DNA of 64,000 nt from Antedon mediterranea (Eukaryota > Echinodermata > Crinoidea > Comatulida > Antedonidae). Under the pieces are notes generated by a model, which did no database searches, was not told where the DNA came from, and worked only from the letters and a program-made list of their open reading frames with translations. Below, one piece after another: positions 1 through 64,000 of the stretch. The position numbers were made by a program, and so were the translations under genes. The stretch covers positions 24,530,412-24,594,411 of the forward strand of contig NC_092675.1 in the NCBI RefSeq assembly GCF_964355755.1. Direction: 5' to 3'. The stretch's first letter is position 1; every line of letters begins with the position of its first letter.

Positions 1-417
1 CAAGAAAAAAAAACCTTTTCTGTGTAGACTAGGAGATTACCTTTTCTTTAAAATAATTTAAAAATTAAAAGTATATTCTAATACTTACTGTATTTTAATA
101 ATTAGACATAGATCTTACATATTGTACACCATTCCTATTTCTCCTGCAAAAAAATAAATGATTGAAAACCTCCAATTGCTGAAAACTTTTAGGTACAACA
201 CAAACTAATTTATTTTCGCCATTGACCTTAAGTGACCTTACTACTGTACAGTAGCATCTTGAACATTTGACCACATGAGAGTATTGCATTTTGGGTGATG
301 TTAACATTAGTTTTTGACACCACTGATACGGTTATTTGGGAGCACACATTTAGCAGGTTATTCAGCAGAAACAGACCTATATAGTGCTACATGAACTATT
401 AAATGATCCACTTTCCG

Positions 418-600
418 TGTTGTTGTTTTATCATGCTAATTACTTCCTCATTTACATACAACCTGTCCTATTGGTATATAAGTACTCTAGGCATGGTTTT
501 CTGTTCCAAAATGAGAATAGTTTCTCCTAAAAATAGCACATTTTAAGGCAGTTTGCCTATTCTTTAAATGTCTCACTATAGTTATTTTAACTTGAAAGTT
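418..600. repeat. Dispersed repeat, copy 1 (second copy at 27122-27295)
   Basis: About 175 bp matches 27122-27295 in the same orientation at roughly 85-90% by eye, including the shared stretches TTTTATCATGCTAATTACTT and TATTGGTATATAAGTACTCT. No terminal inverted repeats or coding frame are seen. It is probably a fragment of a dispersed element; the family is unknown. Confidence 0.7.
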
Positions 601-2350
601 CAGTGGAATCATTCATGAACTAAATGACTTTTTAAAATAAGTTCCAGCATGTTTTTATTCTACTGTCTAATATAAAAACAATGAACTGATCACAATGATT
701 GACATGCTGTGTGTGTTGGTATATAGTAACCACTCTTGTCTTATATTGGTATCAATTTCATCAGTCATCAATAAAGCATATATAATTGTGCATTAATTTA
801 GATGAGAAATTATTGATGAATTCTAGGTTTAGTCATGTATAAGATATCTATTGCAGCAGGGAACTTGATCTATGCCTTAACACCTCTTCCTTGTCACCTG
901 GCAATTAATTGTTTTGTTCATAGCTAACCTACTGATGCAATTTTTAAAATATGATTTTAAATATCATGCCAATGGAAATCACTGAGAAGCAGCAGCAAAT
1001 ATGAAGAGAAAAAGAACAACTAAAGCATTAAGCCTTTTACATAATTCTATATAACCAGTTGCAGCCGGTGATTTTCTTTTAATTTAAATTCATTTTCAAA
1101 TCCTATTTTTGATTATTTAACTACAATGGTATTAAACTACCTGTACATCTATAAAACAGATTAATTACTATTTAAGAAAAAGTTATAATAAATTATCACT
1201 TTTCAAAATATGAAGTACAGTATTTGTATTAGTTTGCTGTAGGTGTGTTACAGGAAAGGTGACTAGACAGCTTTGCCATCTAATTGCTCATGGTATAAAA
1301 AATACACATTTAACATATATCTATTTTATATTCTAAATAATCAAATTAATAGTAATAGCCAAAACAATGAATTTCATAAAAGATATAACTCTCCTCTACT
1401 ACTAATTTGTACATTCTCTTAATATACAGTACAGTACCTCAAAGATCAAAGGGCTTTCTTCAATGCATAGGCATACAACACTCTATTATTCTCAATAAAT
1501 ATTTTACTGAATAATAAACAAACAGCTAATATATTGTTATTCATTGTTCTGCCACACTTTATACAATATAGTCATTCACAGAAAGCTAATAGTCTACACA
1601 ATGAATACAAAGATTGTTAACAGGCTAAGTATTGTAATTGCTTACAATTCCACATCTCGTTTTAACTGCCAGAAAAGTACTCATGGATTATATTAAATGA
1701 TGTGATGTAGGCCCATATAAATCATTTTTGTGGTAGCAGAAATTAGACCAAATTGTTTTAAAACTTCAAATAAAGTGATTATTATTCTCAGCTTATTGTC
1801 TGTTAAAATTTGATTTGAGATCTGGTTAACAACAGCAATGCAGAAATATAAACAGAGAAAGATGTTTGCCTGACACTTAAAAAAATATATTACAGAAATT
1901 GCACAGAAGAACACAAAGAGTATTTAAATATGCCTATAGTATATAGAATGTGTAGTAATTATTCTAATTATTTCCCAGTATATTTTAATAATAAAGACAC
2001 TTAATATTCACTTTAAGAATAATAGCCTTGATGCTTTTCAATACTGCACAGTGGTGTTCTTGTTTACTTTAGTAAAAGTCAAATATTGAAATAAGAGGTT
2101 AAAATAAATAATTACATACTAAACATTGTAAATAATTGTCAGTGCATTAGGAATTTGCAAACTGTTTTATCTTACAATGTATCTCTACAATTACAAGCAT
2201 GGGTTATAAATATTATTAATATTGGCAGGTACAGTAGGCTTTCATTCAAGGGAATCTATGATTTGTAAAAGGTAGATACTTAAAAAGTGGTACTGAGGTA
2301 TACAGTATATAACAGTAATATAGTAGATCTAGTATACTGTTAACATATTT

Positions 2351-3915
2351 TTAGTTATCCGCATTGAGCGGATAACTCCTTGTAACTGTACTGGATCAAT
2401 TTCTATGTTTTTCTTCTTTCTTTCCTCCACTTTTTTGTGGCTCATGTATCTCTAAAATGTGTTAACATAACATTTCATAACTTTGTCAACATATGAACAT
2501 TTATATGAAGTTGTGCAGCATGTATTTTTTAAATACGTCAGAGTTGCGCAACATGACTTACGTGCGATTTTATGAATTTCAATGATTGATCATAGATTAA
2601 AAACCAAGCATAATTTTTTTTTTACACTTTGTGAAAATTTAAGTCATATCAAGGGCAAACTTTTTGTGGATTAAAAATGGCATGTTTTACAAGAAGTTAC
2701 GCGCACACGCGCATTTAAAATTTCAAAATGCGCAAAATTTATTTCTAATCAACTTTATACGCGTTTCATGTCATTTTAAGCTTGTCAAAAATTCCCAAGG
2801 ATGCGCAAATTTTTGCGCGCGCGGTTTACACAAAGCGTGAAATACGTCAATGTTTTACGTAAATCATATTTTTCCAGCCTTTTATAGTAATTTTACCAAA
2901 TATGGAACCATTTCTACTTAAAATTACGTCAATACGAGCACGTCGAATTGGACAATTTGCGCATGTTTTTGATGAAAAAGTTCAAAAATTCGTCAAAATC
3001 ATGCCCTTTTTTAAACAGTCATAGTTTCTAAACTAAACGGTGAAAGTTATTTTTATTACATATTCTGGAAGTTGATGAGTTGTAGATATCGGTTCATGCT
3101 TTAATATGGCTAACCGGACATTGTGACGTCATCGTATGGCCACGCGAATATAAAATATAGGATTTTTGTATCTTTCGTCATAGCTCATCACATTTAATAG
3201 AGCGCATCTCCACTTATCTGTTTTTCATTTTCATCCCGATTTTTATATTTTCTAGGTCAATCAACTATCTTTCGCATGAGTTAAAAATATTTTAATTTTT
3301 ATGACGTAATGATGTCTAAAAATGTAGATAACCTGGGTCACTTATTTTCATCTTTACAGTAAATTTCAATCTGTTATAGCTCGTCAGAATAAAACGTGAT
3401 AATCATGATTAAAACATTTTCAGGAAGCTATTGGATTGTAGATACGAATTCATGTGAACATTTGCCAATTAGATGTTGTGATGTCATCATATGGCCAGTT
3501 AAATAAAAAAAGTCGTATTTTCATCTTTTGCATCATAGTTCATTACATTTAAAAGAGCGCGCATCAATATTTCACATATTCAAATTTCTTAAATACGTTA
3601 ATATGTTGTTGCTGAGATAATTTCCTTCCGAAATTGCTATCTTAGTTTTTCATTTTGATACCGTCGCCATTTTAAAAATTGGAATAAATAGCTGGTCCCG
3701 TAATTTCACCTATTCTACACTGTATGAAGTATACAGATTATACCGTTTGCACTGTATATACCATATGACACAAAATTGACAGAATTCAGCACTAAACAGC
3801 ATATCATATTCTTCAGTTCAGGTCATAATCTTTTTCTGTGTGCAAACTGTCAACGTATGACGTGCACGTGGCGTTTGTGTGGTGCGGATAACTAACTCGT
3901 CAAAGTGACGAGTTA
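2351..3915. mobile_element. Inverted-repeat-bounded element of unknown class
   Basis: The block begins with TTAGTTATCCGC and ends near GCGGATAACTAA, which are inverted copies. Each end also carries its own small hairpin: GTTATCCGC/GCGGATAAC at 2354-2376 and AACTCGTCA/TGACGAGTT at 3894-3914. The interior is richer in CG dinucleotides (gcgcgc, acgtca) than its AT-rich flanks. It also contains a diverged internal direct duplication, 3106-3210 against 3470-3560, sharing gtcatc.tatggcca and cattacatttaa.agagcgc. No long reading frame is present, so it would be non-autonomous. The exact ends and superfamily are uncertain. Confidence 0.5.
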
Positions 3916-4249
3916 CATGTCTAGTGTACAGTAGCTGTTGTATTTTTTTTTATATTTTAAACATATTAATCTCTAGAGCTCTAGAGTAAAATTATAAATT
4001 ATTTTTTAATTTAAAAAATATTTTCTCTTCCATAAACAGATTATAATAAGTGAAGTGTCAAAAGAATTGAATCCAGGAATTGGACATCAAGCACTGTGCA
4101 ATAAGATGGTTGACTTTCAAGAAATGGTCAAAATCTTCAACAGGAGATAAGAGAAAGCCATTATTTTTGAAATAAACAAAGAGACTCATAGATAGGCTGT
4201 CTATTTAAAGCTGTAAAAGATAATGAATACATTACTGGTGATATTAAAA

Positions 4250-4490
4250 TATGGCCTGACCGAAGTTAAGCAACGTTGGACTCAGTTAGAGCTTGGATGG
4301 GAATACCTGCTGAGGTCCCATTAGGCATTTGAAATCAGCACTGCTGAATGTTATGGCAGCCCCTGCATCTAGTATCTGCCTCAGATGTATTGGCTTATGC
4401 ATCTCCTCTGGTTAAGGTGGGCACTGGACGAGAGAAGCCCTTGGTCAATGTTGGGACCAGCCAAAGGTGAACAGTCCTGGCTTTAGTCAT
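4250..4490 (+). mobile_element. 5S rRNA-derived SINE-like repeat or 5S pseudogene
   Basis: Positions 4257-4315 resemble the internal control region of 5S rRNA: CCGAAGTTAAGCAACGTTGG is followed by CTTGGATGGGAATACC, the A-box and C-box parts of the pol III promoter. The first 40 or so bases of 5S are missing. The sequence after the C box is not 5S 3' sequence but an unrelated tail running to about 4490. A 5S head on a foreign body is the layout of SINE3-type elements; a 5' truncated 5S pseudogene is the alternative. Confidence 0.65.
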
Positions 4491-5364
4491 CAGTCAGATG
4501 AATGTAAGACTAATTGACATTTTCGTTTACAACAGAAGTTGGCCATATATACATTAAAATAACAAACTCCATTCATGTTCAGTTTACAGCAGACTTTAAT
4601 AAACATGAATACTATAAAGTGTTGACATCCTTCTAAACCTGTACACTCTTCTTCGTAATTGAGACAATCAATCAAGTTTTCACTATTAAATCACAACACA
4701 TGATGACTAGACAGTGATTAAAGTACTCATGCTTTAAGTTTTAATAAGCTTACACGCTTCAAATACAAGTCGATGAATCATACATTACTTTAATATCACA
4801 AATTATTAATGAGGTAATTTCAATAAAACATTAAATTGGAATGATGGAACTTTATGACTTACAAAGGTTTAGTGCAGCCAACAAAATCTATTAATCATAC
4901 TGTTTAATAATTATCGATCTATAGTTTCCTCTTAGTCTTATCTTAAAAAAATTGTGAATAAATAATGATATATATAGGCTATATGATTTTTTTTTTGTTT
5001 ATTGAGATATTTCAAATTAACCAGTAAAATCCCTATCCTTTTGTACACAAATGTTGTAGTAGAGCCATCCAATAATATGAAAAATAAACTGTGTGCAAAA
5101 AAATGTTATCAGATGAATATATATAACTGTACTGTAATGTAGGTAATTTAACTTGGATTTTTGGGGCATCTGTAAAGCTACATACTTTCACACACATTTC
5201 TGTTTCATGGAATGGAAGACGTTAAAAACGTTTAAATAATGAAAAACTATACAGTATAAAGAATTTAACTCTGCCATCTTCCAAAAACAAAAGTGTGAAT
5301 GTAGCTAAAGCACAGTAAACCATAGTAGCATACTACTGTATGTATATAAAAGTACAGCTATTAA

Positions 5365-6441
5365 GGCCCTGTTCAGACCCATGGCGTTAGACCGTTTTAG
5401 CGTACAACGTTACTATCAAGGTCACGTTACAAACCGCAGAGAAAAAAACGAGGTGTTCAGACCCATAGCGTACGATTATCGTTACAACGGAAGTACGTCA
5501 TCCAGGTTGTTTCTAGTTGCATATTCATGTGCTCTTACCCACGTGTTTTCATCATTATTTCCACTGTATATAGGCCTAGATCTCAGCCCTACAATTATGA
5601 CAAAATTTGCCGTAAATAAAACATACCTCAGCATTTATTTAAAAAAAAAATATAGTAAAGCCAAATTTCTGTTTCTATTGTTTTTATTTTGTAGTAAAAA
5701 ACATTTTCCCCAGGCTCTTGTGTTACGAAAATAAAGCAGGCCTCGTAATGATGAAGAAAACAATGATTGTGATTAGTCTATCCAGTCCAGTCAAAGATAT
5801 ATATTCTTTAGTTCAGTCGGTTGAAAATAACCCTTAACTTGCTAATAAAAGGGACACAGCTCCCCTTGTTTGTTTACTGATTTTTTTAGGAGTTAGGGGG
5901 TTTTCAGCATTAAACTTGTCCAGTCTAGTCTGCCTTGATGAATGAGTGACTTGATGTCCCACGCTAGTTTTTAGCTTGAATGAAATGCGTGAATGGCTCT
6001 AGGCCTAGCTAGGCCTAAAAGCGGATGGGATCGTAGTCCCTATGTTTAAATACAAGGTGCATGTATTTATGTCATTTGTTAGAAAATATAATGGTAATCA
6101 GTTGATAATAGTTTGTTTGCCTTTGTAACAGTTGTATTTGTAGTGTAGTTAGGCCTTATTTATTCTGGCCTTTTTGTTATTGAAATCCATCTCACACATT
6201 GACGATACAAGATGTCAGCCTAGGTCAAACCTTGTTTCGCGTCATAACAGGAAACGTTCTGATTGGATACAACGTTGACTTACAGTAGCGTCGTACGCTA
6301 AAACGGTACTATCAACCGTTTTCCACTACAACGCTACAACCGTTGTACAACGCGTTGTACGCTAATCCCCAACTGTTCAGACACACATTCTTTTAGCGTC
6401 GTACGCTAAAACGGTCTAACGCCATGGGTCTGAACAGGGCC
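5365..6441. mobile_element. PIF/Harbinger-like non-autonomous DNA transposon
   Basis: The 1077-bp element starts GGCCCTGTTCAGACCCATGG and ends with its exact reverse complement. The terminal repeats run about 40 bp and include GTTAGACCGTTTTAGCGTAC. It is flanked on both sides by TAA (5362-5364 and 6442-6444), a 3-bp TWA-type target duplication as known for PIF/Harbinger. Subterminal copies of tacgctaaaacggt and acaacgttgtac recur inside the right end. The interior has no transposase frame; the 117-codon frame at 5381-5734 starts inside the terminal repeat and shows no family similarity. Confidence 0.75.
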
Positions 6442-7284
6442 TAAAATAAAGTATGCCTGTCTATCTACAAATATTTTAGCATTACTCTCTAGGGTATGCA
6501 ATATAGAAATGGAATTATAATTGAAAACATGTGTGCATTGAATTAAATATCCACCCTTCTGTGTACAGGTCACTAGGGGTTTAAGAAAGAAATGCTGCTG
6601 GTATTGATGTTGGTAAATCTATCATTCATTTTTACAGTGGTGGAGCCAGGATTTGCCTGAGAGAGAGGCTAAAATAAGCAATCGTTATTCTCCATAGTTA
6701 GCAATTCCACTGGATAACAATTAAAATTTAAAAACAAGAAATATTTCTTACAAAAAACGCCGCGTAACTTTTTGACTGGACAGTTGTAAGAACAGTCTTC
6801 ATTAATCTAATATAATAGGTCGGCCAATCAAAACGCAAGTGAACAATTGGGACTTTACTTGTGATTTATGTCATTGGCCTGTCAGCACAGTCGTTTCTTT
6901 CTAGAATTAAACGCACAAACTTGTACTGTATTGGGAATAATGTATGTGGTTATTACTATCGCATTTAGGTATTGATAATAATAATAATATGGCTTTTGAA
7001 TATATAATTACTGTCTGTAGAATAACATTTATACATTTTCGGTTCGCGATGAAAAGTTATATGAATGGATTTGTAATAGGTATTTATAATAATAGTATAT
7101 GGGTTGTATTATTGCTAAGCTATCACCAAATCGCGTTATAACATTATTTCTCAGGGTTTTTTGCACCATTGATCAATACCAAACGCGTATCGGTATTATA
7201 GTTTTTAATGAATCATTACATTAATAAAAATACCCAATTAAATCAATCGCGTCAGTCTAATTCCGACTTATGTTTCAATCACAT

Positions 7285-7444
7285 AGTTCTGTGTCTACAC
7301 TGTCCCAACTAGTTTAACAAAAAAAGTGTGATGTGCCCAAATATGGTAGTGATATGCCCGATTATCGTAGTGGTATGACATCGTCATGTCTATAATTATA
7401 ATATGGGCACATCATATTTAGTTTGATAGTATAGACAGAGCTTA
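7285..7444. mobile_element. Short MITE, copy 1 of a family (see 22106, 50120)
   Basis: The ends are inverted: a degenerate tctgtgtctacactgt on the left and GATAGTATAGACAGAGCTT on the right. The interior shares gtgatgtgcccaaatatgg and related words with copies at 22106-22228 and 50120-50249. It carries no coding capacity. Confidence 0.7.
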
Positions 7445-7465
7445 AGGATTATATTTAAAAAATGT

Positions 7466-7755
7466 TTTCTTACATTTTGAACGGAAGTATTTATTTGTTT
7501 ATAAGCCCAATTTTCCAGTCTTAATTTTACATTTTGAAAAAAAGTATTTATTTGTTTATAAGCCCAATTTTCCAGTCTTAATTTTACATTTTGAAAAAAA
7601 AGTATTTTATTTGTTGATAAGCCCAATTGTGCAGTCTTATTTTACATTTTGAACGAAAGTATTTATTTGTTGATAAGCCCAATTTTGCAGTCTTATTTTA
7701 CATTTTAAACGAAAGTATTTATTTGTTGATAAGCCCAATTTTCCAGTTTAATAAT
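7466..7755. repeat. 57-bp tandem repeat, five units
   Basis: The unit contains tttgaacgaaagtatttatt followed by tgttgataagcccaatttt and a cagtctta tail. It starts near 7476, 7533, 7590, 7648 and 7705, giving a period of 57-58 bp. Open frames on both strands here simply translate the repeat and are not genes. Confidence 0.9.
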
Positions 7756-8334
7756 AATGACCCCTTCCACAGTGCTTATACCATATACATTTTACATGAT
7801 ATTGACCGTGGGTTCTTTACGCCTCTGATGCATTTGTTTTTATTGTACCTTTTTAATAAATTATTATATGTTTAGGCCTAATCACACCCAATTTAATGAA
7901 ACGGTCAGATTCCGATTTCAATTGAACGAAAGTAGTACTGTATTTATTATTCATTGATAAGCCAAGGGTCCCATGGCGTTAGCCGATATCTTGAGCATTT
8001 GACTCTTGTGTCAACCTGTAACACAAATCATTCTTCAAAATCTAAAGAAAGAACCTCACACGTCTTTTTTGTGAGTGATACACTATGGATATGCCCACGG
8101 AAATAATATGTGGACATTGCAAACAATCATAGGCCTACAGTAACAAACATAACATGGCTAATAAGCATAACATTCAGACTTGCTTGTTTTCTAGTGGATT
8201 TTTATTTACTTTAGCATGTAGAATAAAACTAGTAACAGTGGCTATATTAATAATTATACTGATTATCCTTGATGTTATCGCGTCTAATAATAAAATATTT
8301 TGTTGTTGATAAGCCCAATTTTTCAGCCTTGATT

Positions 8335-8870
8335 TTACATTTTGAACGAAAGTATTTATTTGCATGATAAGCCCAATTTTGCAGTCTTAATAATGACCCT
8401 TCCACAGTGCATTTTACATGATATTGACCGAGGGTTTTTACGCCTCTATAGCCACTGATCAATACCATAATTAATGTACTTTTTTAAATGAATATTGAAA
8501 TGTTTCAACATACCCAATTCAAAAAAACGGTCCGTTTTCGAGTTCAATCTTTTGATTAGAGAGGTTGGAGTTTCATTTTGAACGAAAGTATTTATTTGAT
8601 TGATAAGCCCAATTTTGCAGTCTTAATAATGACCCTTCCACGGTGCATTTTACATGATATTGACCGAGGGTTTTTACGCCTCTATAGCCACTGATCAATA
8701 CCATAATTAATGTACTTTTTTAAATGAATATTGAAATGTTTCAACATACCCAATTCAAAAAAACGGTCCGTTTTCGAGTTCAATCTTTTGATTAGAGAGG
8801 TTGGAGTTTCATTTTGAACGAAAGTATTTATTTGATTGATAAGCCAAATTTCTAGTCCTAATGATTTGAG
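8335..8870. repeat. 236-bp tandem repeat built around the same 57-bp core
   Basis: The core word tttgaacgaaagtatttatt occurs at 8341, 8577 and 8813, exactly 236 bp apart each time. The roughly 180 bp between cores is also repeated almost unchanged, including ccactgatcaataccataat and cggtccgttttcgagttcaa. A degenerate extra core lies near 7920. The longer unit therefore looks like the short repeat of 7466-7755 plus captured flanking sequence, amplified at a second period. Confidence 0.88.
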
Positions 8871-9155
8871 ATTCAACGGGTTTTGCTTTCAATTGTATAA
8901 TAATATAATTATAATTATATATATATATATATAAATATAATATTAAGTATAATTATGAATTCACCAACACTTTCAGGCCCGGGGCCGAGTTTGTGTAGAC
9001 CAGACTTCCATGCACAGCCACATGTTAAGGAATATGAATCTCTTTATGATTTTAATATGGTTCGAAATGATATTACATAGCAACGATTAGACAGCAACTG
9101 TGCAAGAGTCCAACTAATAAAATCGAAATGATCAATTAATTGAACATTTGCAGCA

Positions 9156-9516
9156 TAAGGCCCATACACTAGGACGATAACGATCGACGATAAATAGACA
9201 AATGTGCATTTTTAATACATAAACCAAAAGAAATATAAACAATTCCTTTGATGAAAATTATATTTTCACACGTCCAATCAAATGACGTCATGATTAGTAA
9301 GACCAATAATATCGTGACAATACAGCGATTTTATTGTTTTTATTTATCATGACGTCATTTGATTGGAATTTGAATTATTTTTATCAAAGACAGCATAAAT
9401 GATTATCCTATAGGTCTAGAACGAAAACCTTTCTAATTTCTTTTGGTTTATGTGAAAAAAATGCATGCTATATATTTATCGTCCGTCGTTATCGTCATAG
9501 TGTAATTGAGCCTTTA
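9156..9516. mobile_element. Inverted-repeat MITE, copy 1 (second copy at 33458)
   Basis: The left end taaggcccatacactaggac continues to gataacgatcgacgataaat, and the right end carries the inverted match atttatcgtccgtcgttatc followed by gtcatagtgtaattgagcct. Inner inverted words gacgtcat and attgga/tccaat add to a long stem. It shares ttatcaaag.cagcataaatgattatcct with 33458-33733. It carries no coding capacity. Confidence 0.75.
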
Positions 9517-9833
9517 TACAAAAAAAAAATAAATTGATTACGAAGTTACATGTCATTTTCACCTTTCACCAAAAAACTAACCTTTTCAAAACTAATTAAT
9601 TGTTACGAAGCCAATTTATATTATATATTTCATTAAAACTGAACTTTACGGTAAATGAAGAGTGAGTATCAGTTAATATGAATAATATAACTAGTAGGTC
9701 TATGAACTTGCGTCCAGACACAGAACTGTGACATTACTATCATAAATGTTGAAACCACTTATAAAACCTTTTTTTTAAAGAAAATATAATTGTGTTAGGA
9801 GAAGGCTAATAAACAAATAGATAATGTACAAAC

Positions 9834-12811
9834 CTTTTTCTGGATTAATTAATGGAGCAGGCGTTCCTAATAATCTGCTGCTGCTACTAGACTGATTGTT
9901 CACCTTCTGACGATAATTGATTGGACCCCCCACGGCATCTGATAACCAACAAAAAATTTACGAGGACTGTTTCAATGATTTAATATCTGACGGCGTATTA
10001 TTATAACATTGGCCTAGATTGACAGTCAAAGAAAGTCATTGTAAATACCTCCCTTTATGTTGACAGAGCCAAAATAAAGTTTTGACCATTATCGAATGAT
10101 TATTTGACAGTGACTTATTATAATACCGGCCTGGTTGACAGCAAAAACGAAGTTATTATTTATTGATCAAGATTTTACAGATTTCCGTCTACATCTCAAT
10201 AATACTGTATTATCAGCAAAGGCTTTCATATAGACTCTCTTCTCCCAGACGTTTTTTGGGTCCAGCTACCTATAAATTATAGTCGAGTTTCCAAATTCAC
10301 AAAACTGTCAGCCTTAGATACTAAAGCTACCGCTATGAAACAGCTTATTAATGAATGTGTCCTCCTGGGACATAGCTGGCTAGAGCCGCGGCGCGACAAA
10401 TCATTAGAAAATACTGTACTATATAAAACCCATTACCCCAAAACACTGTTGACTTGATTGCCACAAAAACAAAGTGTATCAAAAAACAGTTACATTCAAA
10501 TCAAAGTAACTACAGATAAAACCCGTCTTCAGGCCTGGTAGTAAAGTACAGTTAGAGGCTAATGTTAATAATACAACATGAAATTATGAAACTTGACTCT
10601 TAAAACACAGCAGGCTGCAAATTAAATCAATATTATAAAGAAGTTTGAATTTCCAAGGTGTACTTGAAACTATTATTATATATCAATAAACAAACTGGGA
10701 AGAAACAATTTTTATTGTGACGTTCAAAGAATATGAGATCTTATACTTACAAGTTCAGCCCAGGCTGAATTATGCAAAAAAATTAACCCTATATTTGAAG
10801 TCTGCCCCAAGCCAACCTAAATTTAGTTTCAACCAGTTTAAAGTTCTTTGTGCATGAACTGGAGTGAGGGCAATTTTCTTTCTGCAAATTTTTTCTTTTA
10901 TTTCAAATTAAAAAGTTGGACATAAACAATGCCTAATACAAGTATGCCTATGCAATTAATAAATAAATACTACAATTATTACAAATTAATGCTATGAGGT
11001 GGAGAGAATATTGTACCTATTTCTACAATATTACTATAATCAGCATTTTAGGTACTTATGTTTTTTTCTAGTAGCTACACAGATGTTAATGTCCAAGAGT
11101 ATTATTATTATTTTTAGTAATGTAGGCTAAAATCACTGATGTAGGACAGTATTTTGGTATTAATTAATATTCTTGGAAATTGCAGAATTAGCTTATGTTT
11201 TGCTTTAAAACATTTCAAATCCATTTTAATCATGGCCTAATTCCAAACTTGAAATGCCAATATTTTCAAAATACACCAACCTATTATATCTTGAAAGTAT
11301 CATAATACCCCTTGAGAAATATAAGTGAAACCATGGTAAATTTATTCCAAAAAGAAAGTCTTTATCAAGCCTAACAGTGGTCAATTTAATATACTGTAAC
11401 TGTACACAGAGGTAGGCCTATAATTGCAGTTGCAAAATATAGTTTCAAAGAAGATTTAATTGTGTGAACATCTCCAGAGACCTGTCACTACCACTTATGC
11501 CAATAAAATATACTCACAATGTTTCCCTTTTGTATATTTTTAAAATAATTGTATTCTAAATTTAGGTACCAGTATAGTTGTCTGTTTATTTCATTGACAT
11601 CATGAAAATAACATGATTAAACCAACCAAGTAATTCTTAACATAAGGTATAGTCCCATATGAGGACCAATCACATCTTCCACTAGATTAAAAGAACAAAT
11701 TTATTTCTGTTTTTGATATAAGAAAGAGTGTGTATTGAATACTGTATACGTAGTGAAGCTGAATTTTACTACAATTGCTTTAGTGTAGCAATTTAACTTT
11801 GAGAAAAGAAACTGTTTAATTAAGCATAAGAACATTGTCTACACAACAATGAATCTAGAAACATAAACAATCTTTTGCTTCATTGGCATAGAATTAGGTT
11901 TCACACCATCTATATAACTTAAATTAGTATCAAATTGTTGTACTTATATTTCTTGGACTTTTAGACACCTTGACCCTCCTTTGACCTTAACAAAATAAAC
12001 AAACTTGTTTGTAGTGGTTGGGGTCTTGCTACTGAATGGGTCTTGCTATATTCATATAATTGATGATTGAAAACTAGAATATAACAAAAGTAATACGCAA
12101 ACATACGCATCATTTTAATCCCATAGCAAAAGTCTGAGTGTGTCATATCTTATTCTTACAGCATTTTTGTTAACGTAACCTATTTCAAACATCTTTGTAT
12201 AGAGTATTACCTTTGATAACAATATAGAGTCCAACGGCAATCATACATATTTTAGGCAGCAGCAAAATACTGTACTACATCTATTTGCACATGCCCCATT
12301 AATCAACAACCATGCGAGATATGTACGTTTAAAAGCGTTTAAAAAAACTGTTACTGCTACAATTTAAAAGTCATCTCACTTCATTAACCATTGCCTGTCT
12401 GATAAAAATTTGCTGTCTTTTTAAAAGATTCTAATATTTTTTAAATTCTCCAATTTTTAAAAATTGTCAAACCAGGTCCATTATTATTATGATGGAGAAA
12501 TAAAACTCTAGCATGGACCTGGTAATTCCTAGTGGTAGACTGTTGCTTGACATGACATAGCGTACATATAAATAAATTGAGAATGTATAGGGATTTTACA
12601 TTTATGACACACCACTATCTGTAGTGGTACCATAGCAAGCAGCAGAGAACCGACCTTGATAATTGGCCTACTCTACATACTCCCGTCTTGTTGAAATGTT
12701 CTGCTTGGTCCGTGTTTGATGAAATAAAACAGACTTACCTGCGTAGCTAAGCACCTGGATGGAGAAGAAAATCAAAAGATAGCAAGATAAACGTTTAGCA
12801 TCCATTGTCAT
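9834..12811 (-). CDS. Secreted protein, first two coding exons (partial gene)
   Basis: Exon 1 codes 12811-12739: 24 residues that look like a signal peptide, with a hydrophobic core CYLLIFFSIQVLSYA, ending in a strong donor (gtaagt). Exon 2 is 9938-9834, with acceptor cag and donor gtttgt; the split codon (phase 1) joins in frame to give DAVGGPINYRQKVNN, a run of five serines, then LLGTPAPLINPEK. The next exon would start in phase 1 but none was found before the window edge, so the gene probably runs off the left end. The mature N-terminus has no cysteines and matches no family I recognise. The 2.8 kb intron between the exons holds only AT-rich sequence and a 54-bp hairpin (12473-12526). Exon reality rests on the signal peptide, good splice sites and frame agreement. 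Confidence 0.6.
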
Positions 12812-12937
12812 CTTTGCTGTTCATTAACTTTCATTGGAATTACTCGACTTTTATTTAAGCATCTCGGCGAGTACAGAAGCATATTCGTCGATAGGCTCGA
12901 TTGCGTCTGGTGGTATGCAAGAAGGTTAACGCGAATG

Positions 12938-13753
12938 TATGGAACGCCGTTTACGCAACATTTCGATGATATGAATTTTATGACGCGATATGTGAATGAA
13001 ATGCATCGATATGAATTAAATGGTGCGATATATGAATGAAATGTTTTGAATTGAATGCTTTGAATTGAATATTTTGAATGAAATGTTTTGAATGAAATGT
13101 TTTGAATGAAATGTTTTGAATGAAATGTTTTGAATGAAATGTTTTAAATGAAATGTTTTGAATGAAATGTTTTGAATGAAATGTTTGAATTGAATTGAAA
13201 AGTCAAACTATTGGTGGCGTATGTCATTCTCGCTCGCGATTATTTTCTCAACCTCTTAGGCCTAAGCCTGAGTACCCTCATCTCTTTTCTTCCACGCTGC
13301 CTTTACAGAGAATCCTAACAGACCTGGGTTCGGAAATATGTATTCCAATGTTTCAGGTCTGTTAGGGAGTCTCTGTAAAGGATTCATATTGATGACAGCG
13401 TTGAAAGATGAGGGTACCCATGCTTAGGCCTATTAAGAGGTTGAAAAAAAATCGCGAGCGGGAATGACATACGCCGCCAATAGTTTGACTTTTCAATTCA
13501 ATTCAAACATTTCATTCAAAACATTTAATTCAAAACATTTCATTCAAAACATTTCATTCAAAACATTTTATTCAAAACATTCAATTCAAAACATTTCATT
13601 CAAAACATTTCATTCAAAACATTCAATTCAAAGCATTCAATTCAAAACATTTCATTCATATATCACGCCATTCAATTCATATCGATGCATTTCATTCACA
13701 TATCGCGTCATAAAATTCATATCATCGAAATGTTGCGTAAACGGCGTTCCATA
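12938..13753. mobile_element. 816-bp foldback MITE (full-length hairpin)
   Basis: The ends are TATGGAACGCCGTTTACGCA and its exact inverse, flanked by CGAATG on both sides (12932-12937 and 13754-13759), a 6-bp target duplication. The inverted repeats run almost to the centre at about 13345, including caggtctgttaggga around the loop, so a single strand could fold into one long hairpin. Each arm holds an array of a 12-15 bp unit (gaatgaaatgtttt on the left, its inverse on the right). The frame at 13464-13790 is repeat translation. The element sits 127 bp upstream of the signal-peptide exon ATG at 12811, so it may lie in that gene's promoter or 5' UTR. Confidence 0.85.
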
Positions 13754-14634
13754 CGAATGCTTACACTTTGTAAACATACCACGTGAGTAAATATGGACCA
13801 ATCGTTTCATCGCATTAGGACCAATACTTTAAAAAGTTACAAAACAATGATGAATGCTTTTTTTTTTTGTAAAAATGTATAGTTCCAATTTATTAAGAGT
13901 TAACAATTATTGGATTTTAAATAAAAAAAACAATTTATTTTCTTTAATTGTAGGGAAACTACTTTCTATACTTCATTCATAGACAGTTCCCTATGTGGCA
14001 GTGAGATGGCCTACTAATATTAATAATACAATTACTTTTGTTGAAACATAAAAAAGATACCATTGTACTGTATTTCAATATATACTGCATCAATTGGCTT
14101 TATTGTATTGTATAATTTGTATTCATTCAGAGGCATTCAGATTGAGTGTGATATATGTGTTATTGTTTATATTGTAAAATCCAGAATAAATTGAATTGAA
14201 TTGATACAAAACATCAAATCTTGTCTTAAAATATGTCACTAATAAGTTACAAACAAACAATTTCTATCTGGCTATCAACAATATCTGTTACTGTTGAAAA
14301 TCAGTGTTTTTCTTTTAATATCCACTTGAAACAATACAAATATAACATAGCAAATATCTTCTAAATATTAAAAATGCTTATCATTCCTAAATAGAACAAA
14401 AATTAGATGACATCATTCAGTGTTGGTTAAAGATGTATTGTACTATAAACAACAGAATATTTTTACAAAAGTAAAATATAATTGTTTTTTTGAATTATCA
14501 GAATTAACAATTTGAGTTGATGTACTATACAAAATTAGATTTTTATGATGGAATAAAACAAATAATTTTGTGTAGACTGGTAGCTACTTCCTGATTTTTT
14601 TTTTATTATCTGATTCCTATAGAAAGTAACAATT

Positions 14635-14771
14635 TATATTTCAATACAAAATCTAATGACAAAAAGACTTGGAGATCAATGTAATGACCATCATGGAACC
14701 ATTTTCAAGATAAGTATGCTTCCATGATGGTTCATCTTTCGTTTGTCATTCAATTTTGTATTGAAATAATA
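14635..14771. mobile_element. 137-bp hairpin MITE
   Basis: The left arm atatttcaatacaaaatcta ... ccatcatggaa and the right arm ttccatgatgg ... ttttgtattgaaataatat are inverted copies around a short loop near 14705. It carries no coding capacity, and no target duplication was assigned. Confidence 0.7.
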
Positions 14772-15361
14772 TAGTTTTAATTACTAATTTATATTTTCAA
14801 CTTAATAACTTTGTCGACACTTTAAAATTAGCAAATTACGATGTTTGGTCAATTTTTCGGTTATAAATTGAATTTGGAGTACAACTCAAGCCTTTATGCA
14901 ACAGTAAACAAAACAAGCATGAATTGGCTAAACATTTTTACAAAGCAATTAACAGATAAATGAAAGTCTTGTTTTGTATTATAAGTTTACTCAAAACTAT
15001 ATTTTGTTATTTATAATATATTGCAAGAAAACATGTTTTAATGGCAGGCAGATAAGCGTTACATTTTTATGTAGAATTTCACATTTTAAATCAAAGATGT
15101 TACTGTTTATAATTATATTAGAAACAGATAATATTAATATTAATTTTAGATATAAATCATCTATATAATATTTATCATTATAGTAATTTAGTACCTTATT
15201 TAAGTAGAAGGTTACTTTGATATATATTCTGTAAAAAGATGTGATGCATATTAATTGACATTCATAAACAATTCTTATGTAAAAAAAAAACCAAAATCAT
15301 TAGGACTTTACATATTTTGTTATTTTAAATGAAAATCTCATATCAGTAAAATTTAGTCTTT

Positions 15362-15560
15362 AAGCTTGGTACCCGCTAGGACGCAATGCAAGGATGTCGA
15401 CGCAATGACAACTGACAGCATAAGCATGGTGCCGTAGACGTATATTTAACACCACTTTCTGTATGTCACAACAGTGATAATTCAACTAGGGTGTGAAAGA
15501 AGTGTTTCTTTACCGCTCATTATGTTGCGTTGCAGTTTATTTCTAGTGGGAACCAAGTTT
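15362..15560. mobile_element. Diverged MITE of the AAGCTTGGTTCCCACTAG family
   Basis: The ends aagcttggtacccgctagga and tctagtgggaaccaagttt match, with changes, the near-perfect element at 63388-63568. Inner words gcaatgcaagga and tgttgcgttgca also correspond. The middle has diverged or been replaced. Confidence 0.65.
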
Positions 15561-17808
15561 TAATGCTGTTACTACTGCATGTTATGTAACTATTAATAAC
15601 ATTGGTCACCCTGGTTAAAATTCATATTGTTTAATTATAAAATACAATCAATTATGACCACACTTATTAATGCCATTTTTCATGTGAAAACGAATGAGTG
15701 ACATTTACCTGTTAGATTTATGGATTCCAATGACTACATTAGTTACATAAACATAAAATATTACATTCTATGTAAATATGACTGCTATTCATATTTAAAT
15801 AGTTTTTAATAAATCAAAATTGCATCAATGAGAGTACCTTTTAGTAAATATTTTCAAACGTGAAAGAGTCATTTTTTCAAAATGCTCATTCTGCTAATTC
15901 TTAAGCAAATCTATTGCATAATACATTTAAACAAATATTTGACAGGCAGGTAATCTAATGCTAAATTCTTTACCACAAATCTCATATTTTGTATTAGACC
16001 AGTTTTCATTTTTCCTTAAATTAAATTAAATCGATCACTGAATAAATAAAATATAATTAACAAAAAATATATTTTTTATGAATAAATTAAAAGTTTTTTT
16101 ATAAAGCAAAAAAACGTAGGAGATTTACTGTAAATTCATTTCACAGAATATCTGTACATAATTTTGTTTCTATAAAATAAATTACGCATGGACAATACAA
16201 AAACCTACAAAATTGTGTTAACATGAAAGATGAACAATACAGTATACCTTTTGCTATGCATAATTAACTGTATTAACAGTGTACAAAATGTTTTGTAATT
16301 AAATGTAACATAGCTTCATTATTTAATGTACAATTAGTTTATGAGAGTCTCATGACACAATTCAAGCATATTTCGAAAACATTGATGGTAAATTAATCAT
16401 TTTGGATAATCTTATTTTGTACAAAAACACAGCATTCCTTTAATGAATTCTTTCAATGAAGCATAGAGCTTATGGGTGTTTATCAGACAAATTGTTATAG
16501 GAATCATAGTGCACTGGAAGCGAAGCTTATTAGAAAAGAACATGTATTAGAGCAAGTACAGTAAATACAAATTATACATTATAAGTTTAAATTTAAAGAA
16601 TTGTTGTATATTTTTTTTTAAATACTAAATAGTCTTTATTTCATAGCCAAGGCACTTTTGTAATAAAACAGTTATTTAATTTCAAAATGAATTTAATATT
16701 TTAGCACCAATTAAGTAGTTAGCCAGAGACAATTTCAACTACCAAATCAAGTATATTCTTTCTTGTCTTGTCTATTCATGATACCAGTTTTATTTTGTGT
16801 AATTATTTGTTATTTCCATTGATGTATTATAGACTGGCTAGAGAGCTAACTATCCATCAGCGAGGTGATGCCAACAAGGTTGGGGCTACTAAATAAAGGC
16901 TGCCACATATCTGTTCAAATATATCCAAAATATTCAGAAAAACACATTTCTTAAATTTATGCTTAACACAGGAGTAGCAGTACGTTACTGCGTAGGGGGA
17001 TTGCCTTCAAACTGGTGTATCTTATTAACCGATTGCTGCAGCCATATACTGTGTACTTTCTCCATGATGAATCACTTAACTGTGATAACACTGGAGTTAG
17101 CTCTCTAGGCAATGTATTTAACTTTTTAACTTTAAGGAGCTTTCAAAGTGGCGATGCAGGGTGGCGAGACATGAAAGTCAGTATCACAATAAATAAAATC
17201 ACATATTAGGGATGCATACAGAAAAACCAATTTTACAATGTAAATTTAGTCAAATATCAATTTTTAGGCTTCTGTGCCTATGACAAACTACCTTGCTTAC
17301 GTTCACATGCACCGCCAAATCATTCATAGATTATTGCCTGTTGTCTGGTCTATGGAAGTTCTTTTGTATTCGCATGTGTATTATAAATAACAACAAAGAA
17401 TAAAATATTTTTTAATTGTATGCTTGGTTGCACATGGTACAGTGCCACATTTAAAAAGCTCCCTAGTCTATGCATGTATACAACAGGTTTGGAAATATGC
17501 ATATGTTTTCTAATACTCTTTGTAATTATCTGTGCTGTGTAAAGAAACTGTATTATGCATTATGCATTGTTATACAAAAGCTGAATATGAACCAAAACAG
17601 GAAGTTTCATTAGAAAGACTGTACAGCATTCAACTCATATTTTTACTGTGTTTTGTAAACACAAACATTTGTTAATACACTTCCAAAAATGTTATAATAA
17701 TAAACTATGTATGGCCAGCTAAAGGATTAGAGACCATTACCCCCTTTGGTAATACTTTTGTGTCAAAGAAGTTCCCTTTAACTATAGGTCCTATATCCAC
17801 TTTCATTA

Positions 17809-20800
17809 CTATGTAAGTTCTTGTTGGGCATTGTCATATTCTAGTACAAGACGTTTGATGAATCCAAGTTTTCCATGTAGTTCGTCAAACCTTGCTCTTT
17901 CCATTGCATATTTTTCATCCTGAGAAATATCAAGAAACAATTAAAAAAACACAGTAAGTTAGAAAATGACGATCATAACTTAATCTTGAAAACTAAGACA
18001 AGAAATTGATATCAAAGAAACCAAATTATTGTGACAACCAAATAGGGATTGCCAAATGGAGAAAAACAGAATGGCAGCAGGCATTTATTTGAGGGGCGTT
18101 TATTCAAAGCTTATTTGAATAAATACACTAAAATAAATCTACAGTGTTATATAATGCAACAGCAAACCATAAAAGGTAAAATATGAAAAAATGCAAGGAT
18201 TTTTACAACTAGTGATCACCTACCTCTTGGATCTTTTCATATTCTTCCAGCACCTGATTTTCTATCCGTTCATATTCTGAGCTATTTCTGTCCACTTTGC
18301 TTAATCTTTCTTTTAGGTCACTAAATTTACATTGAACATTTTCTATTTTTTTGTAAACATTTAAATACTCCTTGTATTCTTCATTGAAGACATTTTTATA
18401 TTTAAGTCGTTGTTCAGGGTTGGTAATCCTTTGAAAGTTGCTGGAAAAATAAAAAGTTAAAATTGAATTAGTTCTTATACAATGTATTTTATGAAATACC
18501 ATGTCAATATAAAACAAAAGTATACAAGTATATTAATTCAAGACATTGTATATAGTTGAATAAACTTTAAATAAAAGAAAATAATAAACAACTTTGATAT
18601 GTGAAACAACATACAGTACAACAGGATTTTATTAGATTTTGCATTGCAGCACATCAAAATAATTCATTAACAATTTAATGTTCTGTGAAACTCCTCTTTG
18701 AGCTCTTTTTATTTCCCGTTGTTGCGTACTGAGTTTGAATTTACTACACAATGAAACATTTCTTCATCAAAAGATATAACAGAGCAATATTATCCTCTTC
18801 ATTAGGTAAATATCAGGGCCTAGCCAGCATGAGGCAGAAGAGGCACTTGCCTCGTCTGAAATTTTCAATTTTCACCACTCACCCCAATTCACCTTCACAG
18901 ATCATCATATTTTATATAAACAATTATATTTAAATTATCTTTGCCACATCTGTTTTTAACCTCCCGCTATAGCCTTTAATACATAATTTTATTCTCAGAT
19001 TTTAAACTAGCCAATCAGATACTAAATTGAATTCATCAAGACATCAGTCATTAATTGAATTGTATCGGAATCTAAGAGATTGAACACAGGATTGATTGAT
19101 TGATTGAACAAACCATTAAATTTTAAAACAAGAAAGCTTCTAACCTCATATACTCTGGTGTTGACGAGGTTGATGAGACACCTTCTGTGGGTGATGGTGC
19201 CTTTTGATCAGCATTAGAATCTACATAATCATTATCATACTTAGGAGAATTTTTACTTGTGGTGACCTCACTAGGTGATGAAGGTGTACACACTGTTTTT
19301 TCATCGCCTTTTTTGGAATGTGCTATTCTTTTCTGGATTTTAGGCAATTTGTAATCGGCAATTTCTGGCAAGATTGGTCGTTTCTACAAAAGAATTTTAT
19401 ATTATATTATTAACATACAAGTGTTGAAATTTCTTTTTCTGATGTGAAAGCCTAGGATTGTGCTCAAATATCTCTCTGAAAGCCTCTTCCACTGAGATGT
19501 TCCAGGTTCTGAAATATGTTTCATGTTATCAATAAGTAAGAGAAACCACCGTATAAGGGCCTGTTTCTGTTGCATAGCGCAGAATAAATCATTTATTTAA
19601 AAAATGTAATTTTTAGAAAAACCACATTTCGGGTAAATTTGTGCTCCGAAATAACTGTTTAAGTTAATGGTTGAACATTGACAGAAAATGTTAACAATAA
19701 AACCTAATAATGCAATGTGATCATGTGGTCAAAGTTCAAGATACTACAGCTGTCAATAAATAACCGTTATGTTGCGTCACAGTTAAAAGTTAAATGAGGT
19801 TCTAAACCCTAATCATTTAGGTGTTTTTAAATGTAATTTTCACACTGCCTTTTAACCGGTTATTAGACAATTTCTGCAATAAAGAAATTGGGAGCAATTT
19901 ATTCAGATGGATATTATTTTTCCAGCAGAAACATGCCCATAACAATGTCTATATTAGTTAACATTTTTGAAGACAAATAAAGGAAATAAGAGAAAAATAA
20001 TAATAAATAGAGCAACCTTACCACAGCTTTGGGTGGCTTTTTTGGTTTACTTTCTTTCTCAGTAGTAGGCTTTGGATGATAGTTTTCCTCATTTTGCTTT
20101 TGATTAAATTGTTGCAATTTCCTAAAGAATAATATGTCAATTAAGCACATGACTAACATATAATACTTAAAATCAAATAATTAAGATTTGGTATAATTGG
20201 CCATGTATATTGTAAACCATGATTGTTTTTCTCTTTCCCTATTCCTGAAATTTCAAACAATAAACTTTAAAATAAAAACACCATACAAATTAAAATTTTT
20301 TTTTCTAATAAATAGCCTACATATGTGATTCTTACAGATACAGGCACATGTTACTATTGTATAACAATTACAAGAATGTTTTCCTATCAGTTGTAATTTT
20401 AATTTAAATAATATTCATTTTTACTGTATAAATTGATGCATTTTATTTAGTCAATATTTTGACGATTCTATACTCATGTCAAAGCTTAACACAAAAAAAA
20501 AACAAGAGAAGGAACGATCGGCCAATCAGAATAAATGTATTTATGAGGTAATTTGTATTATTTTTATACTTAAATTATGATAATTACATACTTAGATTAA
20601 TGTACCAAAATCTCTGTATTATATCTTACCCTTTCAGAATATCTCTATCTGCTGTGGAATAGAGAGGCCAGTCCTCCCTCACCTCATTGTAAATGTGTCT
20701 TAGTAGGGTATAACTATTGTCCTTGGCGGAAGCTACCTGTTTTAACCGAAAAACATTATGCATTGTAAGACACACAATTTGTAACGATATGGTATTTAAA

Positions 20801-22470
20801 AAGTTATTAAATATAACTAAATTATAAAACAAAAACAAAATGCGCATTTTTAGTAAAGCATATAAAGCTATTACAAAACATTACTGTTTTGCCATACCAC
20901 ACCGAAAATGTTAAAGAGTTGCTATTCAATCGGGTTTGAACTACACAATGAAGCCCCAGTGGTCTAATGGTTAGGACAGCTGCATATCAAGCAGAAGGTC
21001 CAGTTTCGAATCTCGGTTGGAGCTTTTTCTCAGTCTCACAGATTTCCTCATCTTATCGTTTCAAATTAATTTTCTATACCTGTTGTAGGGTGCTACTGAT
21101 TTTATCCTTTGAACTACCAGAAAATCCTTCTTTTGATAACTTCAATATTAACTCTACCCTTTTATAAGGTCTGACAGCAAGTGCATGGATAATGTGATCC
21201 CTAGAACACAAAATGATTTGTAAAAAAAAAAATTGATTAAGCACTCAGAAACTAGCGAAATACTAAATAATAATGAAAGCAATAGAGGATGTGCTATTTA
21301 CTATTACGGTCCATATTGAAGATAAAGATAACTCCAGATTTATCATATCACCAATATATTGATTTCTCTGAAAATGGCATATTTAAATGGTCAAAATTCA
21401 GAAGAACAACTTTAAAAAGTGTCATGTCATTGTCATCAATGCAAACAAACAGAACAATTATTACAAAAGTATTATTAAAAAAACAATGACAACTATTAAT
21501 GAAATTTCAAAAAATATCTTGTGATTACCTGCATGGATATTTGCTTGTCTGCTTTGGACTACTTGTATTGCTAGAATTACTATTTTGACTGGCACTGCTA
21601 TAACCACTACTACTGCTACCGTTACTACTACAGCTGCTGTTACTCATGGGTGTACTCGGTGTACTGGGTTTTTGCACTATACTAGGCTTGCTAAGAGTGG
21701 TCTTTTGTTTCCATGGAGGTATTGCACTTTCTGTTTTTTTCGACTGAAATTTTTGAAGAGTTGAGGTCGGTGTCCGAATCTTTACTTTGCGTCCTTGTTT
21801 GAGACCCTTCTGCTCAATCACTTTTGTACTAGAATGAAGCGGAAAAGATGTTACATTGAAATATGGTACTACATGGAAATGATTGTATACATAAATGTAA
21901 ATATTCTCAAAATGTACAGTGTAAGTACAATTAAAACTCCAACATACTGACTTTATGCAACTGAAATGATCCGACATAAGTAAAGTCCAACATTATTAAC
22001 CTTTTTATATTTGTATAATTTTGTTTGTGCTAATTTTAAATATAGTAGGTATGTTTGGGTTTATGCCTAGTAAATTATGTACTATATTTCACTAATCATT
22101 CTTTTAAGCTCTGTCTACACTATTAAACTTTGTGACATAAAAAATGTGATGTGCCCATATGGACATGATGTCATATCACTACCATATTTGGGCATACCAC
22201 TACCAGTTTGATAGTATAGACAGAGCTTAATATTATACCTGACTTTCTTCAGTTCTTCTTCAGCTTGCTTCATCTTATCTGACGTTGCAGTGTAGCTATC
22301 ATCTGTTGCCTTTATTGTCACTTTGTTCATTATGCAGCCAATACTTTCAATCTGATCACTAAAAAAAGCATATCTTAGATTATAAATTGTAATTACATTT
22401 TTAAGTCGAAAAATGAAATATTGTGATAGTTTGTATATGTATGTAACACTCTATAGACTGATAACGATTG

Positions 22471-22501
<31 letters not shown>

Positions 22502-24583
22502 CTGGTGGCCAATAACATCAAAACAGTGATTTATTCTGCCATTGTTGACAGGGGTTGTGATGCAGAATACATGAGAGTTTGGGTTAAAAACAAGTATTAT
22601 ATGTATTTAACAAGATTTACAATTACCCATACCAACCCCTCCAAACCCCCAGCCCTGAACCCATCTTGCCCTGACCACATCCCCCACCAACTCTCTCCTT
22701 TCACTTCCTGCCTTCCATAAAGCAATACTTACTAATGCTTATGCTGAAGGCATTCACAGCTGTTGTCTGGAAGTGTTGTTACTTGTATTTTGAATTCTCT
22801 ACATCCTGAAACACCAGGCAATGATATCGTCTGAAAAAAAGAAAATAGGAGTTTAATTACAACTATATCAAATTAAGTTTTCTAAATTTATTTTGAGTAT
22901 GTTAATGAACTGAACAAAAAATAATATAAGACTTACGCCTTGGTTGCTGTTAAAGGATATGCTTCCTTTACGTTTCGGGCCATTCTGAAATCATAATTTG
23001 AATACATACATTATTTTAATTTACATGTGGTAATGTTACATAACAAAAAAACCTGCACATTATTATCAGTAGAATAACAAACGCATTTTCAACTATAAAT
23101 AATTAAATCATTTTACAAATTGTGAACTGCAAGCCAGACTTAGTTAGCGAAGGGTTCTCAAAATTTTACACAGGATTAAATTCAAGGCAATACGTGGAAT
23201 ACTGTGCAGTCTGAAGAATAAAAAATTAATCATGTTTCTAATGGTATGCAATTCGGAAAATTAAGTAAGAGATATATTGACAGATAACCGTATATTTAAT
23301 ATTGCCTTGTTTTTTATAATTCTTCAGACTTCAGATCATTCAATTCTAATCAACAGCTGAAATCAGGGAGTTGTACGGTAAACGTTACCTTTTAAAGATG
23401 ACGTTTCCAACATTCTATTCACTTAACAGCACTTGTTTGTTTTGTTTTTATTTGAAGACGGAAGCATAGACCGAAACGCATGTGTCAAATAAGGTTCTCA
23501 ATGTATGTAACAAAGTTAATATTTTTGTAATATTTACGCATGTGAAAATCGTAAGTGGTCAAAGCTTGCCTGTTTTTCAGGTATTGAGAAACTATCGTTA
23601 AAACTGACCAATTATTCAATGGTTTACACTTACAGATTATGTCATTATAGTTTGTGTACAAAATACGCATGCGCCGATAATTCTTGACTTTCCACAAAGC
23701 GGTGTTTTTTACCCAGTTGCATGTGCCTTCCTTCGGTTTGCAACACTTCATGTGAGCATGAGCAACTCTCGATAACACCAAGAATTATCACTTTAAAATG
23801 TGTATATTGTTATTTACAGTATTCTCAACTTTTATGAAACAATTTGAAAACTCTCCACAACTCTACGTCAACTGGAAAACCTGCTTTTAGGAAATAGCAT
23901 TAATGTTTAAATGCTTGTGCGGAAACTCCCTATACGTAATCTCACTGCTCAGTCAATGAGTAGCTGCGAAAATTCAGTTACCGTCAAAAATCGCACTGAT
24001 AGACAATAAATAGCAAATAACATGCACGGTTGACTGTGCCATTGCCATGCCAATGGTGGATCACCTTATTAGGAAATGCTAGAATTAAAAGACTGGTATA
24101 GTAAGTTATTATAGGCCTATCCTGCTCAGTTTTGGCAAGTCAGCAACTATTTTTGTAGACATCTGTTGACAATAATTTAGACCAGTCTGTCTTATTATGC
24201 GCCTGACTATTATTATGTGTACCCGTTTTTTTAAACTGTAAGAAGTAATTGGTTAATTATTAACACAACACGAATTTAACACAGACAAATCTATACAAAA
24301 AAGTGTGTTTTAAGACTTTAAGAATTGGCAAATGATTTTAATAAGATAAAAACGCTGGCGCCCTAACATAACACAAAAACGTAAGATAAAAGACTGACGA
24401 AAGAAGTTGACACTTTTTAGAAAGTGTTAGATTAAGAAATAAAATGTGTACCTTTATTTTTTGAAAGTCCTCAAGTACTTTTAAAGATGTGTCAGTTAAT
24501 TTGAGCAATAGCACAGTTTTATTTCTATTTGAGAGTTTACTACGATCAAAAACATATTGCTCATTATCTTTCAAATCCGCCAT
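17809..24583 (-). CDS. ELL: RNA polymerase II elongation factor ELL
   Basis: Eleven exons join in frame into 530 residues: 24583-24452, 22984-22937, 22830-22733, 22358-22239, 21828-21529, 21200-21080, 20736-20630, 20121-20022, 19383-19145, 18440-18224, 17919-17809 (TAG). Residues 1-310 match the ELL N-terminal domain: MADLKDNEQYVFDRSKLSN start, then SIGCIMNKVTIKATDDSY, IIHALAVRPYKR and NEVREDWPLYSTADRDILKG. A serine/threonine-rich linker covers about 190-230, and residues 422-528 form the occludin/ELL domain (ITNPEQRLKYKNVFNEEY ... DELHGKLGFIKRLVLEYD). ELL proteins suppress Pol II pausing in the nucleus and join the super and little elongation complexes. Human ELL and ELL2 are slightly over 600 residues, so this single invertebrate form is shorter in the linker. 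Start choice: the first ATG matches the family N-terminus. A MITE lies 10 bp past the exon 4 donor. Confidence 0.95.
20949..21024 (+). pseudogene. Degenerate tRNA-like sequence inside an ELL intron
   Basis: Sense to the plus strand, GCCCCAGTGGTCTAATGGTT resembles a tRNA 5' stem and A box, and GTTTCGAATCT resembles the B box. The acceptor ends GCCCCAG/TTGGAGC pair with one mismatch, and a run of T (pol III stop) follows. The anticodon stem and T stem have mismatches; the loop ATATCAA would give anticodon ATC. It is more likely a tRNA pseudogene or SINE head than a working tRNA. Confidence 0.45.
22106..22228. mobile_element. Short MITE, copy 2, beside an ELL splice donor
   Basis: The 123-bp element has ends AAGCTCTGTCTACACTATTA and its inverse TAGTATAGACAGAGCTT, and it shares gatgtgcccatatgg and atatcactaccatatttggg with copy 1 at 7285. 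It lies in ELL intron 4, 10 bp beyond the exon 4 donor at 22239. Confidence 0.8.
22476..22501. repeat. (AT)n microsatellite
   Basis: About 12 AT dinucleotides in the ELL intron between exons 3 and 4. Confidence 0.9.
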
Positions 24584-24889
24584 ATTCGACGATTTGAGGT
24601 TTTAATTCCAGCCTTCAATGTCCAGACGTTAACAATTTCGAGACACACGTTGACGACGACGGAAAGACAAATTATTATAGACTAATTTATATTATTTATA
24701 TTTAGAGGGCAGCATCTAGGCTAGTGGTTTTCTTTATTTTTGTTTCTTTAAAAAAAAGAACAGAAAGACAGTTTGTAAGTTATATCTCACCTCCCAGCAG
24801 GGAAAGTGAAAGTAAGTGGTGAGTAAGTATTGACATTTTGTTATTAACCTAGACCTATGCTATAACATTCAATCAGTAGTAAGCCTATA

Positions 24890-25130
24890 TAGAATAGCAG
24901 TAAGCAGGCCTCTCTCTAGCTAGCTAGAGGGCCTCCTAGCCTAGAGGGCCTAGGCCTACTATACTACTAGCCTAGGCCAGCCTATAGGCCTAGGCTAGGC
25001 GGATGCTACTACTCTACTAACCTAGCCTAGGCTAGGCCTAGCTAGGCTCTAGCTACTACTAGGCTTAGCTAGCCTAGGCCCCCTTGCTAGCTAGGCTAGA
25101 CCTAAACTAGAGGGCACTCATTATTGTGGT
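24890..25130. repeat. AGGCCTAGG-rich palindromic low-complexity block
   Basis: The words CCTAGGCC, TAGGCCTA and GCTAGCTAGG recur with no fixed period. Similar blocks lie at 25715-25760, 41640-41700, 42540-42770, 45530-45615 and 45770-45870. Several sit next to gene starts. Confidence 0.8.
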
Positions 25131-25143
25131 GGGCTAGCTAGAC

Positions 25144-25697
25144 GGTGTGTGACCGAAAAGGCTGCCGACTGAAACGGCCGCCAACATTTTCTATGGGACG
25201 CCAATACAGTATTATAAACGTACAGTAAAGCCTATGAAACCACGATGGAGGAACAAATAAATGAAACCAACCAATATATGTTTAAGAATAAAATCAAATG
25301 ACAAAGAATAAACATATTTTTTAGTTAAGTTTTTATGAAAATAATGTTTTAATTATAATAATTCACCATTCTGAATTTATTTAACGTATTCAAACAAATA
25401 CTGTATCAATTAATGAAGTTGAAATAGGCAAAACAGTCGGCGGCCGATTTTAATAATATAATATTTAATGTAATGTAAAATTAAAAAATAATGATAATTA
25501 AAAACATCTATATAAATATTTATTAAGTCACATGCGTCTAAAGTCATTTCAATCTGAAAAAAAAGTAAAACAATTGTATTAAACCACACGTCGTTTTGAT
25601 TACACGTTGTTGACAAACGGCACACGCGACGTTTCATACATTCAATTGTGTTTTAATTGGCGGCCGTTTAAGTCGGCGGCCGTTTCGGCTGTAAACC
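25144..25697. mobile_element. 554-bp MITE with 8-bp target duplication
   Basis: The terminal repeats are about 45 bp and imperfect: left GGTGTGTGACCGAAAAGGCT, then GAAACGGCCGCCAA; right TTGGCGGCCGTTT ... CGGCTGTAAACC. AGCTAGAC lies on both sides (25136-25143 and 25698-25705), an 8-bp duplication as made by hAT, P and some other superfamilies. The interior is AT-rich with no transposase. It sits in the ELL-NAA35 promoter interval. Confidence 0.8.
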
Positions 25698-25892
25698 AGC
25701 TAGACCAATTAAAATTACTACTAGCTAGCCTAGGATAGGTGGCCTCGGCTAGGCCTGGTTCAGGCTTGCAGTTCAAAAATTATTTATTGTTTTTGTTCTG
25801 AGATGTTCCAAATTCTTGCTGCATGCGTATTGCCCTGGTATTAACTAACCAATCATAGTAAATCAAATAGGCTAGCGCTCAACTATTCTTTC

Positions 25893-25952
25893 CTCCCAAG
25901 ATTTCACAAGGTTCGCATATGCGCATACGCGAACCTTGTGAAATCTTGGGAG
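25893..25952. promoter_or_regulatory. 60-bp near-perfect palindrome upstream of NAA35
   Basis: CTCCCAAGATTTCACAAGGT followed by TCGC and the centre ATATGCGCATAC is mirrored by GCGAACCTTGTGAAATCTTG and GGAG. The two 30-base halves differ at one base pair position. It lies 223 bp before the NAA35 ATG. The centre TGCGCATACGC is close to an NRF-1-type site; that link is inference. Confidence 0.75.
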
Positions 25953-26174
25953 TGTGAAAACTTGGTGTGTGAAAATATGTCTGGAGATCAAACCTGGTTA
26001 CAATACAACTTGTACAAGTTGTAACAATTTATGCAGATGTGAAAAGGTTATAAGTTTTTTTTTCCATTTGTAATTTAGTTTCGTTCTCTATCTTTCTTCA
26101 CCGCTCCCCCTGGTTCTGCCCCTGACTACTGCTTTATTTAAATAACTGTAGGTAAAAGAGCAAATACAACAAAG

Positions 26175-29100
26175 ATGGATGGAGGTGAAACAAAAGAGGT
26201 ACCAAATGCATTTTCTCAAGGTAAGTGATCTTAATTTACTGTTCTTTAAATTTGAATTAATGATGTCCGTTTTAAAATTAGAAAAATGGGATTTTTAATT
26301 TAAATGCCGATTAAGATAAGCATCACTTAAGGTAAGGTAAGCATCATCATTTTATTTTTTCTTAATTAAAAATATCCAGTTTTTTTACAATTCTTATGAA
26401 TTCTCCAGCTTATTATATCAAGCAGCCGAAATGTCTTCATATTATCTGTCAAGTGTTTTAAAGTATAATACGCTATTATTTTATTGATTACATTTTCGAA
26501 CAACTTTTTTTTAAAGAATGTTCAACACAAGCACTGTATAATTGGTTAGATGTCACAAGTGATTTTATTGAAGCTACAGAAGAACTTCAGCAAGGAGAAC
26601 TCTTTCATGATTCCAGGTTTGTTTTTCTTTTCCTTGAATGGTGTGAAATCCCCAGATCATTTGACAAATAAAACTTTGCTAAGCACCTTTATTTTTTTTT
26701 AGTTTTGGATTGTTTGAAGCAATGTCAGCAATTGAAATGATGGACCCCAAAATGGATGCTGGTATGGTTTGCCATCAAAAATGTGAAATATCAAATCTTG
26801 AACAAGGTATAGAAACGGGAAAAATTAAAATAAAGGATATTTCATTGCCGGATCAGATTGCAATCATTGATACAACATTTGCATGTTTGGTAATTTTTTT
26901 TGAATTTCTATTTCTATTTTCCACTGTAGTTGTTGCATTTAAGCTTTTTGGTCAGTCTGTCAGTTTTACTATCATTATTTTCTAATGGATTTTGCGGATT
27001 CCTCTTTCAAACTTAAGGTCAAGGAAGCCCTCCACATCACGTGGAGTAAACCTGCCTTGAACAAACAAATCTATAACTTATGTGTCACGCTTGCCATTAT
27101 GATTGTTTGTTAACTATGTTCCTGGTTGTTTTATCATGCTAATTACTTCTTCACTTACATACAATCTGTCCTATTGGTATATAAGTACTCTAGGCGTTGT
27201 TTTCTGTTCTGATAATGAGAATAGTTTCTCAAAACATGTCACATTTTAAGGCAGTTTACCTATTCATTAAATGTCTCACTATAGTTATTTAACTCATTAT
27301 TTTATCATAGGTAACTTGGCTTGAAGGACATTCATTAGCACAGACAGTATTTACAAGTCTGTATACACACAATGCAGATATCATTGAAGATCGTTGTATC
27401 AGAGCTTTCACACTCGCTATACTCAAGATGGTTGATATCATCAAGGATAAGGTCATCAGGGCTGCTGTTTATGAAGAGGTACCATTTTATTTATTTTTTA
27501 ATAAATGAGGTTGTTATCCCTGTTTTTCTACAATCCAGAAAATGTTTTCGAGACGAGTGGTCAAGTGGTTATGTCAAGACTGCAGCAAACTATAGCCAAA
27601 AAATTATGATCAAAGCGCTGCTCAACTATATTTCAGGTGGTAGAAGTGTGGTACAGTGTACACACACTCATGAATTTTAAAGAACCCATTACATGATCTT
27701 TCGGAGAAGAGTAGAGGTTTTCTTCAGTGTACTGGTGTGGATTGCAATATAAAGACTTTGTCTTAGGCTTAGATCTAAGCCCCTCGCGAAAGTCATTAAA
27801 CCAGCCTTGGCTTAGACTTCTTATTGCAATGGTCTTAAATCTAAGACCATCCTTGCTAAGGGTTTCATCTTGGGCTTAAATCTAAGACCGCTGTTAAGAC
27901 CTTATTGCAATCTGGTCCTGGACGAACAAATTAGTGCCATTTGGTGGCAGCACTTACACAAGAGGACCAATAGAGAAGAGTAACATCTGGTCTACTCCGC
28001 TGAGACCATTTGAGACAACAAAGTCTGATTTGTTTAAAGCCAGTTTAATATGCTTTTTTTTTCATTTTGTTAGGAGGACTTTCAGCCACTTTTATATGGT
28101 TTTCAATTGGCATCAAATGTAACAGAGATGCGTGTTTGTGGCATGTTGAAGGAAGTTGAAGAAGAGTACAACAAAAAGATAAAAGTAAGTTTTTATACAA
28201 GTACTTGTAGTTTTAGTTCTTAAACTCTTATTATGCATAGTGATTTAAATATTCCTTGTTTTCATAACTTATTGTAAAATTATGGGTTAAGGTGCCTGAA
28301 ATAGTAGTCCCTTTTCAGGCACCAAGGCCATAGTTGTTATTCTTTTATAAATTTAAAACTAACAAATATATGGTTATAAAAATATCACAACTTACTCAAA
28401 GTCTTGACCATTTTCTCATGTTCCTAAAAAGGGTTTCTTTTAATGTAAAACGAAAAAAAGATGATTATAATTTTACTAAAACAGTAACAATTTTTCAGAT
28501 GACAAGACCACGTCCAAATGAAAAGAAAGATGATCTTAAAGAATTACAGGTACATTTTTTCTTTGTTTTCGCACAAGCATGTAAACCTTAACTTTAACGC
28601 TATTTATATATATATATATATTTCAGCATTTTCTAGAGAGAACTATTTATTATATCATTTATTATTGACAGCATGAGCAATACACTGCAGTCTACACTAG
28701 GATCAAGGCTACTAGAATGATTTACGTCACCTTGCTAGATTTGAACAAAAAAGAGGTATGTTTAACTACATTTCAACCAAATGAATTAGATGAGCCACGC
28801 AAGAAAACAATGTGCATGTTGATATGGGAAATATATTTGGTGTTTTGTTTTATGTTTATTAAACCTGTTGCAGTGATCATTGTCATTGGTTTAAGCAACT
28901 GAATTAAAAGCCTAGTGATGTATTTATATTGAACACAATTTTTATTGTTTTATTAATATATAAACAGGTAAAGGCTGGTGTAGAGGAAGCTAAGAAACAT
29001 TTAGACCAATCATCTAGTCTCCTTTCAACCGTCAAACAATCCATAAATCTAGGAACAAATCAAATGAAAGAGTCGGACACACAACAATCGAATCCAGGTA

Positions 29101-32100
29101 GTTTGTCACTCAATTTACAAATTTATAAAAATTATAACAATCATTGATTGAAATTGATTGAGCGAAATTTACTAGTTCAAATTGTTTCTATTTTTTGCGA
29201 AGTAAAATATTGCGATCAGAGATCTGGAAATGAGCAATGATGCTTTCATGAGCACTTATGCGAATCGAAAAGCTCAGCAGTCATGTGAGGAACATAAATG
29301 TCACAGCTATTCGTTCATGTAGTGGAAAGAGAGTAGGCGATTGTTTTCTCTTTGAAACGTTGGATTCGCGCGAACAAATTCGTCTAGTGGAAAATCGGCT
29401 TAAAATGAAATGAGAACCATCTCATAGTGTAAACCTTTTGTTTTTATAATCTTTATATTGCAGATATATCCACTGTAATGGGCTTTGAACCTCTTGTTAA
29501 TCAGCGGTTACTGCCACCAACGTTTCCAAGGTATACAAAGATAGTGGGACGTCTAGAAGCTATAGAATATCTTATAAAACTCATTGAACGATTAAAGAAA
29601 GTTTGCCAAGTTACAAATCAAGGAAACTTTCAGGCTATAATGGTGAGTAGACACAGCTTAAAGATGTAATGTCCCCCTGAAAAAATATTGTTTTAAATTT
29701 TTTGTTTTCGAATATGCCATTTTAATGTCACATAATAGTTATTCACTTTGACCAAAAATAAGACCAAAACAAAAAAAAATTTACCTGAAAAATCTGTAAT
29801 TTAAAGCAAAAGAAAAAACAGTCAAATTGGCTGCCAACCAATGGGTTTTTGGTTGAATTTAACTGTTTATTTTGTCTTTTTATAACTGACAACATTCTTT
29901 TCCGGTTTTTTTTTCTAGTGAAGTGATTAACTTTGTTAAAACTACTGTACAAAGTCAGATTTTATTCATTTTCATTTTTAATGTGTTTTGGGGACAATAC
30001 ATCTTTAAACAATCTATTTAGATTTAAGTACAATTTTGAAGCATGTGTGACTTTCTATACAGATATGAAGTATTAATTAACGTTGAATTCACGTTGCATA
30101 TAGTTTTCCATTGAATTTTTAGTTAAGAGTGTTTTTAGTTAGTTCAGTTAACAGATTTTCTGTTGAACAAAAATGTTACCAAATCGGCTAAAAGCCTGAT
30201 CAACTTTGTCTATGGACATTATTCAAAATGTTTTTGTTTTTTCTCTAAGGATTTTTTTATTGACTTCAGCAAAGAGTGTCCGTGTATTCTGTCACGATCA
30301 ATACTTCAGCTAATCTTCCTTCCATTCAATAACAAACGTGTGTTTGCTGTTGAACTGATACAAGATTCAATCAAAGATTATCTCCGTACACACATGTGTT
30401 TCCCCATCTTTTTAACGCGTCATCCATTATTTAGCAATCAACAAGCTAAGGAACACATTGATGCTTTTTTAAACCGAGCTGTAAGGGTACGTAGTTATTG
30501 TTTAGAAATTTGCCTTCAATTTAAAATGTAAAAAAATCATTGAGAAACACTTTTATTATAAGGCTGAGTAGCTTTACCAAGAATTGAAGAACATTGGCTG
30601 TAATGACCGTCAAGTGAGCGGTTTTAGTAACTGGGCATTATACTACACATTACGTACAATTATACAGTATACAGGATACAATGTAAACACAGGTTCTTTG
30701 AATACTGAATAAAACTATATAAAATAAATATATAAAATTTCTTACAGTCATAGGAAGCAAACTAATCTGTAATGTACATAATTTATTGTGTAGAAATTCA
30801 AAACACAATTTCAAAGTGAATACAGTATTCAATTTGCCAACATTTGCTCAATTTAGTGTTGAGTAACTGTTGCAAAAATAAATTTCCTAATTATATTTGT
30901 TTTTTATTGTACGCTTTATTGCTCTTTTACTCTCATGTAGCCTATTTGTCAACTAATGCAAGTTCATGGTCACAATCGTGCACGTCAACGTGAAAAACTA
31001 GCTCATGCTCTCGAGGAACTATCCACATTACAGGACGAAGTAAGCCAATTAAGTTTATATTGTTTGAAAGTTTGCGGTACATCACATAAATAGTTCTGAA
31101 AAGAACTGTTGAGTTTCTCACTTTTTGACCAATATGATTTGATCATCGTCTAAGTTTGTTTAAAAAAATTATCCTGCGTATTTAAATTCACATAAAGTCT
31201 GCCCCTTCCATCTTGTCAACAATTCACATTTATTAATATGCCTGACAAGACATACTTCACATGACTGTAAAAAACTTTTATTATTAGGCTGAACAGCTTG
31301 ACCAAGAATTGAAGAACATTGGTCGTAACGACCGTCAAGTGAGCGGTTTTAGTAACTGGGCATTATACTACACATTACGTACAATGATACAGTATATGCA
31401 GCTAGGGTTTGAGTTGGAACTGTATGCTGTACATGAATATCATTACATCTATTGGTGAGGAATCAAATCTGTAAAAAAAGCTGTATATAAAATTACAACC
31501 CGAACAGAATTCTATGCAAATGCTTATTTTTTTTTTCATTTTTCATAATTAGGTATCTGTCTGAATTCCTGTACAAATGGTTGGAATCAACACTGAGACG
31601 CTTAGAAGTCATGCTGCAAGAAAAAGAATCCCACACTGATCAAACGCAGAAGTCGCGTATAAATCGGAAGAAAGCTAAAAGGAAAAAGAGTCGTCCAATC
31701 GATCGTGAGATGACGTTAGTAGAAGCATTCCAAGCTATGACCTGTGGTTACTACAAGGTAACAATTGTTGCTGTTATATCGCTCATATCCCCAAAGAACA
31801 TAATTTTATAGGACGCAAAATCTTCTTTCTTTTTTCTCTCTCTTTTTTTGCTTGTAAATGTGCAATGAATCAGATAAATACCATAATAAATATTTTGAAT
31901 TATTACTAAAAGCGTAAAAGTAACTCAATTTCAGCAAAAAAAAATAGATTTTGGAAACAACGCTATGTTTTCTTTATTATATAACATAATTATTTTATTT
32001 CATTAATAAATTATGTATACCTATACTTTTGATTTTTTTTGGTCTTTTTTACATAGCTGGATACAATTTTATGTTTCTATATCATGTCAAAATATGTTTT

Positions 32101-32801
32101 CATTTTTAAAGGCTATGATTGGTTTCAAGATGTCTCGTAAACTTATTCAACCAAACTGCGATTTTGATCAAGAACGAATCCGCTACGAGCATCGTTTATC
32201 TGCATTTACAGTCATAATGACTCCTCCTCCTGTTCAATACGAACACTTTTTAGAAATGACGAATCCGTCTAAATACCACCACATGCCAACTTCTACTAAC
32301 TTCTTCCAGATGGCTCAACAAGAATTCCAAATGGCATGGAAACGATTTGAAAGTGTCTCAAGCCCAACAGAAGAAGTAAGTAGATTATTTTTGTAAATCC
32401 ACCCACAGCCCTTTAATATGTATGCAATGGTATATTATTTGATATTATGTAACACCTAAATAAATTCCTGCAATTTGATTGGACGATTGTGGGTTCAAAT
32501 ATAACTTTTCATCATTCACCTCATGCCATTATTTGTACCATTACACTCATAAACATTCATTATTTGTATATTATAACACTTTTGTATCCTTGCTAGAAGA
32601 ATTGTTTTTCCATACAAAAAAAAATGGGAAAAAAGTACTATATTGTTTCTTTTATTTTTGTTATAGATGATTATCCTTGGGAAAATAGCAAAGAGAAATC
32701 ATGTTGTTGTCAAACTACTTGCCAGTGGAAAAATGTCATCAAATCCACCTGAATTTGATTTTTCCAGTCATTCTACTTATCCAATCATAAAACTAAAATG
32801 A
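26175..32801 (+). CDS. NAA35: NatC N-terminal acetyltransferase auxiliary subunit NAA35 (Mak10)
   Basis: Fifteen exons join in frame into 720 residues (human about 725): 26175-26220, 26517-26616, 26703-26889, 27311-27478, 28074-28184, 28499-28549, 28672-28755, 28968-29097, 29464-29642, 30250-30486, 30941-31039, 31288-31454, 31553-31757, 32112-32375, 32667-32801 (TGA). Diagnostic segments are [18 protein letters not shown] (about 53-70), [19 protein letters not shown] (298-316), [12 protein letters not shown] (about 440-451), a basic stretch [11 protein letters not shown] before [12 protein letters not shown], and [16 protein letters not shown] at the C-terminus. NAA35 is the non-catalytic subunit that anchors the NAA30/NAA38 complex to ribosomes; NatC acetylates nascent N-termini such as Met-Leu and Met-Ile in the cytosol. 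Introns hold a SINE remnant, MITEs, a dispersed repeat and a broken copy of exon 12. The start is the first ATG, with exon 1 ending at a consensus donor. Confidence 0.96.
27122..27295. repeat. Dispersed repeat, copy 2
   Basis: Matches 418-600 in the same orientation. It ends about 15 bp before the acceptor of NAA35 exon 4, so its 3' end lies next to that intron's acceptor region. Confidence 0.7.
27630..27735 (+). mobile_element. Diverged fragment of the tRNA-derived SINE
   Basis: The words tttaaagaaccca and atctttcggagaagagtag followed by gtgtactggtg match the body of the SINE at 46401-46702 (ctttaaagaacctagtacat, cgagacgagtagggggtt). It is in NAA35 intron 4. A more degenerate head may extend to about 27545. 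Confidence 0.5.
27739..27916. mobile_element. 178-bp MITE in NAA35 intron 4
   Basis: The left end ggattgcaatataaagactt and the right end gaccttattgcaatctggtc are inverted. Four internal copies of the (ta)gatctaag / cttagatttaag word, in both orientations, make further stems. No coding capacity. Confidence 0.6.
29658..30008. mobile_element. MITE of the TTAAAGATGTATTGTCCC family, copy 1
   Basis: The 351-bp element in NAA35 intron 9 begins TTAAAGATGTAATGTCCCCC and ends GGGGACAATACATCTTTAA. The same termini bound 59464-59987. It starts 16 bp beyond the exon 9 donor. Confidence 0.8.
30548..30672 (+). pseudogene. Broken copy of NAA35 exon 12 in intron 10
   Basis: The segment repeats the end of intron 11 and the first ~107 bp of exon 12 (31273-31398), with about 7 differences over the exon part. 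The acceptor AG is kept (attataag), but the third codon is TAG (30569-30571), where the true exon has CAG, so splicing it in would stop translation. The copy breaks off inside the exon near 30672 and has no matching donor. It is a partial tandem duplication about 727 bp upstream of the source and appears recent from the small divergence. Confidence 0.9.
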
Positions 32802-33457
32802 TTTATTCATGAATCTACACCATAGAAAACTAATTGAAGTTACTATACATGGTTCTGAGATTTGAGATTCAATTCATTAAAATATATATGAATTGTAAAC
32901 AAAACCAATCTGGCCATGTTGTTTTACGTGGCTGATTTTAAAAAAGTATGTGAAAAAATGTGTAAAAACAATTTACAAAAATAGCAGTAAGCACCTCTTA
33001 CAATCTTAATTAGTGTAAGTAAATCTTAACACATTTTATTTAAATTTTTATTACCTAAAATGTCAATAGAGAGTGTTTTTTTACCTCATAGGGGCTCAGC
33101 GAGTACAATCAAAACGAATACGAGGAATTTATTAAGCATTAGGTCAGAGAATGTTGACTGACTACAAGTTTACTGATCAGTGTATGCATCACATGATGCA
33201 TATAAATTAATTTTAGATACAGAATTAAAATTAACTGTGCACACCATGGAATTAAAATACTTGGTACATCCTGTCAGTAATCTTACATCCTGTTAATGTT
33301 CAAGTGTTTTACAGTGAGTGAGCCAACAGTTTGTAATTTACTCAATATAAAAAATATTAAAAAGTAAATAAATTAACAACCATAAAGAGTGACAGTTTAG
33401 GTTTTTATTGAAAAATGTCATCATTTGCAGTTAATATTACAAGTTTATTGAAAATGA

Positions 33458-33733
33458 ATAAAGGCCTTTTTATACAACGAACGATAAAGTGAAAAATACA
33501 TTTATTTAGAAAGATAACAAAATTAGAAAAGTTCTTTGAACTACTGTATAGAAGAGAATGATAGTATTCCTCTTACTAATCATGATTGGACTTGTGAAAT
33601 ATAATTTTTATCAAAGATAGCATAAATGATTATCCTAATAGTTTTAGATGAAAATGTTATCTTTTTCTGTAGGAAAATGTATGTTTATTATCTATCGTCG
33701 ATTCTTATCATCCTAGTATAAATGGACATTTGA
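33458..33733. mobile_element. Inverted-repeat MITE, copy 2
   Basis: Shares ttatcaaagatagcataaat, gattatccta and end words aaaggcc ... atcgtcgattcttatcatcc with 9156-9516. It is shorter (about 275 bp) and its terminal repeats have decayed. Confidence 0.65.
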
Positions 33734-34164
33734 AGTGTGTAAAAGCTTAGTTTGAACCTGCATGTACTACAATGTATATCCTGTGGCTTAACAAGTTCAA
33801 AGTGCAATTGGATACAAAGGATGTCTTGACTAAACAACAAGTATTATTTACCAGGATGTAAACAACTAAGTTGTATGTATGACATACCATATGAAGAGCA
33901 AAACAGAATCCTGTAAATTATATGAACAATTTGTACATTAAGCTTTATTGTATGAGTCATTCATTACTCCATGGTCATTCAAAGGTGATTGACACGGATA
34001 ACAAATACTGTACAGTATAATATAATATAAACAAAGGGTAGTATAGACACAGTTCCTGTTTACAAAGCAGTATTATTCTACAATGCACATTAATATGGAC
34101 TTCATTCCAATTCTTTGAAAAACAAACACAAACAATAAAATAGAATAAATAACAGAACAGTATG

Positions 34165-34425
34165 TGGCGAGTGAGTGGCTGAGCGGTTAAGACAGTGGAA
34201 CTGTAGTACATAGTCATAACATGGGCAAGGGGGCGAGGCTCACTCGCTCCATGGTTCTGTCTTCTCGGATAAGGACTATAAACTGCAGTCCAGTGTACAT
34301 ATATTGCTCATTTGCACTAAACCTAGTTTTTTTTTTAGATGAGTAGGGGGGTTATCCCTGTGTACTAGTACCCACACACACGCGCAGCCATTGTCGCATA
34401 ACTGAAGAGGTCACCTAGTATAAGG
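34165..34425 (+). mobile_element. tRNA-derived SINE, copy 1
   Basis: The head GAGTGGCTGAGCGGTTAAGA and a degraded B box (gggggcgaggctcactc) resemble a type II (Leu/Ser-like) tRNA. The body words ttctcggataaggactataa and gtccagtgtaca are shared with 46401-46702. It is intergenic. Confidence 0.75.
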
Positions 34426-36995
34426 AATAAATAATCTATTTTTGATAGCCTTTAATATTACACATTAGCACTCTCCTGGATCCGCCCCTGTGATCCATAA
34501 GCATATGTAGTAAGAATCGTTTGACAGAAGGCACAGACACTGTAACATTGCCAGTTTATCTTTTATTAAATGCTTATAAATTTTTTTCTTTTTATACTAC
34601 ATGCATGAAAAGGATGTAAAATTGGATGAAGAGTTGTATTGTCTTTGGTAATGAGTTATTTATCATACTGTATAGGCTATTGTTTTGGATGTATAAATAA
34701 CATTTGGTAGAAAGCATTCACATCTCTGCAATCAAGCTTTTAAAAGCTACTGTTCAAATTATTTTACTATGAAAATTACTGGTCCCTGTCCTGTATCTGG
34801 CAGTAAACTATTTTTTGTGTACATTATTATATAGATCCGTATATTTACAAAATAGAAAATCATATGGCAAATTATTATCGAAAGTGACTGAATATCAATA
34901 TAAGTAAAACCTTTATTAAAACATACCAAGTGGTATCATAACAACAACTATAATGTTTGTTTACCTTGAAGTAGCATTGAGTCAGGGAGCGAAGTTAATA
35001 ATTGTTCAGATGTTTGTCCTACTCTGACGTCATTGTACTTTATACTAATTATTTCAGTATGCATTGCCATATATAGAAAGATACAGCACAGAGACCAGTA
35101 CTTTGCTTATACAATAATTGTAACATAATGGTAGCTTTTAATCACACTCGGTATTCTCACATTTACTTAATAGTATAAAGTACATTCACCTCAAAGTAGG
35201 GCACAAATCTGATCAATCAAATGATGTTTGTCTGTAATATATCTACATCTAGGCCTATTGGGTTTATTCAATCAGTGGTTTATCAATTGAATAATCAAAA
35301 AGCACATCATGCCAGATGCTTGAAACTTAATTTTTTACAAAAGTTTTCAAATCGAATATGCCAATCAAGTTTTGCTATGCATCTAAATCTGTCTTCAAAG
35401 TTCAGTAAAGTCTGTTATGTTAGACCAGGGAAGAGCGAGATCTCACTTCCCCATGTTACAGATACAATATGAACACATATGTGTGGATATCCACTGCAAT
35501 CAAGATTAGTCTAATTGAACAACAAATGTATACTAAATTATATTAAAAATTAGACCAATTTAATTAAAATATTTTCTTATAAGTGTATAAATTGCAATAC
35601 ATGTTTACAAATTATATATATATATATATATACAATATCTATATTATTAATTTTAAATGAATGTGAAAATCTGTGAAAAAAACAAAATGTTTTATATGCT
35701 TTTATGCATTAGTCTAAGCTTAAAGTGTAGCTCCTGTCGCCATGGGTCCATGGAGGGCCTAATTCTCAATTTCCAGTTAATAGAAACCTTTACATAATGG
35801 GGCCCATATTGTTTACCACGTTATTAATGAAAGCTCCACTGTATATATTGATGACAATTTGCTTATTGTTATAAATGGACACAAATGTGAATATAAATGT
35901 AACAATGTCATACCTCCACACAGTTTAGTTACAACTGGCATCATTTTGTATACATGTTTCTTTAATTTTTTTTTTTTAGTAACTGCAAAATGACAGGAAA
36001 TAAAAAAGCTATTCAACCGGCCCTACTAAACACCACATGCACCAAATGCCGCACAATGCTATACCAAAAAGTACCACAAATTCCAGCTCAATACTACAAC
36101 TAATAAGGGAGGAGTAGTACTGTATAAATCGCACTTTTTACTCGATAGTCTCCAGATGGAAGGAGAAGATGAGAGAGTACTAGACTCGGGTACCCCAAGT
36201 AAAAAATATGATGTTGATTATTTAGGGGTTATGTTGATAAGAGTACTATTAGTACATAGGATTTAGAGTTAGGCATGTGTGGTACTATTTTGTTCAAGGC
36301 TTTCTTTAAAAATATCATATCAATATGGAGTTGAATACTTCATATTGCAATTCCACATAAACATGAGTCTGCAATCACACCAGTTACACATTTAAGATGT
36401 ACTTAACGCAGATATACAATATAAGAAATGCACTAAAAGACCATCTTGATAGTTCAATGCTACATCCAGAAGAATCTAAAAAGAAACAAATACAAAAGAG
36501 TTTTAATAACAATTAACCATTAATATGATTGGATGGTATTAATCTTCATCCAGGAAAAAAATCGTATACACGTATACACTGTAGTATAGTGAGAAATTAT
36601 GAAGAAGGTTAGTTGAAGTTAATATTAGTATTTATATGCAATGGTATGGGCCTCGGCATCAGATGCAATTGATGCAGGTTGTCTCTAGATGTGATACTAC
36701 ACAAGAATCGGTTGTGTGTTTACTAGATCGCTTTTGTACTGTACCTTTACAATATGCTAGAGCCTTCAGGTGTCACAGTCTGCTATATCAGAATCATAAA
36801 TCATAATAATAAATTTATGGTCTCTCTCCATAGTGGAATGCTGATTATTGATTTTATTGCATCACTGGTGTAGTAGTACCTCTATGGTTTTACCATTGTT
36901 CGATCAGAAGCCAGATTTACAAATATTGAATACACCCATGCTGTGTGCAATAGAAACAGTTTGGCTACTAATGTAAACTAAATGAATATACTTAC

Positions 36996-39644
36996 CTATA
37001 TTTATTTCAAAACTTGTTGTACTCGACCCCAAGATGTTAGAAGCTGTACACGTAATTTTATCTTCGAAATTCTTATTAGAAATTTCCAGAGATGATGTCA
37101 CTGTACTTAAATTTGCATTTTGTGAGCTTATGCCTTGTAAATCACCAACTGATCCACCCCACTGAACACTTGCATATGGATATCCCTTTGCCGAACAATT
37201 AATCTGCGCACTTATCGTAGTGCCATCTTTAACATTTAGTTTAATATCTGATGACAATTCTATACGTGCTAAAGAGTAAAGAAACATAAAATAGTATAAT
37301 AAAGGCCTTTGCAATAAACCATCATTAAATTGTGGTTTGAAGTATCTATAGTTTGTATGAATTGTGCTTTTTGAAGTCATACAACTATGAGAAGTATTTT
37401 AACACATTATATCACTAATTGTTAATCAATTCTAATTTGCATATTTTCATAATTATTAGGGAGCTTTCAATTTGAGATGACCAAAGGTTGATGTATCATC
37501 GGTTATTGCCTGGATGAAATAGTAATAATGATGATGATAAAAATAATAAAGATCATATTCCATGTCAAAATTATTATTATTATTTTACTGCAGAAACTAC
37601 ATATTGTTTACTCTTCAATCTATTTATAAATGAGTAATATCCCAAAAAATATCTTAAATTAAAATTGAAAGATCAGTCATTACTTTGTAAATCAATCTGA
37701 CTCTCAACTTCAAGCGAACGATTATACTGGCCACAAACATATAAACCGCCATCTGATGCATCGCCATCTATTATGGTAAGTTCTGTACCAGCTAGATTTA
37801 CATCCATTTTTCCATCCCCATCGAGATGTTCTCCGATTACAACACCATTTTTTTTCCACACCACGGGTTCATTAAGAACGTCATCTATACTGTTGGTTAG
37901 TCTACAAGTAAGAGTGGTGTTTTGTCCGTTAGTGATACTTGCATCTCTTGGCACTATCCGTGCTATTGGAACTTTTAACAAAACAAAACATTAAATTAAT
38001 CATGATGAAATGATAAAAACAACATCAATATACTGTACTGTATACACTAGATTCTATATCCACTTTTCTGGAATGGTAAGCAGGGCCGTAGCCAGATATG
38101 ACTAGGTGGGGATCGGACACAAAGTATTTAAGCCACAATGTCTGGCTGATTTTGCTTTCAGAGCACTTTAGATTAAAATTCAAAACTGGCACATAATGGT
38201 AAATTTCTGATACTCATTCTACATAAGAATTTGATGCAAGACTAACAATGTCTTTCATTTACTATCTTTTTCAAAAGTGGCAATACCATTCACAAGACAT
38301 GATCACAAGATGCTCTACATGTTAACAACATAACATAATTCTTAAAAGTTTGTTTTTGTTTTTTTCTGACTGGATTTGCACCCAGGATTTGAACCCATTT
38401 GATATTATTGACAAAAAAAGAAAATTACCATCTTTAACGGTAAGGTCAGTCTGAGCAACAATGACTCCATTTCCCTGGCAATAATAAGTTGAAGTATCAT
38501 CCACTTGTGCGGATAATATCTGCAATGAACTAACTACCGCTGAAGGATCACTACGGTCAACAGTTAAACCATAGTCTCCACCATTTTCAAGTGGAGTTGC
38601 ACATGTAGACTCTAGACACCAACTAATATTATACGTTGTTGCTTCTACATTTGTACAACTGCAATCCAGAAATACGTCAATTCCGGGTCTCTCTATTGCA
38701 TTGTCTTGATTTATAACGCAAACTGACAAAAAAAAGTTTTAATTTGATTTTGGATTGAATCAGTACATTCAAATTAAAAACATGACAAAAAAATAACATG
38801 AATAAATTTAAATTTTAAAAACAAATAAAGTTTATGAAATTCTCATTGTACATTGCAAGATAAATAGTTATTCAATTAATCATTTTGATTTTGGTCATCA
38901 ACACAAAACCTACCGCTTCCATTTGAAATTGAATGTCAAAAATATAAATGAAAAAGAGCTGCTTTTCTTTAAAGCTCAGGTACAGGCATGGATTTTAAAT
39001 ATAATATCTGGTTTATTGTATATAAATCAAATATTTGTAATAGAAATCAAGACGAAAAAACATTAATTTCCCTTAAAATGGTCAAATACAAAATTTGGCA
39101 AAATTGCTGCTTTAAAAACCAGGAAGACTTAAGTTACTGTAGGTAGTTTAAACTAATGTAATAACATGTTTAGTGACTCCCTAGAAGGTGAAAAAAAGAG
39201 GGTGGATATACGGTGGATAATTTTTGCTATAGCATGAAAATAAAACTCTGAAGTTGAATCAAAATACTAGAATGTAAAATTCAAGTTATATTACCTATAT
39301 TTAGTCATCTGATAACATTTTTTACCACACCGTTTTTCATAGTTTTTTTTAAAAATACCTCTTTATTTACAACATTTGTGTACAAAAGAATAGAGATTTT
39401 ACTGTGATGTAATTTCAACTATCTGACTGACTGATGATAAGAAAGTGCTTATTTTCAACAAGCTGGTGTAACACAAATAAAATCCCAAAAATTATGAAAC
39501 ATAGGGGAAACTATAGATCGATAATCATTTTTTGCCCGCACCTGGCCATTAACACAAATCGTTTTTTTTTGTACATAATAAATAAATCTTACCTGCATGT
39601 GTGCCTTCTGCCACAATTAGCATAAGAGCTAGTACCCAAATCAT
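36996..39644 (-). CDS. Secreted or membrane protein with three or more Ig-like domains (partial)
   Basis: Four coding exons join in frame: 39644-39593 (signal peptide MIWVLALMLIVAEGTHA), 38722-38429, 37971-37684 and 36996-37268 (read 37268-36996). Each of the last three codes one Ig-like domain and begins and ends in phase 1, the usual layout of shuffled extracellular modules. Domain 1 has cysteines in FLDCSC and TSTYYCQGN, domain 2 in TLTCRL and GGLYVCGQYN with VVWKKNG between, and domain 3 in AQINCSAKGYP and KITCTASN. Domain 1 also has an extra pair-like WCLESTC. A further phase-1 exon is expected downstream, but no membrane segment or stop was identified, so the C-terminus is unknown. It could be a cell-adhesion or immune-type receptor; I do not recognise the specific family. 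Confidence 0.8.
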
Positions 39645-41247
39645 TTCATAGATCGAAATTAGATTATCGATAATTTCTAAATAAGTATAAAACAGTATAA
39701 TTATTTTACAAAATTGTATCAATTATATCAATTTAAAGTAGCATAGTATAATGTATTCAAAGGCTGTAGTCCTATGTCTGGATTTTTTTTTTCAAATAGT
39801 CATACCCAGTGTTCTCCTGAAGCATGTTTTTAACAAGATTTGCCAAACAGAAATAGAAAAAACAAAAGGAATAAGATAAGTTCACATTGAAGCTATAAGA
39901 TTTGCAGATGCACACCAGAAAAATGAAAGAAAAGACGGAACGCGTGGTGATTGTCAAGCAAGAATACTAGGACTGAAAGTAAATTTAAAAAAAAAAAAAT
40001 ATAGAAAAACTGAATGTTATTGTTATCAGTTCACATACTTACTACTAGGTGCTGATAATGAAGAGTATGGTCCAACAAATTAATAGTAAAATAAATACTA
40101 TCTATCACAACAAACATTATTGTAACTAGATGGTTCGCGAATGTACAGTAATTTCAGCGTAAAAAAACTGGCGATTTCAAATGTACGTACCACAGGACTT
40201 TAGTACATTGTCGTTTACAGAAACGAATAAATAGACACAATGATACCATCGAGTAAACATTCTAGAAATAACGCGCGATTTACCAAATTTTGCCCTTACA
40301 TAAATTCATATAGATGACAACAGGGAGAGATAATAGACATATGGGCTTGAAAGGATACTGTATAGATGAGTTCAACTGTATACAAATATTCATTATTTAG
40401 ATTCATAATCACTGTAATAATAATGTTTTTAAATCATGCACAATTTACTTGAATGAATGATCAATGATACTTTTAAGTTATTACTGCGAAATTATTTATT
40501 TTTATTTTTACAGGTTAGCATACTGTAAGTTATATAAGCATCAAATTAAAATAGGAAGCTATATAGATAAGCTAAACAATCAAGTGTTATTGGCATTCTT
40601 GATCAAAACAGCCTTTTATTCCCATAAGCTAGTTGATCTGTTTGTAGTATAGAGCTTTCATTCATTCAAATTTTTACCACTGGTATTTGTATTCTGTATT
40701 CTTGCATTCCTGTGTACTGTAGTGTAAATGCATTTTTACTATGACTGTAAATCCTGTAGGTTTTATTATGTGCATTGTTTTCTAAAATAATAGTATAAGT
40801 ATCTGTTGCCTGAATAAATAATAATAATAAGTACAAAAATGTAAACGGTCAGTCTTATTACCAAAAACAACCGAAATTAACCGAAAACAACCAAAAACAA
40901 CTATAAACAACCATAAACAACCAAAAACAACCGAAAACAAACTGAAAACAAACCGAAAACAAAATAATCTAAATACCGAAAAAAAATTTGTATAATATTT
41001 TTTTAATGTCACCCCTCTATTGATGGGTGTTTCTAAATCTAAGACCATAACAGAGAGAAAATCGTGTGTGCAAAAGCCAAGGAAGACCCTCCGATGGTAG
41101 TGTGCATAAAATACAACTAAAAATTATACAGTCAAGCAATGATAACATCGCATTTACTTACAGAATCTATAAAAATATTTTAATTTTAGTCGTGCGATTT
41201 TTGATCCAGAAACCAGCGCATTACTCCTCACAATAATTGTGAATACT

Positions 41248-41884
41248 TAAAGCCCCATTCCCTACGTTTTTTAGATCTAATTTAAGATCACAAACTATAT
41301 TTAATGTAAAAATAATACTATATGGTCCTATTGCGATAACTTTTTTCGTCTTTAAACGGTTAAAAATGTGAAAAATAAGTCGATTTTAATAATTATAGCG
41401 GCCCGCTATAAATCCCAAAATGCATTGCGCGCGGATTGATATTTTTGTTTTTCACCTGTAATTCGCCCACTTTTCGATCGATCGTGAGGCCAAAACAAAT
41501 AGAAGACTCCTAACTTTTCAGCGAAAATACCGGGTTTTCCCCAATTTGTATCAACGGAGTCTGGCAAAAATAGAAAGACAATTAATGCAGCAACTATACA
41601 ACGTCAGGCTAGGTATATAGCTAGCGTACGATGTTCGCACATTACCGATGTTTACCAGCTAGGCCTACAAAACTAAGCCTAGCCAGGCTAGGCCTAAGAC
41701 CGTCCACGAGAGGTCGATCGCCGCGAGCTACTTAACTTAGGTAGTGCATTGTTTCTCACTTTTTATCATAATTTACCATAAAACGTACATTTAAGACAAG
41801 GAATGACATGGTTTAATGTTTTTAAAGTGATATATATGTATTATTTTCCAAAAAAGGTCCAAAATTGCAGGGAAGGGGTCTTTA
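41248..41884. mobile_element. 637-bp MITE with TTAAAG termini
   Basis: The left end TTAAAGCCCCATTCCCTACG is mirrored at the right by gcagggaaggggtctttaa. The interior has no transposase, and it includes part of an AGGCCTA block. The TA at both outer borders would fit a Tc1/mariner-type duplication, but that is only a guess. Confidence 0.6.
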
Positions 41885-42144
41885 ATCCATAGTATAGAAA
41901 GTAAATTGACTATGGTTATAAATCATGATCAATTTAATTATAGATTGTCAAAGATAATACAGTAATACAAAAATGATATTTTTTAAAATATTGATAATAC
42001 TAGGGACTATAAATTATACTTAAAACAAGCTCACTATAAAGTATTCACAATAAAATCTATTCAGTAAAATTACCATAGTCGAGTAAACAACCTAAGTGAC
42101 GAAAACTTTTTGAAAATTTTGAAACACTTTGTTCACATTCACCA

Positions 42145-42390
42145 ATCACAATTGTCGTATTCGATTTAGACTTTCAGTTTCACCGTTGAGTACAGTTTTT
42201 CTGTTGATAACTTCTTTAACGGAGTATTTTGTGCGTTGAGATTGTTCTTAACGAAAAAGCTTTCGTTGTCAACGTTTTCTATTCGAATGACTTTCTGTTG
42301 AGCACAAATTTACAATTCGAATACAAAAAGTACTCAACGAATCTTTACGTTGACAACGAAAGTTCCCAATCGAATACGACATATTTCAAG
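42145..42390. mobile_element. Inverted-repeat element, about 245 bp
   Basis: ttgtcgtattcgattt on the left pairs with aatcgaatacgaca on the right. Inner words accgttgagtac and gtactcaacg, and ttcgttgtcaacgt and acgttgacaacgaa, form further stems. No coding capacity. Confidence 0.6.
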
Positions 42391-42900
42391 AAAATTCTGA
42401 AAGTACTAGGCAGGCCTACTGTATTAAGCAGGCTAACACTTATTACTTGGACAGCAATGTTCAACCTTGTCTAACATTAGTAGAGTTAGTAATAGGCCTA
42501 GTTAAGTCACATCCTGGCTGAATTACTCACTGTGTAGCTAGTACTACTAGGCCTAGTAGTAGTAGGCCTAGGCCTACCTATCCCGCCTAGGCTAGTACTA
42601 GCCTAGGCCTAGGCCTAGGCCTAGTAGTAGGCTACGCGCGCCTAGGCTAGGCTAGGAGGCTATAAATGAACCGCCTACCTAGCCTAACTAGGCCTAGGCC
42701 TATAGTCTATTGAGAGAGAGGGGGCTTACTAGGCCTAAATACTTACTAGCTAGGTTAGGCCTAACAATGAAATATACTTACAAATAAAACAAGACGATTT
42801 TCTGTATGTATTTTAAGTTAGGTGTGACTCAGTATGTGTTTGTTCTTGTTGTGTTTGTCGTACTCTCTGTGTGTGGCTTGTTAAAGTGACGTATGTCCGG

Positions 42901-45249
42901 ATGCTAGTCAAGTCGCCCCATCGCAAAGTCGCCCCATACAAAGTCGCCCCTTACACAGTCGCCCCATCGCAAAGTCGCCCCAAAACAAAGTCGCCCCGAC
43001 ATAGTCGCCCTATCGCAAAGTCGCCCCATCGCAAAGTCGCCCCAACGCAAAGTCGCTCCATCGCAAAGTCGCCCCATCACAAAGTCGCCCTATCGCAAAG
43101 TCGCCCCAAAACGTTAAAATATAGTTTACAAGTGCGTAAAATGTTGCAATGATACACAAAATAACACAGAACGTGTAGGCATAAAAGGGGAAGCCCCGCC
43201 ATGTAGTCTCAGGTGGTCACACGATCGGCACGCACCCCCATATCAGAGAGGAAGCCCCGACTAATCACTCCGCGGTCGCACTCCGCGGTCGCACTAACGT
43301 GCTAGCTTACCATGAGAGGGAAACCCCCGTAATTACTCCGCCGTTGCCTTTGTCGCACTCTACAACGCACCATCTGAAGATGGGGAAACCCCGCCGGAGT
43401 TTTACGATGATATCAGTCGCGTTCGAAATCGGTCGCGATAAAATGATGTTATACGATCTAGATTATTTTTACTTTGGTCGATGAATATTTATTATTATTA
43501 TTAGGCCTATATTAATAATTGATTTTTTATTTTATTTTACAGGTCAGTATTATGAGAAAGATGTGTGGCTTAAAAAATGACAATTTGTAAACATAGTTTA
43601 AGATATAGTATTATCCAGCATAATGTCATTTAACAGTACATACGTACTTATTTAAATGTGAAATATTTTATAGGAAACGTAGGCTACGTCTGTGTCTTTC
43701 ATTTTATATGCAACAAATTACGTAAAACAATTTATTTATAAACATTCAGTTTACTATTATATACATAGTATTACAGTGAACATTGATTGTAAGACTCCTG
43801 GAAAGGCAATCCCATCATTATATCCATTATAAAATTGCATCATATCACCACTATATGTCGTAAATGATAACGTGCGTGTGTGTATTTGTCGTACGTCCGT
43901 GTACGTATTATTCCGTGCCTCTTCACTGTCTTGTTTAATTTAAAATTAAATAAACACCCGATATGAGAGGATATTTATTAGGCATTATAATTAGAATGTT
44001 CTATAACCAAAAGGATTGAAAAGAATTTCTTCAGTAAAATGATCATTGTGCTGTTGAATAAAAGGCGACTCGCCATCTGAAACATTCTCTGAATCCAATC
44101 GGAGCTGCGCCTTCTGGTATCTGTTTCCTCACAGCTGCTACGTCTTTCTGCTGACCGTCGGGGATTCCCCTTTTTAAAAAACACGCACACGATACTGTAC
44201 GATGGTTTTTCCATGGTCAAAATGTCGCGTTTTAATTTTACTAATACCTGCATGTAAAACAATCACATCGGCGATGAAATCCCCTTTTTTTTCTTCATTT
44301 TGAAAAGTCATTATAAAATTAAGACACATAACTTGTCAATAAATGCAAAATGATCAATAAGTAGCCTATAACACTTATTGTCTTACAACACTGTTATTGT
44401 TTTAACTACTGTAAATCTATACGAAGGCCTACTACACATTTATACATTTATTATATTATCCTAAAAAATTAGCTGGTATCCACGCGTAGGTTGAAGAAAG
44501 ATTCGTAATTGTGGCTGTGGTAACTAATTTTAAAATCATATTAAATTAACATTTTCGAAACTATAAATCAGGGATAATCTTTTTAGGGACTATTTTTTAA
44601 ATGATTTTTAAAAAGCACATCACTCCATTAAAACCTGTAAAATAAAAATTTAAACACAAATTATGTATATAATAGGATAAACATTATAATGTATACGACA
44701 TTTAGCGCGACCAAAGTAACAACGCAATCGATATCAAACGCACCCAATATGATTAAAACCGATAAAAACTCCGGCGGGGTTTCCCCATCTTCAGATGGTG
44801 CGTTGTAGAGCGCGACAACGGCAACGGCGGAGTAATTACAGGGGTTTCCCTCTCATGGTGAGCTAGCACGTTAGTGCGACCGCGGAGTGATTAGTCGGGG
44901 GCTTCCTCTCTGATGGGGGTGCGTGCCGATCGTGTGACCTGAGACTACATGGCGGGGCTTCCCCTATGCCTACACGTTCTGTGTTATTTTGTGTATCATT
45001 GCAACATTTTACGCACTTGTAAACTATTTTTTAACGTTTTGGGGCGACTTTGCAATGGGGCGACTTTGCGTTGGGGCGACTTTGCGATGGGGCGACTTTG
45101 CGATGGGGCGACTTTGTAATGGGGCGACTTTGCGATGGGGCGACTGTGCCGGGGCGACTTTGTTTTGGGGCGACTTTGCGATGGGGCGACTGTGTAAGGG
45201 GCGACTTTGTATGGGGCGACTTTGCGATGGGGCGACTTGACTGGATCCC
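42901..45249. mobile_element. 2.35-kb foldback transposon with tandem-repeat termini
   Basis: Two inverted arms of about 550-580 bp (42901-43485 and 44703-45249) enclose a 1.2-kb spacer. The outer part of each arm is an array of 13 units of about 16 bp (AAGTCGCCCCATCGC and its inverse); variants such as ATAC, TTACAC and AAAAC appear in the same order in both arms. The inner part is unique inverted sequence, for example GAAGATGGGGAAACCCCGCC. TGTCCGG flanks the element on both sides (42894-42900 and 45250-45256), a 7-bp target duplication. The spacer has no recognisable transposase; the 94-codon minus frame at 44262-43978 matches nothing I know. Long arms made of tandem repeats with a 7-bp duplication recall Drosophila FB/Galileo (P superfamily) elements, but the assignment is inference. 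Confidence 0.88.
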
Positions 45250-45376
45250 TGTCCGGTATATCCGTTTCAACAATTTAATAAACGGTGGTCACGTGGACAC
45301 GAGGAAGGGAATTCCCCCAAACTGGCTTATAGAGGTACGTGTGTGTGTAGGCCTCTATCTAGTCTCGTCGTCGATT

Positions 45377-48300
45377 ATGATGGCAGTGGTTTCAACAAGC
45401 GCCAATATTTCTCTTCCAATATTTTTAGTAGATGCCTTCGCAGCAAAACAGTTTCAAGGAAATCCTGCAGCAGTATGCTTGTTACAAAATGAGGTAACTT
45501 TGTATTCGGCCATTATGAAGGCCCGTACTAGCCTAGCTAGTAGGCCTACTAGGCCTAGGCAGGCCTAGGATAGCTAGCTAGAGTAGGCTAGGCTAGGTAG
45601 GCTACTACGTAATCCTACTTTAGTACTTACTACTTACTATAACGGCTGACCCTGTCCAGCCCCAGTGGCATTGGGCCTCTACTTCTAGCGTTTAATTTTG
45701 CTCGCGATACATGCACACCGCTTGAGTATGCGTTGAAAATATGTCCTGTTCCATAATATTTTTATACTAGGCTATTAGGCCTAGGCCTAGTATAGTCTCT
45801 TTAACTTGCCTAGCTAGTACTAGGACTTACTAATTAGGGGCTAGTTAGCCCTAGGCCTAGGCTATTCAGAAACTGAAATAACATTTATGTGTTTTTATTA
45901 ACTTTGAACACTAGATTTTGAGTGATGTTCAAATGCTTCAGATTGCACAAGAAATGAAACAATCAGAAACAGCATTTGTATCTCCAGTTAATCAAGCTGA
46001 TAATTTTCAAACAGGTTTGACTGAATTTTTATTAGAGCTATGTTTTCCGTCTTACAGAATGAATCATTTGTTAAATAATATGGACAATTATATAAGGAAT
46101 GAAATGGTGCTTCCATTCCGTGAAACATAAAAATGTGTTTATGTAATTGTAACTTAACTTTAATATATAAATTCAGGGACAATTATTTAATTAATTTAAC
46201 AAATTGATCTCAGGTTCTAATTTCAATCTACGATGGTTTACACCTACCAATGAAGTAAATCTATGTGGACATGCTACTATGGCAACATCTGCAGTAATAT
46301 TTGAAAAGAAATGTAAGTTTTTACATAAAGAACATAATCATTATCAAAACAGATCGCATGAAGCCTTTTATGTTGTTTGTTGTTTACCTAACAATCAGTA
46401 GTGAGTGAGTGGCCGAGTGGTTAAGACAGTGGAACCGTAATTACTTAGCCATAACATCGGCAGGGGTTCGAGGCTCACTCACTCCATGGTTCTGGTGGTA
46501 GAACAAGTCTTCTCGGATAAGGACTATAAACCGTAGGTCCAGTGTACACATCTAGCTCGTGTGCACTTTAAAGAACCTAGTACATCTTTCGAGACGAGTA
46601 GGGGGTTACCCCGGTGTATTAGTACATCACAGCCACTGATCATAACTGGGCTCTCTGGGAGACCAGTCTTTGATTGACTGAAGAGGTTAGCCAATACCCA
46701 GTATATTTCAATTAATCAATCATACTATACTGCAAGGTTTAAACACTTTCTGACTCAACTGCCAAATAAAATATAAACCTCTTTACATTGCAGTATGATT
46801 CTGTAATTTGTTATGCCTCACATATCCCCTCCCCCTCATTAAATAATTCATGGCAGCAGAAACAGACAAATTTTAAGGTTTACTGTAATGGCGATTGTGG
46901 GTCAGAACGGCATTTAACTGATTATAACGGTAATAGTTGTTTGATTGACAGTTGTAGTGTCTTGAAAATATGACTACCTTATCACATTGCATTTTGGGTA
47001 ATTTTAACGTAGAAATGCTGCCAGTCTATTTTTAAATACCGGGTAACTGGTTTATTCGGCGATATGCAGGTTCTTGTTTATAGAATACATACACTATCCA
47101 GACTGCCTTACATTTCATTATAAGCAGCTTACAGTATATTTTAAAACAATTTTATCACAAAGAATTAAGATTTATTGTTTTATATTTATTATTTTTTTAT
47201 TTTACAGGTAACGTTAATGAACAGTTAACCTTCCACACCAGAAGTGGCCAACTGATGGTAAAAACATGTCATGAGGATTTAGTAATGGACTTTCCCATGT
47301 ACCCAACAGTTCCACAGGTTTGTTGTGCTAATTAATTATCTTCTTTTTAATTAATGATATCCTCTGGTTTTAATAACTTTGTGGAAATATTAACAATTTA
47401 TAATTAATTATGATATTAAATAACTACTCCATTGAACCCTTACATGATCAACAGACAAACAAGTGGCAATCGCTTAAAATATAAATAAATTTTTCCCAAA
47501 ATGGGCTTCCGTAGATAAGGTATGGGACGATGGTTTTGCATAAATCATTCTGCATAACATATAATTAATTTCGTTGTACTATTTTTTACATTTTATAGGA
47601 GGAATCTACTGTAAAAGAATTAATAAAGGTTTGTTTTTAACAATGAATTATTATTTTTAACAAATAACATATTATACTATATATTGTACTATTGCATTAA
47701 ATACTATATTTGTTCACATATTTTTTTTGTCTTTAATTAATTAAAACAACAAAAAAGAATGTCTTTTGAATCTAGATAAAATTATTTTAAAATTGGAGAG
47801 CGTTTGATGCCTCAATTAATCTTTTACTTAGTTTTCTCGTTTGAATGAGCTATACAAAAACTAATATCACAACTTTTAAGTTGTGATATTAGTATTTTAT
47901 TATTTTACTTAAAAGTCCTGCATAAATGACTTTTATCTTTTGAAACAACTTCAGATTGTTGTTGATGATTTACTAATAAAAGAGGTTGAATATTCAGAAA
48001 AAACTGGCAAACTTTTGATCCGGTTACAGGATTCATACACAAGGTATCCTTAACTAGGTTATTTGTACACTGTACCTCTTTGCTTTTGTTTTCACTGAAT
48101 TAAATCATGTTTTTTAATTATTAGTTGAGTATTGGTGAGATTATACCACAGGACCTTCAATTTGCAACTTTACAATTTGGAGATCTTGTTATAAGGTTGC
48201 CAGATACATTATCAAGGTCAGCTTAATTTGGTTTTCCAAAAAAATATAAATATTGAAGTGGACAGTCATGTTGACACGCACTGAACATATGATGTAATGG

Positions 48301-49684
48301 CGGATGGTACGCAAGTGTATTGACCAGGCCAGACTATGTACTGTATAGGCGTAGTTTTGGTAGCTTATGCCTAGCCTAGATTCTAAATACCCTGAATGAA
48401 GGCTGTTATAGGACCTAACTTGTATTATTAAAATAATATATTTAAAATAACCACTAAAAAAAGTCATCGCAAGATCATTCTCCGCCATGATTGTGATAAA
48501 CAGCTTTATGACGTTATTTATATGTCTACTCGGTAATATGTCACTGAATACGTTCTCAAATTTAGCAGTCAGCGTTTTAAATCATAAAAATGTCGACATA
48601 GTAGACATGCAAACTGTTCCAAATATTATGGAAATGCTCTTTTATGTCATAATAATGCAAACATGCTCTTATGTTGGAAAGCAGCATGTGTTAATGTTGT
48701 TTATTTGTTTGCCATTTAATTCTATATGTAAATGCTCTTCAATATGTAAATAATGTATTAATTGTAATGTAATTATTATCATACAATTTTAATTATTTAT
48801 AACAGAAATGACCTTGAGAACTTAAAACCTGACACAACCGCCATGATGAAAGCGCAACCTAATGGCCCTGTTAAAGGTGTCATAATTACTTTGAAAGGAA
48901 GCCATGAAAATGGTGCTACAGATGACAATGATCAACAATTTGATTTTATTTCGCGTTACTTTGCACCCTGGAATGGAATACCTGAAGACCCAGTAACTGG
49001 TAAGTTTACATTTGCAAGTATACAATTTTATTTAATTATTTACAATTTACATTAACTTTTGATTAATTAATATTGTTTACCATTTATATATTTAGGAGCT
49101 GCGCACACAGTACTTGCCAGTTATTGGTCACGTCAACTGAACAAGACCAGTCTTTATGGTATTTGATACATTTAATTATGATTAATGGCATTAAATGGCA
49201 CTATAGCTCATTTTTTCAAAAGAACACCAACAGAGAAATAAGCTCCAAATGTCCACCAGTCTGTGAGAAATTGCTCAGTTCTCATTGACAAGCCCTAGGC
49301 CAGTTTTTCGGGCCATTATCTGGAATCATTCTATATGGCATAGCGTAAACTTAGCATGAATCTACCATAGCCATTTAAAACCAACAGCCAACTGAAATGT
49401 TCTTTAAAACTCAAAGGAGTTGTTTCATTGTAAAAGAGAGGGCAGCCTTGTCAAAAATAATTGTATAGTTTATGTAAAAAAAAAATTAAATGTAAAGTTT
49501 ATTATCGTCCAAATTAAAATCACAAATAGTTTTATATTATTACTCTTGTTTTTTTTTTCTTACAGCCAGACAATGTTCAGCAAGGGGAGGCAATGTTCGG
49601 TTGACTGTCAAAGAGACTCGAGTAGATTTAGCAGGAAAAGCAAGCATTGTTGTTGAAGGAAAAATTAATCTCAACAAATGTTAA
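45377..49684 (+). CDS. PBLD: PhzF-family isomerase-like protein PBLD
   Basis: Nine exons join in frame into 306 residues (human 288): 45377-45493, 45915-46014, 46214-46312, 47208-47317, 47599-47628, 47955-48043, 48806-48999, 49096-49158, 49566-49684 (TAA). An alternative sixth exon at 48125-48216 gives 307. Family motifs are [19 protein letters not shown] near the N-terminus, SETAF with the catalytic glutamate at 57, [15 protein letters not shown] with His92, and [19 protein letters not shown] with Asp243; these three correspond to the catalytic residues of bacterial PhzF. The animal protein's substrate is not settled; it is cytosolic and has been linked to TGF-beta signalling in mammals. The start at 45377 fits the family N-terminus, but the frame is open upstream into the foldback element, with in-frame ATGs at 45227 and 45119. 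Intron 3 carries a tRNA-derived SINE. Confidence 0.95.
46401..46702 (+). mobile_element. tRNA-derived SINE, copy 2, in PBLD intron 3
   Basis: The head GTGGCCGAGTGGTTAAGACA and B box GGGGTTCGAGGCTCACTC resemble a Leu/Ser-type tRNA. The roughly 220-bp body (ttctcggataaggactataa, cgagacgagtagggggttac, cataactgggctctctggga) is shared with 34165-34425 and, in part, 27630-27735. Confidence 0.8.
47861..47892. repeat. Perfect 15-bp-arm palindrome in PBLD intron 5
   Basis: CTAATATCACAACTT, a TT loop, and AAGTTGTGATATTAG. The RNA would form a stable hairpin 62 nt upstream of alternative exon 6a. Confidence 0.9.
48125..48216 (+). CDS. PBLD: Alternative exon 6b of PBLD
   Basis: Acceptor ttaattattag and donor AG|gtcagc bound 92 nt, in the same phases (0 in, 2 out) as exon 6a (47955-48043, 89 nt). 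It translates [20 protein letters not shown], then [11 protein letters not shown], which aligns with exon 6a ending [12 protein letters not shown] and with the vertebrate segment KLLVRLSDVYNR. Either exon joins exon 7 in frame. Using both puts a TGA straight after the junction (AG+T, then TGA), so they should be mutually exclusive. The intron between them is 81 nt. No stop codons or indels have built up, which argues that it is used. Confidence 0.85.
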
Positions 49685-50119
49685 AGAGCGTCTAAGTCGT
49701 GGACATACACTGCCACTAAATATCGAAATTATCATAGAAAATAGATGAAAACTACATTTTTTAAAACCGATATTTTCATATTCAAATTGTGATAATTTAT
49801 TTGTAAAGACAACACAGTAACGTTACTGTACAGTATATACTTTTACAACTTTTGTCATTGTTTTAGTTTTCCAAAATCTTTAAAAATGTAACATGTGCAC
49901 TGCCATCTGCTTTGTGTGTCTTATTTTCCTAATAAGTAGAGCTAATTGCTACAAAACTTACTACTACCTAAAATACTAAAGGGGGCTATATACACTATTT
50001 ACAATTTTCTATATCTGAGTTTACATAGTCGCTCACAGTTCAACCTGGGAGATGGTTCAACAGCGTTCAGAGGTAGAGATATCACAGTATTTGATTTAGT
50101 GCATCAAATCTGGTATAAT

Positions 50120-50249
50120 AAGCCCAGTCTGCACTATCACACTGTATGTGATGTGCCTATAATAATGGACACGATGACATCATATCATTATCATATTGGA
50201 GCACATACCATTTTATTGTCAAACTAGTTTCATAGTGTAGTCAGAGCTT
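50120..50249. mobile_element. Short MITE, copy 3
   Basis: Ends aagcccagtctgcactatca and catagtgtagtcagagcttt, with the interior words gtgatgtgcctata and gacatcatatca shared with copies at 7285 and 22106. Confidence 0.75.
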
Positions 50250-50992
50250 TAGTCTAATTCTCAATGCAAAACAGCAGTGTGTACTAAGGCCATGTCTGTG
50301 AATGTGGTGATTAATGTTTCTCTACATTTTCCTGTTGCTTTTCTTTCCTGTTTGATAAATAACCACTTTTATTAACTTATGTTTTGTATATCAACAACAT
50401 TTTTACCAATAATGAATTATTTATATCATAGATATTATAATATCGAGATATTACCATGCTTATGGTATTATAACATAGTTAGTATCACTTTTTTAATCAC
50501 TGTATGGAAATATCCATGTATCTAAAGACTAGTTTTCTTTGTATGGACTTATGAGTTGTTCTTGATAATTTAAGTTTGCTTAATTCTGATAAATGCACTC
50601 ATATGATTAAAAAATAAATAAATAAGTTCTCAAATATAAAGTTCAGATAGTGGATTTATCTAAATTTAGTTCTAGAATATTCACTAATCCAGTTTGGTAG
50701 CTTTAGATTTAATTAATTTTTTTGTGGAAAATACCAACATAAGATAGTGATTTTGATTTTATTATGTAATGTTTATATTTCGTGGTATGGTATTTTAAAG
50801 ATAAGATTAATTAGAACGTACAATGGAAAAAATTATGTTAAAAAGTGATTAAAAAAGCAGTATTGAACCTCATTATTATATAGATACCATAAGATAGGCT
50901 GATAAGATGTAACAATTACATCTTAAAAGTACAAATTTTCTTCTTTTTAGAAATTTATTTTTTGTTTTTTATTATTCATCCAGACTAGTATT

Positions 50993-51108
50993 AATTTTAG
51001 AAAGATATCAATCTAATCAACTGGATTTACTTGTCTTGTTTAATAAACAGCGACGTTTCACGACCTATCCAGGTGGATTAGATTGATATAAAGTATTTCT
51101 AAAATATA
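50993..51108. repeat. Inverted repeat, about 116 bp
   Basis: attttagaaagatatcaatc, then taatcaactgg, pairs with ccaggtggattagattgata, then aagtatttctaaaatat. It is probably a small MITE. Confidence 0.6.
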
Positions 51109-51869
51109 TTACTACTGGCAACCATATCTCATAAGTCATTAGCATTTTTGTATTTCTTAATATCTACATCTTTATGGCGCTGTTTAATAACAAAGACGAT
51201 TAGGCTACAAATCCTAATATACGATTTAGATGAAGTTAGCATTACTTGTTTATTGAAATAATAGACATTTGGCTAAGTATCTACGATTGATATTAAAAAT
51301 AATAACTGAAATTAAAAATTACATTTCTACAATTGATTTTATATTGTCTGCACGCGGCGAATCTCGTGTTAGTTTGTAAAAACACGTGGCAATACGCTGT
51401 TCTGCTACATTGCTACGTTGCGTTAAGTGGTATTGTGTGTTTTCTTTTCTTTTACTAACAATAACTGGAACAGTAAATTCAGTGATAGCAATTTACGATA
51501 CCAGAATAATTACCTCAATTATAGGTTAACTAGCGGATGGGATCCCAGACATTAAAATAAATTGTTTTTCTTATTACATATCAATTCGAGATGAAATATT
51601 TCTAAAAATACAGCAGTGCATGTGGCGCACAGGCGGCGGGAAAACAACCCTGCCAAAAATACACCTGTACGGCTGTCAAATTATTAGAATCGGAAGGAGG
51701 GGGCGGAGGCAGGTTTTAGAATTTCTGCTATGCCTGTTAATAGTATACATTTAATGTTAATGTTGCTTCTTTAGGTCTTATTGTATTATTATTGATTGTC
51801 TCCATCCCCGAAACCTCGACTAAGAAATACTGGAATGGTGTCCGGCGGGCGATAGTTTATTACCATTAG

Positions 51870-51950
51870 TTAAGGTCCTATGTAAAGCACCTAGAGGGGT
51901 CAGTGATCCATTAGGCGCTATATAAATACTGTTTATTATTATTATTAATA
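51870..51950 (+). mobile_element. Retroposon 3' tail with (TTA)n end
   Basis: taaagcacctagaggggtca, then aggcgctatataaatactgt, then repeated TTA. The gcgctatataaat word plus a short tandem tail is typical of L2/CR1-type LINE 3' ends and their SINE partners. No target duplication was assigned. Confidence 0.55.
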
Positions 51951-51954
51951 TATA

Positions 51955-52170
51955 TTGTGCTGCCCTTTGGTGTGACTATCGTATGAAAACTATTAGATCT
52001 CTTATACAATACAATAATGCTCTGCGCCGTATACTGAATGTCTCTAGAAGAAGTAGGCTTAGTGCCAGTATGATGTTGAACGTGGTATCCCTTCCTTTAA
52101 TAAGTATATACGAAAATCTATCTATGATTTCATGCAACGTATGTTGAATAGTTGTGTTTGCAAACATATA
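51955..52170 (+). pseudogene. Frameshifted non-LTR reverse transcriptase fragment
   Basis: The frame reads WCDYRMKTIRSLIQYNNALR, then RILNVSRRS...SASMM. After a frameshift near 52080 it continues GIPSFNKYIRKSIYDFMQRM. The order (WCDYR, NNALRRIL, PSF, IRKSIYDFM) is that of the C-terminal part of reverse transcriptases of CR1/L2-like LINEs. It is broken by frameshifts and lacks the catalytic part. Confidence 0.65.
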
Positions 52171-53153
52171 TGCTTCATAACTCAAAAATGTATTGTAGAT
52201 GGAGAAGTATCGTATATATTTAAGCTTAGCGAATTTTCTTTTTCTGTCTGTACGTTTGTTGATATGAATGAAATTTCCGAAATAAAAGAAACTAAAATTG
52301 AAATTAAATGCAAATATTGTGGACGGTCGTTAAATTTCGACAATAAATTCCAGGTGATAGTTGATTGTACCAAGGTCTAAAACTAGAAAACGTTGATATA
52401 TTCATAATATTCATAAATTTATACTTGTGGACGAATGAAGTTACTAAACTTATAAATTAAGTCTCGAATCTTAAGAATCGAATCTATTTTATTTTTATCA
52501 ACAATGTTTCCCTACGTTAACAATGTTTATATTTTTTAAATATCTTCAAAATAATGTATTGGCCTTTGTGCTTAAAACTAATGTAGACCTACCGGTATGC
52601 GTAGGCCTGTGCTTATAATTGTGTATTGTCAGAGGAAGTTTAATTGGAAGACGAAGAATTAATTCCAATTATGGACCAATAAAGAAAAAGTACGCAGATA
52701 TTCTTGGATTCAACAAAAAGGAAAACACAAAAAAGAAATGATAATAAAATACGACAGAGGCACCTGCAACCAAATATATTAAGCCGTATGAGTGGATATG
52801 GTATAAAACATGCATTTTTAAATTACTAATTAACCGAAAGTTCATGGTCGAAGTTAATGTCTACTTAGATCGATTGGTTATAGATGGAATTATAGATTTT
52901 GTATATGATTTGCATCTTGTAAAGATGAAGCAGATCAAACGCATGACAGGGCAACTCCCTGGTTATCTATAGCATCTAAATTAAATATTAGAAAAACAAA
53001 GCAGCACAGGGGCGACAGACGATCACTAAGCCGCGCCGCAAAATACAATAACTCGCATCATCCAAACTTACTTCAATGTGTAATTCAATTGTATTTTGCT
53101 AACAAAGCCCGTTACTTACAACGTCAATACGCGGATATTTTATTGCAGAGAGG

Positions 53154-53168
53154 TGGGGGGGGGGGGGG
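53154..53168. repeat. Poly(G) run
   Basis: About 14 G in a near-continuous run, unusual in this AT-rich sequence; its length may be unreliable. Confidence 0.8.
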
Positions 53169-53837
53169 CAATGTGATAATTAACAATGTCTAAATATATT
53201 ATTATAAAATTATATACAAATATTATAATCATATTTAGGCATTATTAAATACAGTATCTGAGCATTTTCAGAGAATATTTCTACACCAACTAGTGCATGA
53301 TTAATACAATATTTTGTTTGGACAAAGTGGATAAAAAAAACATTTTTAGTGAATTTAGGCATTAGGTTTTTTTAGAGAGCGATTATGTCTATATACCAGA
53401 ATGATGTCTAGCCTAGCCTAGTCTACTATGCACCGCCCTATTGTCCATACATTTTCGTTCCCGATATGGCCACTTGCATTCAAACAAAGCAAGTGGGGGT
53501 GTCACGGTGGGTAGGTGGATTTGATCGAAGGATCATTTCTATATACAAATGTTCCGCTAAATTTAACTTGAACATTAACAATAATTATGTTTAGGCTACT
53601 AACCGACAGATGTTCTCTATGTTGATTAACACTACGTTGTGCGCAATTACAATAATTACTTTGGTTATCTTGATATAAAAGTGACGTCATCAGACATTTA
53701 GATGCACTAGTGACAGGTAATACTGATTAACATGAAATTAATAATATTGCTCGCTGAGTTCTATACATTATAATACGACAGACGGTAGACGATCGCTACA
53801 GCGGCAACAGTTGGTAGATGACAACCAGGAAAGCATC

Positions 53838-54425
53838 ATGTTTGACCAAACTAAGTGTTCAGGTACAAATCGACATTCTCAAATAGTTCATATCCTAGAA
53901 AAGTTTCTTCGATTTACAAACGTTCAGAAAGAACTCAACAAGGTTGACTATTCTAATATAAATTCCTCATCTGAAGACATGGAAAACGAACAGAGCATAG
54001 ATTTGAGTGACGAACAAGAAACGGAGAAGTTTACATTTGTAGTCAGACCTAGCGAAGTAATAGATAAACCTTCAACAATTCGACGACGAACTTTGAGTAG
54101 ATTTGCTAAATCACGAGTTAGTGCAAGAAAAATTCAATCTAAGCGAACTGTTAACTTTTCGTCATGTTGCAAAGATTGGTCATGCCAACGTCAGTGTGAA
54201 CGAACAAGTCCCTCTAATAGTCCTGTTCGTCGCCTGGCCGCGAACGCACGAGAGCGTCGTCGAATGGATTGTCTGAACACGGCATTTGACGACCTTCGCG
54301 CAGTTTTGCCATCACTTGGAGGGAATCAGAAGCTGTCTAAATATGATACATTACACATGGCAATGACGTATATAGACGAGCTGATGAAACTTCTAGAGAG
54401 TACTTCTAAGAAAACTATAAACTGA
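53838..54425 (+). CDS. Atonal-type basic helix-loop-helix transcription factor
   Basis: A single-exon gene of 195 residues. The bHLH domain occupies about residues 131-187: basic region [17 protein letters not shown], helix 1 [13 protein letters not shown], loop [12 protein letters not shown], helix 2 [23 protein letters not shown] and KLSKY(E/D)TL are typical of the atonal/ATOH group, which acts in the nucleus as a heterodimer with E proteins on E-box DNA to specify neurons and sensory cells. The ATOH1/5/8 subgroup cannot be settled: DCLN and [10 protein letters not shown] differ from ATOH1 and ATOH7. The N-terminal 130 residues have an acidic stretch ([18 protein letters not shown]) followed by a basic one. 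The frame is open to 53811, but the first real ATG is 53838. Lack of introns is usual for atonal genes. Poly(A) signal at 54666-54671. Confidence 0.9.
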
Positions 54426-55664
54426 ACGTAAGTTGGATCAAACATCAAAACAATTTTGTTGTTAATCTAATTTTTTTGCTGTGAATGGTTGCTACAACAA
54501 ATGGAGGTGTTTTTTTCGCAGGAATACACAAATTATCAACTATCTGTTTTACAACACATGCAGTAGTAAAGGAATATTTTAAGTTTAAAAACAATTCCAT
54601 GTTTTTTAAAGACGCCTATTTGTAATTGACTTACACGGACCTACCTATACTGTGTTTTTCTATGTAATAAATGTATTGCATTTTACAATATGAATTCCGA
54701 AATATGAATATAATATATAGTTATTGTGTTCTGAGATGTACTTTTCTCTTACTATTACAGAACTACATACGCGGTGTACCATCGTCGTGCAATCCTTCAA
54801 ACATAATGTGGATGGTTTTAACTTTCTTAACTATATTAAGATACCACCAAGACTGTGTTAATTCAATGCAGATTACATAATCAAGGCTATAGGCCTATAA
54901 ACGCCTTCAAGATAATTCCGTATTTTGTTCAATTTAATAACACGTTTTTGCCTTGCTTTTCATAGAAATGTGCGCTATAATGGTAATATTTGTATATATA
55001 TATTTTTTCAAATTAAATAAATCATTTTCCAAACAATAGACATGTTATTATGTTATGTTCATAAATATTTGGGGAGGGGGAGTGTTGGTACCCGGTCTGG
55101 GGCGAATATACCTGGTCAAACTGTATAGCATTATTAGAGACAATGTAGTATTATTGCATACAATAATACGTTTCTTATTTCAATAAAAATTAATTTGATT
55201 CTTGACATGAGAATAAGAATTTTGACCTTCACCCAATATTAACATTATTTGTGTCCAGATATATTATAGAATAAGCAACAACATATCGCATAATAATTTG
55301 CTAAAGTTAATTCTAATGATGATTTGTTACATTTCTACTACTCTCTTTCTACTCACATAGCATATTAGTATATACATTAATATACATTAATTAAATTGTG
55401 ATACGTCCGCGTTCTAGATACCTTGGATTAATGATTTTCGAGAAATATCGGTCTTCGACAAGTTTAAAGATTTTGTAAACTATAAGTCATAGGTCCTAGT
55501 AATTAAAATTTTTGTTGATCACTGGTCGTGGGAAAGTAATTAAGTTACAATACAAGATCGTCATTCATTTATTTTGTCAAAATCAATAGGTAATAATAAT
55601 AACAACGAATATGAATTAATCCTATTTTAATTCCTATGTAGGCCCTAATTGTATATTATTTATT
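54426..55664. other. Intergenic region between bHLH and sulfatase genes
   Basis: The genes converge here, so both 3' UTRs are within it. AATAAA for the bHLH gene is at 54666-54671. Nothing else was seen. Confidence 0.6.
54666..54671 (+). terminator. Poly(A) signal of the bHLH gene
   Basis: AATAAA 240 bp after the stop codon. Confidence 0.6.
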
Positions 55665-58600
55665 TTATGGTACTGGTACCCATGGGTCGAAGACACAATC
55701 ATTTCCATTCAGGCATGGGTCAGCTTGTTCTCGCTGAGGAGCTGGAAAAAATACAGATACTGACTGGTTGTGATAGTTGTAGAGTTTAGTTAATAAGAAC
55801 TTAACAACCATAGGATACGCTTCAGACAGGTCATTCATTTCAAGTGGATCTTTCCTGACATTGTACAACCAAACAATTTGATCGGTAGGGCTACTTTGCC
55901 CATTTATTGTGGTAAGGCCGGAATCGGGAGGTGCTATCCAACCTGTTTGCCCTGTAAAAAAAATAAACTAAAGGCGTAATAGAAGTAAAATACATATATT
56001 ATTATTTAGACCGACACGATTAGAGGAAAACAACATTTGTCGACGTTTTTGTGTCCATCAATGCCATTTTTGTATTTAGGTGTTTGAAACGGGTGAGAGA
56101 GAAAGAGTTACGGCGAGGTTGTAATTAGGTATCAAAATGACCCAAATTATGGGAAGATTTCAGGCTACTTTTGATAGAGTTATCAACATATGACCGTGAA
56201 AGTTTTAAACTATATGAAGTGGGATCGGAGAGAGGTACCCGATTTTCTGGGGCGGGTATTTCAGTACCATTGCAAAACTCACCAGTATTTCCAGTCAAAA
56301 GCTTCCAGTTTCTGTATCGTATTGCAGCCTCAATACTGACATCAAATAGGCTCATATTGACAATCCAATCTCGACCACCAGAAACTACATTCAATGGATT
56401 GATGTTGTGCAAAAGTTCAAGACGACTAGAACGAGTACCGTACCTGTTGATTGAGATTGTCAAAATAAATAATAACACATTAAAGTGGCGAGACGTCAAT
56501 CGATATTAGGAAGCATTTAAATTACGACGGCTACCTCCTGGTTTAAAATTTATATATATTTGTTTATCATAAAATTTAAAGCTTTGTAATAACAATAATA
56601 ACCCTACTTATTTTAGCAAAACAATAGAAACTTTAAATCATGAGCTAACCTTTGAACCTGGATCTACCGAAACCTGGACCTACTTTGAACATGGAGCTAC
56701 CCTTTAAACCTGGATCTATCCTTTATACCTGGATCTACCCCTTGAACCTGGATCTACCCTTTGAACCTGGATCTACCCTTTGAACTTTAAGCTACTTTTA
56801 AACCTGGAGCTCCCCTTTGAACCTGGATATACCGAAACCTGGACCTACTTTCAACATGGAGCTACCCTTTAAACCTAGATCTACCCTTTGAACCTAAATT
56901 TACCGTTCGAGCTTTGAGCTACCATTTGAACTTGGGACTACCCTTTGAACTCACACACCAGATACTATGAATAATATTATGTCATTAAATATTGTCATTT
57001 GGGAAATTACTGTATTGTTTTTAAGAATCATAGGCCTACTTGATAGTATTCCACTGGTTGATTCCATCCAGGGGTTTTGTCCCGTTTGTGTTCCATCCAG
57101 CTATACCTTCAACAATGGTGGGAAACCAATCACTAACGTGGATCAGTCGATTGTTAATAGTGCCCTTAACGTTTCCCGAAAGTAATGGACTATGGACAAA
57201 TCCAACAGCTCGGATACCTCCTTCGAACAGCGAGAACTTGAAACCACGTAATGGCCAGTTATTACCGGCGCCTCCTTGAATAACGTCACTTCCTACAGCG
57301 CCACCATTATCTAGAATGATAATATGTATTATTTAAATTATCTATTCTGTTATTTCGACATAACAGAAAAAAATGTTGCCAACTTTGGATTAGGCGACAA
57401 CAACGTAATACTCACCACTAGAAAATATTATGATAGTGTCTTCATAGATTCCAGTTTCTTTCAATGCATCTACGACCTAATTAATATTATTAAATCATAA
57501 TATAATTTTTAAATATCATAATATTCAAAACAATAAATGTGATTTCAAAACACATCATCGTACATACAGATATCTTACCCTCACTTCCGTGAATATGGGA
57601 AGTCTACAGGACCCGACATGATACCAGCAAAATGACTTACTAAGCGGTTGATATTCTAGAAAGGAAGATTGGAAAGAGGGATATACATAGTAACATTACA
57701 GAGCAATAATGTTTATTTCCATGTCCTGGAAGCTGTTAACAGGCTGGCTTAAGGAAAGGAAGATTATCAGACCCGGAAGAGTATCATTGAACAGTACACT
57801 CATAGTGATTCTTGACAGGAAATCACTATGGCGTCTATATTAGACTGATCACTTATACATCCATTTCTTTTATGGTAAAGAAATGTCAGACAGCAGAACA
57901 AAAAAAAAAGATGCTGAATGGGTAAAGAACTATCAGACAGCAGAACAAAGTAAGCAAGATGCTGAATGGGTAAAGAACTGTCAGACAGCAGAACAAAGTA
58001 ACAAGATGCTGAATGGGTAAAGAACTGTCAGACAGCAGAACAAAGTAACAAGATGCTGAATGGGTAAAGAACTGTCAGACAGCAGAACAAAGTAACAAAA
58101 TGCTGAATGGGTAAAGAACTGTCAGACAGAAGAACAAAGTAACAAGATGCTGAATGGGTAAAGAACTGTCAGACAGCAGAACAAAGTAACAAGATGCTGA
58201 ATGGGTAAAGAACTGTCAGACAGCAGAACAAAGTAACAAGATGCTGAATGGGTAAAGAACTGTCAGACAGCAGAACAAAGTAACAAGATGCTGAATGGGT
58301 AAAGAACTGTCAGACAGCAGAACAAAGTAAACAAGATGCTGAATGGGTAAAGAACTGTCAGACAGCAGAACAAAGTAAACAAGATGCCGAATGGGTAAAG
58401 CACTGTCAGACAGAAGAACAAAGTAACAAGATGCTGAATGGGTAAAAATCTGTGATAAAAAGCAGAATCCAGTAAACAAGATGCTGCATGGGTAAAGAAC
58501 TGTGAGAAAAAGCAGAATCCAGTAAAAAAGATGCTGATTGGGTAAAGAACTGTTAGAAGGCAGAACCAATTATAATTCATCCAACATGTACGCAAAATCG

Positions 58601-61600
58601 TTACAGGAAAAAAGCAGCAAAACAACATGCAGTTCAGTTTATTACAAGTGTTACAACAGCATAATTATAATATTATTATAAGTTTTAAATTACAAAATTC
58701 GACGCTTATTACAAAGTGTCAAATAATAACAATTTTAATAAGGAACCTTAGTTTGAGTAAAATGTCAACTTACCTTTCCAATACCTTCATCTAAACAACT
58801 CACCATCGCGGCATAAGAAAGTCTGTTTTCATCAGTAAATATACCGCGCAGTGGTTCTTTATACTCATCTGGTACTTCGAGTGGAGAATGTGGTGCTTGG
58901 TACGACAGGTACAAAAACAAAGGCTGGGACAAAATGAGTGTTATGTTATTAAATATTTAAATTAATACCGTATAAGTAAATGGCCTGGACTTTTACATTG
59001 ATGAGAGATAGGCATGGGTGGGTTGGGTGGTAATAGTTGCCTTACCTTGTCTTCCGTTTTGTTCTTTATTATGTCTATGGCTTCATCAGTAAAAACGTGA
59101 GTAGAGTATGTACCATTGTACTCAAATGCAGGCAAGTAGTTTCGATGGAAGTCGTAGCCATCAACCAGTGGTGGTATAGATCTGTGACTATAGTGAGTGG
59201 CGACACCAAGATACAACCCTAAACAGAACATACGTTTTGTTTGATTACATTAAGTTATGAAATGTGCAACTAAATTGTGTGACGTTATTTAAAAGATATT
59301 TAATATTTAAAAAATAATTGTCATGTTTACAATTAATAAATTAATCACTGTCATCACCATGGTCATTATTATCTTTATATCCGGTAATGTGCATATCCAG
59401 TTTAGACATTTTATTTTTCAGATTCGGATACCTTTTATTACACACTCTTGCACTTCGCAAAGGTTAAAGATGTATTGTCCCTTTGACTAATTCCCCCCAA
59501 ATTTTTTTTTTAAATTTCGAAAAAAAGTGGGTCATTTTGAAGTATCATAAGAGTTATTAACTTTCACCAAAAATTAGTCGAAAAAAAAATAATTTAACCG
59601 AAATACAGATGTTTTTTTGTTAAAATAAAGTTTTCAATCAAAACATATCTCGTAATGCAACGCGCTTGTTTGGCTACTCTGTATGCATCATAAAACTTCC
59701 TCGCGATCTGTGTGAAAACACCTTCTCAACAGTGACGAGTTGTAAACAATCCTAATTAGCATCATGCATAATGCATACTCATGGTTTAAAATCTTTGTTT
59801 ACTTTTTACGATTTCTCAGACGAAATGTAATCTAATTTATTTACCTGTTAATTATGTAAACTTGTTGTTTTTGGCTTGAATTTCGACTTAAAGTGAATAA
59901 CTTTAATATTACTTTGATATGGCCAATTTAAATTTAGAATATTTTTTTTTTCATTTGTTTGTGTTTCAAGGGACAATACATCTTTAAGAAAAAAGCAGAG
60001 GTAACCATGCGAACTAGATCATCAACTGTTCTAAGAGCAGTTTTATAGGTCCTATTCTGCAACACTAATAATAATAATAATAAATAGATAATAACATTAA
60101 CTCGATCATATAGGTTAAGTATTGTTCGATCTATAAGATTACCTTGGTTTTACTATTTCATTTTTTACTTGTATAATTCGCTTCTTATTTAAGACTTAAA
60201 TGTTATTTTTGATACTTGTAAATGAACGGTGACGGTGCGTCTTATAAACGTGTGCCGCTGATACAAAAGCGTTTGTTCAATAAAGTTTATCCATGGAGGT
60301 ATAAAAATATACGCTGCCGCTCCTGTAATCCAATGGACGTCAATCGAGCGGACATAATATTGTTTATTCTTTCGGTAACTACAATTATTTTAGTACAATC
60401 TTGTTGAGCGTGTCAAATGGCCGAGCGATTAAACCATGGGCGTTTTACCGTACTTAATATCGGCATGGGTTCGAGGCCGATTCTTACACTTACTTTGTAT
60501 CATGTGATCCACAATTAAAAGAAAGGTATAGGATGTATGTTATAATAGAGGGTACTTTAGATAACTTTATGACGTTATCCAAATTCCTTCACTTGCACTG
60601 ATGAAGGGCTAGTGTTTCCCAAAAGCTCTGCTAACTTTTCTGGCTGTTTTACTTTATCGTTTTGATTTAGCTTTTCGCTTTTTTTGTTGTATCTCCATTG
60701 AAACCTCCAGCCACTGATACCCATAGCATTGTCATTTTTCAGTAATTTGCCTTTGGATTTATAATAGTAGTTTAGTTAGATGCAATATTTATAAGGTGCG
60801 GTATTACTATGCAAATCAATATTTACCCAAGAATGAATCGAAACCTCTGTTATTTGGAAGACATGCCTCATCATAGTAACCTAGATGCCATTTTCCTACC
60901 AAATGAGTAGAATAGCCAGCTTCTTTCATCTTCTGAGCCAAAGTTATTTCGTCAGTTGGTAAGCAAGATGGTATTGAATCTGTGAAAACGCCATGCTGTA
61001 ATCCTGTACGAATCTAAATAAAGAAAACCAAACGTTATTCTAAAATATATCGTTGTAATAAATTACCATTCCTTAATATGAACATTCTAGAATAAGATGT
61101 TTTGATTAAAGAAACCATGTATAATTATTATAAGAACAATCAGGAACATTCCAGTATGCTATTAATAGAAACTGTAATAAATCCAATAGAATAAGAAGTA
61201 TAAAGAATGATCTAGAAGGATAGGAACATCTTGTATATAAAGGGATGTAAAACTATTGTAAGGTTGTTGGATTAGAGGTTGGATATTAGAGGTTGGATAT
61301 TATTACCGTATATTGTAAAAGTTATTGTGAAGCTGTTGTTTAAAAAGTGCTTACTGGATTGTTGAAAGTTGAAGTTGATTGAAATTAAAGCTTTGTTTTT
61401 TGAGTTATTTTACAACTTTGTGGATTTTGTGTGTATACTTTTATGTCACAAGGGAGTTCCTAAAGTATTGTCAACCGCTCGGAAACATACGTAAGAGGAG
61501 CTCGTGACAATCGTTTGTCTGTCTTAATGCGTCGATAAAAAAATAATTATTAAACACCACCAAAAAAAGAAGGAATAAACTTGCCTCATCTGACCATGGA

Positions 61601-62136
61601 TTAATCCATGATCTGAATGTACCTTATTCGAAGGTTCATTTGTTTGTCTTCGAGTAGGACATTATTAATACTATTTCAGGTAAATTCTACCCATACTGGC
61701 ATGCTTTGGCAGGTTTATTCACGTTTATGAATAACTATCATCGTGTGACTGTTACTGCACTGCAGATGGATAGAATCAAGTAATTCTTGGTCATAAAATA
61801 AGATAACACATTACCTGATTAAATCTTCTGAACACGTACAGTAGTACTGTAGGCCACTAATCTTACCTGATATCGACCGGTCATCAGCTGACTTCTGGTG
61901 GGCGAACATCTTGTTTGAACGTAATAATTTTCTAACTTCACACCTTCAGCAGCCAATTTATCTATTACAGGGGTATCGAACAGCGCCCCGTGGTATCCGA
62001 CATCCCGATACCCTTGGTCATCTGTCAAAATGAATATTACGTTAGGTTGTTTATAGCCTACAACAGCAGAGAACTGAAAGCTAAGGAAAACAAGAATAGG
62101 GTTAAGGATGTTACACGCCATTTTCTCACTAAACAT
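55665..62136 (-). CDS. ARSB: Arylsulfatase B-like (N-acetylgalactosamine-4-sulfatase type)
   Basis: Eight exons join in frame into 519 residues (human ARSB 533): 62136-61867, 61013-60827, 59218-59046, 58923-58774, 57476-57416, 57310-57040, 56443-56283, 55951-55665 (TAA). A signal peptide ([14 protein letters not shown]) is followed by [12 protein letters not shown] with the metal-binding aspartates (39-40), [14 protein letters not shown] with Cys77 that becomes formylglycine, [56 protein letters not shown] and [19 protein letters not shown] and [13 protein letters not shown] match the ARSB C-terminal part. ARSB removes 4-sulfate from dermatan and chondroitin sulfate in lysosomes; the closely related ARSI/ARSJ are alternatives, and marine invertebrates often have expanded sulfatase sets. 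Translation may start at 62136 or 62121. Introns 4 and 6 carry minisatellites. Confidence 0.92.
56640..56950. repeat. About 20-bp tandem repeat in sulfatase intron 6
   Basis: The unit ctaccctttgaacctggat recurs about 15 times with many variants (aacctggacctactttgaac, gagctaccctttaaacc). A higher-order block, accgaaacctggacctacttt followed by acatggagctacccttta, appears twice (about 56666 and 56830). Confidence 0.85.
57878..58565. repeat. 47-bp minisatellite in sulfatase intron 4
   Basis: About 14.5 copies of a unit containing aaagaactgtcagacagcag and aacaagatgctgaatgggt. The central copies are identical or nearly so, and the last two have an altered middle (gataaaaagcagaatccagt). The long minus-strand frames at 58216-58628 are translations of the array. 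Confidence 0.95.
59464..59987. mobile_element. MITE of the TTAAAGATGTATTGTCCC family, copy 2
   Basis: The 524-bp element in sulfatase intron 2 starts TTAAAGATGTATTGTCCCTT and ends AAGGGACAATACATCTTTAA, which is its exact inverse. It shares termini and the words tcaccaaaaatta and acttt with the NAA35 intron copy. Confidence 0.8.
60405..60490 (+). mobile_element. tRNA-like SINE head in sulfatase intron 2
   Basis: AAATGGCCGAGCGATTAAAC and GGGTTCGAGGCCGATTC resemble the A and B boxes of the SINE family at 34165 and 46401. The body that follows does not clearly match, so it could be a diverged or different family. Confidence 0.5.
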
Positions 62137-63386
62137 TTACTTTTTGGTGCAGATCGTAGACAATGCCAACCAATTGGAGTTTGGTTGTGACTTTGTGTAG
62201 TAGTAAATATGAATAGGGCTAATCTATGTAATCCGTAGAATGACAATGGGGTGTCAGGAAACCTAAGACCACGAAAGCTAAGACCCCCTAAGACCTAAGA
62301 TCACAAAAGCTAAGACCCAAGAACTAAGATTACAAATATTTATCTTTCGCACCTGCCTTGTATTTTAACTCCCAACATTTATTCTGAATACCACACCTTA
62401 GAATTAGAATGATCATATTTATATTATTGAAGTGCAATGATCGATAAAAAAAGGTAAACTCAAATAACAGTTTCCTTATTCCTTTTCATAAAGTTGTTTA
62501 AATTAAAATTTATCTAAAAGAAGAAAGAACAAATACTGGTCTATGCATTTGGAATAAATGAGAAGTACAGTATGACTATTGATTTCATTAGTTATTCATT
62601 AATCCATGGTATAATTAAGAACGAAATGATAGAAAAAGAAGAAGGTTAAATTTAAATTTCGCAATTAGACAATGTGAAAGATTTCCAATTTTCAAGAATG
62701 TAGACAGTTCTTTACGTTTGTGGCTCAGGGACGGACGCAGGGGTGTTGCTCCAGTTGCCCCAGTTGCCCGGGCAACACCCTAAATTTCATACTTAAATGT
62801 TTTTTTCTGCCACTAATACAGATTTAGATCCTATCTCATCATATTATAGATTAACTATTAACATTATAGAAGTCCGGGGTTGGAAAAGGCTATAGGGCCT
62901 AGGCCTATGTAAATTGACAGACTGTGCCAGCGTAAAATTAACCAGAAGTCAACAATACCGAGCATAATTTGCCGGCGGTCAGCGTTTTTGTTGTATGGTT
63001 ACTGTTTGAATTGCTTGTGTCCATGAGAAGGTACAAAAATCCCGTCATATGAGTGGTTGATTTCTCCGTAATCATTGCATTTTGCCGGGGATTCCCCATC
63101 ATTTTTAAGTATTTCCATATTTATCTTCATTTCCTTACTTCCGTAATATTTCGCCGCATTTCAGTTGTAATTACGGACGTTCCGAACTTTGAAAATACAG
63201 TGTTTAATTTTTTCTTTCTACAAAATTTGATTATATTTTCTTTTCTCGAGTGTGGTTGTACAGTTTATAGTGGATAAATGAAAATGAATTGATAATAATT
63301 AATTTGTATTAATTGATTTAATTCCTAGAATTTATTACATTACCGGAAGTACCTTCGTCGGGGACCTCCATCGACAGATGTTCTCT
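62137..63386. other. Upstream region of the sulfatase gene
   Basis: It should contain the sulfatase promoter and 5' UTR. There is a short repeat of ctaagacc(cacgaa)-type words at 62255-62330 and a repeat-like cagttgccccagttgcccgg at 62750-62770. No gene is supported. Confidence 0.45.
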
Positions 63387-63387
63387 A

Positions 63388-63568
63388 AAGCTTGGTTCCC
63401 ACTAGAACGTAACGCAAGGACGTAAACGCAACGCAAGCGAATTGACCAATCACAAGCGATGGCTTATTCGCTTGTGATTGCTAACTGTCTATAACTTCGC
63501 TTGTCATTGGTTAAAACGCTTGCGTTGCGTTTACGTCCTTGCGTTACGTTCTAGTGGGAACCAAGCTT
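63388..63568. mobile_element. 181-bp near-perfect hairpin MITE
   Basis: AAGCTTGGTTCCCACTAGAA then CGTAACGCAAGGACGTAAAC on the left, with the exact inverse on the right, and arms of about 60 bp, followed inside by gcaagcgaa/ttcgcttg words. TA borders both ends. It is nearly intact, so it is probably a recent insertion. The family is shared with 15362-15560. Confidence 0.88.
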
Positions 63569-63569
63569 T

Positions 63570-63830
63570 AGTGGTTTGTTTGCGGTTTTCTTTGTTGTTA
63601 CGTTAGTGGCTTGTTTGTTATGTAATGGTTTTTTTGCTGTTACGTTAGTGGTTTGCTTGCTTTTACGTTTAGTGGCTTGTTTGTTACGTTAGTGGTTTGT
63701 TTGCTGTTACGTTAGTGGGTTGTTTGCTGTTACGTTAGTGGTTTATTTACTGTTACGTTCATGGTTTGTTTTCTGTTAGGTTAGTGGTCCATTTATTTTT
63801 TACGTTAGTAGTTTGTTACGTTAGCGAGTG
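63570..63830. repeat. About 24-bp tandem repeat
   Basis: gttacgttagtggtttgttt recurs about 10 times with variants, beginning right after the MITE at 63388-63568. Confidence 0.85.
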
Positions 63831-64000
63831 ATACAGTACGTATATCAATTGCAACATATACTTGCATTGATTAGGGAATTTCTAAATCAAATCAAATCGA
63901 CTACTGTAAATAATTAAAACCAGTAAATAACGAACATAGTGACGTCAATATTTTATTCATAATCTTAATTAAATATCGAAAAAGCTGAGAGTTTAAATTA

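Follow-up and report, generated by a model that had tools for sequence, protein, structure and literature searches.

A candidate pair of mutually exclusive exons in the PBLD gene of the crinoid Antedon mediterranea

The window analysed here is a stretch of 64,000 nucleotides on contig 6 of the Antedon mediterranea genome (NC_092675.1, positions 24,530,412 to 24,594,411). It contains a PBLD gene on the plus strand (45377–49684) with nine coding-exon positions, one of which is occupied by two alternative exons. According to a protein search of the whole genome (354 Mb, 18 contigs), PBLD is a single-copy gene. The coding part of exon 1 begins with the ATG (45377–45493) and was located by the spliced frame and by the genome protein search. 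The spliced frame also defines exon 2 (45915–46014, with the SETAF motif), exon 3 (46214–46312, with the CGHAT motif), exon 4 (47208–47317), exon 5 (47599–47628, only 30 nt, exit phase 0), exon 7 (48806–48999, accepting phase 2 and encoding EDPVT of the EDPVTG motif), exon 8 (49096–49158) and exon 9 (49566–49684), which includes the stop codon. The alternative exons 6a (47955–48043, 89 nt) and 6b (48125–48216, 92 nt), also on the plus strand, are both entered in phase 0 and left in phase 2, and are separated by an intron of 81 nt (48044–48124); their assignment is based on frame, similarity, shuffling controls and family residues. The predicted protein matches the PhzF family profile PF02567 over its full length, with 199.1 bits if 6a is used and 201 bits if 6b is used (cut-off 27). 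The gene is thus PBLD, a member of the PhzF family, as an earlier, sequence-only reading of this DNA had proposed. The catalytic motifs SETAF (E), CGHAT (H) and EDPVTG (D) are all present, and all of them lie outside exon 6.

At the exon 7/8 junction (48999–49110) the EDPVTG motif is followed by Ala (EDPVTGAAH), whereas many bacterial relatives have Ser directly after this motif. Human PBLD has Ser at this position as well. This change from Ser to Ala suggests that catalytic details of the protein may differ. About 4 kb downstream of PBLD, a single open frame encodes an atonal-type bHLH domain (53745–54425). The locus resembles vertebrate PBLD (MAWBP) in both its PhzF-family product and its nearby atonal-type bHLH gene. 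Since human ATOH7 adjoins PBLD (PMC2883590), the neighbourhood fits PBLD orthology and possibly represents an old microsynteny.

A mobile element with long terminal inverted repeats is located at 42906–45242. Its arms are 96–97% complementary, it carries a minisatellite (GGGGCGACTTTGC), and the arm has at least 40 close matches genome-wide, several of them as inverted pairs about 1.1–1.5 kb apart. The element ends 135 nt upstream of the start codon of PBLD, whose promoter it may carry or displace. A repeat resembling a tRNA-derived SINE was recognized by eye in intron 3 (46404–46720).

Exons 6a and 6b are both flanked by AG and GT (ttcag|ATT...AAG|gtatcc for 6a, attag|TTG...AAG|gtcagc for 6b), and the coordinates given in the sequence-only reading proved exact. 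Because entry and exit phases are the same, each exon is compatible with exons 5 and 7. Joining 5-6a-7 results in an open frame of 306 amino acids, joining 5-6b-7 in one of 307 amino acids. If both exons are joined, the frame ends in ...YTS* with a TGA directly past the junction codon, and if both are skipped, a TGA is reached within two codons (...LIKK*). The frame relations and the immediate stop upon joint inclusion had been claimed before and are borne out by these translations. None of the window's open AG..GT stretches proved to be a third copy of the exon, and a genome-wide search returned no further match to 6b.

The relatedness of the two translations, also proposed earlier, was evaluated against a control set of 575 stop-free AG..GT stretches of 74–107 nt with matching length class and phase, taken from both strands of the whole window. 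Global alignment of the 6a and 6b peptides (BLOSUM62) gave a score of 36. The control stretches reached a mean of −20 against 6a (sd 12, n=575), and the best of those not overlapping 6a or 6b scored 12. When the residues of 6b were shuffled, the real global score was reached in none of 200,000 cases and the real local score in 62 of 200,000. At the nucleotide level, identity between the exons amounts to 38, 72 and 55% at codon positions 1, 2 and 3, compared to 26, 29 and 33% for random codon pairing, so the duplication is still traceable in the DNA itself. Exons 6a and 6b are thus a real duplication at the DNA level, and their shared residue pattern has been preserved.

In order to judge whether one copy is decayed, we compared the segment with 78 prokaryotic relatives, which show the pattern P..L..ALG..P......DYL over exon 6. 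Of these relatives, 90% have the Gly of this pattern and 83% have the Asp; both residues are present in 6b and neither in 6a. Conversely, 6a has YSE...LLIRL in common with a Heimdallarchaeota relative (L013), and 6b has lost part of it. Each exon holds family residues that the other has lost, so neither is simply the decayed copy. Human PBLD has a single exon where the 6a/6b pair stands here. Alignment to this human segment gave scores of 63 for 6a and 35 for 6b, which serve as a lead rather than a test. Both exons score far above shuffles in this comparison, 6a more so (p ~5e-5 for 6b), and 6a is the closer match of the two exon versions. Codon usage is similar in the two exons (scores of 1.4 for 6b and 2.0 for 6a), and each ranks within roughly the top 10% when compared with 394 pseudo-exons.

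It is nevertheless conceivable, if improbable, that one of the exons is no longer used and is a relic whose frame and splice ends have survived by chance or because it is young, leaving the gene with one functional isoform. The donors of both exons are weak, matching the consensus at 5 of 9 positions (6a) and 6 of 9 positions (6b); the constitutive exon 8 also matches at 5 of 9. At a length of only some 29 codons, open frames are not uncommon in unselected copies: when neutral decay of 6a to the observed identity was simulated, the frame stayed open in 10% of the runs, and 10% of these open runs kept a peptide score of at least 36, with intact splice ends not yet required. Furthermore, pairwise dN/dS between 6a and 6b is not shown to be below 1, as its bootstrap 95% range extends from 0.49 to 4.6, and we rejected it as proof of selection because it is too noisy. 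What speaks against a relic is that an unselected copy at 55% nucleotide identity would rarely combine an intact frame with the peptide pattern and two intact splice ends, and that family residues are reciprocally retained in the two exons. The earlier view of an old, selected duplication with no decay is upheld as to the lack of decay, mainly through the family residues that 6b keeps and 6a has lost. With dN/dS uninformative, it is the frame, the splice sites and the retained residues that back the word selected.

Less probable still is a switch between productive and unproductive transcripts, in which one exon is constitutive and addition of the other introduces the TGA and lowers expression through nonsense-mediated decay. 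Double inclusion does lead to an immediate TGA, and a branch-site candidate 51 nt downstream of the 6a donor makes splicing of 6a to 6b physically possible. However, an exon acting purely as poison could do without a coding frame, and 6b is open, phase-matched and conserved as a peptide. The least credible reading, that 6b is an intronic open stretch between AG and GT resembling 6a by chance, could draw on its full-length PhzF-profile score, which ranks only 184th of 575 among random open peptides (shuffle p 0.1), but is already largely refuted by the control set and the shuffles, since direct similarity to the adjoining 6a is far beyond the former and the global score is never reached in the latter. 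That both isoforms reach equal Pfam scores was likewise discarded as proof that 6b fits the fold: random open peptides of similar length, inserted at this position, score equally, and as the prokaryotic profile holds little information over the exon 6 segment, we put no weight on equal domain scores.

Choosing one exon of a pair is a well-known kind of splicing, and alpha-tropomyosin and Dscam exemplify its steric and RNA-docking types. The PBLD locus resembles these types in the short intron between the alternatives, in a TTAAC 10 nt from the 6a donor, and in a strong hairpin upstream of 6a. It is unlike them in that another branch-site candidate sits at a normal position and pairing between introns does not exceed that of shuffles. 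The 81-nt intron contains two YTNAY sites, TTAAC at +10 and TTCAC at +51 from the 6a donor. In human clusters, length incompatibility was reported for 60% and a distance between donor and branch point of less than 50 nt for 9% (PMC5740500); TTCAC at +51 is just beyond this steric limit. The presence of both sites makes steric exclusion possible, not forced, and exclusion by way of TTAAC is not compelling with TTCAC at a normal distance. The AG-free zone ahead of 6b measures 65 nt, which is not unusual in a gene whose introns have zones of 34–119 nt. Pairing of the docking/selector type was rejected for want of a signal above shuffles: duplex energies for intron 5 were no better than those of shuffles, and the downstream intron gave a weak result (16/200). 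No special mechanism of exclusion stands out.

Intron 5 harbours a perfect 16-bp hairpin with a tiny loop (47860–47893, plus strand) 61 nt upstream of 6a. With z = −5.05 it is the strongest non-simple hairpin of the window, and no other copies of it were found genome-wide. It may or may not matter for exon choice. A second long hairpin of the window, with a 13-bp perfect stem and an 8-nt loop, lies at 63447–63480.

To see which part of the protein differs between the forms, we mapped the exon borders onto a structure model of the archaeal relative L013 (mean pLDDT 95), which matches crystal structures of the PhzF family, e.g., 1s7j and 4dun. On this model exon 6 covers the end of a helix, a glycine cap and the beta-hairpin that opens domain 2. 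The earlier placement of the segment between the protein's two halves is thus roughly right. The border of exons 5 and 6 lies inside the helix, and exon 7 starts ahead of the next helix. No invariant columns were seen within exon 6 in our small alignment. As the catalytic motifs are encoded by other exons and the swap is confined to helix end and hairpin, both forms should fold, keep the motifs and differ locally. An exon border within a helix has been taken as favouring mutually exclusive over cassette exons (PMC5740500), and by this criterion the 5/6 border counts toward mutually exclusive exons.

Homology, frame logic and the lack of a decayed copy make mutually exclusive use the best reading of the pair, and we infer that both exons are spliced in vivo. 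We consider it likely that a single PBLD coding exon was duplicated in tandem long ago to give 6a and 6b, and that splicing places either 6a or 6b between exons 5 and 7. Exclusivity would be achieved mainly through the frame, with double or zero inclusion giving a premature stop and presumably transcript decay; the short 81-nt intron perhaps helps. The gene probably yields two protein isoforms with the PhzF fold, which would have the same catalytic motifs and differ in the helix cap and the beta-hairpin at the start of domain 2. Such a swap would fine-tune stability or the handling of partners or substrates and would not add a new activity. More tentatively, and rather doubtfully at present, PBLD of this animal lineage may be an enzyme that is tuned through an exon swap, both regulated and conserved since ancient times, in which the different domain-2 hairpin would affect substrate or partner.

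The pair shares several features with described tandem duplicated exon substitutions, namely neighbouring homologous exons with equal phases, a segment within a folded domain, a length not divisible by three, and joint inclusion that breaks the frame (PMC9741552, PMC5740500). Ion-channel, membrane and muscle genes are overrepresented among the described cases (PMC9741552, PMC5740500). PBLD was not found as a case in the papers searched, and the pair presented here is a candidate predicted from sequence. Searches over 5.4 million open-access papers yielded no account of mutually exclusive exons in PBLD, in agreement with the earlier statement that none was known; public gene sets may already annotate such an isoform pair. 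The locus is therefore a candidate for a known kind of splicing in a gene for which we found no earlier report.

To our knowledge, the natural role of animal PBLD is still unclear. Studies of the protein have dealt with liver cancer, inflammation and antiviral signalling (PMC4808015, PMC8166876, PMC11450232). A natural pair of forms, distinct in a single segment, would offer a ready-made experiment on the function of this segment. For splicing biology, the pair would bring a small protein of the PhzF fold, probably a soluble enzyme, into a class rich in channel, membrane and muscle proteins. If true, a regulated exon swap would give a handle on the reaction of animal PBLD.
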